Shown here in pieces: positions 1-64,000 of a stretch of DNA of 64,000 nt; the first letter of the stretch is position 1, and every line of letters begins with the position of its first letter. The stretch comes from Couchioplanes azureus. GTDB lineage: Bacteria; Actinomycetota; Actinomycetes; Mycobacteriales; Micromonosporaceae. The notes under the pieces were generated by a model that was not told where the DNA came from, ran no database searches, and saw only the letters and a program-made list of their open reading frames with translations. Location: assembly GCF_014648355.1 (NCBI RefSeq), contig NZ_BMQY01000003.1, forward strand, positions 517,916-581,915, given 5' to 3'. The translations under genes and the position numbers were made by a program.

Positions 1-98
1 GAGGGGCCTGGCCGTCGAGACGAGACTGAATTTCACCTCGTGGCGCTGACCGGCATCGATTCGGCGGATTCTTGTTAAGGGCAGTTAATGTGGCGGCC

Positions 99-1544
99 AT
101 GAGTGATCCACTACGGTCCAGGTCCCACCGAGCCCCGTCGCGGCGATCCCTGCTCACGGCCGGTGCGGTCGGAGCTGGTGTGGTGGTGGCCGGGGCCGGC
201 GCGACGATGCTGGCCGGTGCCGGGATCTTCAGCAGAGGATCGGCCCGCTTCGTGCCGGTCGGTCCTCCCTCCGTCGTTCCGGCACTGACTCCGGCGTCCT
301 GGTCGCAGAACTTCCAGAAGGGCCATGGCTGGACCGCCATCGGCGGCAACGTCGGGAAGGCCATCCTCGACGACACCACCGAGTTCGTCCGCGGCACGCA
401 GTCCGCTTCGCTGACCACCGCCGGGAAGGCCGGCGAGGACGGGGGCAATACCGACCAGGCCAGCCTGGAGCGGCTGGGCGGCCCAGCGGTGAACCTGAAG
501 GGTAAGGCCGTGCGTCTGATCTTCAAGGTGTCGGACGTGAACAAGCTGCGCTGGATCAACTTCTCCGTCGGTACGTCCGGCCTGGCCAACGCCTTCCGGT
601 GGCGGGTGCACACGCACTCGAACACGCAGAACTGGGTGAAGTCTGGCGAGTGGGTGGCGATCACCTTGCAGTGGGGTGACCTCAGCAACTCCGACGGGGC
701 GTACAAGACTGATGCGGCCGGTGTGCCTTCGGTCCAGGCGGGGTTCACCGACATGCGGTTCTCGGTGATCGATGCCGGCAAGGGTCCGTGCACCGTCTGG
801 CTCCAGGCGGTCGAGATCGTCCCGGACACCAGATCCACCTATCCCAACGGGCTGGTGTCAATCACGTTCGACGACTCGTGGCAGGACGTTTTCACCAACG
901 GCCGACCGGCTATGGACAAATACGACCTTCCCGGAACCACGTACACGATCGCCGACCAGATCGACACGGGCGGCCGGTTCACGACGGACCAGCTGCGGGC
1001 GGTGCAGAACCTGTCCGGGTGGGAGGTGGCCGGGCACTCCTATCAAGGCGCCGTGCATGCCGCCCGCTACAGCGGGGTGACCGCCGAGGTGGTCGACAAA
1101 GACGCCGGCGCGCTGCGGGCGTGGATGCGGGAGAACGACTTCAACAGCGACTCGTTCGCCTATCCCGGCGGCCAGTTCGGGCAGACGACCGACGGCCACA
1201 GCGTCGAGGCGATCGTGCAGCGTCACTTCTCCACCGGCCGGTCGATCATCGCCGAGGACAACCGGGAATGCATCCAGCCGCCGATGCCGATGCGGCTGCG
1301 CTCGCTTACCGGCATCAGCTCCACAACGAAGGGGATGGCGAACCCGGACACCATGATCGGCCGGGGTGGTGTGCTCGACCGCGCCCAGTACGCCGGCGGC
1401 TGGCTCATCCTCTGCTTCCACCGGGTCGTCACGACGACACCGAGGAACAGCTCCGAGTGCCATCGGGACGACTTCGCGAAGATCATGCGGGAGATCAAGG
1501 TTCGGGGCATGGAAGTCCGTACGGTCGGCGAGGTCATGAGCTGA
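99..1544 (+). CDS. TAT-exported polysaccharide deacetylase (NodB/CE4 type)
   Basis: The 481-residue product starts with a twin-arginine signal (RRS followed by a hydrophobic alanine/glycine run), so it should be exported folded. Residues up to about 240 form a beta-rich region of carbohydrate-binding character. The second half has the NodB signatures in order: a TFDDSW motif with the paired aspartates, a GHSYQG histidine motif, FAYPGGQ and a late LCFHRV histidine motif. CE4 enzymes remove acetyl groups from chitin, peptidoglycan or xylan; the substrate here cannot be read from sequence. I chose the ATG at 99 over an in-frame TTG at 72 because the TAT signal begins just after it. It is monocistronic, facing the acetyltransferase gene convergently. 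Confidence 0.85.
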   Translation: MSDPLRSRSHRAPSRRSLLTAGAVGAGVVVAGAGATMLAGAGIFSRGSARFVPVGPPSVVPALTPASWSQNFQKGHGWTAIGGNVGKAILDDTTEFVRGTQSASLTTAGKAGEDGGNTDQASLERLGGPAVNLKGKAVRLIFKVSDVNKLRWINFSVGTSGLANAFRWRVHTHSNTQNWVKSGEWVAITLQWGDLSNSDGAYKTDAAGVPSVQAGFTDMRFSVIDAGKGPCTVWLQAVEIVPDTRSTYPNGLVSITFDDSWQDVFTNGRPAMDKYDLPGTTYTIADQIDTGGRFTTDQLRAVQNLSGWEVAGHSYQGAVHAARYSGVTAEVVDKDAGALRAWMRENDFNSDSFAYPGGQFGQTTDGHSVEAIVQRHFSTGRSIIAEDNRECIQPPMPMRLRSLTGISSTTKGMANPDTMIGRGGVLDRAQYAGGWLILCFHRVVTTTPRNSSECHRDDFAKIMREIKVRGMEVRTVGEVMS

Positions 1545-1702
1545 CCGGAGACGCCGCCGCGATCGGTGAGTTCGACAGCAGATAGCCGCTCTCGAGAGAT
1601 CCAATAGGTCAGGATCTCGCTTGGAGAGCCTGCGGGAGACGCGCGGGAGCTAGGGGCCGAGCCGGCTTTCCAGATGCGAAATCAGTAGCGACACGTCAGA
1701 CC

Positions 1703-2269
1703 TCAGGAGGTTGCACCAGACGCCGGCTTCAGGCGCCTTCGCTCGACCACGCTTGTCGCCGTCACCACACTCATCGGCGGCACGTCCTTCGCGACGACGG
1801 CGCCCGCGCCGACGACCGAGCCTCGACCGATGGTCACTCCGGGGGTGACCGTGACCGTGGCGCCGATCCACACATCGTCCTCGATGACGATCGGCGCATG
1901 CGTGATGAAGTCGTACCGCTCGTCGAGCTCGACCGGGTGCCCGGCGGTGCTCAGAGTCACCCGGGGACCGATCAGGACGCGGTCACCGATGGTGATGCCC
2001 CCGTAGTCGAGGAAGAAGCATCCCTGGTTGATGAACACGCGCTCTCCGAACGACGCCCCGAGCCCGTAGTCGCAGTAGAACGGCGGCAGGACGGACAGAG
2101 AGTCAGGGATCGGCTTACCGAAGATCTCGGCCAGCACGGTCCTGCGCGCGTCGAGGTCGTCGAACGGCAGCGCGTTGAGGCGCGAGGTCAGGGTCATGAC
2201 CAGTGGCACCCGCTCCGCGAAGGCTCGTGACTCGGGCGTCCGTGTTCGCAGGCGTTGCTCGTTGCGCAC
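1703..2269 (-). CDS. Hexapeptide-repeat sugar O-acetyltransferase (maltose/galactoside type)
   Basis: About 188 residues from a GTG at 2267-2269; an ATG at 2195-2197 is an alternative start but would remove the N-terminal helices typical of this family. The left-handed beta-helix repeats are evident (ITIGDRVLIG, IVIEDDVWIG, VTIGRGSVVG), and the AGHP motif holds the catalytic histidine. These enzymes move acetyl from acetyl-CoA to the hydroxyl of a sugar or similar acceptor in the cytoplasm. No ribosome binding site supports either start, so the N-terminus is uncertain. It stands alone; no sugar uptake genes lie next to it. Confidence 0.8.
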   Translation of the reverse strand: MRNEQRLRTRTPESRAFAERVPLVMTLTSRLNALPFDDLDARRTVLAEIFGKPIPDSLSVLPPFYCDYGLGASFGERVFINQGCFFLDYGGITIGDRVLIGPRVTLSTAGHPVELDERYDFITHAPIVIEDDVWIGATVTVTPGVTIGRGSVVGAGAVVAKDVPPMSVVTATSVVERRRLKPASGATS

Positions 2270-2450
2270 GAGGCGATGCTGACACACCGAGCCGGAGACC
2301 GGAAGACAGGGCCCGTCTCCCGGATCCCGGCCACCCAATACACACGACCGTCCAAAGGGGAACCTCGAAGGCTTCAGGTTCCGCGCTTTCGCCGTTCCTT
2401 GCAAGGCTTCGATCGCTCACTTCTTACGACTCGTCCATTCAGGGGGGACA

Positions 2451-2843
2451 ATGCGACTTCGGCTCGGCGCACGGCGCCTGGCAACCGGGCTTGCCGGTTT
2501 GGGTGTGCTCTTCTCCATCGGCGCCGTCACGGCCACTCCGGCGGCCGCCAGCTTCTGGAACTGCCCGGACGGCTCCTCGTGCTACTACGAGCACGAGTAC
2601 GGCGGAGGCCGTATGTGGAGGGCCCCGAGCTGCGGGTTCTTCAACCTCGGCGACCCGAACGTGGTGAATCCGGTGTTCAACGACAGGATCACCTCGATCA
2701 ACAACGCGGGCAACGGCGACATCGACCTCTACAACTGGGAGGGCCGCTGGGTCCACCTGGGTACGGTGAAGAAGGGGTACTGGGTCGGCCGGCTCGACGG
2801 CGGCACCAACGACAAGGTCGACGCGATCCAGATCGCCTGCTGA
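2451..2843 (+). CDS. Secreted peptidase inhibitor, family I36-like
   Basis: A 130-residue protein with a Sec signal peptide ending at an AAAS-type site near residue 34. The mature part is about 95 residues with four cysteines and aromatic/glycine spacing (CYYEHEYGGG) typical of the I36 peptidase-inhibitor family, whose characterised member SMPI inhibits metalloproteinases and adopts a beta/gamma-crystallin-like fold. A run of G just before the ATG provides a strong ribosome binding site. Several secreted peptidases are encoded within 55 kb, so protection against self-digestion is a reasonable inference; no partner is shown by the sequence. A strong hairpin terminator follows. Confidence 0.8.
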   Translation: MRLRLGARRLATGLAGLGVLFSIGAVTATPAAASFWNCPDGSSCYYEHEYGGGRMWRAPSCGFFNLGDPNVVNPVFNDRITSINNAGNGDIDLYNWEGRWVHLGTVKKGYWVGRLDGGTNDKVDAIQIAC

Positions 2844-2860
2844 TCCACCCGCTGCACCTG

Positions 2861-2926
2861 GCGCCCCGTCCCGGGCCGAGGAGGCGGACCTGGTCCGGTC
2901 CCGCTCCTCTGCCCGGGGCGGGGCGC
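2861..2926 (+). terminator. Long GC-rich hairpin downstream of the inhibitor gene
   Basis: A 16-bp outer stem (GCGCCCCGTCCCGGGC pairing with the segment ending at 2926, one G-T wobble) encloses an inner stem built from GAGGAG/CTCCTC. It is followed by TTT. Position and shape fit a transcription terminator for the inhibitor gene. Confidence 0.75.
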
Positions 2927-3346
2927 TTTGCCGGCCCGGAGACCCCCTGGCTCACCGCCACGACGCGGCCACGGGAGTGCAACGGCCGGCCGTCGAGGAA
3001 TGGGGCGCACGGGCACACCACGAGACCCCCGCGGACAGGGCACACCGCGACACCCCCGCAGCGCGGTATGACGGATCACTCGGCGACGTTTTTCCTGCTA
3101 CCGCCGTCGATCCCTGCCGGTGCGGAACCGGCCGAGTGGTACCCGCAGGCGGATTGTGTTTAGATCACGCGGCCATAGCGGAGTCCATCAACGTCTCGGC
3201 TCCGGATCCGGGCTCACCACGGGGGACCACATGAACCTTCACGCCGGCTGACGACCGCCGCCGACTCCTGACTCTTCCTTGCCCGCGTCCGCGCTCCTCG
3301 CGCGTGCGCCGCTTCGACGTGCTCGAATTCTCCGAATGGATCCTCT
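2927..3346. other. Non-coding gap upstream of the toxin gene
   Basis: No convincing gene lies between the inhibitor terminator and the toxin gene. Short open frames here lack codon bias and ribosome binding sites. A degenerate repeated phrase (GCACACC followed by CG-rich text and CCCCCGC) occurs twice at about 3012-3060. The toxin promoter probably lies in the AT-richer stretch near 3150-3180, but I could not define -35 and -10 boxes with confidence. Confidence 0.5.
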
Positions 3347-6300
3347 GTGGTGAACCCACTGTCGCGCGCACGCGCGCTCCTGGTCTCGTTGCTCGCCCTG
3401 CTCCTCGTCGTCTCCGGGCTGCACGCGCCCCCGGCCTCCGCCGCACCCGCCGCCGACGCGCGGCGGCAGCTCGCCAAGTTGCTGGAGGGCGACCAGCCGA
3501 TTCCGGTACCGCCGCTGGTCACCCAGCCCTGGGACGGTACGACCGGCCTGGACGTCACCGCGGAACGGTGGCGCAAGGCCGTCTCCGATGTCGCCCAGCT
3601 GTCGCCCGAGACGGAGGTCCGTCAGGCGGCGCTGGCCGCGCTGGCCACCGGTGACAACCAGAAGATCCAGCAGTTCGCCACGGTCGAGAAGCGCCAGCTC
3701 GAGACGCAGGTCGCCGCCCGCAAGAAGCAGCAGGCCGCGGACAACCTGACGAAGATCAAGGCGATGAAGGGCACCGGCGGTGCCTACTTCAACGCCGAGG
3801 TGGACCGGGTCCTCGCCGGCACCGACAGCGACCGCGAGGCGTTTCTCGCGTACGGCGCCGACATCGTCCGCGCCCGCGACGAGAAGGTCGCCGGCGACGC
3901 ACGGGCGCGGGCCGCGCAGCTCCGGGAGCGGCTCCGGGTCTTCGCCGGTGCCGCGCCCGCGGAGTCGCAGGTGCGGGCCGCCGCCGAGCTCGCGCTGGCC
4001 GGGGACGACGCGGCCGTCGCCGCGTTCTGGGAGACCGGGTACGTCACCGCGGCCAAGGCCGACGCCGCGGCCCGCGAGCAGTACCTGCAGAGCCTGGAGG
4101 CCCGCAACAAGGCGGCCGAGGACCTGTCGGAGCTCGCCCAGCGCGCCAAGCGGGCGTCGCAGGCACGGACGAGGCTGCTCGCCGCCCACGGTGACGCGGT
4201 GCGGGAGCTGCAGCGGGCCGCGAACTCGATGGCCGGCGCCGCGAACGCCGCCCGGAACGCCGAACGCGTCCTGGCCGGTACGGGCACCACGGCCGCCAAG
4301 GCCACCGAGCTGGACGCGGCGAAGGCGCAGACCGCCAACGACGTGCGGGCCGCCCAGCAGGCCGCCGAGCGGGCGGGCGCGGCTGCGGCGATCGCCAACA
4401 CCGCCGCCGACGACCTGATCGAGACCGGGCTGACGTACGGCGCCGAGTGGTCGCTGATCGTCAACGGCATGAGCGCCGCCGTGGTCGCCGCGCACGGCGC
4501 CGCCACGACCGCGGGGCACGCGATCGACGCGACCATCGCCACCAACAACGCGCAGGGTGCCCAGGCCCGGGCCGAGGCGCACGCCCAGCAGGCCGTCAAG
4601 TGGCGCCAGCACGCCGAGGAGCACGCCAAGGCCGCGGCGAGGCTCGCCGACGCCGCCAAGCACCAGGCCGAGGCCGCCAAGACGGCCGCGGCGCGCGCCA
4701 AGAAGGCCCGCGAGCAGGCGCAGGCCGCCGAGGCCGAGGCCTGGGCCGCCGCGGAGCGCACCCGCCAGCAGCGGCAGATCGCCGAGGCGCAGGCCGCGGA
4801 GGCCAAGCGGCAGCGGCAGATCGCCGAGGCCGAGCGCGCCGAGGCCGAGCGGCAGCGCGGCATCGCCGAGCAGCAGGCGGCCGTGGCCAGGTCCCAGCGG
4901 GCGGCGGCGGAGGCCCAGGCGGCCACCGCGCGGGCCGCCCGGCAGCGCGCCGAAGCGGCCGACCAGGCCGCCGGCGCCGCCGCGGGCCGGGCGTGGGAGC
5001 AGGAGGGCCGGGCTCGCGTCGCCCGCGACGAGGCCGTCGCGGCCGAGCGCGCGGAGCAGAGCGCGAAGGCCAGGGCGGCCGCCATGCGCGCGAGCGTGGC
5101 CAGCGCCGGCACCGAGACCGAACGGCAGGAGGCGCAGCGGCAGGCCGATCAGGCCGGCGTCGAGGCCGGCACGGCCGGCACGGCCGCGCGGTCGGCACGG
5201 TCGGCGGCCAACGGTGCGACCAGCGCCGCGGCGAACGCGCGCGCCGCGGCGAACCGGGCCCAGCAGGCCGCCGAGCGGGCCTTCGCGGCCGCGGAGGCCG
5301 CCGAGGCGGCCGCGAAGGCCGCCGACGCCGCGGCGGACAAGGCCGAGGCCGGCGCCCGGCAGACCCACGCCGCACGGCTGCGGGCGGACGCGAAGGCGGC
5401 GGAGGCCACCGCGCAGGAGGTCAAGGCCGCCCGGGCCGCCCAGTCGGCGGTGAGCCTGGCGGAACAGGCCGCGGACGAGTCCGTACGGTCGCTGTGGGCC
5501 GCCAACCGCACCAAGGACGAGGCCGAGGCGGCGACGACCGAGGCGGTCGCCGCGGCGGCACAGGCGGACATCGCGGTGAACGCCGCGGCCGCGGCGCGGC
5601 AGTCGTCGGCGGGCATCGCCGAGCCGGCCAACACGGCCATCGGCATGGTCTCGCCGTTCACCGGAAGCGACATCGACGCCGACTTCGTCAAGCTCGTCGC
5701 CGAGCAGGCCGCGTCCATCGGCCAGGAGCAGGCGGCGGCCGCGGCCCGGCGCGCCACCGAGGCGCTCACCGCGGCGCAGCGCGCGCAGGAGGCGGCGAAC
5801 ACGGCGAACGCACAAGTCAAGCCGGCGTTCAACGCCGCCGCGCAGGCCGCCCGGTCGGCGGCGGACGCGGCCGCGTCCGCCGCCGAGGCCAAGAAGGCGG
5901 CGGCGCAGGCGGCCGCCGACGGGGCAGCCGCCCGTTCCGCCGCGGCCAGCGCGGGCCGGGCGGACGCCCAGGCCCGGGCCGACGCGATCGCGGCCCGCAA
6001 GGCCGCGAACGAGGCGGCCAACGACGCGGCCATCGCCGGGCAGGCCGCCCAGGCGGCGCAGGCCGCGGCCAACGCCGCGGCGTCCGCGGCGACGGCCGCC
6101 GAGAAGGACGCCGCCGCGGCCCAGGGCGCGGCGACCCAGGCGGAGGCCGACGCCGCAGCGGCGGAGCTGGCGGCCTCGAGCGCTCAGGAGTACGCGGACT
6201 CGGCCCAGCTCGCCGCCAACAACGCGGTACAGCTCGCCGCCGAGGCGCAGAAGGCCGCCGAACGCGCCGAGGAGGCGGACCGCAAGCGGGCCGCCGACGC

Positions 6301-7567
6301 CCTCGCCAACGGGGTCGCCGACACCGGCGGCCTGCCGCAGGGCGAGGCCGAGAAGGCTCTGCTCGACTCGCTCACCCCGGAGGAGCGCGCGGAGTACCTC
6401 AAGGCGAAGGAGGAGGCCAGCAAGGGCCTGATCGACTTCCTCAAGGAGAACGCCTGGGAGCTGTTCGAGGAGCTGTCCGGCATCGGTGACATCAAGAAGT
6501 GCGTCTCCGAGGGCAACGTCGAGGCCTGCCTCTGGACGCTCGTCGGGATGCTCCCGGTCGGCAAGATCTTCGGCGCCACGGCCAAGCTGGCCAAGCTCGC
6601 ACCGAAGGTCCTCAGGTTCCTCGACGGCCTCAAGGCCGCCCGCAGGAAGGTCGAGGACTTCATCTCCTCGGTACGGCACCGCAACGGTTGCCCGGTCAAC
6701 CTCGCGCCGAACAGTTTCGTCCCGGGCACGCCCGTCCTGCTGTCCGACGGGTCCCGCAAACCGATCGAGGACGTACGCATCGGGGACATGGTCCTGGCCA
6801 CCGACCCGGTGACCGGGGCGACCGAGCCGGAGCGGGTCGTCGACACCATCACCCGGACCGGCGACAAGGTGCTCGTCGACCTGACCGTGGACACGGACGG
6901 CGCCGCGGGCGACGAGAGCGCGACCATCACCGCCACCGACAACCACCCGTTCTGGGCGCCCAACCTGGCCGAGTGGCTCGACGCGGGCAAGATCATCCCC
7001 GGTGTCCAGCTGCTGACCGCGTCAGGGCAGCGCGTGCGGGTCGAGGCCGTCCGGTCGCGTGAGCAGCGGGCAACGGTGCACAACCTGACGGTCGCCAACC
7101 TGCACACGTACTACGTGGCGGCGGACGACCTGGCGGTCCTGGTGCACAACGTCACCCCGATCCCCTGCGGGACCAGGGCGAACTTCCCCACGGGCGACAC
7201 CATTCCGGTCCGCAAGCCGGCGGGCGTCGGAAACGCCGCGGGCAAGCACAACTACCGGGAGAACTTCTTCTCGCAGAACGCGGAGACCGGTGCACTCCGC
7301 GGCAAGGTGGTGGTGCACCACGCGGTGGAGAAGGACATCGTGAACCGGTACCCGGGTCTGTTCACCGCCGATGAGCTGCACTCCGCGGAGAACCTCCGCG
7401 GCATTCCGAAGGGTGCTATCAACAGCAACATCCATCTGAGTGCCATCCGGCTCTCCTGGAACGCCTTCTACAAGGCGCATCCGAACCCCACCAAGCAGGA
7501 GGTGCTCGACCACGCCACGAAGGTCGACGACCTGCTGGGGCAGTGGTTCGAGCCGAGGATCAGGTGA
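3347..7567 (+). CDS. Secreted polymorphic toxin: alanine-rich coiled-coil stalk, Hint domain, nuclease-like tip
   Basis: 1,406 residues. A Sec signal (hydrophobic LLVSLLALLLVVSG, then an AxA site) is followed by a very long Ala/Glu/Lys/Arg-rich helical stalk to about residue 1050. Residues about 1112-1268 form a pretoxin Hint domain: Cys-Pro-Val near the start, NSFVPGTPVLLSDG, TDNHPFWAP, and a terminal VHN, the usual self-cleavage end. The last 138 residues are the variable toxin: HH at 1324-1325, LHSAENLRGIPKG, then NSNIHLSAIRLSWNAFY with N1361 and H1363. This His/Asn/His layout is that of HNH/AHH-type treble-clef nucleases, so DNA or RNA cleavage is inferred. The start is a GTG pair at 3347/3350. 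An immunity candidate begins 34 bp downstream. Confidence 0.82.
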   Translation: MVNPLSRARALLVSLLALLLVVSGLHAPPASAAPAADARRQLAKLLEGDQPIPVPPLVTQPWDGTTGLDVTAERWRKAVSDVAQLSPETEVRQAALAALATGDNQKIQQFATVEKRQLETQVAARKKQQAADNLTKIKAMKGTGGAYFNAEVDRVLAGTDSDREAFLAYGADIVRARDEKVAGDARARAAQLRERLRVFAGAAPAESQVRAAAELALAGDDAAVAAFWETGYVTAAKADAAAREQYLQSLEARNKAAEDLSELAQRAKRASQARTRLLAAHGDAVRELQRAANSMAGAANAARNAERVLAGTGTTAAKATELDAAKAQTANDVRAAQQAAERAGAAAAIANTAADDLIETGLTYGAEWSLIVNGMSAAVVAAHGAATTAGHAIDATIATNNAQGAQARAEAHAQQAVKWRQHAEEHAKAAARLADAAKHQAEAAKTAAARAKKAREQAQAAEAEAWAAAERTRQQRQIAEAQAAEAKRQRQIAEAERAEAERQRGIAEQQAAVARSQRAAAEAQAATARAARQRAEAADQAAGAAAGRAWEQEGRARVARDEAVAAERAEQSAKARAAAMRASVASAGTETERQEAQRQADQAGVEAGTAGTAARSARSAANGATSAAANARAAANRAQQAAERAFAAAEAAEAAAKAADAAADKAEAGARQTHAARLRADAKAAEATAQEVKAARAAQSAVSLAEQAADESVRSLWAANRTKDEAEAATTEAVAAAAQADIAVNAAAAARQSSAGIAEPANTAIGMVSPFTGSDIDADFVKLVAEQAASIGQEQAAAAARRATEALTAAQRAQEAANTANAQVKPAFNAAAQAARSAADAAASAAEAKKAAAQAAADGAAARSAAASAGRADAQARADAIAARKAANEAANDAAIAGQAAQAAQAAANAAASAATAAEKDAAAAQGAATQAEADAAAAELAASSAQEYADSAQLAANNAVQLAAEAQKAAERAEEADRKRAADALANGVADTGGLPQGEAEKALLDSLTPEERAEYLKAKEEASKGLIDFLKENAWELFEELSGIGDIKKCVSEGNVEACLWTLVGMLPVGKIFGATAKLAKLAPKVLRFLDGLKAARRKVEDFISSVRHRNGCPVNLAPNSFVPGTPVLLSDGSRKPIEDVRIGDMVLATDPVTGATEPERVVDTITRTGDKVLVDLTVDTDGAAGDESATITATDNHPFWAPNLAEWLDAGKIIPGVQLLTASGQRVRVEAVRSREQRATVHNLTVANLHTYYVAADDLAVLVHNVTPIPCGTRANFPTGDTIPVRKPAGVGNAAGKHNYRENFFSQNAETGALRGKVVVHHAVEKDIVNRYPGLFTADELHSAENLRGIPKGAINSNIHLSAIRLSWNAFYKAHPNPTKQEVLDHATKVDDLLGQWFEPRIR

Positions 7568-7589
7568 CGGCGGTGCGATCGAGGTCAGG

Positions 7590-7595
7590 TAGGTT
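7590..7595 (+). promoter_or_regulatory. -10 box (TAGGTT) for leaderless immunity transcript
   Basis: TAGGTT lies exactly six bases before the ATG of the immunity gene, the spacing expected when transcription starts at the start codon. This would let immunity be made independently of the toxin. Confidence 0.5.
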
Positions 7596-7601
7596 CGAGC
7601 C

Positions 7602-8012
7602 ATGAGTACCGACGAGCCGAACGGCGGACCACGCCGATACGAGATAGATCCGGACCCGGCCTGGGACCTGTCCGACGTGCAGGACGGCGTGCTCACCGTC
7701 GAACTGTCCTGGGTGCCCGACTCGCTGGCCGGCCGCCCGCCGGCGCTGGTGGCGAGCCCCGAGCTGGTCGCGGCTCTGTCGGCCGAAGGGCTCACGGGTT
7801 ACACGACCGGTGCGGCGCGCGCCTCGTTCGACGAGGACTCGCCGGCCGCCGAGGAGGGTGTGGCCGTGCCTGAGCTGGTTCGCCTCATCGTCGGTGACGA
7901 TCCGGCGGCCGACTTCTTCTACGAGCGCAGCCAGGGTCTGGTCGTCTCGGAGCGGGCGCTCGCGCTGCTCCAGGCCCAGTGCCGGAACCTGACGGTGACG
8001 CCGGTCGGCTGA
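7602..8012 (+). CDS. Probable immunity protein for the adjacent toxin
   Basis: A 136-residue acidic, cytosolic protein with no signal peptide or membrane segment. Its position 34 bp after a Hint-type toxin gene on the same strand is the standard place for the cognate immunity gene. The pattern DFFYERSQGLVVSERALALL near the C-terminus resembles the Imm11-like (DUF1629) immunity group, but that assignment is from recall of the family pattern and is not secure. A leaderless promoter lies immediately upstream. The function is inferred mainly from context. Confidence 0.6.
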   Translation: MSTDEPNGGPRRYEIDPDPAWDLSDVQDGVLTVELSWVPDSLAGRPPALVASPELVAALSAEGLTGYTTGAARASFDEDSPAAEEGVAVPELVRLIVGDDPAADFFYERSQGLVVSERALALLQAQCRNLTVTPVG

Positions 8013-8028
8013 GGCGGAACGTCGTGAC

Positions 8029-8057
8029 GCGGCCCGGGGTGACGAACTCCGGGCCGC
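8029..8057. terminator. Bidirectional hairpin between convergent genes
   Basis: A perfect 9-bp stem GCGGCCCGG/CCGGGCCGC with an 11-base loop sits between the convergent stop codons at 8012 and 8068. It probably ends transcription from both sides. Confidence 0.65.
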
Positions 8058-8067
8058 GCCGTCTCGG

Positions 8068-8370
8068 CTATCGGGAGATCTTTGCGGCGGGGATCAGCAG
8101 GCCGCGCAGGTCGAACTCCTCGACCGCCGGGGCGGCCAGGGGGAAGTCGCCCTGGGAAAGCTCGGCCACCACCGTGTTGACGAATTCGGTGTAGCGCTCG
8201 AACTGCTCCCGCGACTCCCACACCTCGATGACCTCGAAGCCGCGCTTGGTGGCGCGGCCGATGTGGACCAGAAGGCCTTCGACCGCACCTTCCGTACGCC
8301 GCAGAAGCTCGGCGTGGATCGCGTCGTACAGCTCGGCCGGGGCGGGAACCTCCGTCGCCACTGCGTACAT
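8068..8370 (-). CDS. Small dimeric alpha-beta barrel-like protein (monooxygenase-fold), function unknown
   Basis: A 100-residue protein starting MYAVATEVPAPAELYDAIHA. Its segments LLVHIGRATKRGFEVIEVWE and FERYTEFVNTVVAEL match the pattern of small dimeric alpha/beta-barrel proteins (antibiotic-biosynthesis-monooxygenase/stress-responsive type). No catalytic residue can be assigned. The ATG at 8370 is chosen because the longer open frame upstream loses protein-like composition. The gene stands alone, facing the immunity gene convergently, and its substrate is unknown. Confidence 0.65.
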   Translation of the reverse strand: MYAVATEVPAPAELYDAIHAELLRRTEGAVEGLLVHIGRATKRGFEVIEVWESREQFERYTEFVNTVVAELSQGDFPLAAPAVEEFDLRGLLIPAAKISR

Positions 8371-8635
8371 GACCTGCACCCCTCCCGGCGTCACGATGTG
8401 CCCGGCTCGATGATGACCCTGGACATGACGTGACCCACAGCCGTCTGTCGGCCAACCGACGATGTGCTTGCGTGCCGTACACTTCTGCCCGGCTGCAATC
8501 CCGGTGCTGCACAGACGGGCGACCGGGCGCCGGACACCGGGAGTTTCCGTCGCTCGCGCCCGTACCAAATCCTCGGCCGCTTCTTGAGCTGCGGTTTTCT
8601 GGACCCGGGCGGTCATTCGTGATTGTCTCGGCGGC

Positions 8636-9085
8636 ATGAGGTTTCGCGCGGAGCTGCTGGCGACCGGTGGCACGACGACCGGCTTCCAGGTGGATGACGC
8701 GGTTGTCGCCGGGCTGGGCGGGGGTGGCCGCCCCAAGGTGGTGGCCTCCGTCAACGGCCATCGATGGCGCGGTTCCATCGCGAGGATGGGCGGCAGCTAC
8801 TGGCTCGGTGTCAGTGCCGAGCGGCGCGGGCAGGCCGGCATCGCCGCGGGCGACGTGCTGGACGTCGACGTCGAGCTGGACACGGCGGTCCGGGAGGTCG
8901 AGGTCCCGGCCGATCTCGCCGCCGCCCTCGAGGCGTCACCCGAGGCGAAGGCTTGCTGGGACGGTCTTTCCCACAGCAACCGGAAGTGGCACGTCCTGCA
9001 GGTCACCGGGGCCAAGACGGCACCGACCCGGGAGCGGCGGATCGCCCGGTCGGTGGCGATGCTCGCCGAGGGCCGGGCGCGTTAG
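8636..9085 (+). CDS. DUF1905/YdeI-like protein
   Basis: 149 residues in two parts. The first ~95 form a DUF1905 beta-barrel-type domain (VNGHRWRGSIARMGGSYWLG, then AGIAAGDVLDVDVELD). The rest, with WDGLSHSNRKWHVLQV and a basic helix with RRIARSV, is the YdeI/OmpD-associated region. Family members have been linked to stress or bacteriocin tolerance, but the molecular role is unknown. Its stop codon overlaps that of the convergent lipoprotein gene, the two stops sharing bases 9083-9084. Confidence 0.75.
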   Translation: MRFRAELLATGGTTTGFQVDDAVVAGLGGGGRPKVVASVNGHRWRGSIARMGGSYWLGVSAERRGQAGIAAGDVLDVDVELDTAVREVEVPADLAAALEASPEAKACWDGLSHSNRKWHVLQVTGAKTAPTRERRIARSVAMLAEGRAR

Positions 9086-9771
9086 CGGACCCGGCTGAGG
9101 GTCGTGCCGACGAGCTTCTGCCAGTCCGCGGCGAACTGCGGGTTGGCGCTCGCGTCGGAGCGGCCCAGGCGGTAGATCGCGTACTGGTCGATGAGGACGA
9201 CGTTGGCGCGGGTCAGGGCGACGACCGCGACGTCGGCGGTGGCCGGGTGGGCCTTGTCGTACTGCTTGTGGCGGACGGTGACGAAGCCGGCCCAGGCGCC
9301 CTCCTCCAGCGACGAGGTGGTGGCCGTCTCGGTGTAGGCCGGCTCCTGGCGGTCGCCGGTCTTGGCGGGCCGCTGCACGCTCTTCGGGCACGCGTCGGCG
9401 ACCGTACGCAGCGTGGCGAGCGCCGTGGAGGCGGAGATGATGTCGTCGTAGACCAGGGCGTACTGGGTGAGGCTCTGCACGCCCTGGGTGCCCTCGTCGG
9501 ACAGCGGCGCGGAGGCGAGCCGCGGCTTGCCCGGGATGATGGCCGGATCGGTGTCGCCGCCGCAGATGCTCACCAGCGTGGTGGGCGGCGCCGACTCGGC
9601 GGGCGCCTTCCAGGTCGGGCCGATGTCGGCGGGTTTGAGCAGGGCGTTCTGCATCATGGAGACGGTGAGCTTCCCACCGTCCGGCTCGGGGTCGTCGGAC
9701 GAGCATCCGGCGAACCCCGCCACGACGAGGATCGCGACCATCCCACGAAGCATCCGGCCGAGCACAAGCAT
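9082..9771 (-). CDS. Hypothetical lipoprotein
   Basis: A 229-residue protein with a short hydrophobic leader and a lipobox-like FAGC, so it should be lipidated and anchored outside the membrane. The mature part begins with an acidic linker and contains two cysteines (ICGG and ADACPKS) likely to form a disulfide. The overall layout resembles actinobacterial sensor-domain lipoproteins, for which no activity is known. Three in-frame ATGs near the start make the exact first codon uncertain. The gene shares overlapping stop codons with the upstream convergent gene. Confidence 0.65.
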   Translation of the reverse strand: MLVLGRMLRGMVAILVVAGFAGCSSDDPEPDGGKLTVSMMQNALLKPADIGPTWKAPAESAPPTTLVSICGGDTDPAIIPGKPRLASAPLSDEGTQGVQSLTQYALVYDDIISASTALATLRTVADACPKSVQRPAKTGDRQEPAYTETATTSSLEEGAWAGFVTVRHKQYDKAHPATADVAVVALTRANVVLIDQYAIYRLGRSDASANPQFAADWQKLVGTTLSRVR

Positions 9772-9897
9772 TCGGCCATGATGGCAGACGCGGGGTAGTC
9801 ACCGACGGTCATCGCCGCCGCGTGGCGCGAGGATCTGGTTCACGGCTGTTCCATAATATTGAACATCGTCGAAATCTTTGGGTGTTGTGATGCCCGG

Positions 9898-11124
9898 ATG
9901 ACGCGTGTCCGAGTCGCCATGGCGATGCTCATCCTCGTGTCCCTGGTGCCGGGCATGCCGGCCGCAGCCGCCCCTCCCCTGTGCGCCTGGCCCCAGGAGG
10001 TCGGGGCGCAGGCCTCGAACGTCGCGTTGCCCGACAGCAACGCCCGCTACTGGGTGATGCCGTTCGAGGTGTACAAGGACCGGCGGATCACCGTCACCGG
10101 CGCCTTTCCCGACACCCGGTACGCGTCCTTCACCGTCTACGACGGGTTCCAGGGGGTCTTCACCAGCAACGGCGTCTCCTCGGCACGGGCCGACCACGAG
10201 ATCACGCCGGATCCGGGCAGCGTGAACCCGTGGCAGCAGCCCGCCGTCGCGGGCGGGGCGTACACGTTGCAGATCCGGATGGACGTCGCGCCGGATCAGG
10301 TGAACGCCCTGCCGCTGGCCCCGGCCGGCACGCCGGGCGGCGCGCTGGGCTTCCTCGTCTACCGCATCTATCTGCCCACCGGCGGCACCTCGTCGCCGGT
10401 CGTGCTGCCCACCCTGACGGTCACCGACGGCGGGCGGACGCGGACGTTGCCGCCCTGCCCGCGTACGGTCGCGGGCACCGCCCCGGACGGCCCGGCCGCC
10501 CCGCCCCGGTCGGCGTCGGACCTGGCCTTCGCCCGCACGACGGGCAACGACGAGCTCTTCCCCAACCCGGACAGCGGTTACCTCAGCACCTGGGTGACGC
10601 CGCCGGGCCCGGAGACCGTGGTCGTGGTGCGCGGCCGGGCGGCGGCGAGCCCCGACCAGCCGCACCCGCACCCGTGGCCGCAGCGCGGCGACGACATGCG
10701 GTACTGGTCGCTCTGCACCAACCTGCGCTTTCCGTACTTCCCCGTCGTGGTCAACCACCTGCCGGGCGGGGAGACCGATCCGGGCTGCCGGCACGACGAC
10801 GTCGCCGCGGTGGACGCGGGCGGTGACTACACCTTCGTCATCGGTACGGAGCAGCAGCGCAACCGCATCGAGGCCGTCCGGCGCGTGACCTTCGTGCCCT
10901 TCTCGGCGGCCGAACCGCGCTCCCGGCACCTGGTGCTGCTGCGCAACATGATGCCGGCGCCGGGCTTCCACCGGTCGGTGCTGGACGTGCCGCCGGACGG
11001 GCGTCCCGGCACGGCCGCGGCGGTGATGGGCGACTACTACCCGCGCGCGCACCTGTGCCCGCTGTCCATCCTCGACACCTGCGCGTTCGAAGCCGGGCGG
11101 CGATCAACCCCCCGACCGTCCTAG
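9898..11124 (+). CDS. Secreted protein of unknown function
   Basis: 408 residues from ATG 9898; an earlier in-frame ATG at 9859 would bury the signal peptide. The leader MLILVSLVPGMPAAAA predicts Sec export. The mature protein is beta-rich with few cysteines. Phrases such as RYWVMPFEVYKDRRI and DTRYASFTVYDGFQG vaguely recall DUF1254/DUF1214-type proteins, but I cannot assign the family. No catalytic motif is evident. The next gene's -10 box overlaps this stop codon. Confidence 0.6.
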   Translation: MTRVRVAMAMLILVSLVPGMPAAAAPPLCAWPQEVGAQASNVALPDSNARYWVMPFEVYKDRRITVTGAFPDTRYASFTVYDGFQGVFTSNGVSSARADHEITPDPGSVNPWQQPAVAGGAYTLQIRMDVAPDQVNALPLAPAGTPGGALGFLVYRIYLPTGGTSSPVVLPTLTVTDGGRTRTLPPCPRTVAGTAPDGPAAPPRSASDLAFARTTGNDELFPNPDSGYLSTWVTPPGPETVVVVRGRAAASPDQPHPHPWPQRGDDMRYWSLCTNLRFPYFPVVVNHLPGGETDPGCRHDDVAAVDAGGDYTFVIGTEQQRNRIEAVRRVTFVPFSAAEPRSRHLVLLRNMMPAPGFHRSVLDVPPDGRPGTAAAVMGDYYPRAHLCPLSILDTCAFEAGRRSTPRPS

Positions 11125-11127
11125 GGT
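11122..11127 (+). promoter_or_regulatory. -10 box (TAGGGT) before the esterase start
   Basis: TAGGGT followed by six bases and ATG. The six bases (GGAGGA) could also act as a ribosome binding site if transcription starts further upstream, so the gene may be read either as leaderless or from upstream transcripts. Confidence 0.45.
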
Positions 11128-11133
11128 GGAGGA

Positions 11134-11874
11134 ATGCGTCACTACTCGGTCGAGCTGGCGCCGCCGGGCGGAGGACGCTCCGGCACCGTCGCCGTCTACG
11201 GGCACTGGGGCAGGCCCGTCCTCGTCTTCCCCACCGAGAACGGCGATGCGTGGGAGTTCGCCCGCACCGGCACGGTCGGCGCCGTCGCGCACCTGATCGA
11301 TGCCGGCCGGGTCAAGCTGTACTGCGTCGACTCGTTCGACGCCGAGACGTGGTCGGCGCACCACCTGCCGCTCGAGGAGCGGGCCTGGCGGCACGCCGCC
11401 TACGAGGAGTGGGTGCTCGAGGCGGTCGTGCCGCACATCCGGGCCGACACCGGGCCGGCCGACATCGTCACGGCCGGGTGCTCGCTGGGCGCCTTCCACG
11501 CCCTGAACTTCGCCTTCAAGCGGGCCGACCTGTTTCCGCTGGCCCTGTGCCTCTCCGGAAACTACGACCCGGGCTCGTGGCACGGCTGGGGCGAGCGGGG
11601 GGACGCGGTCTACTTCAACAGCCCGGTGGACTACGTCGCCCGCCTGCACGGAGACCACCTGGACTGGCTGCGGGAACGGCTGTCGCTGGTGCTGGTGTGC
11701 GGACAGGGCCAGTGGGAGGACACCACCGGCGCGCTGGAGTCGACGCGGCGGATGGGCGCGCTGCTCACCGGCAAGGGCATCCGGCACGAACTGGACCTCT
11801 GGGGCCCGGACGTGCCGCACGACTGGCCGTCATGGCGTGAGCAGCTGGCCCATCACCTGCCCACGCTCAGCTGA
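11134..11874 (+). CDS. Alpha/beta-hydrolase esterase (esterase D/antigen-85-like fold)
   Basis: 246 residues with the nucleophile elbow GCSLGA inside TAGCSLGAFHALNFAFK, the usual pattern of the putative-esterase family related to S-formylglutathione hydrolase. The catalytic acid is likely in the DTTGALESTRR region and the histidine in VPHDWPSW. There is no signal peptide, so it acts in the cytoplasm; the ester substrate is unknown. Its 3' end overlaps the convergent protease gene by 22 bases. Confidence 0.8.
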   Translation: MRHYSVELAPPGGGRSGTVAVYGHWGRPVLVFPTENGDAWEFARTGTVGAVAHLIDAGRVKLYCVDSFDAETWSAHHLPLEERAWRHAAYEEWVLEAVVPHIRADTGPADIVTAGCSLGAFHALNFAFKRADLFPLALCLSGNYDPGSWHGWGERGDAVYFNSPVDYVARLHGDHLDWLRERLSLVLVCGQGQWEDTTGALESTRRMGALLTGKGIRHELDLWGPDVPHDWPSWREQLAHHLPTLS

Positions 11875-13790
11875 GCGACGGCGGCGAAGGAGATCGAGGC
11901 GCTGTCGGTGCCGCCCGGCGTGGTGAGCCTGAGGGTGGCCGCACCCGCGGGCCGGGCCGGGACGGTCACCCGCACCTGCGAGTCCGACACCCGGGTGAAC
12001 CGGAGGCTGGTGGTGCCCAGCAGCACGCTCGTCGCGTCGGTCAGTCCGGTGCCGGTGATCGTCACCGCCGTCGGCCTGGCCGTCGACGCATTGATCACGC
12101 TCAGAGACGTGATCACCGGCGGCGGCGGGGCGACGTACCGGAAGGTGCCGCCACCCTCGGAGGTGCCGCCCGGGGTGGTGACCCGGACCGTCACCGTGCC
12201 GGCCGCGTGCGCGGGGATGGAGACCTTGAGCTGGGTCGCCGACACCCGCGTGAACCGGGCCGGAACGCCGTCGACGGTGACCCCGGTGGCCCCGGTGAAG
12301 TCGGTGCCGGTCAGCACGACCGGGGTGGTCTTGTACGTCAACCCGCTGGCCGGCGCCACCGCGCTGACGGTGGGCGGCGGCGGGTTCTGGTAGGTGAGCT
12401 GGCCGGTGACGCTGCTGGTGCTGCCGAAGGTGTTGGTGACCGCGACCGGGTAGGTGCCGGCGGACTTGGCCGGCGCGGCGAAGGTGAGCGACGTCGGGGT
12501 CACCGACTTGGCGGCGACCTTCGTCGTGCCGACCATGACGCTGGTAGCGCCGGTGAGGTCGGTGCCGGTGAGCGTGATCGTCGCGCCGCCGAAGACGAGC
12601 AGGCTGGCGGGGTTGAGCGAGGTGACCGCCGGGGGCGGGGGAACGAAGGTGAACTTGCTGACCTTGCTCACGGCGCTGGTGCCCGCCGCGCTGGTGACCC
12701 GTACGTCGACGAGGCCGCCCGCGGCCAGGGCCGGGGTGACCGCGACCAGCGTGGTGACACCCAGAGTGGTCCGCTCCTCGAAGGTGGCGGTGCGGTCGCC
12801 GAAGCGGACCGAGGTCGCGCCGCTGAGACCGGTGCCGCGGATGGTGACCGAGGTGCCCGCCGGACCCCTGGCCACGGACAGCGCGGTCACGGTCGGCGCC
12901 GCCGCGACCGGCGGACCGGCCGGGGTGGCGATGCCGTCGACGCTGAACCCGGTCATCGCCTGCCGGGTGATGAACGCCCAGGACAGCTTGGCGTCACCGC
13001 CGTTGCCCCAGCTCTGCCCCCACGAGTTGCGGATAAGCACGCCCTGGGAGTCGTAGCCGTACGCCGCGATCATGTGGTTGCCCAGGTTGGTGCCGGAGGT
13101 CGTGCTGTATACGGAGTGGCTGCGCAGGTTCATGAAGTCCTGGTAGACCGGGATGCCGAGGGCGACGGGCGAGCCGGTGGCGAGCGCCTGCTTGATCGAC
13201 TCCTGGGCGGCGGCACCCTGGTTGGCGCCGTTGAAGAGCAGCCGGTAGCCGCTGACCCGGTAGTTCTTGGCGTTCTCGATCTGCGTCGTGGTCGGGGCGA
13301 TCCTCCAGTCGGTGGTGCCCTGCCAGTAGTCCGCCTGGGTGTCGATGCCGGCGGACTTGACGTTGGCCAGCACGGAGTCCGGGTACAGCCCGGCGCTGGG
13401 AGCGCCGCCCCGGACGACGTTGCGCAGGTAGAGGAACAGCGGGGCGTACGGTGCGCCGCTGCCGCCCGTACGGTTCGCGTAGTAACCCATGATGCTGTAG
13501 CCGATGGTCCAGGCGACGCACGCGCCCACCTGGCCCTGGTCGCCGGGCGGCGGCGCATACCGCCGCAGGTCGACGCTGGCGGGCAGCACGTCGAGGGCGT
13601 GTGCTCCGTCGCGGACCCGGGCCGGGGTCCGGGTGGGGCTGGTCACGAGCCCGCCGACGGCGTGCGGGAGCTTGCCGCCGCGCGGGGCGGCCGAGGCGGG
13701 AGCGGGGGCGATCGTGGCCGGGGCGGCAGCCAGTACGGCCGCGGCCACCATGAGCCACCCGCGGTGCAGCGCACGCGTCGTCAAGCGCAT
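11853..13790 (-). CDS. Secreted C1-type cysteine peptidase with four IPT/TIG domains
   Basis: 645 residues with a Sec signal peptide ending near residue 36. The papain-like catalytic set is complete: oxyanion glutamine in GDQGQVGACVAW with nucleophile Cys91, His239 in LGNHMIAAYGY and Asn255 in IRNSWGQSWGNGG. From about residue 300, four Ig-like IPT/TIG repeats follow (for example TALSVARGPAGTSVTIRGTG), probably binding a cell-surface or polymer ligand. Bacterial C1 proteases with such tails are uncommon compared with the plain catalytic form. It is well separated from the divergent cbiZ gene by 97 bases. Confidence 0.85.
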   Translation of the reverse strand: MRLTTRALHRGWLMVAAAVLAAAPATIAPAPASAAPRGGKLPHAVGGLVTSPTRTPARVRDGAHALDVLPASVDLRRYAPPPGDQGQVGACVAWTIGYSIMGYYANRTGGSGAPYAPLFLYLRNVVRGGAPSAGLYPDSVLANVKSAGIDTQADYWQGTTDWRIAPTTTQIENAKNYRVSGYRLLFNGANQGAAAQESIKQALATGSPVALGIPVYQDFMNLRSHSVYSTTSGTNLGNHMIAAYGYDSQGVLIRNSWGQSWGNGGDAKLSWAFITRQAMTGFSVDGIATPAGPPVAAAPTVTALSVARGPAGTSVTIRGTGLSGATSVRFGDRTATFEERTTLGVTTLVAVTPALAAGGLVDVRVTSAAGTSAVSKVSKFTFVPPPPAVTSLNPASLLVFGGATITLTGTDLTGATSVMVGTTKVAAKSVTPTSLTFAAPAKSAGTYPVAVTNTFGSTSSVTGQLTYQNPPPPTVSAVAPASGLTYKTTPVVLTGTDFTGATGVTVDGVPARFTRVSATQLKVSIPAHAAGTVTVRVTTPGGTSEGGGTFRYVAPPPPVITSLSVINASTARPTAVTITGTGLTDATSVLLGTTSLRFTRVSDSQVRVTVPARPAGAATLRLTTPGGTDSASISFAAVAQLSVGR

Positions 13791-13875
13791 CCGGGGTCCT
13801 CCTCAGGGCGATGCGAGGCACCCACCATCGGCAGGCTTGCGGGGATCTTGAGACAGATGACGACCGCGGTCCGCG

Positions 13876-13881
13876 TAGGGT
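13876..13881 (+). promoter_or_regulatory. -10 box (TAGGGT) for leaderless cbiZ transcript
   Basis: TAGGGT sits six bases before the ATG of cbiZ, which argues that the mRNA starts at the start codon. This also leaves no room for a 5' cobalamin riboswitch. Confidence 0.5.
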
Positions 13882-13887
13882 CGGGCC

Positions 13888-14571
13888 ATGATCGGCGAAC
13901 CGCTTCTGACCCACCGGGACGAGGGCGGCTGCGACGTTCCGCTGCTGGTCTGGCGCCTGAGCGAGCCCGCACTCGCGATCTCGTCGGCGGTGCTGGGCGG
14001 CGGGATCGGGCCCTGCCGGTGGCTGGTCAACGCGACCGTGCCGATGTCGTACGACCGCGACGACCCGGCCGTCCACCTGGCCGGGATCGCCGCCGGCCTG
14101 GGACTGGCCGGTCCCGGCGTCGGCCTGCTCACCGGCGTCGACGTCGCCGACGTGGTCACCGCGGACGAGGAAGGGGTCCGGCTCTGGGCCACGGTCGGCC
14201 TCGGCGCCCCCGTCCAGGCCGCCGCACCGGCCGCCGAGGCGGCACCGCACGCCGGGACGGTCAACATCGTGGCCTGGGTGCCGCGGCGGCTGAGCGACGG
14301 CGCCCTGGTGAACGCGGTCGCCACCCTGACCGAGGCCAAGACGCAGGCGATCCGCGAGCTGGGCCTGGCCGCCACCGGCACGGCCACCGACGCCGTCGCC
14401 GTGCTCTGCCCGCCGGCGGGCCCCGAGGCCGAGTACGCCGGGCCGCGGTCGCAGTGGGGCCGGCGACTGGCCCGCGCCGGCCACCGCGCCGTCCTCTCCG
14501 GCGGCGCCGTCAACCTGGCCGGGACGGCGTCGTGGTCCGAGCGCCGGGCGGGTACGCACACCGACCCGTAG
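13888..14571 (+). CDS. cbiZ: Adenosylcobinamide amidohydrolase
   Basis: 227 residues matching the CbiZ family: LAISSAVLGGGIG near the N-terminus, NATVPMSYDRDDP, GLLTGVDVADVV in the middle and the signature ATGTATDAVAVLCP near residue 170. CbiZ cleaves the amide linking the aminopropanol arm of adenosylcobinamide, giving adenosylcobyric acid for cobamide salvage or remodelling. It is 45 bases from, and on the same strand as, a B12-binding photoreceptor-like gene, suggesting it helps supply that protein's cofactor. No other corrinoid gene is nearby. Confidence 0.9.
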   Translation: MIGEPLLTHRDEGGCDVPLLVWRLSEPALAISSAVLGGGIGPCRWLVNATVPMSYDRDDPAVHLAGIAAGLGLAGPGVGLLTGVDVADVVTADEEGVRLWATVGLGAPVQAAAPAAEAAPHAGTVNIVAWVPRRLSDGALVNAVATLTEAKTQAIRELGLAATGTATDAVAVLCPPAGPEAEYAGPRSQWGRRLARAGHRAVLSGGAVNLAGTASWSERRAGTHTDP

Positions 14572-14616
14572 CGAGCTCTTGCCCTCCCCGGCGCCCCGGT
14601 ACGAGGATGGTCGTCG

Positions 14617-15693
14617 ATGTCCGCAAGTCCGTGCGGGAGCATCATGACCCCGATGATCAAGAAAGCCCGGCCCGCCCTGCTGCGGCTCCTGCTGGCCGCC
14701 GACGAGCCGGGCGCCGTACGCCTGGTCCGCCGATTGCTGGACTCCGGCGTCGACCACGAACGGGTGCTGCTCGGCCTCGTCGCGCCGGTGATGGCGTACG
14801 TCGGGCACCTCTGGCAGCACAACCGGCTGTCCGTCGCCCACGAACACGCGGCGAGCTCCGTGGCCGAGCGCGTGGTCGCCGCCGTGCGCGTGCACGCCGG
14901 CGCCCGGCCGCACCGCCGGGACAGGCTGGTGATCGCCTGCCCCGAGGGCGAATGGCACACGCTGCCCCCGCGGCTGCTCGCCGAGACGCTGCGGTTGCAG
15001 GGCTGGCCGGTCACCTTCCTCGGCGCGGGACTGCCCGCCGCGCACCTGACCGTCTACCTCCAGCAGTACCACCCCGTCGCGGTCCTGCTCAGCGCCTCGC
15101 TCACGGTCCGGCTGCCGCAGGCCCGTCGCTCCGTACTGGCGGCGCGGCGGGCCGGCGTCCCCGTGCTCGCCGGCGGCGCGGGATTCGGCCACGACGCGCG
15201 CCTGGCCCTGCGGCTGGGCGCCCACGCCTGGGCGTCCGGTCCCTCCGACGCGGCCGCGCTCCTGCACGACTGGCCGCCCAAGGAGCCGGCCCACGCCACG
15301 CTGGAACACCTGGCCGACGAGGAACACGCCCGCCTCTGCCGGGCGATCCCCGGCCTGACCGACAGCGCGATGCAGATCCTGCGGGAGGAGTTCCCGCCGC
15401 TGCACGACTACGACCGCCGTCAGCTCGAGGCCACCAGGGACGACCTGCAGCACATCCTGAACTTCCTGGCCGCCGCGGTCTACCTCGACGAGTGCACGGT
15501 GTTCACCGAGTTCATCGGGTGGCTCGCCAGCGTCCTCGCCGCGCGGGACGTGCCGCCGGGCAGCGTGCAGCCCGTGCTGGCCCATTTCCAGAACACCCTC
15601 GACGGCCGCCCCCGCACGCAGCGCATCCTCGCCGCGGGACAGCACGCGCTCGGCATCGCGCTGCAAGGCTCGCCGGCACCGCCGCTCCTGTGA
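14617..15693 (+). CDS. B12-binding photoreceptor-like protein lacking a DNA-binding domain
   Basis: 358 residues (349 if the ATG at 14644, preceded by GGGAG, is used). An N-terminal four-helix bundle contains W66 and E76-H77, exactly the Wx9EH motif of CarH/LitR-type adenosylcobalamin light sensors. A Rossmann-like B12-binding domain follows, with EGEWH (H114, candidate lower cobalt ligand), then FLGAGLP and ASLTVRLP strands. Instead of the MerR DNA-binding domain found at the N-terminus of CarH, there is a C-terminal helical domain of ~130 residues that I do not recognise. It may signal by protein-protein contact. The gene lies directly downstream of cbiZ. Confidence 0.8.
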   Translation: MSASPCGSIMTPMIKKARPALLRLLLAADEPGAVRLVRRLLDSGVDHERVLLGLVAPVMAYVGHLWQHNRLSVAHEHAASSVAERVVAAVRVHAGARPHRRDRLVIACPEGEWHTLPPRLLAETLRLQGWPVTFLGAGLPAAHLTVYLQQYHPVAVLLSASLTVRLPQARRSVLAARRAGVPVLAGGAGFGHDARLALRLGAHAWASGPSDAAALLHDWPPKEPAHATLEHLADEEHARLCRAIPGLTDSAMQILREEFPPLHDYDRRQLEATRDDLQHILNFLAAAVYLDECTVFTEFIGWLASVLAARDVPPGSVQPVLAHFQNTLDGRPRTQRILAAGQHALGIALQGSPAPPLL

Positions 15694-15786
15694 GGAAAGC
15701 GGCTGGGAGCCCACCCTGGGGATCACCTTGCCGCACTGTGGCAGCCTCGCCCACGCGCGCACCGATCATGACACCGCTCCCGACGA

Positions 15787-16392
15787 ATGGAGACACCGTT
15801 GGCCAACCGGCTGCTGTACCTGGCTCGGCACGGCGAAGCCGTCGACGACGGTAACCTCACTGCCCGCGGCCGACAGCAGGCCGACCTGCTCGGCGAACGT
15901 CTGGCCACCGTGCCCCTGACGGCCATCCACCACGGCCCGCTGCCACGCGCCGCCCAGACCGCCGACCTGATCAGCCGGCACCTTCCGGGCGTACCGATGC
16001 ACTGCTCGGACGTCGTCGGCGACTACGTCCCGCCCGTGCCGGACCTCCAGGCCCTGCGCGAGGTCTACGCCCGTTTCCTCGACGGCGTCACCGCCGAGGA
16101 GTACGCCACCGGAGCGACTCTGGCCGCCGCGGCCCTCCAGCAGCACGCGGTGCCCACCACAACGGACAGCCACGAACTGGTCATCACGCACAGCTTCTTG
16201 ATCGCCTGGTTCGTTCGCCATGCTCTCGACGCCCCGGACGCCCGCTGGCTCGGCCTCAACGCCGCCAACTGTGCCCTGACCGTGCTCCTCTACCGCCCCC
16301 ACCGCCCACCGACGCTGGTCAGCTTCAACGACACCAGCCACCTACCACCGGAACTACGCTGGACGGGCTTCCCGCCTGAGCTTCACGTCTGA
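15787..16392 (+). CDS. Histidine phosphatase family protein
   Basis: 201 residues with the RHGEA phosphohistidine motif near the N-terminus, LTARGRQQADLLGERL, an arginine in GPLPRAAQTADLI and the second histidine in VITHSFLIAWFV. These define the phosphoglycerate-mutase-like phosphatase superfamily. Alpha-ribazole phosphatase (CobC) belongs here, and cbiZ is close, but no CobC-specific feature is visible, so the substrate is left open. The gene lies 93 bases after the B12-binding gene. A TTG 15 bases into the frame is a possible alternative start. Confidence 0.8.
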   Translation: METPLANRLLYLARHGEAVDDGNLTARGRQQADLLGERLATVPLTAIHHGPLPRAAQTADLISRHLPGVPMHCSDVVGDYVPPVPDLQALREVYARFLDGVTAEEYATGATLAAAALQQHAVPTTTDSHELVITHSFLIAWFVRHALDAPDARWLGLNAANCALTVLLYRPHRPPTLVSFNDTSHLPPELRWTGFPPELHV

Positions 16393-16420
16393 GACACCTC
16401 ACCTGGATGCCGGCCGGTCG

Positions 16421-16453
16421 GGTTGACCTCAACCGAACTTGAACTCCTACGGT
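16421..16453 (+). promoter_or_regulatory. Promoter and dyad upstream of the MarR-type gene
   Basis: GGTTGA-CC-TCAACC is a perfect inverted repeat at 16421-16434. Its left arm includes a possible -35 (TTGACC). TACGGT at 16448-16453 is the -10, six bases from the ATG, with a long 19-base spacer. The dyad covering the -35 is a natural autoregulatory site for the encoded regulator. Confidence 0.5.
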
Positions 16454-16459
16454 CGGCAC

Positions 16460-16915
16460 ATGACGATCAAGGAGTACCCCCAGGACCAGCTTGCCGCCCA
16501 GCCCATCGGCTACTGGACCGGCGCCGCCAACGAGATCATCATCGGCACCATCCGCGCCGCGCTCGGCGAGGAAGACCTCACCCAACCGCACTGGTGGATC
16601 CTCAACCACATCGCCGGCGCCCCCGGCACGTGGACCCGCGAGGCCCTCACCGCCAAGCTCTCTCCGTTCGACACCCAACGCCTCGACTTCGAGGCCATCT
16701 ACGGCGACCTCACCGCTCGCGGCTGGATCACGGAGACCGACGGCCGGCTCAGCCTCACCGAGGTCGGAGAGGCGGGCCGCCAACGGGCAGCGGCCCGCAT
16801 GCACACCGTGCACCAGCAGACCCACGAAGGCATCGAGACCGAGGAGTACATCGCCGCCCTCGACGTCCTTCGCAGGATGATCGGCAACCTCGGCGGCAAC
16901 AGCGACCTCCCCTAG
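16460..16915 (+). CDS. MarR-like winged-helix regulator
   Basis: 151 residues from ATG 16460 (TACGGT-N6-ATG supports this over an upstream TTG at 16439). The segment HWWILNHIAGAPGTWTREAL is followed by FEAIYGDLTARGWITETDGRLSLTEVGEAG, the recognition-helix and wing arrangement of MarR-family dimers, with helical dimerisation arms at both ends. Ligand and targets are unknown. An inverted repeat overlapping its own promoter suggests autoregulation. No obvious resistance or catabolic gene is divergent from it; the neighbour on the other side is a convergent peptidase. Confidence 0.7.
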   Translation: MTIKEYPQDQLAAQPIGYWTGAANEIIIGTIRAALGEEDLTQPHWWILNHIAGAPGTWTREALTAKLSPFDTQRLDFEAIYGDLTARGWITETDGRLSLTEVGEAGRQRAAARMHTVHQQTHEGIETEEYIAALDVLRRMIGNLGGNSDLP

Positions 16916-17044
16916 CTGCGCTGCCGAGGTCTCCGGATCGCACAGCCAGGGACGGGGTGGAGTGGCGCCGGATGCTCGAGGAGCAGGAAGCGGCGACCGA
17001 ACGATCAACCGCTGACCACGCATCGAGCGGGGGCCGGGGCGCCG

Positions 17045-18106
17045 TCAGGCGGCGTCGGCGTGGGGCTGTGGGGTGGCGTCCGGCAGGGATGGGCCGCGTT
17101 CCGGGATGGCGTCGGCGCGGGTGGGGTCGGTGCGCCACAGGCCGCCGCCGGCCGCGCCCTGGGCGGTGGCGATCATCGAGGTGAAGGCGGTGCGGATCTG
17201 GAAGTCCACCTGTTCCGGCGGCAGGTCGGAGAGCTCCACCAGCAGCGACGCGCTGCCCAGGATGCCGTACGCGTTGCGCGCGATGCCCTCGTAGTCGCCG
17301 CCGGGATAGCGGGTGACGTTGGCGCCCGCCGCGACCGTCAGGACGTCGGCGTTGCGCACGGTCAGCTGCCGTGAGCGCGTCACCGCCGCCTCGCCGGCGA
17401 GCGTGCTGGTCGGCCACAGGACCGAGGCCGTGGTCTCGCGCCCGTCGGGCTGCAGGTAGCGGCCCTGCATGTGGTAGTCCACCACGATCGCCGGACGGGT
17501 GGCGTGCCACCGGCGCAGGATCGCCCGGGCCTCGGGGACGGGGTTGTCCTCGATCGGCGTCAGCGGGTTGTGGAAGCGGTTGATGTCGTAGCCGACGCCG
17601 GGTCGGGCGTATTCGCCGGTGGCGCTCGGGTCGTGGTTGTAGCGCTGGTTGCGCACCGCGCCGTCGGGGTTGACCTGGACGACGATGTCGAGGGTGACCC
17701 GGGAGCGCAGCCACCGGTGCCACGCGCTGTCGGGCACGCCGAGCGCCCACAGGGCCCGCACGGCGGCCGGGGTGCCCAGCGGCTCGTCGCCGTGCTGCTG
17801 GGTGAGGTAGAGCAGGCGCACGTCGCCGGTGCCGACGCTCGCGAGCGGGATCGGGCGCTGCTCGTTGCTGCTGCCGACGACGCCGAGCCGGACCCGCCCG
17901 TCGCTGGCGCGGGCGATGCGGCTCAGCGCGCGGGCGACCTCCTCGGGCATGGGCCGGTCGGGGATCAGACCGGCGGGCGCGCTCGCGGCGAGACTCGCCA
18001 CGGACGGTGCGGGCGGCGCGCCGGTCGCGGCACTCGCCCCCGGCGGTGTCAGCAGGGCGGCCCCGACGACCACGGCACCCGCGGCGACCCACAGCCTCGA
18101 CCTCAT
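17045..18106 (-). CDS. Secreted M14 zinc carboxypeptidase
   Basis: 353 residues from ATG 18106, preceded by AAGGGGG. A signal peptide ends at ASAA. Zinc ligands are visible as HxxE in [10 protein letters not shown] and a later histidine in [10 protein letters not shown]; the substrate-binding NR pair is in YDINRFHNP, and the catalytic glutamate is probably in LLVELSD. This is the M14 carboxypeptidase layout, acting outside the cell on peptides or peptidoglycan stem peptides. A motif nearly identical to one in front of the S8 peptidase gene at 21545-22744 lies 18 bases upstream, suggesting joint control. Confidence 0.85.
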
Positions 18107-18124
18107 CCGATCCCCCTTGATCGA

Positions 18125-18146
18125 CATCGATGATTGGCTATGTTCC
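18125..18146 (-). promoter_or_regulatory. Shared upstream element of secreted peptidase genes, copy 1
   Basis: On the + strand CATCGATGATTG-N3-ATGTT-N1-C. It matches the element at 22797-22818 at 18 of 22 positions and contains the palindrome CATCGATG. Both copies lie just upstream of secreted peptidase genes in the same orientation. Confidence 0.5.
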
Positions 18147-18392
18147 AACCTATTGCAGATCGGCCCGGGCAACCATGACTTTCCGGCCCGGCCGCGGACA
18201 CCGAGGCCTCACCGAGCTCGTTGCCGCCGCGACAGGGGCGTCCCGCGGGGGAGGCGCTCCGCGGCGTGGGTCACCGCCCGGCGGGTGGTCGGCGCTCCCC
18301 CGTCTCGCCAGGGGCGGAGACGGGCTCAATTTCCCGGCCGGCGCGCCGATAGGGCCAAGGGGAGGAAGGCCACGACAGAAAGAAAGAGTCTG

Positions 18393-20012
18393 ATGCTTTC
18401 TCTTCTGGGACGCCTGCGGGTAGGCGCACGTCTCGTGATATGCCTCGGCACCGTGACGGCGCTGTTCCTCGCCGCCGGGATCGTGGGGTTCATCGCGTTG
18501 CGCGAGCAGGACCGCGCGGTGGCACACATGAAGGACATGCTGCTGCTGAGCCGCGCCGTCCAGGAGATCAAGTACTTCAACTCCGACGTGAGCGGCTGGC
18601 AGGTCGCCTACGCCTGGGAGGCTGCCCTCGGCGATCCCAAGGAGGCGGTCAAGCCCGAGGCGGTGAGCCGCGCCGGCTACCTGGAGGTCGTCGGGCGCCT
18701 GCGTACGCACCTGTCCGGCGTCGACACCTCGGCCATGACCGCCGAGGAGGCGAAGACCTTCCAGGCGATCCGCACCGACTGGGACGCGTTCCTCGAGATG
18801 GACGACACCATCGCGGCGATGTTCGCCGAGGGCACCCCGGCGTCGGTGAGCAAGGCCAACGAGACCATCGGCGGCGCCTCCTGGGACATCTACTTCCGGA
18901 TCCTGGAGAACACGCAGAAGCTCGTCGACAGCGCCCAGTCCCGCAGCGACGCCGCGGCCAAGGAGGCGACGGCCGCGTCCCGGACCGCCCAGATCCAGCT
19001 GGCCGTCGGCATGGGCGTGGCGCTGCTGCTGGCGGTGCCCCTGGTGTGGGCGACCCGGCGCAGCATCGTCGCGCCGCTGACCGCGGCGGTGGGCACGCTG
19101 AAGGCCGTCGCGGGCCGGGACCTGACCCGGCGGGTGGACACCGCGGCGATGGGCGGCGAGCTGCGCGACATGGGTACGGCGGTCAACGAGGCCGCGGACA
19201 CCCTGGGCGCGGCCGTCGCCCAGCTCAAGTCCGACGCCGCCCAGCTCTCGGAGGCGTCCCAGGCGCTGCGCGCGAGCACGGGCCTGATGGTCGCCGGCTC
19301 GGACGAGGCCGCCACCGGGGTCGCCAACGCGGCGTCCGCGGCGGAGGAGGTCAGCACCAACAGTCAGACGGTCGCCGCCGCCACCGAGGAGATGGAGGTG
19401 TCGATCCAGGAGATCAGCCACAGCGCCACCCAGGCGGCGACGGTGTCCGGCGAGGCGCTGAACGCGGCGAGCGTCGCGGGCGAGCGGGTGCGCCAGCTCA
19501 CCAGCTCGTCGTCGGAGATCGGCGCGGTCGTGAAGGTGATCAACGCGATCGCCCAGCAGACGAATCTGCTCGCCCTCAACGCCACCATCGAGGCCGCCCG
19601 CGCGGGTGAGCTGGGCAAGGGCTTCGCCGTGGTCGCCGGGGAGGTCAAGGACCTGGCTCAGGAGACCGCCCGGGCCACGGAGGACATCAGCAACCGGGTC
19701 CGCGCCATCCAGGAGGACAGCACCGGCGCCGCCGAGGTCATCGGCACGTTCCAGGGCGTCATCGAGCGGATCAACGAGTACGTGACCACGATCGCCAGCG
19801 CCGTCGACGAGCAGAGCGCCACGACGGCCGAGATGAGCCGCAACGTGTCCCAGACCGCCACCGGCTCGGCGCAGATCGCCGAACACGTGACCATGGTGGC
19901 CACCACGGTCCAGAACACCCACCACGCCGTGACCGCCAGCAGTACCACGATCGACGAGCTCACCCACATGGCCGAGCAGATGAACCGTACGGCGAGCACC
20001 TTCCAGGTCTGA
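18393..20012 (+). CDS. Methyl-accepting chemotaxis protein
   Basis: 539 residues. Membrane segment 1 (about 12-33) is followed by a ~150-residue extracellular four-helix-type sensor, membrane segment 2 (about 205-225), a HAMP domain, and a long cytoplasmic signalling coil. The conserved hairpin tip [20 protein letters not shown] is intact, so it should couple to CheW/CheA. No che genes are nearby, making it an orphan receptor. The ATG at 18393 follows an AGAAAGAG stretch; the longer upstream frame is not protein-like. A hairpin (CCCGTCT...AGACGGG) lies in the 286-base leader region, but I do not recognise a riboswitch there. Confidence 0.92.
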
Positions 20013-20023
20013 CGCTCCCCGGG

Positions 20024-20551
20024 CTACGCCACCACTGCGGTGGCCGCGGACTCGACGGCGGCGCGCAGGCACTGGGCGAGGCCGATCGCCTGCAGGACGG
20101 ACAGCACGGGCGCGCGCAGCTCGAAGGCGAGGCTCTGCCGCGCGGCCAGCAGCCCGCCGCGGTTGCTCAGTTCGGCGACCGGCGTGCCGGCCTCGTCGGC
20201 CAGGGTGAACTGGCGTGCCGTCCAGCTTCCCTTGGTGGTCAGCACCCGGCCGTCGGGCAGCGACACGACGCCGGGGCCGGTCGGGCCGGTCCAGCCGCTG
20301 AACTTGAGGGAGAGCAGGAACTGCGACTGCGGGCCCATCAGCTCGTACTTGTTGCCCCAGAAGCCGGCCTGCGCGCCGGTGGCGAGCAGCGACTCGCCGG
20401 CCGCGTCCCGGATCTCGAAGCGCCGGCGCACGCCCCACGGCTCGCGGTGGATGGTGGCGACGGGCGCGCCGTCGGCCGTCGTGACGGTGGAGGTCGTGCC
20501 GAGGAAGGAGGCGTCCGGCAGGAGGAGGACTCCGGTGAAGGGCGCGTACAT
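20024..20551 (-). CDS. LURP-one/tubby-C-terminal-like fold protein
   Basis: 175 residues without a signal peptide. The alternating beta-strand pattern, with phrases such as FEIRDAAGESLLATG and FLLSLKFSGWTG, fits the LURP-one-related/tubby-like C-terminal barrel, a fold also seen in phospholipid scramblases. The final helix is hydrophobic and alanine-rich. No catalytic site is expected. It ends 11 bases from the stop of the convergent chemotaxis gene. The family call is from pattern recall and is moderately supported. Confidence 0.5.
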   Translation of the reverse strand: MYAPFTGVLLLPDASFLGTTSTVTTADGAPVATIHREPWGVRRRFEIRDAAGESLLATGAQAGFWGNKYELMGPQSQFLLSLKFSGWTGPTGPGVVSLPDGRVLTTKGSWTARQFTLADEAGTPVAELSNRGGLLAARQSLAFELRAPVLSVLQAIGLAQCLRAAVESAATAVVA

Positions 20552-20581
20552 CCTTCCATCCTCGCCAGCGGGCGCAAGCGG

Positions 20582-21397
20582 TCAGGATCGTGCGTCGAGC
20601 CATCCGCAGTCGGAGCAGACCTCGAAGCCGCGGAACTGGGCGAGGCGGCGGCGGGCACAGACCGGGCACGCCACCCGGTACCGCTCGGGGTGGTTGCCCG
20701 CCCGGCCCGCCGGGTGCACGACGGTGAAGAACATCCGGCGCTGCCAGGCGCCGTCGCCGGCATCCACGGCGAGCACGCCGGAGCGGCGCCGTACGTCGGC
20801 GCGGACCAGCACCCGGGTGGCCGCACCCGGCAGGGGCGGCACGAGCAGCAGCGGTGCCACCTCCGCGGGTTTGGCGTCCTCGACGCCGGAGATGACCGAC
20901 GCGTCCCGGCGGATCCCCTCGGTGCCGAACGGGCCCGCGGGGCCGAGCGGACCCGGCGGGCCGGGCGGCACGGGCCCCGCGAGCGGCAGGTCCAGGCACC
21001 AGGGCGGGCGGGGCCCGGGGTCGGACTGGCCCAGCCGGGTCCGGAAGAGCACCCAGAGACCCAGCGTCTCCGCGCCGATCAGGCCGACCTTCACGTCGGC
21101 GCCGCGCTCGTCGTTGAGGCCCTGCACCCGCGGGCCCCACTTCGTCACCCGCTGCGCCGCCGCGACCGCGATCCCGATGCCGGGATACAGCACGTCCGCG
21201 ACCGCCACGGTGAACCGCCACAGCGCGCCCCGCGCGACCCCGCCGGTGATCGGCTCGCACCCGGCGGCGGCCCACTCGGAGACCCGGCGCTGCTGCGGGC
21301 GGTCCGGCAGCTGCGGGCGCCGCGGCAGCGGGATCCCGCCGGGCGGCTCGAACCAGGACGGTCGCTCGTTCGGGATGTCGCGGTGGCCGGAGCGCAT
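20582..21397 (-). CDS. Hypothetical protein with C-terminal zinc ribbon
   Basis: 271 residues from ATG 21397. The centre has a Pro/Gly/Leu-rich linker (GPVPPGPPGPLGPAGPFG), and the C-terminus carries CPVC and CSDC pairs about 17 residues apart, a zinc-ribbon arrangement. A hydrophobic stretch at about 65-85 may be membrane-associated. The remainder is not recognisable to me. It lies 30 bases upstream of the LURP-like gene on the same strand and may be co-transcribed with it. Confidence 0.6.
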   Translation of the reverse strand: MRSGHRDIPNERPSWFEPPGGIPLPRRPQLPDRPQQRRVSEWAAAGCEPITGGVARGALWRFTVAVADVLYPGIGIAVAAAQRVTKWGPRVQGLNDERGADVKVGLIGAETLGLWVLFRTRLGQSDPGPRPPWCLDLPLAGPVPPGPPGPLGPAGPFGTEGIRRDASVISGVEDAKPAEVAPLLLVPPLPGAATRVLVRADVRRRSGVLAVDAGDGAWQRRMFFTVVHPAGRAGNHPERYRVACPVCARRRLAQFRGFEVCSDCGWLDARS

Positions 21398-21544
21398 TGA
21401 CACATGCTGACACCGCGCCCATGCCGCGGCCACCCGCCGTGCGGCGCACCGATCCCCGGGAAATCGCTCCTGAGCTGGGCATTGCCCGAATTCGCCGGGG
21501 GCGGCGGGTACTCCTTCCGGGTAACCCGCCGCCTGCCGTCGAGA

Positions 21545-22744
21545 TCAGAAGCCGCCGGTGTAGAGCAGGCGGTTGGGCGAGCCGGAGCCGGGGCTCGTCA
21601 CCACGCCCGTGGTCGCCGCGCCCACGATGGCCGAGTGCACCTCGGCCGACGTCGCGGTCGCGTGGGTGGCCAGGTAGAGGGCGGCCGCCCCGGCGACGTG
21701 CGGCGCCGCCATCGACGTGCCGCTGATCGTGTTGGCGGCGGTGTCGTTGGTCGCCCACGCCGAGGTGATGCCGATGCCCGGCGCGAAGAGGTCGACGCAG
21801 GTGCCGCGGTTGGCCCAGTTGGCCTTGCGGTCGTTGGTGTCCACGGCGGACACCGTCAGAGCGGTCGGCACGCGGGCCGGCGACTGGGTGCACGCGTCGA
21901 GGGCGATGAGGCCGAACAGCCCGTTTCCGGCGGCGATCGAGTACGTCACGCCGGAGGCGATCGACCGGCTCACCGCGTTGTCGAGCGCGGTGTCCGCCCC
22001 GCCGCCGAGGCTCATGTTGGCCACCGCGGGCTTCTGCGCGTTGGCGGTCACCCAGTCGATGCCCGCGACGACCTGCGCGGTGGTGCCGCTGCCCTGGCAG
22101 TTGAGCACGCGGACCGCGACGAGCCGCACGCTCTTGGCGACGCCGTACGAGGTGCCGCCCACGGTACCCGCCACGTGCGTGCCGTGGCCGTGGCAGTCGT
22201 CGGCCGTGCCGCCGTCGACGGCGTCGAACCCGCTCGTCGCCCGGCCGCCGAAGTCGCGGTGGGTCGTGCGGATGCCGGTGTCCACGATGTACGCGTGCAC
22301 GTTCGCGGCGCCGGTCGAGTAGGTGTACGCCTGGTTCAGCGGCCGGTTGCGCTGGTCGATGCGGTCCAGCCCGTACGACGGCGGGTTGGTCTGGGTGTCG
22401 CTGGCCCGGTGGACCACGTCGGCCTGCACGTAGGCGACCGCGGGGTCGGCGGCCATGCGCCGCGCCTGCTGGGCGCTCATCGTCGCGGCGAAGCCGCGCA
22501 GGGCGTGCGAGTACGTCTGCCGTACCGTGCCACCGTGCCGGTTCGCGAGGATGCTCGCCTGCCCGGCGACCGGCGACCGGTCCTCTTCGAGAACCACGAC
22601 GTAGCTGTTCGGGACGACCTCGGCGCCGGCGGCGACGAGGACGGGCTGCTCGGCGGGCGCCGCGGTGGCGGGCGCCGACAGGCCGAGGGTGGTCAGGGCG
22701 ACGGCCGCAGTTGCCGCGATCGTCCACCGCACCGATGTCTGCAT
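21545..22744 (-). CDS. Secreted subtilisin-family serine peptidase (S8, proteinase K-like)
   Basis: 399 residues: signal peptide to about residue 30, an I9-type propeptide inhibitor (SYVVVLEEDRS... to about 115), then the catalytic domain. The triad is complete: Asp155 in VDTGI, His187 in GHGTHVAGT, Ser344 in GTSMAAPHVAG, with oxyanion Asn274 in IAAGN. A short insertion follows AAGN compared with typical proteinase K homologues. A ribosome binding site (GGGAGG) precedes the ATG. The upstream region carries the element shared with the M14 carboxypeptidase gene. Confidence 0.93.
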   Translation of the reverse strand: MQTSVRWTIAATAAVALTTLGLSAPATAAPAEQPVLVAAGAEVVPNSYVVVLEEDRSPVAGQASILANRHGGTVRQTYSHALRGFAATMSAQQARRMAADPAVAYVQADVVHRASDTQTNPPSYGLDRIDQRNRPLNQAYTYSTGAANVHAYIVDTGIRTTHRDFGGRATSGFDAVDGGTADDCHGHGTHVAGTVGGTSYGVAKSVRLVAVRVLNCQGSGTTAQVVAGIDWVTANAQKPAVANMSLGGGADTALDNAVSRSIASGVTYSIAAGNGLFGLIALDACTQSPARVPTALTVSAVDTNDRKANWANRGTCVDLFAPGIGITSAWATNDTAANTISGTSMAAPHVAGAAALYLATHATATSAEVHSAIVGAATTGVVTSPGSGSPNRLLYTGGF

Positions 22745-22796
22745 GAACGCCTCCCGATGGTGACGGGTTGACTGCGTTCCGTGAACGTAACAGTTG

Positions 22797-22818
22797 CATC
22801 GATGATTGAAAATGTTTC
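22797..22818 (-). promoter_or_regulatory. Shared upstream element of secreted peptidase genes, copy 2
   Basis: CATCGATGATTG-N3-ATGTT-N1-C on the + strand, 52 bases from the S8 peptidase start codon. See the copy at 18125-18146 for the comparison. Confidence 0.5.
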
Positions 22819-22834
22819 GGAGACAACCGACTTT

Positions 22835-23794
22835 TCAGTCCGTCTCGGCCGGTCCTTCGAGGCCGGCGCGCTCGTCACGCTCCGCCCACTCCAGCAAGGG
22901 ACGCAGGTCATAAGCCTTGTCGTCGATCGCGGCGTGCAGGTCGCCGAGCTCCGCGAAGCGCGCCGGAACCGTGACGATCGTGAAGTCGTCCGGCTCGGCA
23001 TCGTCGATCTCGTTCCACCGGATCGGCGTGGAGACCGTGCCGCGCTGGTTGCCGCGCACCGAGTACGCGCTCGCGATGGTGTGGTCCCGGGCGTTCTGGT
23101 TGTAGTCGACGAAGAGCTTGCCGGGATCCCGGTCCTTGCGCCACCACGTCGTCGTGACGTCGCCGGGGGCGCGGCGCTCCACCTCGCGGGCGAACGCGAG
23201 CGCCGCCCGGCGGACGTCACCGAAGCCGTACTCGGGCTTGATCCGGACGTAGACGTGCAGGCCCCGGCCGCCGGAGGTCTTCGGGTAGCCCGTGATCCCG
23301 AGCTCGTCGAGGACCTCGTGGGCGACGTGCGCGACCCGCCGTACGGTCGCGAAGTCGCAGTCGGGCATCGGGTCCAGGTCGATACGCCACTCGTCGGGCC
23401 GCTCGGTGTCGGCGCGCCGGGAGTTCCACGGGTGGAACTCGACCGTGGACATCTGCACCGCCCAGACGACGTCGCCGAGCTGGGTCACGCACAGCTCGTC
23501 GGCGTGCCGGTGGTAGCGCGGAAACGTGACCCGGACGGTCTGCAGCCACGGCGGGGCGCCGTGCGGCACCCGCTTCTGGTGCACCTTCTCACCCGCGAGC
23601 CCGTCCGGGAAGCGGTGCAGCATGCACGGGCGTTCCCGCAGCGCCCGGACGATGCCGTCGCCGACGCTCAGGTAGTAGTGGACGAGGTCGAGCTTGGTCA
23701 GGCCGAGCTCGGGGAAGTACACGCGGCCGGGATTCGAGATCCGTACCGTGTGCTCCCCCGCCTCGACCTCCACCGCGGGCGGCTTCGTGGCCAT
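22835..23794 (-). CDS. LigD-type primase-polymerase (stand-alone PolDom)
   Basis: 319 residues with the archaeo-eukaryotic primase motifs of LigD polymerase domains: the metal-binding DLDP in WRIDLDPMPD, then SGGRGLHVYVRIK, and KLFVDYNQN. An early GRVYFPELGLTKLDL is also typical. The domain fills gaps and adds nucleotides during non-homologous end joining. No ligase or phosphoesterase domain is fused, and neither Ku nor an ATP-dependent ligase is in this window, so partners must be encoded elsewhere. TACGTT seven bases before the ATG suggests a leaderless mRNA. Confidence 0.88.
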   Translation of the reverse strand: MATKPPAVEVEAGEHTVRISNPGRVYFPELGLTKLDLVHYYLSVGDGIVRALRERPCMLHRFPDGLAGEKVHQKRVPHGAPPWLQTVRVTFPRYHRHADELCVTQLGDVVWAVQMSTVEFHPWNSRRADTERPDEWRIDLDPMPDCDFATVRRVAHVAHEVLDELGITGYPKTSGGRGLHVYVRIKPEYGFGDVRRAALAFAREVERRAPGDVTTTWWRKDRDPGKLFVDYNQNARDHTIASAYSVRGNQRGTVSTPIRWNEIDDAEPDDFTIVTVPARFAELGDLHAAIDDKAYDLRPLLEWAERDERAGLEGPAETD

Positions 23795-23801
23795 GGATCA
23801 C

Positions 23802-23807
23802 AACGTA
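23802..23807 (-). promoter_or_regulatory. -10 box (TACGTT) for leaderless LigD-like transcript
   Basis: On the minus strand TACGTT is followed by seven bases and ATG at 23794. It lies in the 18-base gap after the diguanylate cyclase stop. Confidence 0.45.
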
Positions 23808-23812
23808 GCGGC

Positions 23813-25645
23813 TCAGTCCTCGGCGCGGTGGCGGCCCACGTGAACCAGGTGGCGCTGCTCCGGGATCGCCGCCTTGCGACCCCCGCCCAGGTGCTTGATC
23901 TCGTACATCGCGTGGTCCGCGGCGCGCAGCGCCTGGTCGGGGTCGTCCGCCGCGTTCGCCACGTGGACACCGACGCTCGCGCCGATGGTCACCTCGTTGC
24001 CCTGGACGTAGAACGGCCGCTCGATCGCCAGGCGCACCCGGGTGCTCATCGCGTCGGCGTCCGCGCGGTTGGTGATGCCGGGCATGAGCACCACGAACTC
24101 GTCACCGCCGACCCGGGAGAGCACGTCCTGCTCGCGTACGCACGAGCCGAGCCGGTCGGCGACCTGGCGCAGCAGCTCGTCGCCCGCCTCGTGGCCGTGG
24201 GCGTCGTTGACCGGCTTGAAGCCGTCCAGGTCGACGAAGAGCACCGCCACCGGCTCCTGCCGCAGCGACGAGCCGAGGGCGTCCTGCATGCGGCGGCGGT
24301 TGGGCAGCCCGGTGAGCGCGTCGTGCTGCGCCTCGTGGGCCAGCCGCTCCTGGAAGGCGCGGGTCTCGGAGACGTCGCGGGCGTTGATCACGATGCCGTT
24401 CAGGGCCGGGTTGTGCATCTGGTTGGAGGCGGTGAACTCGAACCAGGTGGACTTGCCGGCGGCGTTGAGGACGCGCGTCTGCAGGCGCAGCACGCTGTCC
24501 CGGTCGTCGAACAGCCGGCCGAAGGCCTCCATCATGCGCGGCCGGTCCTCGGGGTGGACCAGCTCGAAGACGCTGTGGCCCTGCAGCGAGCCCGGCGGGA
24601 AGTGCAGCACCGACGCCGCGCTCGGGCTGGAGTACGAGAGCCGCCCGTCCGCGTCGAGCACGGCCACCATGTCGGGTGCGTGCTGGAACAGGGCCTGGAA
24701 CTTCTCGTCGGCACGCCGGCGCTGCACCTGGGTGCGGTAGCCGAGGATGGAGATGCCCACCGCGCCGATCAGCAGCATCGCGAGCAGGGTCAGGTTGATC
24801 GTCTGGCTGCGGCGGTGGACCGCGCCGTCGAAGGAGGCGGTCGTCTGCGTGCGGACGTACGCCCAGCCGCCCGGCAGGACGTCGCCGGAGACCACGATGG
24901 CGATCATCTCGACCCGGTCGAGCTCGTACTCCGCGAAGGTGGAGCCGGACGCGTTCGCCCGGGCCGCCGCCACGATCGCCGGGTCCACCCGGGTGCCGAT
25001 CCGGCCGGCCTCGCTGCTGATGCCGACCACGCCGGCCGGGTCGACGATCAGCGTCGTGTGCGACGCCGACTTCAGCTTCGCGGTGTACGCCTGCAGCGAC
25101 GTACCGGCGAGCTTGGTGTAACCGATGAGCAGCGCCACGGGCGCGCCGCCGACCTCGATCGGCACCGCGACGGCCTGGAGCGCCACGGGCACGCCCTTGG
25201 CGTCGGTGACGCTCATGACCGGCGAGAAGCCGGGCTTGCCGTTCATCAGCAGGTCGCGCATGACCTGGTAACCGGGGTCGGCGGCATCGGGCAGCGGATT
25301 GCTGCGCGTGGCGTTGATCAGCGCACCGTCGAGGGAGGTGAGCGCCGCGCCGTACGGGAACAGCGCGGACTTCTTGACGTACCCCTCGAGGACCTTGCGG
25401 TCGGCGGCCTGGCCCGGCGCCAGGGTGAAGGGGTGACGCGCGGCGAACTCGCTGAGCTCCTTGGCCGACAACAGCTGCATCGACCCGGCCAGCGTGGCGT
25501 TGTTGACCGCCAGTGCCTGGGAGTCGGCGCGGTGCACCGTGTCGGCCGCACGCAGCGCCGAACGGTTCACCAGTACGCCGACGATGCCGACGGCCACCAG
25601 CAGCAGCACGCTGACAACCACGGCGATCCAGTTGCGCAGCCGCAT
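23813..25645 (-). CDS. Membrane diguanylate cyclase with extracellular sensor and PAS domain
   Basis: 610 residues from ATG 25645, preceded by AGGAGG. Segments: membrane helix about 5-27, a ~250-residue extracellular Cache-like sensor, membrane helix about 282-302, PAS domain about 313-430, GGDEF domain to the end. The active site GGDEF (513-517) and the inhibitory site RxxD (504-507) are both intact, so this should make cyclic-di-GMP from two GTP with product inhibition. The open frame continues far upstream without stops, but the codon pattern and ribosome binding site fix the start. Confidence 0.92.
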   Translation of the reverse strand: MRLRNWIAVVVSVLLLVAVGIVGVLVNRSALRAADTVHRADSQALAVNNATLAGSMQLLSAKELSEFAARHPFTLAPGQAADRKVLEGYVKKSALFPYGAALTSLDGALINATRSNPLPDAADPGYQVMRDLLMNGKPGFSPVMSVTDAKGVPVALQAVAVPIEVGGAPVALLIGYTKLAGTSLQAYTAKLKSASHTTLIVDPAGVVGISSEAGRIGTRVDPAIVAAARANASGSTFAEYELDRVEMIAIVVSGDVLPGGWAYVRTQTTASFDGAVHRRSQTINLTLLAMLLIGAVGISILGYRTQVQRRRADEKFQALFQHAPDMVAVLDADGRLSYSSPSAASVLHFPPGSLQGHSVFELVHPEDRPRMMEAFGRLFDDRDSVLRLQTRVLNAAGKSTWFEFTASNQMHNPALNGIVINARDVSETRAFQERLAHEAQHDALTGLPNRRRMQDALGSSLRQEPVAVLFVDLDGFKPVNDAHGHEAGDELLRQVADRLGSCVREQDVLSRVGGDEFVVLMPGITNRADADAMSTRVRLAIERPFYVQGNEVTIGASVGVHVANAADDPDQALRAADHAMYEIKHLGGGRKAAIPEQRHLVHVGRHRAED

Positions 25646-25764
25646 CGAATGCCTCCTCGCCGGAAGACAATCGGGCGCGGTGCGGCCGACTTGATGAAAT
25701 CTGCCCGCCAGGTTTCCGTCCGGTAGCAGAGTCACACCCGACCCAGCGGCATCTCCTGCCCCAC

Positions 25765-26346
25765 TCAGCCGCGCCTGCCTCGCCAGGGTGGCGGCTGGCC
25801 CTGCAACCACCATTGCAGCGACCGGGTGATCTGCGGCAGGACGAGATAGGTCATGAGCGGGGTCAGGCACAGCGTCGTCGCCAGCGTACGGACGACCACG
25901 TGCTGCTCCTCCAGGGCCGGGCCCAGGGTGACCGCGGCCAGCAGGGCGAGCGGGAAGAACCCGATCCAGATCGTCACGGCCTGCTTCCACCGCGGCGGGG
26001 CGGCGGGCGGCGGGGTCAGGTCGTCCACCGAGAGCTCGCGCGGCGGGTCGAACCAGCCCTCGATGCCCGTACGCTTCTCCACCCGGGTGTGCTCGACCAT
26101 GCCCTGCGCCGACGACAGCCACCACCGGCGCTGCGGCGAGTCCTCCCACGCGTGCAGCGCGTCCGCGTCGGCGAACCGGTAGAGCATGTGCCAGTCCGTC
26201 GAGCCCACCACCGGGCGGACCCAGCCGACGCCGAGGAAGCCCGGGAAGTGCTCGGCCAGCGTCACGCCCGCCCGCACCCACGCGAGCATCTCGGCGTTGC
26301 GCGACGGGTCGGCCTTCCGCGTGATCGCCACGGTGACGGTCTCCAT
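25765..26346 (-). CDS. Antibiotic-biosynthesis-monooxygenase-fold protein fused to membrane segments
   Basis: 193 residues. The first ~100 form an ABM-type ferredoxin-like domain (METVTVAITRKADPSRNAEM, then WHMLYRFADADALHAWE). The rest has two hydrophobic spans (IWIGFFPLALLAAVTLGPAL and an adjoining TLATTLCLTPLMTYLVL), so the domain is tethered at the membrane. Such fusions are known but uncharacterised. It is divergent from the YCF48-like gene, with starts 70 bases apart. No cofactor motif is seen, and the monooxygenase activity suggested by the fold name is not implied. Confidence 0.72.
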   Translation of the reverse strand: METVTVAITRKADPSRNAEMLAWVRAGVTLAEHFPGFLGVGWVRPVVGSTDWHMLYRFADADALHAWEDSPQRRWWLSSAQGMVEHTRVEKRTGIEGWFDPPRELSVDDLTPPPAAPPRWKQAVTIWIGFFPLALLAAVTLGPALEEQHVVVRTLATTLCLTPLMTYLVLPQITRSLQWWLQGQPPPWRGRRG

Positions 26347-26403
26347 GCCCCCATCCTGGCCGCCCCGGCCCGCCTCGGGGGCGGCGATCGGACATCCGGG
26401 GAG

Positions 26404-26409
26404 TAGTTT
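26404..26409 (+). promoter_or_regulatory. -10 box (TAGTTT) before the YCF48-like gene
   Basis: TAGTTT with seven bases to the ATG at 26417, consistent with a leaderless mRNA. Confidence 0.4.
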
Positions 26410-26416
26410 CGCGGGC

Positions 26417-27460
26417 ATGATTCGAAAGCTTTCGATGGCTGTCCTGGGCCTGGCCACCCTCGTCGGCACCAGCGGCTTCAGCTCCGGCGCCCCGGCGCCG
26501 TCGTGGCAGCTCTCCGAGACGGGCGTCACCGCCCGCTTGCGCGGCCTGGCCCCGGTCAGCGCCTCGGTGGCCTGGGTGGCGGGTTCCGGCGGCACCGTCC
26601 TGCGTACGGTCGACGGCGCGCGTACCTGGCGGCGCGTCGACCCGCCGGGCACGGCCGACCTGCAGTTCCGCGACATCGAGGCCTTCGACGCGGACCACGC
26701 GGTGGCGCTGACCATCGGCGAGGGCGAGCAGTCCCGCCTGTACGCCACCGGCGACGGCGGCGCCACCTGGACCGAGACCTTCCGCAACGACGACCCGGCG
26801 GCGTTCTACGACTGCGTGACCTTCCTCGACCGGCACCACGGCCTGGCCCTGTCGGACCCGGTCGGCGGGAAGTTCCGGATCCTGGCGACGGCCGACGGCG
26901 GCCGCACCTGGCAGGTGCGCTCCGGGGTGGGCATGCCGGTCGCGCTGCCCGGCGAGTTCGCCTTCGCGGCGAGCGGCACGTGCCTGGTCACCGCGGACCG
27001 GCGGGGCGGGAGCCGGGCGTGGTTCGCCACCGGCGGCGCCGAGCGTGCCCGCGTCTTCTCGACGGCCGACGGCGGCCACACCTGGCAGGTCACCGACAGC
27101 GGGATCCCGAGCGGACCCAGCGCGGGCGTCTACAGCCTGGCGTTCCGCGACCCGTGGCACGGCGTCGCGGTGGGCGGCGACTACGCCGCGCCGGAGCCGG
27201 CGCCGGACGCGGCGGCGACCACCCGCGACGGCGGGCGGACCTGGACGCCGTCGCGCGCGGAGCCGGGCGAGTACCGCTCCGGGGCGGCCTGGGCGCACGG
27301 CGCGACGGTGCTGGCGGTGGGCCCGACCGGCAGCGATCTCAGCCGCGACGGCGGGCGCACGTGGACGGAGTTCGACGGGGGCAGCTTCGACGCGGTGCGG
27401 TGCGGGGGCGGCGCGTGCTGGGCCTCGGGCGAACAGGGCCGGGTGGCCCGGCTGCGCTGA
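26417..27460 (+). CDS. Secreted YCF48/BNR-type beta-propeller protein
   Basis: 347 residues with an N-terminal export signal and repeated blades carrying the sialidase-like Asp-box pattern (TVDGARTWRRV, TGDGGATWTET, TADGGRTWQVR, TADGGHTWQVT, TRDGGRTWTPS, SRDGGRTWTEF). This is the YCF48/photosystem II stability factor-like family, in non-photosynthetic bacteria usually annotated as an oxidoreductase-like or glycosyl-hydrolase-like propeller. No catalytic residues are identifiable, so a binding or scaffold role is more likely. It stands 95 bases before the desaturase gene on the same strand. Confidence 0.8.
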   Translation: MIRKLSMAVLGLATLVGTSGFSSGAPAPSWQLSETGVTARLRGLAPVSASVAWVAGSGGTVLRTVDGARTWRRVDPPGTADLQFRDIEAFDADHAVALTIGEGEQSRLYATGDGGATWTETFRNDDPAAFYDCVTFLDRHHGLALSDPVGGKFRILATADGGRTWQVRSGVGMPVALPGEFAFAASGTCLVTADRRGGSRAWFATGGAERARVFSTADGGHTWQVTDSGIPSGPSAGVYSLAFRDPWHGVAVGGDYAAPEPAPDAAATTRDGGRTWTPSRAEPGEYRSGAAWAHGATVLAVGPTGSDLSRDGGRTWTEFDGGSFDAVRCGGGACWASGEQGRVARLR

Positions 27461-27555
27461 CCGGTCCACCCGGTACCGCCGGTAGGGACAACCCCACCGG
27501 CGGTTCGGGGGTCTGCACTCCTGACTCGGGGCCCGCGCTTCGGAAGCCTGGACCC

Positions 27556-28584
27556 ATGACGACGACGATCGAACGGCCGCCGGCACCGGCCGGCAGCGAT
27601 TTCGCCGAGCTGAGCCGGCGGGTCGGCCGGGCAGGCCTGCTCGACCGCAAGCCCGGCCACTACGCCGTGCGGCTCAGCGTGGTGGGCCTGATGCTCATCG
27701 GCGGCTGGACCGCCTTCCTCCTGGTCGGGTCCTCCTGGTGGACGCTGGCCGTGGCGGCCTTCCTCGCGGTGACCTTCGCCCAGGTGGCGCTGGTCGCCCA
27801 CGACCTCGCACACCGGCAGGTCTTCCGCACCGCCGGGCCGAGCGCCCGCGCCGGCAGGATCGCCGGAAACCTCGCCATCGGCATGAGCTACGGCTACTGG
27901 ATGGACAAGCACACCCGGCACCACGCCAACCCCAACCACGACGACCTCGACCCGGATGTCGCCCCGGCGGTCCTGGTGTGGTCGGCCGAGGCCGCGGCGG
28001 CCCGCCGGGGACGCTTCGACCGCTGGCTCACCCGCCATCAGGCCTGGCTCTTCTTCCCGCTGCTGACGCTGCTCGGCCTGAGCCTGCGCAAGGACAGCAT
28101 CCGGGCCTTGCGGACGGGCTCGGTCAAGCGCCGCGCCCTGGAGGCGGGTCTGCTGGGGGCACACGTCGCCGGTTATCTGGGTGCCCTGGCGCTCGTGCTG
28201 AGCCCGCTGCAGGCGCTGGCGTTCTTCGCGGTGCACCAGGGCCTCTTCGGCGTCTACCTGGGAATGACGTTCGCGCCCAACCACAAGGGGATGCCCCACC
28301 CGACCGGCGACGAGGACTTCCTGCGCAAGCAGGTGCTGACCTCCCGCAACGTCCGCGGCGGACGCCTCACGGACCTGGCGCTCGGCGGTCTGAACTACCA
28401 GATCGAGCACCACCTGTTCCCGGCGATGCCGACGCCGAACCTGCGCCGCGCCCAGCCTCTCGTGCAGGCGTACTGCGCGGAGATCGGCGTCCCCTACGAG
28501 ATGACGAGCCTGACGAGGTCCTACGGCATCGCGCTTCGGCATCTGCACGAGGTCGGCGCGCCGCTCCGCCGCCGAGAGGCCTAA
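27556..28584 (+). CDS. Membrane fatty acid desaturase
   Basis: 342 residues with the three histidine boxes of acyl-lipid desaturases: HDLAH at 82-86, HTRHH at 119-123 and QIEHH near 284. Hydrophobic segments at about 40-80 and 180-230 place it in the membrane. Such enzymes introduce double bases into acyl chains using di-iron, oxygen and an electron donor, which is not encoded nearby; here that means a C=C bond at an unassigned position. The box spacing resembles the delta-5/delta-9 type actinobacterial enzymes. Its stop codon overlaps the stop of the convergent SDR gene. Confidence 0.9.
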   Translation: MTTTIERPPAPAGSDFAELSRRVGRAGLLDRKPGHYAVRLSVVGLMLIGGWTAFLLVGSSWWTLAVAAFLAVTFAQVALVAHDLAHRQVFRTAGPSARAGRIAGNLAIGMSYGYWMDKHTRHHANPNHDDLDPDVAPAVLVWSAEAAAARRGRFDRWLTRHQAWLFFPLLTLLGLSLRKDSIRALRTGSVKRRALEAGLLGAHVAGYLGALALVLSPLQALAFFAVHQGLFGVYLGMTFAPNHKGMPHPTGDEDFLRKQVLTSRNVRGGRLTDLALGGLNYQIEHHLFPAMPTPNLRRAQPLVQAYCAEIGVPYEMTSLTRSYGIALRHLHEVGAPLRRREA

Positions 28585-29384
28585 CGGGTCAGGTCGTGCT
28601 TGCGGTGGACCATCTTCTCGACGACCGTCGCCGGCAGGACGCGGCGCAGGGCGAAGACGAGCGAAGCGTTGCTGCCCACGGCGTAGAGGGGCTTCGGGCG
28701 CGGCGCCTCGACCGCCCTCAGGATGGCCCGGGCGACGCGTTCCGCGGAGATCCCGGCCCCCTCGTTGCGGTCGAGGGCGGCGAGCATCGTCTCGAAGTCA
28801 CGGCGATGCGGGGAGTCGGCGGCCACATACCGGGTACGGCGCTCGCTGATGCCGGTGTTGATCGAGCCGGGTTCGACGGTGGTCACCCAGACCCCGAAGG
28901 GAGAACACTCGTGGCGCGCCCCGTCGCTGAAGCCCTTCAGCGCCGCCTTCGTCGCGACGTACGAGGAGCGGTAGGCGAGGGGGAAGGACGCGAGCATCGA
29001 GCCCACCATGACCACCCGGCCGTGCCGCCGGTCCCGCATGCCCGGCAGGGCGAGCTGGGCCAGCCGCACCGGGCCGAGGACGTTGACCTGGAACAGCCGG
29101 CGCAGGGCGTCGCCGGGGAGCTCCTCGAACGGGCCGGACTGGCTCTCCCCCGCGTTGTTGACCAGGACGTCGACCTGCGCCAGCCGGCCGGCCAGCGCCT
29201 CGATCGACTCCTCCGAGGTGAGGTCGAGCGGGACGTATTCGACGCCGGCGGCCCGTTGCTCCGGAGCGAGCGCCTCCGGGCTGCGGCTGGTCCCCCACAC
29301 CCGATATCCGCGCGAGACCAGCAGGGCCGCCGTGGCCCGGCCGATGCCCGACGATGCCCCGGTGACCAACGCGGTGCGATCCAT
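28581..29384 (-). CDS. Short-chain dehydrogenase/reductase
   Basis: 267 residues with the classical SDR features: TGASSGIG cofactor loop, NNAG, catalytic serine in VVMVGSML and YVATK. The basic/acidic pattern after strand 2 (GTSRS) suggests NADP(H). The hydrophobic C-terminal region with LVFALRRVLPATVVEKMV resembles SDRs acting on lipid or retinol-like substrates. It lies 26 bases after the Clp-N gene in the same direction and may be the last gene of that operon, but also has its own TATGGT-N6-ATG promoter. Confidence 0.85.
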   Translation of the reverse strand: MDRTALVTGASSGIGRATAALLVSRGYRVWGTSRSPEALAPEQRAAGVEYVPLDLTSEESIEALAGRLAQVDVLVNNAGESQSGPFEELPGDALRRLFQVNVLGPVRLAQLALPGMRDRRHGRVVMVGSMLASFPLAYRSSYVATKAALKGFSDGARHECSPFGVWVTTVEPGSINTGISERRTRYVAADSPHRRDFETMLAALDRNEGAGISAERVARAILRAVEAPRPKPLYAVGSNASLVFALRRVLPATVVEKMVHRKHDLTR

Positions 29385-29390
29385 CGACGC

Positions 29391-29396
29391 ACCATA
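29391..29396 (-). promoter_or_regulatory. -10 box (TATGGT) for leaderless SDR transcript
   Basis: Minus-strand TATGGT, six bases before the ATG at 29384, placed in the short gap after the Clp-N gene. Confidence 0.5.
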
Positions 29397-29410
29397 CCGG
29401 TCCGGCTGGG

Positions 29411-29911
29411 TCAGGCGGTGGCCAGTGCCTCGCGGGCGGCGGTGGCCAGGTCGTGACGGTCGACGCCCTGGGATCGCAGGGCCCGGGCGGCCGTGCCACG
29501 GTCGTGTTCGCAGACGGCGATGACGACGTGGGCGGCGCGTAGCCGCGTCGGCCGGGTCTCCTTCGACAGCGCGACCGCGCGCTGGAAGGCCTGCTGTCCG
29601 GGTGCGGTGAGGCGGTAGGGGCCCCTCGGCACGTCCGCCTCGGGAAGGTCGTCGAGCCCGTCGCCGATGGTGACGCCGAGGCGGTCGAGCGCGTCCCGGT
29701 GCGCCCGTCCGACGGCCGCCCGGAAGTCGTCGGGGTCGGCCCCGACGTGCCTGAAGGCCGCCACGGCCGTGCCGTCGGGCAGGTCCAGCGCGGACAGCAG
29801 CAGGTGTTCCGGGCCGGGCAGGCCGTCGCCGTTGCGGACCGCCTCGGCCTCGGCCCGGGTGAGCAGGGTCTTGATGGTGCGGACGTCCTTCAGGGCAGGC
29901 AACAGTGCCAC
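29411..29911 (-). CDS. Stand-alone Clp N-terminal (Clp-R) domain protein
   Basis: 166 residues consisting of two Clp-N repeats: TRAEAEAVRNGDGLPGPEHLLLSAL and, later, RAVALSKETRPTRLRAAHVVIAV. These repeats form the substrate- or adaptor-binding head of ClpA/ClpC/ClpB. No AAA+ ATPase follows, so it cannot unfold proteins itself. It may bind substrates or compete for adaptors of ClpC. The GTG start is preceded by GAAGGGAA. It is encoded 18 bases downstream of a small HTH gene whose promoter is buried in a large dyad. Confidence 0.8.
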   Translation of the reverse strand: MALLPALKDVRTIKTLLTRAEAEAVRNGDGLPGPEHLLLSALDLPDGTAVAAFRHVGADPDDFRAAVGRAHRDALDRLGVTIGDGLDDLPEADVPRGPYRLTAPGQQAFQRAVALSKETRPTRLRAAHVVIAVCEHDRGTAARALRSQGVDRHDLATAAREALATA

Positions 29912-29929
29912 GGGGTGGTTCCCTTCGGT

Positions 29930-30160
29930 TCAGGACGCGGACGCGTCGGCTGACGTCCCCTTCCTGGGCGCCAGCTTCTTGTGGGCGGCCTGGGCGCTCA
30001 CGCCCAGCGCCTGGCCGATCTGGGCCCAGGTCCATCCGTCGCGCAGCGCCTGCGCGACGGCGGCGCGTTCGAGCTGGTTGGCCAGTCGTCGCAGGGCCAC
30101 GACCGCGGCCAGGGCCGCCTCGGGGTCGTCCGGCTCCGGGACCTCCACACGCTCGATCAC
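29930..30160 (-). CDS. Small helix-turn-helix protein, probable autoregulator
   Basis: 76 residues. An N-terminal helical arm (LRRLANQLERAAVAQAL) precedes a compact HTH, DGWTWAQIGQALGVSAQAAH, and a basic tail KKLAPRK. The HTH is of the type found in small transcriptional repressors. The GTG start at 30160 is seven bases from TAAGGT, so the mRNA is probably leaderless. Two TCAAC-N4-GTTGA sites lie over its promoter, making self-repression likely. It forms an operon with the Clp-N gene. Confidence 0.75.
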   Translation of the reverse strand: MIERVEVPEPDDPEAALAAVVALRRLANQLERAAVAQALRDGWTWAQIGQALGVSAQAAHKKLAPRKGTSADASAS

Positions 30161-30162
30161 TC

Positions 30163-30208
30163 CATCAACCTTAGTTGACGGCGATCATCGCGTCAACAAA
30201 GGTTGATG
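30163..30208 (-). promoter_or_regulatory. 46-bp dyad containing the HTH/Clp-N promoter and two TCAAC-N4-GTTGA sites
   Basis: The segment is almost a perfect palindrome: CATCAACCTT at one end, AAGGTTGATG at the other, GTTGAC and GTCAAC inside, and GCGATCATCGC at the centre. It contains two copies of TCAAC-N4-GTTGA (30165-30178 and 30193-30206, centres 28 bp apart). On the minus strand TTGACG (30191-30196) and TAAGGT (30168-30173) form a -35/-10 pair with a 17-base spacer. Each promoter box therefore overlaps one operator copy. Confidence 0.7.
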
Positions 30209-30254
30209 AGCGGTCGGCGGACGGAGCGGTGCGATGTCACGCCGGCCGGGGCGG

Positions 30255-30260
30255 TAACGT
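30255..30260 (+). promoter_or_regulatory. -10 box (TAACGT) for leaderless murF-like transcript
   Basis: TAACGT, six bases before the GTG at 30267. The 46-bp dyad of the divergent gene ends 46 bases upstream and could influence this promoter too. Confidence 0.5.
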
Positions 30261-30266
30261 GCCAGC

Positions 30267-31655
30267 GTGCTGCCTTTGACGCTTGCTGAGATCGCCGCCG
30301 CGGTCGGCGGGACCCTGCACGACGCCGACCCTCAGGCCCGGGTGACCGGCCTCTGCACGTTCGACTCGCGGGTCGTCGAGCCGGGCGGGCTGTACGTCGC
30401 CCTGCCCGGCGCGCGGGTCGACGGCCACGACTTCGCCGGCCAGGCGATCGAGGCCGGAGCCACCGTGGTTCTCGTGGCGCGGCCGCTGGGCCTGCCGGCC
30501 ATCGTCGTGCCGGACACCCTGGCGGCGTACGGCCGGCTCGCCACGGCCATCGTCGAGCGGCTGCCGGAGCTCGGCATCGTCGGCATCACCGGGTCCGTCG
30601 GCAAGACCACGACCAAGGACCTGATCGGGCAGGTGCTGTCCAGCCTCGGCCCGACGACCGCGCCGCCCGGCAACCGCAACAGCGAGAGCGGCATGCCGGA
30701 GAACGTCTCGCGGGTCACCGCGGACTCGCGGTTCCTGGTGCTGGAGATGGGCGCGCGCCACGTCGGCGACATCGCGTACCTGACCTCGCTCGTACGCCCG
30801 CATGTCGGTGTCGTCCTCAATGTGGGGACCGCCCACCTCGGTGAGTTCGGCAGCCGCGAGGCCATCGCCAAGGCCAAGGGCGAGCTGGTGGAGGCGCTCG
30901 CGGCGGACGGGGCGGCCGTCCTCAACGCCGACGACCCGATGGTGGCGGCGATGGCGAGCCGGACCGCCGCGGAGGTGGTCACGTTCGGCCTCGGCGCCGG
31001 CGCGACGGTGCGGGGAGAGTCGGTCGAGGTCGACGGGACGGGCCGGGCGTCGTTCACGCTGCGCACGCCCGCGGGCGTGGCGAAGGTGGCGTTGCGCCTG
31101 GTCGGCGAGCACCTCGTGCCGAACGCCCTGGCCGCCGCCGCGGTGGCGCTGCACTTCACCGACGACGTCGCGCTGATCGCCCGGGCACTGTCCACGGCGG
31201 CGCCGGTGTCCGAGGGGCGGATGCAGGTGGTGGAGAGCCCCGCGGGCATCACCGTGATCAACGACGCCTACAACGCCGGCCCGGTCTCCATGACCGCCGC
31301 CCTGCGGACGCTGACGAAGCTGGCGGCCGGCCGCCGGGCGGTCGCGGTGCTCGGTCAGATGAACGAGCTGGGCGAGACGTCCGCCGCCGACCACGCCGGT
31401 GTCGGCGCCGTCGCCGCCGAGGTGGGCGTCGACTGGCTGCTGACGGTCGGCAACGACGACGCGGCGCAGCTCGGCCGGGCCGCGGCGGAGCGGGGCGTGG
31501 CCACGCGGCACGTCCCCGACCGGGACGCCGCCCGCGCGGCCCTGGCCGAGGAACTGGCGCCGGGCGACGTGGTGCTGTTCAAGGGCTCCAACAGCGTCGG
31601 CCTGATGTCCCTCGCCACCACCCTGGCCGCCGCGACCGACCTGACCGCCGGCTGA
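30267..31655 (+). CDS. murF: MurF-type Mur ligase outside a cell-wall cluster
   Basis: 462 residues, the normal MurF length. N-terminal MurF domain with FDSRVVEPGGLYVALPGARVD, ATP loop GITGSVGKTTTK at about 106-117, then NRNSESGMPENVS, LVLEMGARHVGDI and the C-terminal ligase domain with INDAYNAGPVSM and VLGQMNELGE. MurF adds D-alanyl-D-alanine to UDP-MurNAc-tripeptide. No other mur, fts or ddl gene is nearby, so this may be a second copy; whether it accepts altered dipeptides cannot be judged from sequence alone. Confidence 0.85.
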   Translation: MLPLTLAEIAAAVGGTLHDADPQARVTGLCTFDSRVVEPGGLYVALPGARVDGHDFAGQAIEAGATVVLVARPLGLPAIVVPDTLAAYGRLATAIVERLPELGIVGITGSVGKTTTKDLIGQVLSSLGPTTAPPGNRNSESGMPENVSRVTADSRFLVLEMGARHVGDIAYLTSLVRPHVGVVLNVGTAHLGEFGSREAIAKAKGELVEALAADGAAVLNADDPMVAAMASRTAAEVVTFGLGAGATVRGESVEVDGTGRASFTLRTPAGVAKVALRLVGEHLVPNALAAAAVALHFTDDVALIARALSTAAPVSEGRMQVVESPAGITVINDAYNAGPVSMTAALRTLTKLAAGRRAVAVLGQMNELGETSAADHAGVGAVAAEVGVDWLLTVGNDDAAQLGRAAAERGVATRHVPDRDAARAALAEELAPGDVVLFKGSNSVGLMSLATTLAAATDLTAG

Positions 31656-31673
31656 CGCCGGCGAAGGGACCCG

Positions 31674-32684
31674 TCAGGGAGCGCCGAGGTCGTCGAGGGC
31701 CTTGGCCGCGCCCCGGTGCAGGGCCACCGGCGCCGTCTGGCGGGCCTTGCCGAGGGTGATCTCCTTGGCGGCGGCGTTGGCCCGGGCGAGCTGCGGCTGC
31801 TTCTCGAAGAGGGTCCGGGTGAGGACGCAGGCCACGTCGGCGTCGAGGTTGTCGCGGACCAGCAGCAGGTTCGGCACCACGACGGTCGCCACGTCCGCCG
31901 GCGTCCGGTAGGCCGTGGCGGGAATGGTGCCCCGCTCGTACCCGGGATTGATCTCCTCGAGGGCCGGCAGGACCGGGGTGATGTCGAGGAACCGCACCTG
32001 GTCGCCCGCGGTCGTCAGCAGGTCGGCGATGCCCGGGGTGGGCAGGCCTCCGGAGAAGAACAGCGCGTCGATCGAGCCGTCCTTCATCCCGTCGACGGTC
32101 TTGGTCAGGTCGAGGCGCTGGGCCTGGACGTCCCGGTCGGGGTCGAGCCCGGCCGCGGTCAGCACGCGGTGGGCGATGACCTCGGTGCCGGACTTGGGCG
32201 AGCCGGTGGAGACCCGCTTGCCCCGCATGCCGGCCAGGTCGGTGATGCCCGCCGCCTTGCGCACGATGACCTGCGTGTAGTTGGTGTGGATGCGGGCCAG
32301 GGCCCGCACCGGCTGGCCGGCGGTGAAGCTGTGGGTGCCGTTCACCGCGTCGGCGGCGGTGTCGGCCAGCGAGAACGCCACGTCGAACTCGCCGGCCACG
32401 AGCTGCTGGATGTTCTGCACGGAGGCGCCGGTCTCGGCGGCGGTGGCCCGCACCCTGCCGCCGCCGGCGTTGATCTGCTCCGCATAGGCGTTGCCCAGCG
32501 CGAAGTACACACCGGTGGCGTTGCCGGTCGCGATGCCGACCCGGGTGTCGGCGCCGACCTCGCAGGTGACGGCGCCCCCGGTGTCCGTACCGGCCACGTC
32601 CTGCTTGCCGCCGCAGCCGGCGAGCCAGAGGCCGCCGGTGACCGAGAGCAGGCCGGCCGCGGTCCGTGCGAGTGCCTTCTTCAT
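31674..32684 (-). CDS. TAXI-family TRAP transporter solute-binding lipoprotein
   Basis: 336 residues with a lipobox (WLAGCG). The TAXI pattern is present: IATGNATGVYFALGNAYAEQ, TGASVQNIQQLVAGEFDVAF and GMRGKRVSTGSPKSGTE. Such proteins capture small anions such as dicarboxylates or glutamate outside the membrane and deliver them to a fused TRAP permease. The start codon overlaps the stop of the permease gene by four bases (ATGA), proving operon structure. The ligand cannot be told from sequence. Confidence 0.88.
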   Translation of the reverse strand: MKKALARTAAGLLSVTGGLWLAGCGGKQDVAGTDTGGAVTCEVGADTRVGIATGNATGVYFALGNAYAEQINAGGGRVRATAAETGASVQNIQQLVAGEFDVAFSLADTAADAVNGTHSFTAGQPVRALARIHTNYTQVIVRKAAGITDLAGMRGKRVSTGSPKSGTEVIAHRVLTAAGLDPDRDVQAQRLDLTKTVDGMKDGSIDALFFSGGLPTPGIADLLTTAGDQVRFLDITPVLPALEEINPGYERGTIPATAYRTPADVATVVVPNLLLVRDNLDADVACVLTRTLFEKQPQLARANAAAKEITLGKARQTAPVALHRGAAKALDDLGAP

Positions 32685-34765
32685 GGAACTTCCTCCCCCA
32701 TCGATCGCCGGGCCGGGATGCCCGGACGGCGGCGCTGCCCCAGGGCGATGCCCGCGGCCAGGGCGAGCGCCAGCAGCCCGGCCACGATCGTCGGTGGTGC
32801 CAGATACAGCAGGAGGAGGCCGGCGAGGCCGCCGAGCACGCGGCTGGGCAGGCCCGCCGGACCGATCCCGGGTACCCAGGCGCCCGTCGCGACGGCCAGC
32901 CCGGCCACCGCGAGCAGCGCCACGGCGGTCGCTGCCGCGACGCCCGCGACGGGGCCGCGCGCGAGCAGATACTCCCCCGGTCCGGTGAGGACGAAGGCGG
33001 CCGGCACGAGGAACGCCGGCAGCGCGTACTTGAGGGCCTGCCACATCGTCGGCACGGTCCGGCCTCCGGTGATCGCGCTCGCGCCGACCGCGGCCAGCGC
33101 GGTCGGCGGCGTGACCTCGGAGAGCACCGAGTAGTAGAAGACGAACATCGCGGCCGCCGCCGCGGGGACGCCGAGCTGGAGCAGGGCGGGCCCGATGATC
33201 ACCCAGCCGATGATGAAGCTCGCCGTGACCGGCACGGCCAGGCCGAGCAGGGCGAGCGCGACCGCGGCCAGCAGGACGGTGAGGGCGAGCACCGCGGCCG
33301 GCTCGTCGGTGACCGCGCGGGCGCCACCGACCAGCAGCGACGCGAGCTGGGCACCGAGGCCGGTCTTGGTGGTGGTCGCGGTGACGATGCCGGCGGCGGT
33401 GCAGACGGCGACCACCGGGAGCACGCCCCGTACCCCCGCCGACAGGGCGGCGCCCAACCGCCGCGGGGTCAGCCACGCCCGGCGGTCGAGGAAGGAGAGC
33501 GCCGCGGCCAGGGCGGTGGCGTAGACCACGGCGCGCGTCGCGCTCTGCCCGAGCGCCAGCAGCACGACGATGAGTACGAGCGAAGCGAAGTGATACCCGA
33601 ACCTGCCGAGCAGCCGCAGCGCACCGGTCGCCGGCGCGTCCACGGCCCGCACCCCGAACCGGCGCACGTCGATCTCGACCGCGAGCAGGATGCCCGCGTA
33701 GTAGAGGACCGTCGGGATCGTCGCCCAGCCCAGAACGGTCAGGTAGGAGACCTCGAGGTACTCGGCGACGATGAAGGCCGCCGCGCCCAGCGTGGGCGGG
33801 GAGAGGATCGCGCCGACGCCGGCCGCGGCCAGCATCCCGCCGGCCTGCTCCCGCGGATAGCCGGCCCGGCGCAGCATCGGCCAGGTCACCGCGCCGACGC
33901 TGACGGCGGTCGCGGTCCCGGAGCCGGACACCGTGCCGAGCAGGAAGCCCGCCGCGACCGTGGTGCGCCCGGCGGCGCCGCGCGACCTGCGGAACGCGGC
34001 GACGGAGAGGTCGACGAAGAAGCGGCTCGCCCCGGACAGATCGAGCACCGCCCCGTAGATCGTGAAGAGCACGATGTACGTGGCGGCGACGTCCAGCGGA
34101 GTGCCGTAGAACCCGCTGCCGGAGTTGAAGAGCGCGTCGACGATCTGCGCGAAGTCGAGTCCCGCGTGGGCGACGGCCCAGGTCTGCGGCAGCAGACCAC
34201 CGTAGTACCCGTACGCGAGGAAGGCGAGACAGACGATCGGCAGGGCGAGCCCGGTCGTGCGCCGGCAGGCCTCGAGCACCAGGACGAGCAGGACGGCGCC
34301 GGCGATGACGTCGGGGGTGTCGAGCAGGCCCTGGCGGTCGAGGAAGGCGTCATATCCCCCGTTCAGCGGGTTGATCGGGTAGAGGCACGCCAGTATGGTC
34401 GCGCAGGCCAGGAGCCAGTCGGTGACCGTCGGCCGGTCCCGGCGCGGCCGTTCGGGCGACGTCGGGCCACTGCGATAGGAGAGGAAGGTCAGCGGGAGCG
34501 TGCCGGCCAGGAAGAGGATCAAATAGAACTGGCTGCCCTGGGCGAGCGGGCGGAAGACCTGCCACAGCACCAGGAGCGCGACGGCGAAGGTCACGGCGGC
34601 GGCGCTCCGGCCGACCGGGCCGCTCAGGATGCGGGCGGGGCGTTCCTCGTCGTCGTAGTGGATCGCCGGCGGATCGTCCGGGGCGTCCGCGAGCATGCGC
34701 GAGTTCGCAGCGGGCACCACACCGGCGGACGCTGCCCGGTCGATCTGACATCGACCATCATCCAT
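32681..34765 (-). CDS. TRAP transporter fused 4TM/12TM permease
   Basis: 694 residues with some 16 or more hydrophobic segments. The small (DctQ-like) and large (DctM-like) subunits are fused, as is standard for TAXI systems. Features include GSGFYGTPLDVAATYIVLFT, VGAVTWPMLRRAGYPREQAG and SVLSEVTPPTALAAVGASAI, the conserved TRAP-M loops. Import is driven by an ion gradient. The first residues are hydrophilic and an ATG at 34696 is an alternative start. It is translationally coupled to the binding-protein gene. Confidence 0.9.
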   Translation of the reverse strand: MDDGRCQIDRAASAGVVPAANSRMLADAPDDPPAIHYDDEERPARILSGPVGRSAAAVTFAVALLVLWQVFRPLAQGSQFYLILFLAGTLPLTFLSYRSGPTSPERPRRDRPTVTDWLLACATILACLYPINPLNGGYDAFLDRQGLLDTPDVIAGAVLLVLVLEACRRTTGLALPIVCLAFLAYGYYGGLLPQTWAVAHAGLDFAQIVDALFNSGSGFYGTPLDVAATYIVLFTIYGAVLDLSGASRFFVDLSVAAFRRSRGAAGRTTVAAGFLLGTVSGSGTATAVSVGAVTWPMLRRAGYPREQAGGMLAAAGVGAILSPPTLGAAAFIVAEYLEVSYLTVLGWATIPTVLYYAGILLAVEIDVRRFGVRAVDAPATGALRLLGRFGYHFASLVLIVVLLALGQSATRAVVYATALAAALSFLDRRAWLTPRRLGAALSAGVRGVLPVVAVCTAAGIVTATTTKTGLGAQLASLLVGGARAVTDEPAAVLALTVLLAAVALALLGLAVPVTASFIIGWVIIGPALLQLGVPAAAAAMFVFYYSVLSEVTPPTALAAVGASAITGGRTVPTMWQALKYALPAFLVPAAFVLTGPGEYLLARGPVAGVAAATAVALLAVAGLAVATGAWVPGIGPAGLPSRVLGGLAGLLLLYLAPPTIVAGLLALALAAGIALGQRRRPGIPARRSMGEEVP

Positions 34766-34898
34766 GGAAGGACGCTACTACGCCGGCCGTCGACGACAAG
34801 CCGGCACTCGCGCGACCGTGGACGACCCCGGCGCGCCACCACGTCACAAATCGGACATAAGTAGTTTCCGGTACGGGGCCGGTGCGTTGATTGGGGTT

Positions 34899-35774
34899 AT
34901 GGTGCAACGCTCATCGCTGCAGGAAATTCGCGAGCAGACCTACAAGCCGCGGGACGCGTGGTGGACCGTGCTGCTCGTCGATCCGGTGGCGTCCAGGCTG
35001 GTCCGGCTCGTCTCGCCGTACCGTTGGATCACGCCGAACCTGCTCACCAGCCTCGCGACCCTCCTGGGTCTCGGCGCGGCCGCCTGCTTCTCCCTGCAGG
35101 AGCGCTGGTGGCTGGCCGCGGGCGCGCTGCTGTTCCACGTCAGCTTCGTGGTCGACTGCATGGACGGAAAGATCGCCAGGCTCAACGGTACGGGCTCGGT
35201 GTTCGGCGCCTGGTTCGACTTCATGTTCGACCGCCTCCGCGTCTTCCTCTGCGCGGTCGCCCTGTTCGGCGGCCAGTACGCCCGGACCGGCTCGAAGGCG
35301 TACCTGTGGGCGCTGATCGTGGTGACGTTCCTGGACCTGTTCCGCTACGTGAACTCCCACCAGATGGGGCGCATCCGCCAGACGATGCGCGAGCAGCTCG
35401 CCGAGGCCCGCGGGCCGGCGCCGGCTCCCGCCGTCGAGGACCCCACGGTCGTGCCGCACGGCCCCCGCGCTCGCCTGCGGCACATGCTGCAGTCGCGCCG
35501 GATCCGCACGCACCTGATCAGCGGCATCGAGTTCGAGATGGCGGTGTTCATCATCGGCCCGCTGACCGGCTGGGTGCTCCAGACCTCCGCGGTCGCCGGC
35601 GCCCTGCTGCTGGCCTTCGAGCTGTGGCTGATCCTGCGTCTCTGGCAGGCGACCCGGGCGTTCCCGGTGGCCATGGCGAAGGCGCACGCGTCCGCCGCGG
35701 TGGCGGCGGCGTCCGCCGCGCGCCAGCGCTCCCAGGAACCGGAGCCCGAGCTCACCGCGCCGACGCGGCAGTAG
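34899..35774 (+). CDS. CDP-alcohol phosphatidyltransferase family membrane protein
   Basis: 291 residues with the family signature DG-x2-AR-x8-G-x3-D-x3-D realised as DCMDGKIAR, then GAWFD and FMFD (D86, D89, D107, D111). Hydrophobic helices flank it. These enzymes transfer a phosphoalcohol from a CDP-linked donor to an alcohol acceptor in phospholipid or inositol-phosphate lipid synthesis. The alanine-rich charged C-terminus is cytosolic. Neighbours do not reveal the acceptor. ATG 34899 follows TTGATT by six bases. Confidence 0.87.
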   Translation: MVQRSSLQEIREQTYKPRDAWWTVLLVDPVASRLVRLVSPYRWITPNLLTSLATLLGLGAAACFSLQERWWLAAGALLFHVSFVVDCMDGKIARLNGTGSVFGAWFDFMFDRLRVFLCAVALFGGQYARTGSKAYLWALIVVTFLDLFRYVNSHQMGRIRQTMREQLAEARGPAPAPAVEDPTVVPHGPRARLRHMLQSRRIRTHLISGIEFEMAVFIIGPLTGWVLQTSAVAGALLLAFELWLILRLWQATRAFPVAMAKAHASAAVAAASAARQRSQEPEPELTAPTRQ

Positions 35775-35906
35775 CCGTGCGGCATCGGCGATACGGCCGG
35801 TTCGTCCCCGAGCCTGCCGGCGCGCGGCGCCCCGCCCGGTCCCGCCGCTGGAGATGAGACAGTTCGGCCTCTGGTGTAACACCCCGGGACGTGGTGGAGT
35901 GTCCCC

Positions 35907-37718
35907 ATGACCGACTACGACATCATCGTCGTGGGCAGCGGCTTCGGCGGCAGCGTCACGGCCCTGCGCCTGTCCGAGAAGGGGTACCGCGTCGGCGTGC
36001 TCGAGGCCGGCCGGCGCTACACCCCCCAGACGCTGCCGAAGACCTCGTGGGACCTGCGCGCGTTCCTCTGGGCGCCGGCCCTGGGCCTGCGGGGCATCCA
36101 GCGGATCACGCTGCTCAAGGACATCGTCGTACTCTCCGCCGCGGGTGTCGGCGGCGGCTCCCTGGTGTACGCCAACACGCTCTACCAGCCGCCGGCGCCG
36201 TTCTTCGCCGACGAGCACTGGTCGGGGATCACCGACTGGGCGAGCGAGCTGCAGCCCCACTACGACCAGGCGTCGCGGATGCTCGGCGTGACGACCCAGC
36301 CGTCGACGACCCCGTCGGACCGGGTGGTGGAGGCGGTCGCCAAGGACATGGGCGTCGGCCACACGTTCCGCCGTACGCCGGTCGGGGTCTTCTTCGGCGA
36401 GCCGGGCAAGACCGTGCCGGACCCGTACTTCGGCGGCGCCGGGCCGGCCCGCACCGGCTGCACCGAGTGCGGCGACTGCATGATCGGCTGCCGTACGGGC
36501 GCCAAGAACCGTCTCGACCTCAACTACCTCTACCTGGCCGAGAAGCTCGGCGCGACGGTCCACCCGGACACCGAGGTGACGGCGCTGCGCCCGGTCGAGG
36601 GCGGCTGGCGGGTCGAGACGAAGCGGCGCGTCTTCACCGCACAGCAGGTCGTCCTCTCCGCGGGCGCCCTCGGCACCCAGCGGCTACTGCACAAGATGCG
36701 GGACACGGGTGTGCTGCCGAAGCTGTCGCCGCGGCTGGGGGCGCTGACCCGTACCAACTCGGAGGCGCTGCTCGGCGCGCAGACCCGGCGCGTGCCTCCG
36801 GAGCCCTTCTCCCAGGGCGTCGCGATCACCTCGTCCTTCCACCCGGACGAGGTCACCCACATCGAGCCCGTCCGCTACGGACCGGGCAGCAACGCGATGG
36901 GCATGCTCACCACCCTGCTGGTGGACGGCGGCGGCCGGGTGCCGCGACCGCTGCGCTTCCTCGGGCAGGCGCTGCGGCATCCCCGGCGGCTGCTGCAGAC
37001 GCTGTCCAACCGGCGGTGGAGCGACCGCACCATCATCGCGCTGGTCATGCAGACCCTGGACAACTCGCTGACGGTACGCCGGACCCGCCGTGGCCGGCTC
37101 ACCACCGGACCCGGGCACGGCCCGGCCAACCCGACCTGGATCCCGGTGGGCCACGAGGCCGTCCGCCGGATGGCGAAGGAGATCGGCGGCCAGCCGGGCG
37201 GCGCGCTCGGCGACATCTTCGACATCCCGATGACGGCGCACATCCTCGGCGGCGCGACCATCAGCGAGTCGCCCGAGACCGGCGTCGTCGACCCGTACCA
37301 GCGGGTCCACGGCTACCCCGGACTGCACGTGGCGGACGGTTCGGTGATCCCGGCGAACCTCGGGGTGAACCCGTCGCTGACCATCACCGCGCTGGCCGAG
37401 CGCGCGATGTCGTTCTGGCCCAACAAGGGCGAGCCGGATCCGCGCCCCGCGCTGGGCTCGGCCTACGAGCGGATCGCCCCGGTGGCGCCGCACTCGCCGG
37501 CGGTGCCGCCGCACGCGCCGACAGCGCTGCGCCTGACACCGGTGGCCCCCGCGGCATCCACCCCGGATGCGCCCGTCGCCCCCGCTGCGTCCGTCGCGCC
37601 CACGGCGTCCGTCGCGCCCACGGCGTCCGTCGCGCCCACGGCGTCCGTCGCGGCCGCGCCGGCGAAGGCGGTGCCGAGCCCGAGAGCGCCGGAGGAGGCC
37701 GCACCGCCGCAGGGCTGA
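35907..37718 (+). CDS. GMC-family FAD oxidoreductase with CxxCxxCxxxC cluster (cholesterol-oxidase-like)
   Basis: 603 residues. FAD-binding GSGFGG at 10-15, then GVGGGSLVYAN. Cys185, Cys188, Cys191 and Cys195 form CxxCxxCxxxC, a spacing that can ligate a 4Fe-4S cluster; I recall the same cysteines in mycobacterial ChoD-type proteins. The C-terminal GMC region has GGATISESPETGVVDPYQRV and DGSVIPANLGVNPSLTITAL. From about residue 525 a Pro/Ala/Val/Thr-rich tail has an ASVAPT repeat. The substrate is likely a sterol-like or other secondary alcohol, not established. The palindrome GGTGTAACACC lies just upstream. Confidence 0.88.
   Translation: MTDYDIIVVGSGFGGSVTALRLSEKGYRVGVLEAGRRYTPQTLPKTSWDLRAFLWAPALGLRGIQRITLLKDIVVLSAAGVGGGSLVYANTLYQPPAPFFADEHWSGITDWASELQPHYDQASRMLGVTTQPSTTPSDRVVEAVAKDMGVGHTFRRTPVGVFFGEPGKTVPDPYFGGAGPARTGCTECGDCMIGCRTGAKNRLDLNYLYLAEKLGATVHPDTEVTALRPVEGGWRVETKRRVFTAQQVVLSAGALGTQRLLHKMRDTGVLPKLSPRLGALTRTNSEALLGAQTRRVPPEPFSQGVAITSSFHPDEVTHIEPVRYGPGSNAMGMLTTLLVDGGGRVPRPLRFLGQALRHPRRLLQTLSNRRWSDRTIIALVMQTLDNSLTVRRTRRGRLTTGPGHGPANPTWIPVGHEAVRRMAKEIGGQPGGALGDIFDIPMTAHILGGATISESPETGVVDPYQRVHGYPGLHVADGSVIPANLGVNPSLTITALAERAMSFWPNKGEPDPRPALGSAYERIAPVAPHSPAVPPHAPTALRLTPVAPAASTPDAPVAPAASVAPTASVAPTASVAPTASVAAAPAKAVPSPRAPEEAAPPQG
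37587..37652 (+). repeat. 18-bp tandem repeat in the GMC oxidoreductase tail
   Basis: Three perfect copies of GCGTCCGTCGCGCCCACG plus a partial fourth encode the repeated ASVAPT of the C-terminal tail. Perfect identity suggests recent slippage and possible length variation. Confidence 0.8.
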
Positions 37719-37748
37719 GCGGCGGCGCGGCCGGGCTGAGCCGGGCGT

Positions 37749-38618
37749 TCAAGCCTTCGCGTGGGCCGCGCCGTCCACGGTGAACGCGGCGGGTGTGGCG
37801 AACCCGCCGCCGTGGCGGCCGTCGAGGCCGGACGACGCGCCGCCGGCCGGCGGGCCGACCCCGCCGTGCACCTCTGTGGAGAAGCCGGTGACCGCCAGCC
37901 CGGCGCCGCCGATCCACGGCTCGAAACCGGCCTGGATGCTGGTGAGATACCAGGAGTCGGTGACGGCGCCGCGGCGCTTCACGTCGTCGACGAAGTCGAG
38001 CACGCGGAAGGTCCAGCTCGGAATCGGCGCCGGGGCCACGTACGAGACGACCTCGTTGGCGCCGTTGCTGCCGCGCCAGACCTCCCAGGTGCGCCCGCCG
38101 ACGGCGGTGGTGCCGACCACCGCGCCGACCGGCTGGACCGGGCCCTGGTGGTGGAACCAGATCATGATTTCCATCGCGTTGACGCCGTCGCGCCGGGGCG
38201 TGGGGTCGAGCCAGATGTCGTACGCGGCGTCGTACGTCGCCCCGCCCGCGTAGTGGTAGGAGACGGCGCTGGTCACGTTGCTGATCGCACGCAGCTGCAG
38301 CGGCAGATTCGTGCCGGGCGAACAGTTCGCGTAATGGCAGCCGTAGTAGATCGCCGGGTACGACACGGGCGCCCCGCCGGTGTCGCCGACCCCGCGCTGA
38401 CTGGTGATGACGAATCCACTGCCGGTGACATTGATGCACTGTTCGGCGGTGCTGCCCCAGCGGTTGTTCATCACCACGTATCGGCCGCCGACGGTGGTGG
38501 ATCCGAACTGCTCGCAGATCTGTGTGTCGGCCCGGGCTTGCCGGGCGCAGGCGAATGGGGTCAGGCCGGCGGCGGCGAGGAGGACGGCTGCGGCGACGGG
38601 ACGGACGGCACGTCTCAT
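37749..38618 (-). CDS. Secreted GH12 endoglucanase
   Basis: 289 residues from ATG 38618 with AAGGAG upstream. Signal peptide to about residue 32. The GH12 fold is recognisable: CEQFGSTTVGGRYVVMNNRWG, then the catalytic nucleophile region NAMEIMIWFHHQGPVQPVG with Glu in MEIMIW, and the second catalytic glutamate probably in FSTEVHGG near the C-terminus. GH12 enzymes cut internal beta-1,4-glucan bonds in cellulose. The promoter carries a consensus CebR operator, so expression should rise with cellobiose. No cellulose-binding domain is attached. Confidence 0.88.
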   Translation of the reverse strand: MRRAVRPVAAAVLLAAAGLTPFACARQARADTQICEQFGSTTVGGRYVVMNNRWGSTAEQCINVTGSGFVITSQRGVGDTGGAPVSYPAIYYGCHYANCSPGTNLPLQLRAISNVTSAVSYHYAGGATYDAAYDIWLDPTPRRDGVNAMEIMIWFHHQGPVQPVGAVVGTTAVGGRTWEVWRGSNGANEVVSYVAPAPIPSWTFRVLDFVDDVKRRGAVTDSWYLTSIQAGFEPWIGGAGLAVTGFSTEVHGGVGPPAGGASSGLDGRHGGGFATPAAFTVDGAAHAKA

Positions 38619-38648
38619 GAAAGCTCCTTGGGAGACCTCGGGGATCGT

Positions 38649-38694
38649 TGGGAGCGCTCCCATGCACCGTACAACATATCGACGAAACGGTGAA
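38649..38694 (-). promoter_or_regulatory. Promoter and CebR-type operator of the GH12 gene
   Basis: The perfect palindrome TGGGAGCGCTCCCA (38649-38662) is the known operator of the cellobiose-responsive LacI-family repressor CebR of actinobacteria. On the minus strand TTCACC (38689-38694), a 17-base spacer and TACGGT (38666-38671) form the promoter; the predicted start of transcription falls inside the operator. Confidence 0.85.
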
Positions 38695-38890
38695 GTGTTG
38701 CGGTGAAGCTTCGCGGTGATCGCCGAGGTGGTCCGGGGTGCGGCGGCGTACCGCCGTGGAATTCCCGGCGCGATATCGCCGATTGGCGATCGCGACATGC
38801 GCGGCGACAATTTGCTTCGGCGCGGGCGAACCGACAGAATGAATAGCGAATTACTCCAGACAATGGCACCGCTGTAGGAGCGACCTCATC

Positions 38891-39238
38891 ATGGCCAAGC
38901 AGGTAATCACCCTTCTGACCGACGACCTCGACGGCAGCGAGGCCGATCGCACGGTCGAATTCGGACTGGACGGGGTGAACTACACCATCGACCTGTCGGA
39001 GAAGAACGCCGGCAAACTGCGCAAGGCCCTGGACCCGTATCTGTCGGTCGCCACCCGCGTGGGACGCAGCGGCGCCGAGCCGCGGGTCGCCCGGCGCGGC
39101 GCGGCGGCCAGCACCGGCCGGGCTACCCGCGACCAGAACCAGGCCATTCGCGAGTGGGCGGGCAAGAACGGATACGAGGTTTCGGAGCGCGGCCGCATCC
39201 CGAGCTCCGTCGTCGAGGCGTACCACGCCAAGCGATAG
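38891..39238 (+). CDS. lsr2: Lsr2-type nucleoid-associated protein
   Basis: 115 residues. N-terminal dimerisation domain (MAKQVITLLTDDLDGSEADR, then VNYTIDLSEKNAGKLRKAL) and C-terminal DNA-binding domain NQAIREWAGKNGYEVSERGRI, with the AT-hook-like RGR. Lsr2 bridges and silences AT-rich or horizontally acquired DNA in actinobacteria. It has a GGAG ribosome binding site and a strong terminator, so it is its own transcription unit. Length is typical. Confidence 0.96.
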   Translation: MAKQVITLLTDDLDGSEADRTVEFGLDGVNYTIDLSEKNAGKLRKALDPYLSVATRVGRSGAEPRVARRGAAASTGRATRDQNQAIREWAGKNGYEVSERGRIPSSVVEAYHAKR

Positions 39239-39253
39239 GTTCTTCCCGGCAGC

Positions 39254-39286
39254 GAAACGGCGTCGCCACACCGGCGGCGCCGTTTC
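39254..39286 (+). terminator. Terminator of lsr2
   Basis: GAAACGGCG and CGCCGTTTC enclose an inner CGCC/GGCG stem with a short loop; the run continues TTGTT. A strong intrinsic terminator shape. Confidence 0.8.
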
Positions 39287-39314
39287 TTGTTCGCGACGAT
39301 CCGCCGGAGGACGA

Positions 39315-40058
39315 ATGCGCGTCATCATCGTGACCGGAGCGTCGGGCGGAATCGGCCGCGCGACCGCACTACGGCTCGGGCGCCCCGGAACCACCCTGGT
39401 GCTCGCCGCGCGCCGCGCCGCCGAGCTCGCCGCCGTGGCCGCCGCCGTCGAGTCGCACGGCGGCGCGGCCCTCGCCGTCCCCACCGACCTGCGGGAACCG
39501 GACGCGATCGAGGCGTTGGTGCGGCATGCCCTCGCGGTGACCGGCACGATCGACGTACTCGTCAACAACGCCGGCCTGAGCGGGCCGGAAACCGTTCTGC
39601 TCGACGATCCGGGCCTGACCGCCATGGTCGACGTCAACCTGCTCGCGCCGATCCGCCTCATGCGCGCGGTCGTGCCGCCGATGCGGGCGGCCGGCCGCGG
39701 CGCCATCGTCAACATCGGTTCGGTCGCCGGCGAGATCGGCATCGGCGGCGTGTACTCGGCGACGAAGTTCGGCCTGCGCGGCATGACCGACTCGGTGCGG
39801 CGGGAACTGGCCGGCACCGGCATCGGCGTGACGCTGATCGAGCCGGGCCGCATCGGCACTGAGATGAACGCCCGCCACGCGGACCGGCTGCCCGGGCCGG
39901 AGATCGTGGCGGCCGCCGTCGAACGGGCGCTGCGCCGGCCGCGGCGGCGCATCGTGGTGCCGCGGCGCTACCGCCTCGCGATGGCCGCCTCCGCCGCACT
40001 GCCCTGGGTCACCGACCGCGCCTACGCGGGCAAGGCGGCGCCGCGCTCCCCCCGGTGA
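39315..40058 (+). CDS. Short-chain dehydrogenase/reductase
   Basis: 247 residues: TGASGGIG, NNAG, serine in IVNIGSVAG, YSATK. The AARR after strand 2 suggests NADP(H). The C-terminal section with RPRRRIVVPRRYRLAMAA is very basic, a feature of some SDRs that touch membranes. It precedes a UDP-sugar-epimerase-like gene by 54 bases on the same strand; a joint operon is possible but the substrates are unknown. Confidence 0.85.
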   Translation: MRVIIVTGASGGIGRATALRLGRPGTTLVLAARRAAELAAVAAAVESHGGAALAVPTDLREPDAIEALVRHALAVTGTIDVLVNNAGLSGPETVLLDDPGLTAMVDVNLLAPIRLMRAVVPPMRAAGRGAIVNIGSVAGEIGIGGVYSATKFGLRGMTDSVRRELAGTGIGVTLIEPGRIGTEMNARHADRLPGPEIVAAAVERALRRPRRRIVVPRRYRLAMAASAALPWVTDRAYAGKAAPRSPR

Positions 40059-40112
40059 GGGGTATGCCGCGCCGGCAGGTTCAACCAGCGGCCCGCAGGG
40101 TACGCCGGAGAC

Positions 40113-41192
40113 ATGCGAGTGGTGATCGTCGGAGCGAGCGGTAATGCCGGCACGGCCCTGCTGCGCAGGCTGCGCAACGAGCCCGGGATGGAGCTTGCCG
40201 GGGTGGTCCGGCGGCCGCCGGGCACCGCGGAGGCACCCTACGACGCCGTCGAATGGCACTCCTGCGACATCGGCGCGCCGGAGGCGGCCGCCCGCCTGAC
40301 CGGGCTGTTCCGGGGCGCCGACGCGGTCGTGCACCTGGCCTGGCAGATCCAGCCCAGCCACGACCAGCGCCGGCTCTACCGCACCAACGTGACGGGCAGC
40401 CGGGCCGTGGTCGAGGGCGTGCTCCGCGCGGGAGTCCCGGCGCTGGTCTACGCGTCGTCGGTCGGGGTGTACGCCCCCGGCCCCAAGGACGCCTACGTGA
40501 CCGAGGCGTACCCGAAGACCGGGGTGAGAGGCTCCTCCTACAGCCGGCACAAGGTGCTGGTGGAGGCGCTGCTCGACCGCGTCGAGTCGGACCATCCCCC
40601 GCTGCGCATCGTCCGGCTCCGGCCGGGCCTCATCTTCCAGCGCGACGTCGGCACCGAGATCGGCCGCTACTTCGCCGGCCCGCTGCTGCCCGCCCGCCTG
40701 CTCCGGTACGGCCGCATCCCCCTCGTGCCGTCCCACCCCGCGCTGCGCGTGCAGGCGGTGCACGCCGGCGACCTGGCCGACGCGTACGCCCGGGCCCTGA
40801 CCTCCGACGTGCGCGGCGCCTTCAACGTGGCCGCGGGGCCGGTGCTGGACGCGTCGGTGGCCGCCCGGACCTTCCACGGCCGCGAGGTGCCGGTGCCGGG
40901 CTTCCTGCTGCGCGCCGCGACCGACCTGAGCTGGCGGCTGCGCCTGCAACCGGTCGACGTGGGCTGGGTGCGGCTCGGCCTCAAGGCGCCGCTGATGTCC
41001 TGCGACCGGATCGCGGCGGAGCTGGGCTGGCGTCCCCTGACCGACGCCGTGCACTCGCTGAAGGAACTGGTCGAGGGCCTGGCCGAGCGGGCACACACGG
41101 ACAGCCCGCCGCTCTCCGGCGCACCCGACCTGCCGGGCCGGATGGGTGGGCTGCTGCGCGGGCGGCTGCCCGGCTCCGGCAACCCGTACTGA
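40113..41192 (+). CDS. NAD-dependent epimerase/dehydratase (extended SDR)
   Basis: 359 residues. GASGNAG cofactor loop, VVHLAWQIQPS, catalytic serine in VYASSVGVYAPG and the active-site YSRHK. These define an extended SDR acting on nucleotide sugars or related substrates. The C-terminal region, with LQPVDVGWVRLGLKAPLM, is long and hydrophobic. GGAGAC before the ATG could be a ribosome binding site. Its stop codon abuts the stop of the convergent AraC-type gene without a single base between them. Confidence 0.82.
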   Translation: MRVVIVGASGNAGTALLRRLRNEPGMELAGVVRRPPGTAEAPYDAVEWHSCDIGAPEAAARLTGLFRGADAVVHLAWQIQPSHDQRRLYRTNVTGSRAVVEGVLRAGVPALVYASSVGVYAPGPKDAYVTEAYPKTGVRGSSYSRHKVLVEALLDRVESDHPPLRIVRLRPGLIFQRDVGTEIGRYFAGPLLPARLLRYGRIPLVPSHPALRVQAVHAGDLADAYARALTSDVRGAFNVAAGPVLDASVAARTFHGREVPVPGFLLRAATDLSWRLRLQPVDVGWVRLGLKAPLMSCDRIAAELGWRPLTDAVHSLKELVEGLAERAHTDSPPLSGAPDLPGRMGGLLRGRLPGSGNPY

Positions 41193-41999
41193 TCACAGGA
41201 CCTCGCGGCGGTACCTGCTCAGGGTCAGCCCGAGCACCGCGCGGAACTCGTTGGCCAGATGGGCGTGGTCGCTGTAGCCCAGGTCGGCGGCCACCTCGGC
41301 CAGCGTCACCGCCGGATCCGCCCGCAGCCGGGCCGCCGCCTCCTGCAGGCGCCGGCGGCGGATCATCGCCAGCGGCGGCAGGCCGACGTAGCGGGCGGCG
41401 AGGCGTTGCAGCGTCCGTACGGACACCGACAGCCGGGCCGCGGCGTCCTCGACCGTACGGACCTCCGGATCGGCGTCGATGAGGTCGGTCATCGCGTTGG
41501 CCAGCAGCGCCTCGGCCGACGGCGGACCGGTGACCGCGGCCAGCCACGCCGTGAAGGCGTCCACCGCGTCCTGCAGCCCGCCGGGCATGCTGGCGCGCAC
41601 CCGGCTCACCAGCTCGGGGGCGTCCACGGCGACGGAGGTGTCCCGCAACGCACCCGGATCCGCGGTGAAGTGCGGCACCGCCGCCGGGCGCAGCAGCGCC
41701 CCGACGGCCCAGCCGGTGCCGGCGAGGTCGCGGTGGGAGGCGCGGGTGGCCGGCCCGAACAGCGCGGCCGCGTCCGCCTCGACGACCAGGTTGCAGGCGG
41801 GATAGGCGATGAGGTGCTGGCGGGAGGTGCGGCCGGGCTGGATGTCCCACCGCGGGATCCAGAACCAGCGCACCAGGTGGTCCACGACGGCCGGGGCGCC
41901 CAGGCGGTCGAAGGTGGGCAGCCGGGCCGGGTACAGCACGCCTCGGGGAGCGTCCTGTCGCGAATCTTCAAGCTCGTCCCCGTGCGGCACACCTAGCAT
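41193..41999 (-). CDS. AraC-family transcriptional regulator
   Basis: 268 residues. An N-terminal sensory half resembling the DUF6597-like AraC group (RGVLYPARLPTFDRLGAPAV, VRWFWIPRWDI) and a C-terminal double HTH: TVEDAAARLSVSVRTLQRLA and VTLAEVAADLGYSDHAHLAN. The signal sensed is unknown. The annotated ATG is only eight bases from the divergent VOC gene's start, so the true start may be an internal GTG near 41942, just before the conserved region. It likely controls the divergent VOC gene. Confidence 0.83.
   Translation of the reverse strand: MLGVPHGDELEDSRQDAPRGVLYPARLPTFDRLGAPAVVDHLVRWFWIPRWDIQPGRTSRQHLIAYPACNLVVEADAAALFGPATRASHRDLAGTGWAVGALLRPAAVPHFTADPGALRDTSVAVDAPELVSRVRASMPGGLQDAVDAFTAWLAAVTGPPSAEALLANAMTDLIDADPEVRTVEDAAARLSVSVRTLQRLAARYVGLPPLAMIRRRRLQEAAARLRADPAVTLAEVAADLGYSDHAHLANEFRAVLGLTLSRYRREVL
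41994..41999 (+). promoter_or_regulatory. Possible -10 (TAGCAT) of the VOC gene, overlapping the divergent start codon
   Basis: TAGCAT lies eight bases before the ATG at 42008 and its last three bases are the (reverse) start codon of the AraC-type gene, so the two promoters must overlap. Confidence 0.35.
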
Positions 42000-42007
42000 C
42001 GTGCCCC

Positions 42008-42511
42008 ATGACAGAGAGCATTCCCGCCGCCGACGGCGAGCACACCACGAACGGAACCCCGCACGGCGCCACGAGTCTGACGCCGTTCCTGGTCGTCGCG
42101 GAAGCGCGCGGCGCGCTGGACTTCTACCAGAAGATCTTCGGCGCGCGGCTGGTGGACGTGACCGAGATGGGCGGGGTGGTGGCCCACGCGGTGCTGGACT
42201 TCGGCAACGGGCTGCTGCAGCTCGGCGAGCCGATGCCCGGCTACGGCCTGGTCCCGGCGCCCGAGGGCGACCAGGACTGCTACTCGATCGGCCTGTACTG
42301 CCCCGACGTCGACGCGGTGGTCGAGCGGGCGGTGGCGGCCGGCGCGACGGTACGGGAGGCACCCGCGACCTTCGTGTCCGGGGACCGCTTCGCGAGCATC
42401 CGGGACCCGTACGGGGTGCGCTGGTCCGTCATGACCCGCGTCGAGGACCTGTCCGAGGAGGAGAGCGCCCGCCGCGTGGCCGAGTGGGCCAAGAGCCAGA
42501 ACTCGGCATGA
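42008..42511 (+). CDS. VOC/PhnB-like family protein
   Basis: 167 residues. The glyoxalase/PhnB-type half is visible: LTPFLVVAEARGALDFYQKI, FGARLVDVTEMGG, LQLGEPM, YSIGLYCPDVDAVVERAVAA and FASIRDPYGVRWSV. Such proteins are metal-dependent or metal-free binding or lyase proteins; the missing classical metal ligands make enzymatic activity uncertain. An N-terminal 25-residue extension is Thr/Gly-rich. Divergent from the AraC-type gene with an eight-base gap. Confidence 0.82.
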   Translation: MTESIPAADGEHTTNGTPHGATSLTPFLVVAEARGALDFYQKIFGARLVDVTEMGGVVAHAVLDFGNGLLQLGEPMPGYGLVPAPEGDQDCYSIGLYCPDVDAVVERAVAAGATVREAPATFVSGDRFASIRDPYGVRWSVMTRVEDLSEEESARRVAEWAKSQNSA

Positions 42512-42517
42512 TCCACT

Positions 42518-42554
42518 GCCCGTCCGGCACGAGAAACCCCCGGCCGGAGCGGGC
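42518..42554. terminator. Hairpin between VOC and amidase genes
   Basis: GCCCG-T-CCGGC pairs with GCCGG-AG-CGGGC across a loop containing GAGAAACCCC. It lies between two convergent stop codons and could end transcription from both. Confidence 0.6.
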
Positions 42555-42560
42555 GTGGTC

Positions 42561-43688
42561 CTACCGGCGGGCCGGCACGGTCGTCGCCGGAAGGCGCCGG
42601 GTGAGCGCGGCGACGTTCCGGCGGATGGCGGGCAGCAGGGCGTACAGGTGATCGCCCGGGCACAGGGTGGCGCCGGCGTCCGGGTTGGCGCGGTTCCAGT
42701 CCTGGTGGCCGCAGATGGTGGCGAGGGTCGCCTGCTTGCCGGAGATCGGGTTGACGTACGCGGTGGTGCCGAGCGGGTCCAGCCTGGTGGCGGCGGCCAG
42801 CAGCGCCAGCACCACGGTCAGCGTCCGCAGGGCGGCGGCGGTGGGCGGGGTCTGCATGAAGTTGCCGAGCAGGCAGACGCCGATGTTGCCGGCGTTGAAG
42901 CCGCCGACGTGGGCGCCGTTGACCATCAGGGGCAGCCCGTCCGCGCCCGGCGCCGGGCCGAATACCGGAAGCCGGTCCGGGTCGGAGTACCGGCCCTCGT
43001 ACACCCGCCCCTCGGCGTCGATCAGCAGCTGGTAGCCGATGTCGCCGAAGTCTCGCGTCATGGCCTGGTCGTAGTAGATACCGCGGACGTGCGCGATCGG
43101 GTCCGTCACCGGGACGTCCTCGCCGCTGTGGTGCACGGTCAGGGTCTGCGTCGCGAAGAACGCCGGCGGCACCTTCAGGGTGCCGTCCGGATTCATCCGG
43201 TACGACTCGTCGGCGCCCCAGGCCGCCCGGCTGAGGTACGGCGGGCAGGCCTGCCCCGCAAGCGCCATCGGCAGCCGGGTCTGCGGGGCCGCGACCGCAC
43301 GCGCCGGTCCGTCCACAGTGTTGAGCTCGACCACCGAGACGCCGCCGCCGCGCACCTCGTAGTCCAGGACCCCGGCGGCGGGGATCAGCGCGCGCGGCCC
43401 GGTCGCCGCCGCGCCGTCCCGCCCGCCCGGGCATCCGGACGGTGTGCGCCACGGCTGCCAGCCGGCGCGCGTGCGGACCCGCACCGACCCGGCGCCGGCC
43501 ACGGAGAGGTGGGTGAGCGGGAGCTCCGGCGCGATCGCGACGCCGGAGGGGACGACGCCGCGGCTCGTGGCCAGCGTCGCCGGGACGTTTCCGCCGGCGG
43601 CGGCCGCCGGTCGGGAGGCGGCCAGGGACAGCGGCGCGGCCGCGGCCAGGCCGGTGGCGCCGCGCAGCAGGGCTCTACGGGAAATCAT
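42561..43688 (-). CDS. TAT-exported PGRP-type N-acetylmuramoyl-L-alanine amidase
   Basis: 375 residues. The leader MISRRALLRGATGLAAAAP is a twin-arginine signal. After a ~110-residue beta-rich region, the PGRP/amidase_2 domain spans about 150-365: His186/His187 in TVHHSGE, Tyr219 in DIGYQLLID, His328 in ICGHQDWN and Cys343 in TLCPGD, the zinc-binding and catalytic set. It should cleave the amide between muramic acid and the peptide stem in the wall. It follows the GntR gene by 73 bases but is probably separately regulated. Confidence 0.9.
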   Translation of the reverse strand: MISRRALLRGATGLAAAAPLSLAASRPAAAAGGNVPATLATSRGVVPSGVAIAPELPLTHLSVAGAGSVRVRTRAGWQPWRTPSGCPGGRDGAAATGPRALIPAAGVLDYEVRGGGVSVVELNTVDGPARAVAAPQTRLPMALAGQACPPYLSRAAWGADESYRMNPDGTLKVPPAFFATQTLTVHHSGEDVPVTDPIAHVRGIYYDQAMTRDFGDIGYQLLIDAEGRVYEGRYSDPDRLPVFGPAPGADGLPLMVNGAHVGGFNAGNIGVCLLGNFMQTPPTAAALRTLTVVLALLAAATRLDPLGTTAYVNPISGKQATLATICGHQDWNRANPDAGATLCPGDHLYALLPAIRRNVAALTRRLPATTVPARR

Positions 43689-43761
43689 GCCGAGACGCTA
43701 TCCGTCCCGGCGCACCCGCCGCCGTCTTCTATCACCAGGTTGACGCTCCGGTCCGCGGTCC

Positions 43762-44403
43762 TCAGGGGAGGTTTCCCAGGACGATGCGCTCGGAGGTGAG
43801 CAGGTACTCGCGAAGCATCTCCGCCGCGCGGGCGGCATCGCCGGCCTCGTACATCGCGGTGATGTCGTCGTTCATCGACACGAACGGGCGGTGCAGGGCC
43901 TCCACGTCCGGCGCCGCGGCGAAGGCGAGACGCAGTTCCGCGGTGAGCTGGCGCATCCAGGAGTCCAGGCGCGGGCTGCCGGCGAGCGCCACGATCTGCT
44001 CGTGGAAGTGCATGTTGGCCGTGCCCACGGCCCGCCAGTCGCCGGCCTCCGCGGCCCGGGCCGCGTCGTCGATCGCGGCGCGCATGCCGGCCGCCCGGGG
44101 CGGGTCGGTCGGCGCCTGGGCGAGCGACGAGCATTCGAGCAGGGCGCGGACGCGGTAGATGTCGGCGATCTGCGCCGGGCTGAGCGAGGCGACGAAGACA
44201 CCGCGGTGCGGCCGGCGCACCAGCAGACCCTCCTCGACGAGCGTGGAGAACGCCTCGCGCAGGGTGTTGCGGGAGACGCCGAGCGGCCCGGTCAGCGACG
44301 CCTCGGCGAGGCGGGTGCCGGGCGCCAGCTCTCCGTTGATCATCGAGTTGCGCAGCTGCTCCACCGCGCGGGCGGCGGATCCCGCCTTCTCCACCGTCGT
44401 CAC
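43762..44403 (-). CDS. GntR-family regulator (FCD domain) of the 5-oxoproline operon
   Basis: 213 residues from GTG 44403. N-terminal winged HTH (LTGPLGVSRNTLREAFSTLV, then RRPHRGVFVA) and C-terminal FCD ligand-binding helices with metal-type histidines (MHFHEQIVALAGSP). It is the last gene of a five-gene operon with pxpA, pxpB, pxpC and an NRAMP transporter, 25 bases after pxpC. Two sites of the FadR/FCD form, TTGTTCAACRA, lie before the first gene, so it most likely represses or controls its own operon in response to 5-oxoproline or a related acid. Confidence 0.87.
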   Translation of the reverse strand: MTTVEKAGSAARAVEQLRNSMINGELAPGTRLAEASLTGPLGVSRNTLREAFSTLVEEGLLVRRPHRGVFVASLSPAQIADIYRVRALLECSSLAQAPTDPPRAAGMRAAIDDAARAAEAGDWRAVGTANMHFHEQIVALAGSPRLDSWMRQLTAELRLAFAAAPDVEALHRPFVSMNDDITAMYEAGDAARAAEMLREYLLTSERIVLGNLP

Positions 44404-44428
44404 ATGCTCCAGTCAACCAGCCCGGCGG

Positions 44429-45307
44429 TCAGTCCGGCGCGCGGGTGAAGCGGATCGTGGCGCCGGGACGGAGCTGGGCCGCGCGGTCGGCCGCCTCCGG
44501 GGTCAGCACCGCGATCACCGGATAGCCGCCGGTCACCGGGTGGTCCGCCTGGAAGATGATCGGCCTGCCGTCCGGTGGCACCTGCACCGCGCCGCGCACG
44601 ACGCCCTCGCTGGGCAGCTCGGCGGTCCGTGACCGGGTGAGCGCGGGCCCGTCGAGCCGCAGCCCGACCGCGTCGCCGGCCGGGGAGACGGCGTACCCGG
44701 CGCCGAGGAACGTCGCGATCGCCTCGGCGGTGAACCAGTCGTCGCGCGGCCCGAGATCCACCTCGAGAACGTCCGGCACGCCCCCGGACGGCGGCACGGG
44801 TGCCGGCACCGGCGGCGGGGGCGGGTCGGCCGGCGGCGGGTCGGCCGGCGGCGCGCCGATCGGCAGGACGTCGCCCGGCGCCGGCCGCGCCGGGCCCAGC
44901 CCGGCGAGCTGGTCGGTCGAGCGCGAGCCCAGCACCGGCGGGACGTCGATGCCGCCGCGCACCGCCAGGTAGCTGCGCAGCCCGCGCCTCGGCATGGTCA
45001 CCCCCACGACGGCTCCCGCCGGCACCGGCACCGCCCGGTCCGCCCGGGCCGCGGCACCGTCCACGGTGAGCACGGCGTCCGTGCCGGTCAGCGCGACGAC
45101 GGCCGGGGCGTCGAAGGAGACCCGCAGGCCGCCGAGGGTGCACTCCAGGACGGCGGCGCCCGGCGGGTTGCCGGCCAGGGCGTTGGCCCGCGCGTACGCG
45201 CCCCGGTCCACCGCACCCGACGGCGCCACGCCCTGGTGCGCGTGCCCCGGGCGGCCGGCGTCCTTGATCACCGTCATCGGCCCGGTCCGCAGCACCGTCA
45301 TCAGCAT
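44429..45307 (-). CDS. pxpC: 5-oxoprolinase subunit C (PxpC, KipA-like)
   Basis: 292 residues. The PxpC/KipA signature is present: AGRPGHAHQGVAPSGAVDRG, NPPGAAVLECTLGG, YLAVRGGID and, later, FQADHPVTGGYPVIAV. A Pro/Ala-rich linker (about residues 150-170) is longer than usual. With PxpA and PxpB this makes an ATP-dependent 5-oxoprolinase converting pyroglutamate to glutamate. The start overlaps the end of pxpB (TGATG if ATG 45301 is used), so translation is coupled. Confidence 0.9.
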   Translation of the reverse strand: MLMTVLRTGPMTVIKDAGRPGHAHQGVAPSGAVDRGAYARANALAGNPPGAAVLECTLGGLRVSFDAPAVVALTGTDAVLTVDGAAARADRAVPVPAGAVVGVTMPRRGLRSYLAVRGGIDVPPVLGSRSTDQLAGLGPARPAPGDVLPIGAPPADPPPADPPPPPVPAPVPPSGGVPDVLEVDLGPRDDWFTAEAIATFLGAGYAVSPAGDAVGLRLDGPALTRSRTAELPSEGVVRGAVQVPPDGRPIIFQADHPVTGGYPVIAVLTPEAADRAAQLRPGATIRFTRAPD

Positions 45308-45921
45308 CGCGGCACCGCCGTGAAGGTCACCCGCACGCCGGGCACGAGCAGCGCCGGTTCCGGGCGCGACAGGTCCCACATCCGCTCGGTCGTACGGCCG
45401 ATCAGCTGCCAGCCGCCGGGGCTGTCGTGCGGATAGACGCCGGAGAACCGGCCGGCGAGCCCGACCGACCCGGCCGGGATCCGGGTCCGCGGCGAGCTGC
45501 GCCGAGGCACGTCCGGCAGCGGGTCGTCGGCGGTCAGATAGCCGAAGCCGGGCGCGAAGCCGGAGAAGGCGACCGTCCACCGCGTGCCGGTGTGCCGGGC
45601 CACCACCTCGGCGGCGGTGATGCCGAGGTGCCCGGCCACCTCGGCCAGGTCGGGGCCGTCGTAGACCACCGGGATCTCCACGGCGCCGGCGGCCGCGCGA
45701 CCGCCGGCGGCGGGACGCAGGGCGGCGGCCGCCTCCCGGACCGCGGCCGGGGAGGTGACCGCCGGGTCGAGCCGGATCAGCACCGTTCGGGCCGCCGGGA
45801 CCAGGTCCACGACTCCGGGCAGCGCGGCGTCGCGCAGGGCCACGTACAGGGCGAGGGCCGCGTCGAGGTCGTCCACCTCGGCGAGCACGGCCTCCCGCCC
45901 GCAGCGGAGGAATCTCGTCAC
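45301..45921 (-). CDS. pxpB: 5-oxoprolinase subunit B (PxpB, KipI-like)
   Basis: 206 residues from GTG 45921, overlapping the pxpA stop by four bases (GTGA). KipI-type motifs: [45 protein letters not shown] and [11 protein letters not shown]. PxpB pairs with PxpC in the oxoprolinase complex. The Bacillus relatives KipI/KipA are also known from control of sporulation kinase A; that role is not implied here. Confidence 0.92.
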
Positions 45922-46679
45922 TGTCCCGCTCCGGCGAAGGCGCTGATGCGTACGCCCGCCGCGGTGAGCCCGTCGTGCACCGCCCGGGCCATGCCGACCG
46001 CGCCCGGCGAGTCGCCGTGCACGCAGATGGAGTCGGCATCGATCTTGATGACGGACCCGTCGACCGCGACCAGGGTGCGGTCGGTGACCAGCCGGACCAT
46101 CCGCTCGGCGACCTCGGCCGGGTCGTGCAGCAGCGCGCCGGGCGAGCGGCGCGGCACCAGGCTGCCGTCGGCCCGGTACCCCCGGTCGGCGAACGCCTCG
46201 CGGACCGTGCGCAGGCCGGCGTCCTCGGCCAGCCGCAGGAAGGCCGAGCCGGGCAGGCCCAGCACCGGCAGGTCGGGGTCGTACCGCCGGACCGCGTCGA
46301 CCACGGCGGCCGCCTGCTGCTCGTGGTGCACCACCGCGTTGTAGAGCGCGCCGTGCGGCTTGACGTAGAGGACGCGGTCCCCCGCGGCGCGGGCCAGGCC
46401 GTCGAGCGCGCCGATCTGGTAGATCAGGTCGGCGACCAGGTCCTCGGTCTCGTAGTCGATGAAACGCCGGCCGAAGCCCGGCAGGTCCCGGTAAGCCACC
46501 TGGGCGCCGATGACCACGCCGCGGGCGACCGCCCGCTCGCAGGTGGCGAGCAGCGTACGCGGATCGCCGGCGTGGAACCCGCAGGCGATGTTGGCGCTGC
46601 TCACGATCTCCAGCATCGCCGCGTCGTCGCCGAGGCGCCAGGCGCCGAAGCCCTCGCCGAGGTCGCTGTTGAGGTCCAT
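45918..46679 (-). CDS. pxpA: 5-oxoprolinase subunit A (PxpA, LamB/YcsF family)
   Basis: 253 residues, the typical length, with [13 protein letters not shown] at the N-terminus, then [26 protein letters not shown] and [11 protein letters not shown]. PxpA is the hydrolase-like subunit of the 5-oxoprolinase complex that opens cyclic pyroglutamate. It lies 12 bases after the NRAMP transporter gene and overlaps pxpB by four bases. The order transporter-pxpA-pxpB-pxpC is the common one in bacteria. Confidence 0.94.
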
Positions 46680-46691
46680 GTCCCCTCCCGG

Positions 46692-47915
46692 TCAGCCGGC
46701 CAGGTAGTCGAAGATCGTACGGGCCGAGGTGGCGCCCATGTACCACGTGAGAGCCGCCGCGACGGCGCCCAGGCCGAGCAGCCAGGCCGGATACCGGTAG
46801 CCCTTCAGCAGTTCGCGGCGGCGCCAGGCCGCGTAGAGCAGGATGGTGAACCCGATCGGCAGGATCAGCCCGTTGAAGCCGCCCGCGAAGACCAGCAGCG
46901 CCGCCGGCGCGGTGCCGATCAGCAGGTAGATCACCGTACTGACGGCGATGAACGCCACCGTCGCCCACGACCGGGGCCGGCCCTCGGCGAGGGCGGGCGA
47001 GAAGGCGTTGAAGAACGACACGGAGGTGAACGCCGCACCGACCACCGAGGTGATGGCCGCCGCCCAGAGCACGACGCCGAACGCCCGCCGCCCGAACTCG
47101 CCCGCCGCCGACTCGAACGCCTGCGCCGTGGCGTTGCCGCCGGTGTCGAGGACGACGCCGCCGGCGACGACGCCGAGGATCGCCAGGAAGAGCAGGAAGC
47201 GCATCAGGCCTGTGACCGCGATGCCGGTCAGCGCGCCGCGGGTCACCTCACGGACGTGCCCGGGGCCGGTCGTCCCGCTGTCCAGCAGCCGGTGGGCGCC
47301 GGAGTAGGTGATGTAGCCGCCCACGGTGCCGCCGATGATCGTGGTGATGGCCGCGAAGTCGATCTCGTCCGGCAGGACGGTCTGGGTGAGCGCGTCGCCG
47401 ATCGGCGGACCGGAGACGACGCTGACGTACAGGGTCAGCAGGATCATCACGACGCCGAGCACGATCAGCAGCCGGTCCATCGCCAGGCCGGCGCGCCGCA
47501 CGGTGAAGACGACGATCGCGAGCAGCGCGCTCAGGGCGCCGCCCAGCTTCGGGTCGATGCCCAGCGCGGCGTTCAGACCCAGGCCCGCGCCCGCCACGTT
47601 GCCGATGTTGAAGACCAGGCCGCCCAGGACGACCAGGGCGGCGAGCAGATGTCCGGCGCCCGGGACGACCGCGTGGGCGATCTCGTGGGCCCGCTTGCCG
47701 CTGACCGAGACGATCCGCCAGATGTTCATCTGGACGACGAAGTCCACCAGGATCGACATCAGGATGCCGAAGGCGAACGCGGCGCCCAGCTTCGCCGTGA
47801 AGGTGGTGGTCTGGGTGATGAAGCCGGGGCCGATGGCGCTGGTCGCCATGAGGAAGATCGCCCCGACGAGGGCGGTCCGGCGGGAACGGGAGCGGCTGCG
47901 CGTGTCCGTCGTCAT
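46692..47915 (-). CDS. NRAMP-family transporter (YcsG-like) of the 5-oxoproline operon
   Basis: 407 residues with about 11 membrane segments and the NRAMP-like pattern IGPGFITQTTTFTAKLGAAF at helix 1; helix 6 has MRFLLFLAILGVVAGG. The classical DPGN metal-binding motif is replaced by IGPGF, indicating that metal is probably not the substrate. Members next to pxp genes (such as YcsG) are thought to carry 5-oxoproline or a related compound, which is inferred here from context. ATG 47915 is preceded by CAGGAG. Confidence 0.85.
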   Translation of the reverse strand: MTTDTRSRSRSRRTALVGAIFLMATSAIGPGFITQTTTFTAKLGAAFAFGILMSILVDFVVQMNIWRIVSVSGKRAHEIAHAVVPGAGHLLAALVVLGGLVFNIGNVAGAGLGLNAALGIDPKLGGALSALLAIVVFTVRRAGLAMDRLLIVLGVVMILLTLYVSVVSGPPIGDALTQTVLPDEIDFAAITTIIGGTVGGYITYSGAHRLLDSGTTGPGHVREVTRGALTGIAVTGLMRFLLFLAILGVVAGGVVLDTGGNATAQAFESAAGEFGRRAFGVVLWAAAITSVVGAAFTSVSFFNAFSPALAEGRPRSWATVAFIAVSTVIYLLIGTAPAALLVFAGGFNGLILPIGFTILLYAAWRRRELLKGYRYPAWLLGLGAVAAALTWYMGATSARTIFDYLAG

Positions 47916-47960
47916 GGGCACTCCTGGATCGAATGATGGAGGCACCGACGACGGTAGGGA

Positions 47961-47993
47961 TTGTTCAACGATCACACAAGAGTTGTTCAACAA
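47961..47993 (-). promoter_or_regulatory. Twin GntR/FCD-type operators of the pxp operon
   Basis: TTGTTCAACGA at 47961-47971 and TTGTTCAACAA at 47983-47993. Both fit the FadR/FCD half-site form tnGTnnnACna, with centres 22 bp (two helical turns) apart. On the minus strand TTGTGT and TACCGT with a 17-base spacer could be the promoter, one operator lying inside the spacer. The sites precede the NRAMP gene by about 45 bases. Confidence 0.75.
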
Positions 47994-47999
47994 TCTGCG

Positions 48000-48650
48000 T
48001 CACCGGGCGCCGGCGAGCACCTGCCACACGCTCGTCCGGCGCACCGCTACGCCTTCCAGCTCGGGGTTGACCGGGACGTCGTACTCGGCGCGGCGCACCA
48101 TGCCCTCGACCGGCAGGTACGCCCGCCCCGGGTCCCCCACCAGCACGAGCGCCCCCCGGCCGGCGGCACCCCGCAGGAACGGCAGCACCCGCCCGGCCAT
48201 CTCCCGGCTGTAGAAGACGTCCCCGGCGAGCACCACGCCCGCCGGCTCGTACCCGCCGCCCAGCAGGTCGCCCTCGACCGGCTCGACCCGTACGCCGTTG
48301 GCCTCCGCGTTCAGCTGCGCCGCGGACAGCGAGAGCGGATCGATGTCGTTCGCGGTCACCGGCCGGCCGCCGGCGCGGGCCGCCGCCACCGCCACCAGCC
48401 CCGACCCGGTCGCCAGGTCGAGCACCGCACGCCCGGCGACCAGGCCGGGATCGTCGAGCACGTGCCGGGCGAGCGCCTGGCCGCCCGCCCACGCGAAGGC
48501 CCAGAACGGGGGCGGCTGCTCCGCGCCGCCGGCCTCGGTGCGCTCCCACAGCGCGATCGGATCGTCCGCCTGGTGCAGCAGGAGCTCGGGAAGCATGGGT
48601 ACGGGGGCAAGCCGCGTGTGCGAACGCACGAAGCCGACAGGAGTGGACAC
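48000..48650 (-). CDS. Class I SAM methyltransferase, ETF-beta/PrmA-like
   Basis: 216 residues from GTG 48650. SAM motif I is VLDLATGSGLVAVAA, followed by VTANDIDPLSLSAAQLNAEA and the motif-post region VVLAGDVFYSREMAGRVLPF. The pattern PPFWAFAWAGGQALARHVLD before motif I is typical of the electron-transfer-flavoprotein beta-subunit lysine methyltransferase and ribosomal protein L11 methyltransferase groups. A protein lysine substrate is the best guess. The pxp operators lie just beyond its 3' end. Confidence 0.82.
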   Translation of the reverse strand: MSTPVGFVRSHTRLAPVPMLPELLLHQADDPIALWERTEAGGAEQPPPFWAFAWAGGQALARHVLDDPGLVAGRAVLDLATGSGLVAVAAARAGGRPVTANDIDPLSLSAAQLNAEANGVRVEPVEGDLLGGGYEPAGVVLAGDVFYSREMAGRVLPFLRGAAGRGALVLVGDPGRAYLPVEGMVRRAEYDVPVNPELEGVAVRRTSVWQVLAGAR

Positions 48651-48732
48651 CCCTGCGATTCTGCTCAGCTGCCGCGTCGCGAAACCGATCAGGGTGCCAG
48701 AGTCGCCCAGTGCTCACCGAAGGGGAGGTAGC

Positions 48733-51700
48733 ATGCCGGCACGTTTGGCGGCCGTCCTCTTCGGCGCAGCCATAGCCGGTCTCGGAGTCCTGTTCGCGCT
48801 CGAACCGAGCTGGCGTACACCCGTACGGCTGATCGCCGGCGTCGGCGCCGTGCTCGCCCTGAGCATCGGCCTTCGCCTGCACCGTCCGTCCCACCGGGGG
48901 CCGTGGCAGCTGCTCGGCGTCGCGGTCGGGCTGTCGGTGGCCGGCTCGGTGGCGTACCCGGCTGGCCCGGACGGGTCCTGGCCGCGGATGGCCGGCACGG
49001 CGATTCTGCTGATCTTCTACCCGGTGCTGGCCGCCGGCCTGTTCCTGTTCGTGCGGCGCCGCACCCGGGGCCGGCGCGACCGCGGCGGGCTGCTGGACGC
49101 GCTCACCCTCAGCTGCGGCGTGGGCCTGCTCGCCTGGACCTTCGTCATCGGCCCGCGGGTGCGCGACGCCGGCCTCGCCGACGCCGACCGCTGGATCGCG
49201 GTCGCGTTCCCGGTCGGCGGCCTGATCTGCCTGGGCGTGCTGGCCCGCCTCATGATCGCTTCCGGGCGGCGGCTGACCGCGTCCGGCTGGCTCGCGGCCG
49301 GCGTCCTGGCGATGCTGGCCGCCGACGTCGTCACCGATCTCACGGCGCCGCACGAGGACCTCACCAACCTGGGCGTCTTCGGCCGCATCCCGCTCTACGC
49401 CGGGATCGGCATCGCCGCGCTGCACCCCTCGATGACCGAGCTGACCCGCGAGGCGGGCGAGCCTCCGGCGGAGCTGGGCCGCATGCGGCTCGCCCTGCTC
49501 GCCCTCGCCTCCCTGGTCGCCCCCGCCGTGCTGATCTTCCAGGTCGGCGTGGACGGCCGGGTGCCCGACCTGACCGTGATCGCCGGGCTGAGCGCCTGCA
49601 CCTTCCTGCTGGTCCTGACCCGGATGGCCGGCATCATGGCGAGTCACCGGCTGGCGCTGGCCCGCGAGCGCGGCCTGCGCGAGGCCTCCGCCGCGCTGGT
49701 GTCCGCGGCCGACACCGACGAGGTCGCCGGGGCCGTGCGCAAGGCGGTCGAGCAGCTGCTACCCGCCGACGTGCCGCACCGGGTCGTCCTCGCCATGGCG
49801 TACACCGAGCCGGAGCAGCAGGTCTCCCCCGAGGCCGCAGCGCAGTCCGCGCAGGACCGGGCCGCCGGCACGTCCGCCCGGCTGGTCGCCACCCGCGACG
49901 TCGACTGGGCGGTGGCGGTCCGCATGACCCAGTTCAACATGGTCCTGCGCTGCCCGCTGGTGCTGGCCGACCGCCCGACCGGCGACCCGCTGGTCGGCGT
50001 CCTGCACGTCGGCGCCCCGACCGGCGCGCTGCTCGGCCTGCAACGCGCCCTGGAGGTGCTCGCCACGCAGGTCGCCCTGGCGCTCGAGCGGATCGCGCTG
50101 AGCGGTGAGGTCATCCGGCGCAACAGCGAGGCGTACTTCCGCACGCTCGTGCTCAACACCTCCGACGTCATCCTGATCGTCGACGACGAGGACCGGGTGC
50201 GGTACTCGAGCCCGTCCGCGGTGCACGTGCTCGGCGCCGACCCGGTCGGCGTCCTGCTGCCCGACGTCATCCACCCCGGCGATCGCCTGCGGCTGTCCGA
50301 CGTGCTCGCGGGGGTCCGGAACGGGGCGACGACCCCGGAGGGGCTCGACTTCCGGGCGGTCGGGCGGCGGCGTACCGAGGTCATGCTCGAGATGCACTGC
50401 CGCGACCTGCGCGCCGACCAGACGGTCGCCGGACTCGTGGTGACCCTGCGCGACGTCACCGAGCGGCGCCAGCTCGAGCGCGAGCTCACCCACCAGGCGT
50501 TCCACGACGCGCTGACCGGGCTGGCCAACCGGGTGCTCTTCGCCGACCGGCTGCAGCACGCGCTGGCCCGCGGCGCGCGCGACGGCTCGGTGGTCGGCGT
50601 CCTCTTCATCGACCTCGACGACTTCAAGATCGTCAACGACACCCTCGGGCACGCCGTCGGCGACCAGCTCCTGCTCGCGGTGGCGGAGCGCATCGCCGGC
50701 GCCCTGCGCGCCGACGACACCGCGGCCCGCCTCGGTGGTGACGAGTTCGCCGCGCTGGTGGAGAACGTGCAGGACCCGGGCGCGGTCGAGGAGACCGCCA
50801 CCCGCATCCTGGCGGCCCTCGCCCCGCCCATCGTCATCGACGGCGAGCCGTTGCAGGCCGTCGCCAGCATCGGCATCACCACGACGCCGGAGGCCGACAA
50901 CGCCGACGAGCTGCTGCGCCAGGCGGACCTCGCGCTGTACGTCGCGAAGGGCGCCGGCAAGAACCAGTGGCGGCGTTACCAGAGCCACCTGCACGACGCG
51001 ATGGTCGCCCGGCTCGAACTGCGCTCGGCGCTGGACCATGCCGTCAACGAGGGCAGCTTCCTGCTGCAGTACCAGCCGATCGTGGACCTGGCCTCGGACG
51101 AGGCGGTCGGCTTCGAGGCGCTGGTGCGCTGGCACCACCCCGCCCGCGGCGTCATCGCGCCCGACCAGTTCATCGAGGTAGCCGAGGAGAGCGGGCTCAT
51201 CGTCCCGATGGGCCGGTGGGTGCTCGACCAGGCCCTGCACACGGTGGCACAGTGGCGTCGCGTCCTGCCGCGCACGCGTCAGCCGTACGTCAGCGTCAAC
51301 GTGTCCGTCCGCCAGTTCCGCGAGGCCGGCTTCGTCGAGCAGGTCCGGGCGTCGCTGGAGTTCGCGGGCGTACCCCCGCAGGCCCTCATGCTCGAGATCA
51401 CCGAGACCCTCCTGATGGGCGACGACGAGCAGATCTGGTCCGACCTGGCCGTCCTGCGCGACCTGGGCGTACGCATCGCGATCGACGACTTCGGCACGGG
51501 CTACTCGTCGCTGGGCTACCTGCGCCAGCGGCCGATCGACGTACTGAAGATCGACAAGATGTTCATCGACGACATGGTGAACGACGACCAGCAGTTCGCC
51601 CTGGTACGCGGCATCGTGAGCCTCGCACACACGCTGAACCTGACCGTGGTCGCCGAGGGCATCGAGGACGCCACGCACCGCGAGATCCTGGCGCAGCTCG

Positions 51701-51795
51701 GCTGCCCTCTCGGCCAGGGCTACTACTACTCGTCCCCGCTGGACGCCACGGAGGCGCTGACCTGGCTGCGCAACCCGCAGCCGATCGCCGCCTGA
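48733..51795 (+). CDS. Membrane GGDEF-EAL protein with GAF-like and PAS domains
   Basis: 1,020 residues from ATG 48733 (GGGAGG upstream). About seven to nine membrane helices cover residues 1-300, then a GAF-like region about 310-455, PAS about 465-580, GGDEF 590-750 and EAL 755-1010. GGDEF (668-672) and inhibitory RxxD (659-662) are intact. EAL residues (E795-A-L797), N in SVNVSV, DDFGTG (918 on), K939 and E975 are all present. It should be able both to make and to degrade cyclic-di-GMP, the balance set by its sensory parts. Whether both activities operate cannot be told. Confidence 0.92.
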   Translation: MPARLAAVLFGAAIAGLGVLFALEPSWRTPVRLIAGVGAVLALSIGLRLHRPSHRGPWQLLGVAVGLSVAGSVAYPAGPDGSWPRMAGTAILLIFYPVLAAGLFLFVRRRTRGRRDRGGLLDALTLSCGVGLLAWTFVIGPRVRDAGLADADRWIAVAFPVGGLICLGVLARLMIASGRRLTASGWLAAGVLAMLAADVVTDLTAPHEDLTNLGVFGRIPLYAGIGIAALHPSMTELTREAGEPPAELGRMRLALLALASLVAPAVLIFQVGVDGRVPDLTVIAGLSACTFLLVLTRMAGIMASHRLALARERGLREASAALVSAADTDEVAGAVRKAVEQLLPADVPHRVVLAMAYTEPEQQVSPEAAAQSAQDRAAGTSARLVATRDVDWAVAVRMTQFNMVLRCPLVLADRPTGDPLVGVLHVGAPTGALLGLQRALEVLATQVALALERIALSGEVIRRNSEAYFRTLVLNTSDVILIVDDEDRVRYSSPSAVHVLGADPVGVLLPDVIHPGDRLRLSDVLAGVRNGATTPEGLDFRAVGRRRTEVMLEMHCRDLRADQTVAGLVVTLRDVTERRQLERELTHQAFHDALTGLANRVLFADRLQHALARGARDGSVVGVLFIDLDDFKIVNDTLGHAVGDQLLLAVAERIAGALRADDTAARLGGDEFAALVENVQDPGAVEETATRILAALAPPIVIDGEPLQAVASIGITTTPEADNADELLRQADLALYVAKGAGKNQWRRYQSHLHDAMVARLELRSALDHAVNEGSFLLQYQPIVDLASDEAVGFEALVRWHHPARGVIAPDQFIEVAEESGLIVPMGRWVLDQALHTVAQWRRVLPRTRQPYVSVNVSVRQFREAGFVEQVRASLEFAGVPPQALMLEITETLLMGDDEQIWSDLAVLRDLGVRIAIDDFGTGYSSLGYLRQRPIDVLKIDKMFIDDMVNDDQQFALVRGIVSLAHTLNLTVVAEGIEDATHREILAQLGCPLGQGYYYSSPLDATEALTWLRNPQPIAA

Positions 51796-51818
51796 GCCAG
51801 CCCGCCATCGCCCGGCGC

Positions 51819-52075
51819 CGCTCTGCCGGCCCGCGCTTCGCAGCCCGTCACCGCCCCGCCTCGCTCTGCCGGCCCGCGCTCCGCGGCCCGTCACCGCCCC
51901 GCCTCGCTCTGCCGGCCCGCGCTTCGCAGCCCGTCACCGCCCCGCCTCGCTCTGCCGGCCCGCGCTTCGCAGCCCGTCACCGCCCCGCCTCGCTCTGCCG
52001 GCCGCGCTTCGCAGCCCGTCACCGCCCCGCCTCGCTCTGCCGGCCCGCGCTCCGCGGCCCGTCACCGCCCCGCCC
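51819..52075. repeat. 43-bp tandem repeat array, six copies
   Basis: Copies start at 51819, 51862, 51905, 51948, 51991 and 52033 (the fifth has lost one base). Each begins CGCTCTGCCGGCCCGCGCT and ends CACCGCCCCGCCT. Copies 2 and 6 share the variant CTCCGCGG where the others have CTTCGCAG. The array fills the gap between the GGDEF-EAL stop and the kinase stop. There are no unique spacers, so it is not CRISPR. Confidence 0.9.
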
Positions 52076-52079
52076 CCGC

Positions 52080-52853
52080 TCAGCCGGGCTGTAGTGCCCA
52101 GGCGCGGACCCCGCCGACGATGCCGGCGGTGTTGGGCACCACCACCACGTCGTCTCCCATCCGGGCGAGCTGCGTCGCGGTGATCAGCCGCGAGTTTCCG
52201 CCGCCCAGGTAGAGGCGGTCCCAGAGGAAGACCGGCCGCAGCCCCTCGACGACGTTGCGGACCCGCCGGGACCAGAGCGCGTCGCCGAGCCGGCGCCGCT
52301 CGTGCTCGCCGATGTAGGTGTCGTAGCTCATCCCCCACCGCACCGGCGCCTGCGACATCTCCAGATGCGGCGCGAGCGTCCCGCCGTCGAACAACGCGCA
52401 GCCCAGGCCGGTCCCCAGGGTCAGGACGAGCTCGCAGCCGGTCCCCGCGACCACTCCGGCGCCGTGCACCTCGGCATCGTTGAGCACCAGCGTGGGCAGC
52501 CCGAACGCCTCGGCCAGGGCGGTGCGCGCGTCGTAGCCGCGCCACGCCTCGACCAGCTCCGGGTCCACCCGCGTGCGAGGCCCGCTACGGGTCACGTAGT
52601 GCGGCGTCGCCACCACGACGCCGTGCCGCAGCATGCCCGGCATGCCGACGGTGACCCGATCGGCGGTCGGCAGCCGCTCCCCCAGCCCGACGAGCGTCTT
52701 GACGAAGAGATCCGGAGGCAACGGGTACGGCGTGGGCACCCGCAGCGGCTGGGCCCGCATCGTGCCCGCCTCGTCCAGCACCGACCCCTTGATGCCCCCG
52801 CCGCCGCAGTCGATCGTCAACGTGAAAGCCACAGGTGCAGTGTGACAGTTCAT
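52080..52853 (-). CDS. ppgK: ROK-type/polyphosphate glucokinase-like kinase
   Basis: 257 residues from ATG 52853. The phosphate-1 loop is LTIDCGGGGIKGSVLDEAG, the phosphate-2/adenosine motif ELVLTLGTGLGCALF, and LVLNDAEVHGAG contains the catalytic aspartate. The GGIKG form and the short length fit polyphosphate/ATP glucokinases of actinobacteria rather than long ROK repressors. A polyphosphate-specific insertion could not be checked by eye, so ATP-dependent sugar kinase is the alternative. The gene is flanked on each side by a different tandem-repeat array. Confidence 0.75.
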   Translation of the reverse strand: MNCHTAPVAFTLTIDCGGGGIKGSVLDEAGTMRAQPLRVPTPYPLPPDLFVKTLVGLGERLPTADRVTVGMPGMLRHGVVVATPHYVTRSGPRTRVDPELVEAWRGYDARTALAEAFGLPTLVLNDAEVHGAGVVAGTGCELVLTLGTGLGCALFDGGTLAPHLEMSQAPVRWGMSYDTYIGEHERRRLGDALWSRRVRNVVEGLRPVFLWDRLYLGGGNSRLITATQLARMGDDVVVVPNTAGIVGGVRAWALQPG

Positions 52854-52886
52854 TATGCGTTCAGAAGTTCTCTCTTGCGCCGGCCG

Positions 52887-53067
52887 GAACCCGGCGTGAA
52901 GAAGCGCTCCCGCGGCGGCGGGAAATCGGCGTGCACAAGCGCGCCCCTGCGACGGGAACTCGGCGTGCACAAGCGCGCCCCTGCGACGGGAAATCGGCGT
53001 GCACAAGCGCGCCCCTGCGACGGGAAATCGGCGTGCACAAGCGCGCGCGGCGGCGGGAAATCGGCGC
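52887..53067. repeat. 34-bp tandem repeat array, about six copies
   Basis: Units starting GGGAAATCGGCGTGCACAAG occur at 52920, 52954, 52988 and 53022 with a constant 34-bp step; degenerate copies flank them at about 52887 and 53055. The last degenerate copy runs into the 3' end of the glycosylase gene and supplies its stop codon region. No unique spacers are present. Confidence 0.9.
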
Positions 53068-53985
53068 TCAGAAGCGGGCGAAACCCCGGATCGGCATCCG
53101 CGGCCCGAACTTCGGGGCCGCGATGCCTCCGGCCGCGAGCAGCTCGCAGACCCGGCCGCGGTGACCGGTGAACGGTTCCAGCAGCTCCAGCATCCGCGCG
53201 TCGGTGCCGCGCGCCTCGCCGGCCAGCGCCCACGCCACCGCGTTCGGGATGTGGAAGTCGCCGACGCTCACCGCGTCCGGGTCGCCGTACGCCGTGCGGA
53301 CCACCTCGGCGGCCGTCCACGGACCGATTCCGGGGATCGCGGTCAGCCGGCGGGTGGCCTCGGCACTGTCGGCGCAGCGTTCCAGGCGGGCCGCCTCGAC
53401 GGCACAGCGCAGCAGGGCCTGGGTGCGGCGCTGCTCGACCCCGAAGGGATGGAAGGTCCAGTACGGCGTCGCCGCCACCGCGTCCGGATCGGGCGGCAGC
53501 ACCAGGCCGGCGGGCCCGGGCGCCGGCTCACCGAAGTGCCGGACGAGCGCACGGTACGCCCGGTGCGCCTCGATGCCGGTGACCTTCTGCTCGAGCACCG
53601 CCCGGATCAGGCGATGGAACACCTGGCCGGTGGCGGGGAACCGGAGCCCGGCGAAGGTCCGTGCCAGCCGCGCGACCAGCGGGTGGCGCGCCGCCAGGGC
53701 CGGGAAGTCGCCGAGGTCGTCACGCAACCCGGCGACGGCGTCGGCCCGTTCGACGATCCACTGCGCGCCGGGTCCGTGCCCGGTCGCGGTCAGCTCCGCG
53801 CCGGTGCGGGCGAGATGCAGGGACGCGGGGCCTTCGGGCGTACGCGCGGCGAGCCAGAAATCCCCGTCGGCGAGCCTGCCACAGGGGTCGTGCCGGACGA
53901 CGAGCAGCGAGCGCAGCGTGCCGGAGAAGGCGTAGCCTTCCGGCGGCCGCAGCCGGCGGGTCACCGTCGTCGTCACCCGCGCCAC
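53068..53985 (-). CDS. AlkA-like DNA-3-methyladenine glycosylase (HhH-GPD)
   Basis: 305 residues. An N-terminal AlkA-N-like beta domain precedes the HhH-GPD core: LIRAVLEQKVTGIEAHRAY, the hairpin LTAIPGIGPWTAAEVVRTAY and catalytic aspartate in AVSVGDFHIPN. There is no C-terminal iron-sulfur cysteine set. It should excise alkylated purines. TATAGT lies seven bases before the second GTG (53976), so translation may begin there, three codons later than the GTG at 53985. Confidence 0.85.
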   Translation of the reverse strand: MARVTTTVTRRLRPPEGYAFSGTLRSLLVVRHDPCGRLADGDFWLAARTPEGPASLHLARTGAELTATGHGPGAQWIVERADAVAGLRDDLGDFPALAARHPLVARLARTFAGLRFPATGQVFHRLIRAVLEQKVTGIEAHRAYRALVRHFGEPAPGPAGLVLPPDPDAVAATPYWTFHPFGVEQRRTQALLRCAVEAARLERCADSAEATRRLTAIPGIGPWTAAEVVRTAYGDPDAVSVGDFHIPNAVAWALAGEARGTDARMLELLEPFTGHRGRVCELLAAGGIAAPKFGPRMPIRGFARF

Positions 53986-54134
53986 TATACGGTCGCCCGC
54001 CCCTTACGCCAGCCACACGGACGGGCCCCACGAAGTGGCCCGCACGGAGGGGCCCGGAGGACCCGAAGGACTGGCCCACACGGGCGGGCCGGTGCGACCG
54101 AGATCGCGCCGGCCCTTGGTGCCGTGGGCGGGTG

Positions 54135-54872
54135 TCAGGAGGGGAGGCCGCCCACCTGCTGGCTGACCCAGCTACGGATCGACGGGAGGTCGCCGTAGAT
54201 GGAGGGGCCGGTCGCGCAGACCGGGTTGTTGTTGCCCGATCGGCTCGTCACGCCGATCAGCGCCCAGCGGCCGCTGATCGTGCGCACCTGCGGACCGCCG
54301 GAGTCGCCGTAGCAGGCGCCGGCGTTGCCGTTGGTGTTGTTGGTGCAGATCTCGTACGCCGCGTCGATGCCGGTGCAGCGGCTGTCCGACACGATCGACG
54401 TGTCGAGCTCGTTGGCGACGCGCGGCGTGGAGCCACAGCCGCGGGTGGGGCAGGTCTGGCCCCAGCCGATGATCCGGGTGGCCGTCCCGACCGCGCCGGA
54501 CGAGGTGGGGATCGGCGCGGGGGCGTGACCGACGGACGAGGCCAGTTCGAGCAGCTTGACGTCGATCCGCGGGTGGCTCACCGAGCGCCGCACGGAGACG
54601 ACCGTGCCGCCGCTGGTGCGGTCGATGCTGCCGACGCGCACCGAGCTGGGGGTGGGGCAGTGCTTGGCGGTGACGGCCCAGTTGGCCTTGATGAGGGAAC
54701 CGGTGCAACCCGACACGTAGACCATGAACGAGTAGTTCTCGCTGGCGGGCTTGCCGTTGACGATCCGGGGACTGACGGGCTCGGGGACGGGTGACGCGAT
54801 GGCGACGGCCGGGGTGAGCAGGCCGGCGGCGGTGGCGGTGACCATGAGGAGTGTCCGGGCGAGGGTACGCAT
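54135..54872 (-). CDS. Secreted trypsin-like serine protease (S1)
   Basis: 245 residues. Signal peptide to about residue 27, short propeptide, mature start at IVNGKP. Catalytic His71 in VTAKHC, Asp104 in PRIDVKLLEL and Ser191 in CYGDSGGP are all present. Disulfide-forming cysteines are at the expected places. No GHPR or lectin domain is fused. A perfect TATCGAG-N12-CTCGATA dyad lies 59 bases upstream and is a candidate operator. Confidence 0.92.
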   Translation of the reverse strand: MRTLARTLLMVTATAAGLLTPAVAIASPVPEPVSPRIVNGKPASENYSFMVYVSGCTGSLIKANWAVTAKHCPTPSSVRVGSIDRTSGGTVVSVRRSVSHPRIDVKLLELASSVGHAPAPIPTSSGAVGTATRIIGWGQTCPTRGCGSTPRVANELDTSIVSDSRCTGIDAAYEICTNNTNGNAGACYGDSGGPQVRTISGRWALIGVTSRSGNNNPVCATGPSIYGDLPSIRSWVSQQVGGLPS

Positions 54873-54930
54873 GCGGTCGTCCTGTCTGTGCCGTTGGGGG
54901 TGACGGCGGGCGGGATGCCCGTAACAATGT

Positions 54931-54956
54931 TATCGAGAAAGTTACATTCCTCGATA
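54931..54956 (-). promoter_or_regulatory. TATCGAG-N12-CTCGATA dyad upstream of the trypsin gene
   Basis: A 7-bp perfect inverted repeat with a 12-base spacer in an AT-rich patch of otherwise GC-rich DNA. AACAATGTT, a second small palindrome, adjoins it at about 54923-54931. The site is well placed for a regulator overlapping the promoter. Confidence 0.55.
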
Positions 54957-55330
54957 CATATCGAACGGGGCCTACCGCGAGGGTGATGGGACGACTTCGC
55001 ACTTGCGACGGCGGGCGCGGCAAGCGGCCGGCTCCTCGTGCCGGCCGATCCTGTGCGCGCATGCCGATGGCCCTGACCGCGCTCCCGGTCAGGGCCATCG
55101 GTGCGGTGAGCGGACTGGGTCCGTCACCCGGTGGCGGAGCTGGTAGCTCGGCTCGAGTGGTGTCGCGCCTCCTTTCGTCAGCCGATTCCTTGCTCGAGCC
55201 GCCTGCCGCGCGCCGTCCTCAGGGGGGTGGACGGCGGCCGGTCCCCGACGGGGGGTCCCGGCGGGGCGGCACCTGGAGAGGTGGCGCGGCCCCGCGGGGT
55301 TCGGTTCCCGGGTGCGGCAGGGCTCCGTAC
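54957..55330. other. Non-coding gap between the trypsin gene and the repeat-protein gene
   Basis: The 374 bases hold no convincing gene. The main feature is the 15-bp-stem hairpin at 55064-55101. The rest is GC-rich without recognisable promoter boxes beyond the dyad at 54931-54956. Confidence 0.6.
55064..55101. terminator. Perfect 15-bp stem hairpin
   Basis: CCGATGGCCCTGACC and GGTCAGGGCCATCGG pair perfectly with an 8-base loop. It lies about 230 bases past the end of the repeat-protein gene on the minus strand and before the trypsin gene. There is no T-run, so it may be a terminator or an RNA-stabilising element. Confidence 0.55.
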
Positions 55331-56584
55331 CTAGTTGTTGCGGTTCTGGCCGTCGTTGTTCTGGCCGTCGTTGTTGTCGCCGTCGTTGTTCTGGCCGTCG
55401 TTGTTGTCGCCGTCGTTGTTCTGGCCGTCGTTGTTCTGGCCGTCGTTGTTCTGGCCGTCGTTGTTGTCGCCGTCGTTGTTGTTGTTGCCACCGCCGACCT
55501 GGATGCGGACCGCGTCGAAGGCCGGGGTCTGGTTCGCGCGCTCCATCATCGGGATGCGGTGCGAGCCGTCACCGGCCCACGAGGCGCACTGGGCGAGACC
55601 CTGGTCGGGCAGGCCCGGGACCTGGATGGTCACCACGTCGGGGGCGCGTCCACCCTGGTTGTCCTCGGTGGCCACGAAGAACGCGGGAGCGGGCTCGGGG
55701 TCCGGAGCGGCGTTGGTGTTGTTGAGCATCCGGCAAGCGGTGTGGAAGTGACCGCGGACGAGACCGTCCTGCAGTACCGAGGACTCCACGTAGTAGCCGC
55801 CCTGGCCGGCCGCGAGGAAGCGGTCGCGGATCAGGTTGCGGGTGCTCACCTTCAGCGTGAACGCCTGACCCTGCTGGACCTGCTGGGGCGCCTCGGTGAT
55901 CAGCAGCGACGGGTTGTTCCCGGCGGCGCCGACCTCACCGAACTCGGTGGAGACGCAGCGGTTGCCGTTCTGGAAGCCGTCGTGCGGCTGCAGCTGGCTG
56001 GTGTCGCAGCTGTTGGTCAGGACGCCGAGGCCGGCACCCGGCGGCGGGTTGCCACCGTTGTTGTTGCCGCCCTGCTGCTGGTCACCCTGCTGCTGGCCGC
56101 CCTGCTGCTGGTCACCCTGCTGCTGACCGCCCTGCTGCTGGTCACCCTGCTGCTGACCGTCCTGCTGCTGGTCACCCTGCTGCTGGTCACCCTGCTGCTG
56201 GTCACCACCGGCGTTCGTGTTGTTGCCGGTGTTGGTGTTGTTGCCGGTGTTCTGCATGACCCACTGGCGACAACGGGCCCGCATCTGCTCGGTGGTCGGC
56301 ACGTTGCCGCCGCCGTCGTCGGCGTGCTGGGTGACCCGGCCCTTGTTGGTGGTGTAGGAGCCCTGGCGGGTCTCCGTCGAGAGCTTCGACTTCCTCGGCG
56401 CCTGGAGGTTGTTGCATGCGGCCAGAGCGCGCTGGGTCGAACGCTTGGTGCTCGCGTCCGACACCTGCGTGACGGTGACGATGCCGCCGAAGGCAACCAG
56501 GGTGGCTACCGCGGCGATGATCCGGCGCCGACCGGTGAACCACTTGGACTTGCTGGATTCGCGCCGGTACTGCGACCTTCGCAT
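55331..56584 (-). CDS. Membrane-anchored surface protein with DQQQG and NNDGQ repeats
   Basis: 417 residues from ATG 56584, with AAAGG upstream. A basic N-terminus and one membrane segment (about 23-42) suggest a signal anchor or an uncleaved export signal. A linker of nine QQQ-containing pentapeptides at about 128-172 is followed by a cysteine-containing globular domain (FTLKVSTRNLIRDRFLAAG, GYYVESSVLQDGLVRGHFHT) and a final NNDGQ/NNDGD repeat tail. I do not recognise a function; the globular domain resembles an actinobacterial family sometimes called Pecanex-like. It is the last gene of the ECF sigma cluster. Confidence 0.8.
   Translation of the reverse strand: MRRSQYRRESSKSKWFTGRRRIIAAVATLVAFGGIVTVTQVSDASTKRSTQRALAACNNLQAPRKSKLSTETRQGSYTTNKGRVTQHADDGGGNVPTTEQMRARCRQWVMQNTGNNTNTGNNTNAGGDQQQGDQQQGDQQQDGQQQGDQQQGGQQQGDQQQGGQQQGDQQQGGNNNGGNPPPGAGLGVLTNSCDTSQLQPHDGFQNGNRCVSTEFGEVGAAGNNPSLLITEAPQQVQQGQAFTLKVSTRNLIRDRFLAAGQGGYYVESSVLQDGLVRGHFHTACRMLNNTNAAPDPEPAPAFFVATEDNQGGRAPDVVTIQVPGLPDQGLAQCASWAGDGSHRIPMMERANQTPAFDAVRIQVGGGNNNNDGDNNDGQNNDGQNNDGQNNDGDNNDGQNNDGDNNDGQNNDGQNRNN
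55345..55485 (-). repeat. 15-bp tandem repeats coding NNDGQ/NNDGD
   Basis: About nine near-identical 15-bp units (GTTGTTCTGGCCGTC or GTTGTTGTCGCCGTC on the + strand) encode the asparagine/aspartate/glycine tail. The reading-frame-preserving unit makes length variation tolerable. Confidence 0.85.
56071..56205 (-). repeat. Nine 15-bp units coding DQQQG/GQQQG
   Basis: Nine units of CCTGCTGCTG-GTCAC type, exactly 135 bp, code for the glutamine-rich linker. One unit has a swapped final codon (DQQQD). Confidence 0.88.
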
Positions 56585-56640
56585 TGCTGACACCTTTCTC
56601 TGTCCACACGTGGCGGGCGGTGGAGCCGCCGGGGTGTTGC

Positions 56641-56666
56641 CGTACGGCCTGGTCGGCTGGCCAGGT
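56641..56666 (-). promoter_or_regulatory. Candidate ECF promoter of the repeat-protein gene
   Basis: Minus strand ACCTGG-N14-CGTACG, 56 bases from the ATG. It resembles the elements before the sigma, lipoprotein and DUF4142 genes, with one mismatch in the -35-like part. Confidence 0.35.
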
Positions 56667-56683
56667 CGATTGCCGTCCGCGCG

Positions 56684-57463
56684 CTACCGCGTCCGGAAGA
56701 TGCGCATCGTGGTGACCACGCCGGCCACGAGGGCTCCGGCGAGGACGATGAGGATGACGGAGGTGCTGACCCCGGGCACGCCGCCCGAGCTGCTGGCGGC
56801 GGCCACCATCGCGGCGTCCACGGCCGGTCCACCGGCGCCGGCCGGCGCGGGGGCCGTCGGCAGCGCGCCGTAGTCGACGATGCCGCTGCTCTCCAGCAGC
56901 GTCATGTGCGTCATCACGAACTGGTTGGTCTGCTGCGCCAGCTTGCGGACCTCGTCGTTGCGGGTGCTGGCCCGGATCGTCGCGATCGCGGGGAAGATCT
57001 TGCCGTGCGCGGCCCGGAGCCGGTCGACGTAGATCTGGTCGAACTGCTCCGGCGTCGGAGCGTTGTTCATCTCGTTGAGCCAGCCCTGCTGGTCGTTGTT
57101 GGGCAGGTTCGGCAGGGCGATGCCGAGCTTCTTGGCGACCGCCATGTCGAGCTTGTCGAGGACCACGTGCTGCCCGGAGATCGACCTGCCGATCTCCTGG
57201 ATCCGCGGGTCCTTCGACTTCTGGACGGCCATGTTGCCCGCCGGAATCTCCCACAGTCCGGCGAGCCGGACCTTGATGACGAAGTCCCGGTCCGCCAGCG
57301 AGACGCTGCCCTTACCCGTGGCGGTCTGGCTCGGCGGGACCGGCACCGGACCCGGCTCGGCCGCCCGGGCCATGCCGGCGGGGGCCAGCAGGAACGCCAG
57401 GGTCGTGGCCAGAGCGCCCACCAGCCAGCGCGACGGCCGGCGGGAGGAGCGGGCGGCGATCAT
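56684..57463 (-). CDS. DUF4142 protein with C-terminal membrane anchor
   Basis: 259 residues. Signal peptide ending near AxA at about residue 34, then the ferritin-like DUF4142 helices (DRDFVIKVRLAGLWEIPAGN, EIGRSISGQHVVLDKLDMAV, FDQIYVDRLRAAHGKIF). A Pro/Ala/Gly linker and a single C-terminal membrane helix (SVILIVLAGALVAGVVTTM) with a basic end complete it, so the helical domain is held on the outer face. The DUF4142 role is unknown. GGAGG precedes the ATG. It lies 99 bases before the repeat-protein gene. Confidence 0.82.
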   Translation of the reverse strand: MIAARSSRRPSRWLVGALATTLAFLLAPAGMARAAEPGPVPVPPSQTATGKGSVSLADRDFVIKVRLAGLWEIPAGNMAVQKSKDPRIQEIGRSISGQHVVLDKLDMAVAKKLGIALPNLPNNDQQGWLNEMNNAPTPEQFDQIYVDRLRAAHGKIFPAIATIRASTRNDEVRKLAQQTNQFVMTHMTLLESSGIVDYGALPTAPAPAGAGGPAVDAAMVAAASSSGGVPGVSTSVILIVLAGALVAGVVTTMRIFRTR

Positions 57464-57520
57464 CTTTTGACACCTCCGACGAGTACGGAAACGTTTCTGA
57501 GAAATTCCTGTGACCTGTGG

Positions 57521-57548
57521 AAAACGCTAGGAGCAGGTCATCCGGGTC
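57521..57548 (-). promoter_or_regulatory. Candidate ECF promoter of the DUF4142 gene
   Basis: Minus strand ACCCGG-N15-CGTTTT, about 57 bases before the start codon. Compare the elements upstream of the sigma and lipoprotein genes. Confidence 0.4.
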
Positions 57549-57662
57549 GCAATGGAAAACGAACTACTTACGCTCGACTTAAAGAGAACTTGAGGCCACC
57601 GGATCCACCGGCGCCGCGGCCGGCCGCCGCCCTGGAAAGACGTCGACCGGCCACGATTTCAC

Positions 57663-58382
57663 TCAGTAGCTGTAGTCGGACCCACCGCTGCCCTCGGGGC
57701 TGTCGTCCTCGGCACCGGCGCCGTCCGACGGCGGCGCGACGGGCTTCGAGACGGCCGGCAGGCAGGTCAGGTTCTTCTTGCCCTCGGGCGTGATCACGAA
57801 CCAGGTGCCGGCCACGTTCTGGCCCTTCCACTGACCCGGCTCCTTGTCACCGATGTAGGTGTAGAGCGGCCACTTGTCGAGGGTCAGCTGCAGCGTGCCG
57901 TCCTTGCGCTTCACGGTGCCGACCAGCTTCGCGTCCACGCCGTCGAGCTTGGGCTTCTCGCCCTTGTTGACCAGCGCGGGCGGCCAGACCTTGGCGCAGT
58001 CGTCGTTGCAGTTGGAGACGGCCTCGGGGTCGACCTTGTCCTTGTCGAACCGGTACAGCACGAAGCCGTCCTGGTTCTGGACCGTCTCGCCCATCCGCTT
58101 GATCGCGGCCGCCTTCAGCTCGGTGGTGACCTCGTCCTCGCTGAGCTCGGCGCCCTCGCCGCCCTCGTCGGACTCCTCCTCGGCCTCCACCTCGGCGCCG
58201 GGCGTGGCCTCCGGCTCCGCGCCCGGGGTGGCTTCGGCGGTCGCACCCGCCTCGACGGCGTTGGACGCCGGCTGGGCGCCGTAGTCGCTGCTGTTGTATC
58301 CCGCAGGGGCGCACCCGGTCAGCGCGAACGCCGCCGCGATCGCCGCGCTGACGACGACCAACTTCCGCTTCTCCGGTACCAC
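57663..58382 (-). CDS. Lipoprotein with two PF03640-type repeats (SCO0930-like)
   Basis: 239 residues from GTG 58382, placed by GGGAGG upstream. Lipobox ALTGC. A Glu/Ala-rich acidic linker (about 45-80) leads to two repeats of the secreted-repeat family, each with the FVLYRFDKDK- or PLYTYIGDKEPG-type strand and a WPP or cysteine pair (CNDDCAKVWPPAL). These proteins are surface lipoproteins of unknown, possibly redox- or haem-related, role. It sits between the anti-sigma factor and DUF4142 genes, and is the most common partner of this kind of sigma module. Confidence 0.82.
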   Translation of the reverse strand: MVPEKRKLVVVSAAIAAAFALTGCAPAGYNSSDYGAQPASNAVEAGATAEATPGAEPEATPGAEVEAEEESDEGGEGAELSEDEVTTELKAAAIKRMGETVQNQDGFVLYRFDKDKVDPEAVSNCNDDCAKVWPPALVNKGEKPKLDGVDAKLVGTVKRKDGTLQLTLDKWPLYTYIGDKEPGQWKGQNVAGTWFVITPEGKKNLTCLPAVSKPVAPPSDGAGAEDDSPEGSGGSDYSY

Positions 58383-58424
58383 GAGAGCCCTCCCAGTTTC
58401 GTCCATCTCCGTGTTCCGCGCTGT

Positions 58425-58450
58425 AGTACGAGAGGACGGCCGCCCGGGTT
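58425..58450 (-). promoter_or_regulatory. Candidate ECF promoter of the lipoprotein gene
   Basis: Minus strand ACCCGG-N13-CGTACT, about 43 bases before the GTG. Spacing is shorter than in the other copies, which weakens the case. Confidence 0.35.
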
Positions 58451-58580
58451 GAAGAATCGGCGCAATCAATTTCTCCGATTTTTGTTTGAACTCTTCGAGC
58501 CCCCCGTACGTGAATGAACGGCCCTCCCCACGAATTGACTGCGATCTGTGAGGGGGCCTTGGACGTACGGTGAAAACAGC

Positions 58581-58608
58581 AAGCCCGGCCGCGTACGCGA
58601 CCGGGCTT
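58581..58608 (-). terminator. Terminator after the anti-sigma gene
   Basis: AAGCCCGG and CCGGGCTT form an 8-bp stem with a CG-rich loop; on the minus strand the hairpin is followed by GCTGTTTT. It separates the sigma/anti-sigma unit from the lipoprotein gene, which therefore needs its own promoter. Confidence 0.75.
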
Positions 58609-58625
58609 GGCTAGGCAGGGATCTG

Positions 58626-59414
58626 TCAGGGAACGCGAACCAGCGTCTCCCACGTGCCCTTGGCGTCGAGGGCCTGCACCTGGATGTGCGCGATGTCGGC
58701 GCGGGCGAGCGCCGTCACGGACTGCAGCAGCAGGGGCTCGGGCTGGGCGGCCGTGCCCCACCCCTTCTCCCCCACGTTCCAGGTCGACAGCACCTCGGAC
58801 GCGCCGTTGGTGCGGACCGCGACGGCCCGGCACACCAGCGGGCCCTTGATGTTGGCGACGGCGTAGGACACCTGCGTGCCCCAGTCCTTCGGCTCCAGAC
58901 CCACCGACGCCTTGACACCCGTGCGGGCGTCCGTGCTCGAGTAGGTCTCGCCGGCGAGCGGGGTGCCGCCGATGCCGATGCCACCGTCCGGCAGCGGCAG
59001 CGGGTCGAGCTGCTTGCTCGAGCGCGGCTGCGCCTTCTGCGCCGACGGCTGGGTCGGCTGCTGCTCCGGGGCGAACCACTGGCCGCCGGCGAAGAGCGCG
59101 CCGATGGACAGCATCGCGAAGACCACGACCGCGGCCGCCAGCGAGTAGAGCCGCCGGCTGTTGGCCCGGCGCCGCTCCCGCTTCACCTCGCCGATCATCG
59201 ACTTCAGCATCAGGCCGTCGCGGCGGGACTGCTCGGTCGCGACCAGGGCGTCCGCATCGACGTCCGAGAGGATGTCGACCACGGGCAGCAACGACTCGAG
59301 CTCGATCGCGCACGCCGGGCAGTCGATCAGATGGTCCTCGAAACGGGCGGCATCGCGCTCGTCGAGCACGCCGAGGGCGTACGCGGCGACGTCGAAGTGC
59401 TGTTCCTGCGTCAT
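58626..59414 (-). CDS. Zinc-binding anti-sigma factor (RskA-like, membrane)
   Basis: 262 residues. An N-terminal ZAS zinc-binding motif HxxxCxxC (DHLIDCPAC) in the sigma-binding region, one membrane helix (about 90-112) and an extracellular RskA-type domain. Such proteins hold the ECF sigma at the membrane and release it on regulated proteolysis. Its ATG shares one base with the sigma stop (TAATG), so the two are translationally coupled and made in balance. Confidence 0.9.
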   Translation of the reverse strand: MTQEQHFDVAAYALGVLDERDAARFEDHLIDCPACAIELESLLPVVDILSDVDADALVATEQSRRDGLMLKSMIGEVKRERRRANSRRLYSLAAAVVVFAMLSIGALFAGGQWFAPEQQPTQPSAQKAQPRSSKQLDPLPLPDGGIGIGGTPLAGETYSSTDARTGVKASVGLEPKDWGTQVSYAVANIKGPLVCRAVAVRTNGASEVLSTWNVGEKGWGTAAQPEPLLLQSVTALARADIAHIQVQALDAKGTWETLVRVP

Positions 59415-60091
59415 TACTCAGTCACCCCCCGCTGCTGCAGAGCCGTACGCAGGGCCCGCAAGGCGTAGTACACACGCGATTTGGCCGTACCCAGAGGCAG
59501 GCCGAGCACCTCCGCGGCCTCCGGAACGGTCCGGCCGCGGAAGTAGGTCTCGACGAGGATCTCCCGATGCGACTGGCTAAGAGTACGCAGGGCATCGGTC
59601 ACGGTCATCAGCTGGAGGACCCGATCCGTGTCGTCGGCCGTACTGGGAAAGCTCTCCAGCTCGCGGTCGTACGTTTCCGGCGGCCGGGCGCTGGCGCTGC
59701 GATGGTCGTCGATGGCGATCCGCCGGGCCACCGTGACCAGCCAGGGCCGCAGCGACTGCTGCCCCTGGGCGCCGAGGCGGTGCGCGTTGCGCCACGCCCG
59801 CAGCAGCGTCTCCTGGACGATGTCCTCGGCGCGCTGCCGGTCCCCGCCGGTGAGCCGCAGCACGAACATCAGCAGCGGCCCGGCGTGCTCCTCGTAGAGC
59901 ATCCGGACGAGCGTGTCCTCGTGACTCGCGGTCGCCGACCCGGCCTCGTGGCGGGCCTGCCGCGGCGTCACGGCGTCATCATTCTCCGCACTACGGCCTC
60001 CGTCGAGAGCCTGCCACCGGCCTCCGGATCGCTGCTGCGTCATGACGCGCACCCCATCCGGCGCGAGCCGCTCCATGACCGTCGCATGCAT
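59414..60091 (-). CDS. ECF sigma factor (SigK/SigL-like)
   Basis: 225 residues from ATG 60091, with GGAGGA upstream. Sigma region 2 has LRLTGGDRQRAEDIVQETLL, and region 4 has LVETYFRGRTVPEAAEVLGL followed by GTAKSRVYYALRALRTAL. A ~50-residue N-terminal extension precedes region 2. It is coupled to a ZAS anti-sigma and lies at the head of a cluster of surface proteins, its probable regulon. Upstream sits a GATCC-CGG-...-CGTATG element similar to SigL-type promoters, suggesting autoregulation. Confidence 0.9.
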   Translation of the reverse strand: MHATVMERLAPDGVRVMTQQRSGGRWQALDGGRSAENDDAVTPRQARHEAGSATASHEDTLVRMLYEEHAGPLLMFVLRLTGGDRQRAEDIVQETLLRAWRNAHRLGAQGQQSLRPWLVTVARRIAIDDHRSASARPPETYDRELESFPSTADDTDRVLQLMTVTDALRTLSQSHREILVETYFRGRTVPEAAEVLGLPLGTAKSRVYYALRALRTALQQRGVTE

Positions 60092-60126
60092 CGATTCCTC
60101 CTGCCGGTGCTTACCCCGTCGCCTGT

Positions 60127-60155
60127 CATACGCGCGGGGTGGCCCGCCGGGATCA
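60127..60155 (-). promoter_or_regulatory. Candidate autoregulated ECF promoter
   Basis: Minus strand TGATCCCGG-N14-CGTATG. A TGATCC/CGTATG pair with 17 bases between resembles the mycobacterial SigL-type promoter. The predicted leader is about 30 bases. Confidence 0.45.
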
Positions 60156-60532
60156 AAGCGGTGGGGAAAATTTCCCGGCCCAGGCGGGGAGGCGATGCAT
60201 CGACGTGCAGCCGCAAGAGGTTCCTCCGGTTCCAAGCGCATGGGGCACGCTCGGCCGCCCGCGGAAAACGGGAGGCCAGGGCGCGCGTGGGTCGCAACAA
60301 CCATCCATAGGTGCCGATATGCACCCAGGGGCACGCGAATAATACTCAGCAGGTCGGGGCCGTCGACAGACGCGCAGTGCGTACTCGAGACGCTCGGCTG
60401 ATGCGCCGTCGGCGCGCCGTCATGCGGACCCTACCCAGAGTGATCAAGAGGCGGATTTCGCTCGACACTGGGTAGCGTGACGGCAACGGTGAGCGGGTCC
60501 GACACGGATCGCCGAAAGGTACGAACCACCAC
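60156..60532. other. Non-coding region upstream of the sigma gene
   Basis: No gene is supported here. Two structural features stand out: the perfect palindrome GGGAAA-A-TTTCCC at 60164-60176, just upstream of the candidate sigma promoter, and CTACCCAG/CTGGGTAG at 60431-60475, an 8-bp inverted repeat with a 29-base loop near the end of the nurA-like gene. The first may be an operator, the second a weak terminator or operator. Confidence 0.5.
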
Positions 60533-61495
60533 TCACCGGGTGCGGGCCGCGGCCAGGGTCAGGGCACGGTGCAGCACCCGGGCGTCACCGAGCAGCCCCC
60601 GCAGCCGGCGTTCGAGACCCGCGATGGGGACCAGGTTCTGCGGCGCCCGCGGATCCTTGTACGCCGAGGACGCGAACCGCGGCAACGTCGCCCCGGACAG
60701 CCCGGCGAGCTCGACGGCCTGCGCCGGAGTGAGCTCGGGCGAGCACTCCACCCGGACGATGCCGGACCACGGCGCCCCCGAGGCCCCGGGCAGGCGCAGA
60801 TACCAGGACCAACCGCCCCAGACCGTGCCGAGCGCGAAGACCGGCGTCCGCTGGCCGGGGCGCAGGCCGGTCACCACCGGGGTGAGCGCGGCCGGCAGGT
60901 ACTGCTTCTGCTGGGTCTTGACGTAGCCGATCGTGCGCGGCAGCTGGCGGCGGTTGCGCAGCGGGCCGTCGACCACCAGCAGGTCGGCGCCGTCCGAGCC
61001 GTGGCTCCGGGCCGCACCCGAGATCTCGATCTCCAGGGCGGTCAGCGGCGCCTGCACGGCCGCGGGCAGCTTGCTCGCCTCGCCGGTGCCGCTGACCCGG
61101 TGCACCTCGTAGCGCACCGAGCCGGCCTGCACGTCCTCCGCGGACGGGCTCGCGGTGAACAGGCCCCGGGCGACCCGGGCGCCCGCCAGCTCGGCCACTC
61201 CCCGGCGCAGGTCGCAGCGGACGACGCCGGCCGCGTACGAGGCGGCCAGGCCGGCGTAGGACTGGCCGTCCTCCTCGGCCGTCCAGAGCCCGGCGTCGTT
61301 GCGGCGCACGCCGTCGACGAGAAACACCACGTCGGGGCAGCGCACCCCGGCCGGCACGTCGATCGGCGCCCAGTGCGCGGCGGGCACCTCCACGTCCGTG
61401 TCGACCTGCGCGCTGCTCGGCGACGCCGGACCGTCGGCGGCGTCCCCGCCCTCGAACGACGCCCCGTACGCGGGATCCCAGGCGTCGACGAACAT
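60533..61495 (-). CDS. nurA: NurA-like DNA end-processing nuclease
   Basis: 320 residues. NurA-type acidic motifs: Asp61 in VVFLVDGVRR and Asp176 in LLVVDGPLRNRRQLPRTIGY, with Lys194 in GYVKTQQK. The C-terminal signature LPRFASSAYKDPRAPQNL is highly typical of the actinobacterial group. NurA is a Mn-dependent 5' exonuclease/endonuclease that works with HerA in archaea. Here it starts two bases after the SbcC stop (or overlaps it if GTG 61501 is used), so it is co-translated with SbcC, and no HerA is in the window. Confidence 0.85.
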   Translation of the reverse strand: MFVDAWDPAYGASFEGGDAADGPASPSSAQVDTDVEVPAAHWAPIDVPAGVRCPDVVFLVDGVRRNDAGLWTAEEDGQSYAGLAASYAAGVVRCDLRRGVAELAGARVARGLFTASPSAEDVQAGSVRYEVHRVSGTGEASKLPAAVQAPLTALEIEISGAARSHGSDGADLLVVDGPLRNRRQLPRTIGYVKTQQKQYLPAALTPVVTGLRPGQRTPVFALGTVWGGWSWYLRLPGASGAPWSGIVRVECSPELTPAQAVELAGLSGATLPRFASSAYKDPRAPQNLVPIAGLERRLRGLLGDARVLHRALTLAAARTR

Positions 61496-61497
61496 CC

Positions 61498-63987
61498 TCA
61501 CAAGCCGACCCTCTCCACGTACGCCGTGCGCGCGTCCTTGTGCACCTCGAACCGGACCGGCACCCGCTCGGCCAGGGCGTGCACGTGCGTGACGACGCCG
61601 ACCATCCGGTCGCCGCGGGCGGCCAGGTTCTCCAGGGTCGCCGCCACCACGTCGAGCGTCGCCGCGTCGAGCGTGCCGAAGCCCTCGTCCAGCACGATCG
61701 ACTCGAGGCTCGCCGCCGTCGTCGACATCCCGGCCAGCTGCTCGGACAGCGCGAGGGCCAGCGCCAGCGACGCCTGGAACGTCTCGCCGCCCGACAGGGT
61801 CCGCACCGCCCGGCGCAGTCCGGCGTCGTGATGGTCGACGACGAAGAACTCGCCCTTGTCGTGCACGAGGTCGTACTGGCCGCCGGTGAGCTCGCGCAGG
61901 ATTCGCGAGGCGCCGTCCACCAGCAGGTCGAGTGCCTCCTCCAGGAGCCAGCGCTCGAAGTTGTTGGCCCGCAGGTGTCCGGCGAGGGACTTGGCGACCC
62001 GGCTGTCGCGCACCAGGGCCGCCCGCTGCTCGGCGTACTCGCGGGCCTGCTCGCGGCGGTCGGCGAGACGCTGCCAGGCCGCCTCCGCCCGCTCGGCGGC
62101 GACCGCCGCCGCCCGGATCAGGTCGGCGTCCGCACCGCCCGCCGGGGCCGGCAGGCCGCGGCCGGCGAAGAGCGCCACGATCGCCTCGCGAGTGCGCCGG
62201 GTCTCGGCCTGGGCGGCCTCGACGGCGGCGGCCGCCTCGTCGCGGGCGACCTCCCGGCGGTCCGCCGACTCGTCCGCCCACCGCACCAGGGCCGACCAGG
62301 CGCCGGCCAGGTCGTCCCGGTCGGCCGGCGGCGGCCCGAACCGGGCCACCAGGTCACGGACCGCGTCGAACGAGCGCCACGCCGCGCGCTGCTGCTCCTC
62401 CGCGGCGCCGACCGCCGCCTGGGCCCTGCGATGCGCCTCCCGGGCGGACCGCACCTCCGCGCCGGCCTCGTCGAGCCGGCGCTGGATCCTGCTCAGCTCC
62501 GCCAGCCGGGTCCGCAACGCCTCGACGCCGGGCGAGCCGGCCAGCCCCGCCGTCACCTCGGCGAGGCGGGCCTTGTGCTGCTCGAACTGCGCCCGCTTGC
62601 GGTCCAGGCCGCGCTCCAGCTCCCGGGCGACCGCGTCGCGCTGCTTCCACGCCGTCGACGCCACGTCGGCCGCCGCGCGCGCCGCCTTGCCCTGACGCTC
62701 CGCGACCTGCACCGCGGAGCCCTCCGGCACCGCGGGCACCGCCGCCACCGGCTGCTCGCAGACCGGGCACGCCTGCCCCGCGGTCAGGTGGGCGCGCAAC
62801 GCGGCGGCCCGGTCCAGAGCCTGCGCCTCGGCATAGTCCAGCCGGGCCTGTTCCAGGAGCTGCTCGGCACCGAGATGCGCCGCCCGGGCCAGCTCCGCCG
62901 CCGCGACCGCGTCCCGGTACTCGACCTCGGCGACCGAGACCTCGCCGGCGAACCACTCGGCCTGCCCGGTCAGCCGCTCGCACTCGATGTGGCGGTCCAG
63001 CAGCAGCCCCAGCGAGCCCGCGTCGCCGGCGGCCGCCAGCTCCCCGCGTACCTTCTCCTCCGCCTCCTCGGCGGCGCGCACGGCAGCCGCCGCCGCGTCC
63101 ACCGCGACCCGCGCGGCGGCCGTGGCCTCGGCCACCCGCGCGCTGCCCGCGGGAGCGGCGACCCGCGACAGCGCGGCAAGCTCCGCGGCGACGGCGTCGC
63201 GGGCGGCGGCCAGCTCGGCCTCGCGTTCCCGCACCGCCCGCAGCCGCGGCATCGCGTCCTCGACCTCCGCGGTCAGCTCCCGCATCGCCGCCAGCCGGGC
63301 AGCCGCGGCGGCGACCGCCTCGTCGTCGGCGTCGGCGAGGCCGGCCAGCGCCTGGTCCACCACGGCGAGCTGGGCCTCCGCCCGGGTCGCCCGGGTGGAG
63401 GCGCGGGTCTGCACCTCCTCGTACACGTGCAGGCCGAGGAGATTGACCAGGATCTGCTGCCGGGTGGCGGGCTTGGCGTGCAGAAAGTCGGCGAACTGGC
63501 CCTGCGGCAGCACGACGCAGCTGGTGAACTGCTCGTACGGCAGCCCGACCGCCTCCACGATCGCCCGGTCCATCTCCGCCGGGGTACCCGCCAGCACGTC
63601 GCCGAGGTCGTCGAGGCTCATCCCGGTGTCGAGCCGGGTGACGTCGAAGCCGGGCGGCATGAGCTGCAGTCCCGCGCCGGCGGTCTTGACGTTGCCACGC
63701 CCGTCGCGGCGCACCACCCGGGTCGCGACGTACCGCGAGCCGGCGGACTCGAAGACCAGGCGGACCCGGGCCTCGGTCGCCGACGGCGCGAGCGCGTTGC
63801 CGATGCCGCGGCTGCCGCCCCACCTCGGCACCGTGCCGTAGAGGGCGAAGCAGATGCCGTCGAGCACCGTGGACTTGCCGGAGCCGGTCGGGCCGACCAG
63901 GGCGAAGTAGTCGGCGTCGGTGAAGTCGACGGTGGTCTCGTCGCGAAACACCGTGAACCCGGCCATGTCGAGCCGCAAAGGCCTCAT
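61498..63987 (-). CDS. sbcC: SbcC-type ATPase (Rad50-like)
   Basis: 829 residues, complete. Walker A GPTGSGKST at about 32-40, two long coiled-coil arms, a zinc hook CPVC at about 405, ABC signature LSGGETFQASLALALALSEQ at about 730 and Walker B IVLDEGFGTLD near 765. Length is typical for actinobacteria. With SbcD nuclease it opens hairpins and processes DNA ends. sbcD is expected just beyond the window edge, since only 13 bases remain upstream. It forms an operon with the NurA-like gene. Confidence 0.93.
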   Translation of the reverse strand: MRPLRLDMAGFTVFRDETTVDFTDADYFALVGPTGSGKSTVLDGICFALYGTVPRWGGSRGIGNALAPSATEARVRLVFESAGSRYVATRVVRRDGRGNVKTAGAGLQLMPPGFDVTRLDTGMSLDDLGDVLAGTPAEMDRAIVEAVGLPYEQFTSCVVLPQGQFADFLHAKPATRQQILVNLLGLHVYEEVQTRASTRATRAEAQLAVVDQALAGLADADDEAVAAAAARLAAMRELTAEVEDAMPRLRAVREREAELAAARDAVAAELAALSRVAAPAGSARVAEATAAARVAVDAAAAAVRAAEEAEEKVRGELAAAGDAGSLGLLLDRHIECERLTGQAEWFAGEVSVAEVEYRDAVAAAELARAAHLGAEQLLEQARLDYAEAQALDRAAALRAHLTAGQACPVCEQPVAAVPAVPEGSAVQVAERQGKAARAAADVASTAWKQRDAVARELERGLDRKRAQFEQHKARLAEVTAGLAGSPGVEALRTRLAELSRIQRRLDEAGAEVRSAREAHRRAQAAVGAAEEQQRAAWRSFDAVRDLVARFGPPPADRDDLAGAWSALVRWADESADRREVARDEAAAAVEAAQAETRRTREAIVALFAGRGLPAPAGGADADLIRAAAVAAERAEAAWQRLADRREQAREYAEQRAALVRDSRVAKSLAGHLRANNFERWLLEEALDLLVDGASRILRELTGGQYDLVHDKGEFFVVDHHDAGLRRAVRTLSGGETFQASLALALALSEQLAGMSTTAASLESIVLDEGFGTLDAATLDVVAATLENLAARGDRMVGVVTHVHALAERVPVRFEVHKDARTAYVERVGL

Positions 63988-64000
63988 TGCTGCGTGCTCA

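Follow-up and report, generated by a model that had tools for sequence, protein, structure and literature searches.

What kind of sensor is encoded directly behind cbiZ in Couchioplanes azureus, and does this neighbour provide its cofactor? The two genes lie on the forward strand of a 64,000-nucleotide stretch of contig NZ_BMQY01000003.1, here called the window. The sensor gene (positions 14617–15693) encodes 358 amino acids, has a GC3 of 0.94, and is separated by 45 bp from cbiZ (13888–14571), which encodes an adenosylcobinamide amidohydrolase of 227 residues (Pfam CbiZ, E 7e-53). A preliminary description had recognized in the protein the Wx9EH motif of the CarH/LitR photoreceptors and a B12-binding domain with the sequence EGEWH, had noticed the absence of a MerR domain and the position directly after cbiZ, and had proposed a light or cobalamin sensor acting through protein contacts, with its own cofactor supply. 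All four observations proved accurate. The protein is a standalone photocobilin over its full length, so the B12 sensor is of an already known type. Photocobilins have already been published as a family of B12 light sensors devoid of DNA-binding domains (PMC10979010), and the window protein is a further member; a B12-based light sensor that works through protein contacts and has no DNA-binding domain is well supported.

Both B12 domains score above the Pfam cut-offs. The four-helix bundle (residues 20–90, positions 14674–14886, forward strand; B12-binding_2, E 2.6e-14) carries W66, E76 and H77, which reproduce the Wx9EH motif exactly in the alignment. The Rossmann domain (residues 103–204, positions 14923–15228, forward strand; B12-binding, E 7e-13) carries the lower-ligand His114 and the dimer-contact His143, aligned to H108 and H137 of SasPcob, the photocobilin of Saccharothrix syringae; within EGEWH, the residues E112-W113-H114 are exact. 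No MerR or other DNA-binding domain was found by Pfam in the protein. The C-terminal domain had been described as helical and about 130 residues long. The helices are present in the model, but the domain spans about residues 235–350 (positions 15319–15666, forward strand), and its identity had been missed: it is a bilin-binding globin, since both the model and the C-terminal part searched alone (E 1.3e-24 with 8J2W) match the SasPcob structures. Translation probably starts at Met13 (position 14653), because homology to SasPcob begins there and residues 1–7 of the model have a pLDDT below 50.

The assignment involves the whole chain. Residues 16–349 match the SasPcob structures 8J2W and 8J2X (phmmer, E 1e-79), with 49% identity (163/331 aligned residues), and the protein matches AbPcob (8J2Y) at E 1.5e-45. 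The AlphaFold2 model, for which 34 window and locus sequences were used, reaches a mean pLDDT of 92.7. Its best Foldseek match is 8J2W_A (E 1e-25; TM 0.86 by query, 0.93 by target); matches 1 to 5 are all photocobilin chains, and CarH-type B12 domains rank behind them. The residues reported to hold the chromophores in SasPcob are W61, E71, H72, H108, H137, D270 and W296 (PMC10979010). All seven are retained, as W66, E76, H77, H114, H143, D276 and W302, the biliverdin contacts D270, W296 and H137 corresponding to D276, W302 and H143. SasPcob is described as lacking the cysteine which attaches biliverdin covalently in other photoreceptors (PMC10979010). A cysteine is absent also from the aligned stretch T273-R274-D275-D276 of the window protein, and non-covalent binding of biliverdin is therefore expected. 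Heme oxygenase, cobalamin adenosyltransferase and CobS are encoded in the genome, which makes it plausible that both biliverdin and adenosylcobalamin are available as chromophores in the host.

Homologues are widespread in the family, where 191 of 301 genomes carry one at E 1e-20 or better. Phylum-wide, homologues at E 1e-15 were found in 48 of 397 genomes, the weaker ones matching the B12 domains only. A scan of genome contigs with the window protein as single query retrieved only distant B12 proteins of Nitrospira. Each of the 58 extracted homologues carries W66, E76, H77 and H114 unchanged. This, together with the full-chain photocobilin match, argues that the motif is not due to chance. 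In the globin, D276 is kept in 51 and W302 in 54 of 55 homologues.

The other photocobilins examined in the class reside in a different setting. In all 40 class-level loci examined other than the window (L002, L011–L039, L071–L078, L085 and L088, mostly the best-scoring ones and not a random draw) the photocobilin gene is directly preceded, in the same orientation, by a gene for a SpoIIE/PP2C phosphatase, and the junction is mostly a 4-bp overlap of stop and start codons. No SpoIIE gene was found within about 1.5 kb of the more distant photocobilin relatives of the phylum. In L011–L014, which host the closest orthologues of the window copy, STAS-HATPase, SpoIIE and photocobilin genes follow in a row; in L014/L103 the first two read as one frame, in which only STAS and SpoIIE score above threshold. 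The orthologous photocobilin of genome G227 (L014:1385–2391) features a frame change near the C-terminus, which may be an assembly error or mark a pseudogene. STAS, SpoIIE and PP2C-like proteins are listed among potential photocobilin partners by a network analysis (PMC10979010). Among the papers searched, no other one names photocobilins and SpoIIE together. Gene order makes SpoIIE the most likely native target of the standalone photocobilin in the relatives.

The window genome hosts one photocobilin with such a neighbour and one without. A second photocobilin, Pcob1 (L009:9380–10423), sits directly behind a SpoIIE phosphatase gene with weak, below-cut-off PAS and GAF matches. Upstream of the window photocobilin the SpoIIE/PP2C gene is absent, and cbiZ is found in its place; no SpoIIE remnant was recognized by eye in the gap between the two genes. 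In the tree, the window protein groups with the proteins of L011–L014 (support 100/99), away from its own-genome paralogue. Close relatives of the STAS-HATPase and SpoIIE genes were not found in the window genome, the best matches being 39% identical over a part and 36% identical; between two operon-bearing genomes the same proteins are 68% and 72% identical. The window copy thus appears to be an orphan: a standalone photocobilin separated from its operon, probably still photoactive, and acting in trans or being lost. As a whole, this account is judged probable.

The surroundings of cbiZ were compared with those in a sister genome, G177. The G177 locus is syntenic with the window, with flanks 83–92% identical at the DNA level. 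The region behind cbiZ is variable, because two downstream genes of the window are missing from the syntenic stretch. One, 93 bp downstream of the photocobilin (15787–16392, forward strand), encodes a histidine-phosphatase-superfamily protein (Pfam His_Phos_1, E 6e-20); the other (16460–16915) is small and has a weak winged-helix-like match only. A CobC role of the histidine phosphatase was rejected, as the protein scores 31.8 bits with the alpha-ribazole phosphatase model vs a cut-off of 162.9, and the gene is absent from the other loci examined; a corrinoid-salvage operon made by cbiZ and a CobC-like gene fell with it. On the other side, a papain-family peptidase with several TIG domains (11853–13790) is about 67% identical in G177 at the protein level, and an adjacent esterase gene about 93%. 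Farther away in the window, the C-terminal part of a 1406-residue protein (3347–7567) contains a Pretoxin-HINT domain.

The cofactor supply suggested by the preliminary description would make cbiZ and the sensor one functional unit: by salvaging cobinamide, CbiZ would provide the photoreceptor with adenosylcobalamin. The shared strand and the short gap speak for it, as does the recurrence of the junction in G177. Yet in a survey of 30 cbiZ loci of the genus, a photocobilin sequence within 1.5 kb was found in two only, the window and G177, and no other photocobilin locus examined carries cbiZ. In G177, moreover, cbiZ is intact and 93% identical to that of the window, while a deletion of about 880 bp, equivalent to window positions 14611–15492, has removed codons 1–292 of the photocobilin; the remaining stump (L104:5070–5312) measures 65 codons and is 78% identical. 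A junction confined to two genomes, with the sensor lost in one, argues against a dedicated cofactor supply. Adenosyltransferase and CobS genes are located elsewhere, and Rfam detected no riboswitch of any kind in the window, the five cobalamin riboswitches of the genome all lying outside it. The functional unit is improbable. The cbiZ-photocobilin junction is most simply taken as older than the split of the two genomes, and seems to reflect a rearrangement of local extent, not an inherent supply. A second photocobilin of G177 (L118:4223–5262) lies at the SpoIIE gene there and shares about 90% identity with the paralogue of the window genome; its reading frame is apparently broken by one base near residues 200–209, which may be a sequencing error.

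The same deletion, and the lower identity of the stump relative to cbiZ, could denote that the window gene is decaying and has no function left. The ancestral partner genes are gone, the paralogue persists with its SpoIIE, and the window protein has a long branch (0.63) and deviates at 7 of 93 near-invariant positions. Against this, the 358-codon frame is intact and of coding-type composition, all chromophore residues are kept in a confidently predicted fold, and intact-looking relatives deviate to a similar extent (8 positions in L074, 7 in L077). Full decay is doubtful, though the departures, the branch length and the loss of most of the gene in G177 indicate that the copy may be under weak selection. 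Much less credit is due to the idea of a cobalamin-level sensor, the other half of the initial proposal, or of a methyltransferase corrinoid protein. B12-binding folds are shared with MtaC/MtgC-like corrinoid proteins and methionine synthase, but the curated models of the MtaC/MtbC type reach 16–22 bits vs cut-offs of 215–450, no methyltransferase occurs among the examined neighbouring genes, and both the globin and the triad of the adenosyl pocket are of the photoreceptor type; this identity is very improbable. CarH was discarded as well (54 bits with the NCBIfam CarH model vs a cut-off of 400; no MerR domain). The orphaned photocobilin is the preferred reading, and that the copy retains photochemistry and acts in trans is rather likely.

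SasPcob holds adenosylcobalamin and biliverdin side by side, and green or red light breaks its Co-C bond; the dimer dissociates in light, and SasPcob is able to act in trans on a diguanylate cyclase domain and alter it (PMC10979010). By homology, the dark state of the window protein would be a head-to-tail dimer bound to adenosylcobalamin, with His114 as the lower ligand, the adenosyl group held by W66, E76 and H77, and biliverdin lodged non-covalently in the globin, beside the corrin ring. Absorption of green light by B12, or of red light by biliverdin, would break the Co-C bond and free adenosine, and the ensuing dissociation of the dimer would change the contacts of the photocobilin with other proteins. 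In the relatives the contact would most likely be the phosphatase encoded upstream, through which light would control phosphorylation of a STAS anti-anti-sigma protein, and hence sigma-factor activity. The window copy would derive from such a STAS-HATPase/SpoIIE/photocobilin operon, have lost its partner genes and now reside behind cbiZ. It probably keeps its photoactivity and works in trans, with the paralogue's SpoIIE as a possible target, or else it is being lost. For the broader proposal, that standalone actinobacterial photocobilins are light-sensing subunits of this three-gene module and the window copy an orphan acting in trans, the chances appear even.

The description of photocobilins dates from 2024 and did not settle what the standalone type natively acts on. 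Conserved gene order points to a specific partner, a SpoIIE/PP2C phosphatase whose activity can be measured in light and dark. The published partners come from association networks, and the near-universal gene pair would make the SpoIIE link directly testable. What the survey contributes is a clear statement that SpoIIE and photocobilin genes pair, along with one example from nature in which the pair has come apart. If the link is true, PP2C phosphatase activity and sigma-factor release would be under the direct control of green and red light. As a sensor with lost partners, the copy in the window is of modest interest; the dedicated pairing is the more interesting lead.

Among known systems, SasPcob (PDB 8J2W, 8J2X; PMC10979010) has the same length and domain order as the window protein, as well as the residues in contact with adenosylcobalamin and biliverdin, and both lack an output domain. 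The window copy differs in that the D of the DGEWH motif is replaced by E, in following cbiZ, and in having no SpoIIE neighbour. Pcob1 is also a photocobilin, 46% identical to the window copy, but belongs to another clade. The photocobilin-diguanylate cyclase AbDPcob (PDB 8J2Y) features the same B12 and globin core and a GGDEF domain not found in the window protein; the key Asp, kept in the latter, is His in AbPcob. CarH/LitR proteins share with the window protein the B12-binding domains, Wx9EH and the lower-ligand His; in contrast, they carry a MerR domain, and the globin is found in the window protein only.
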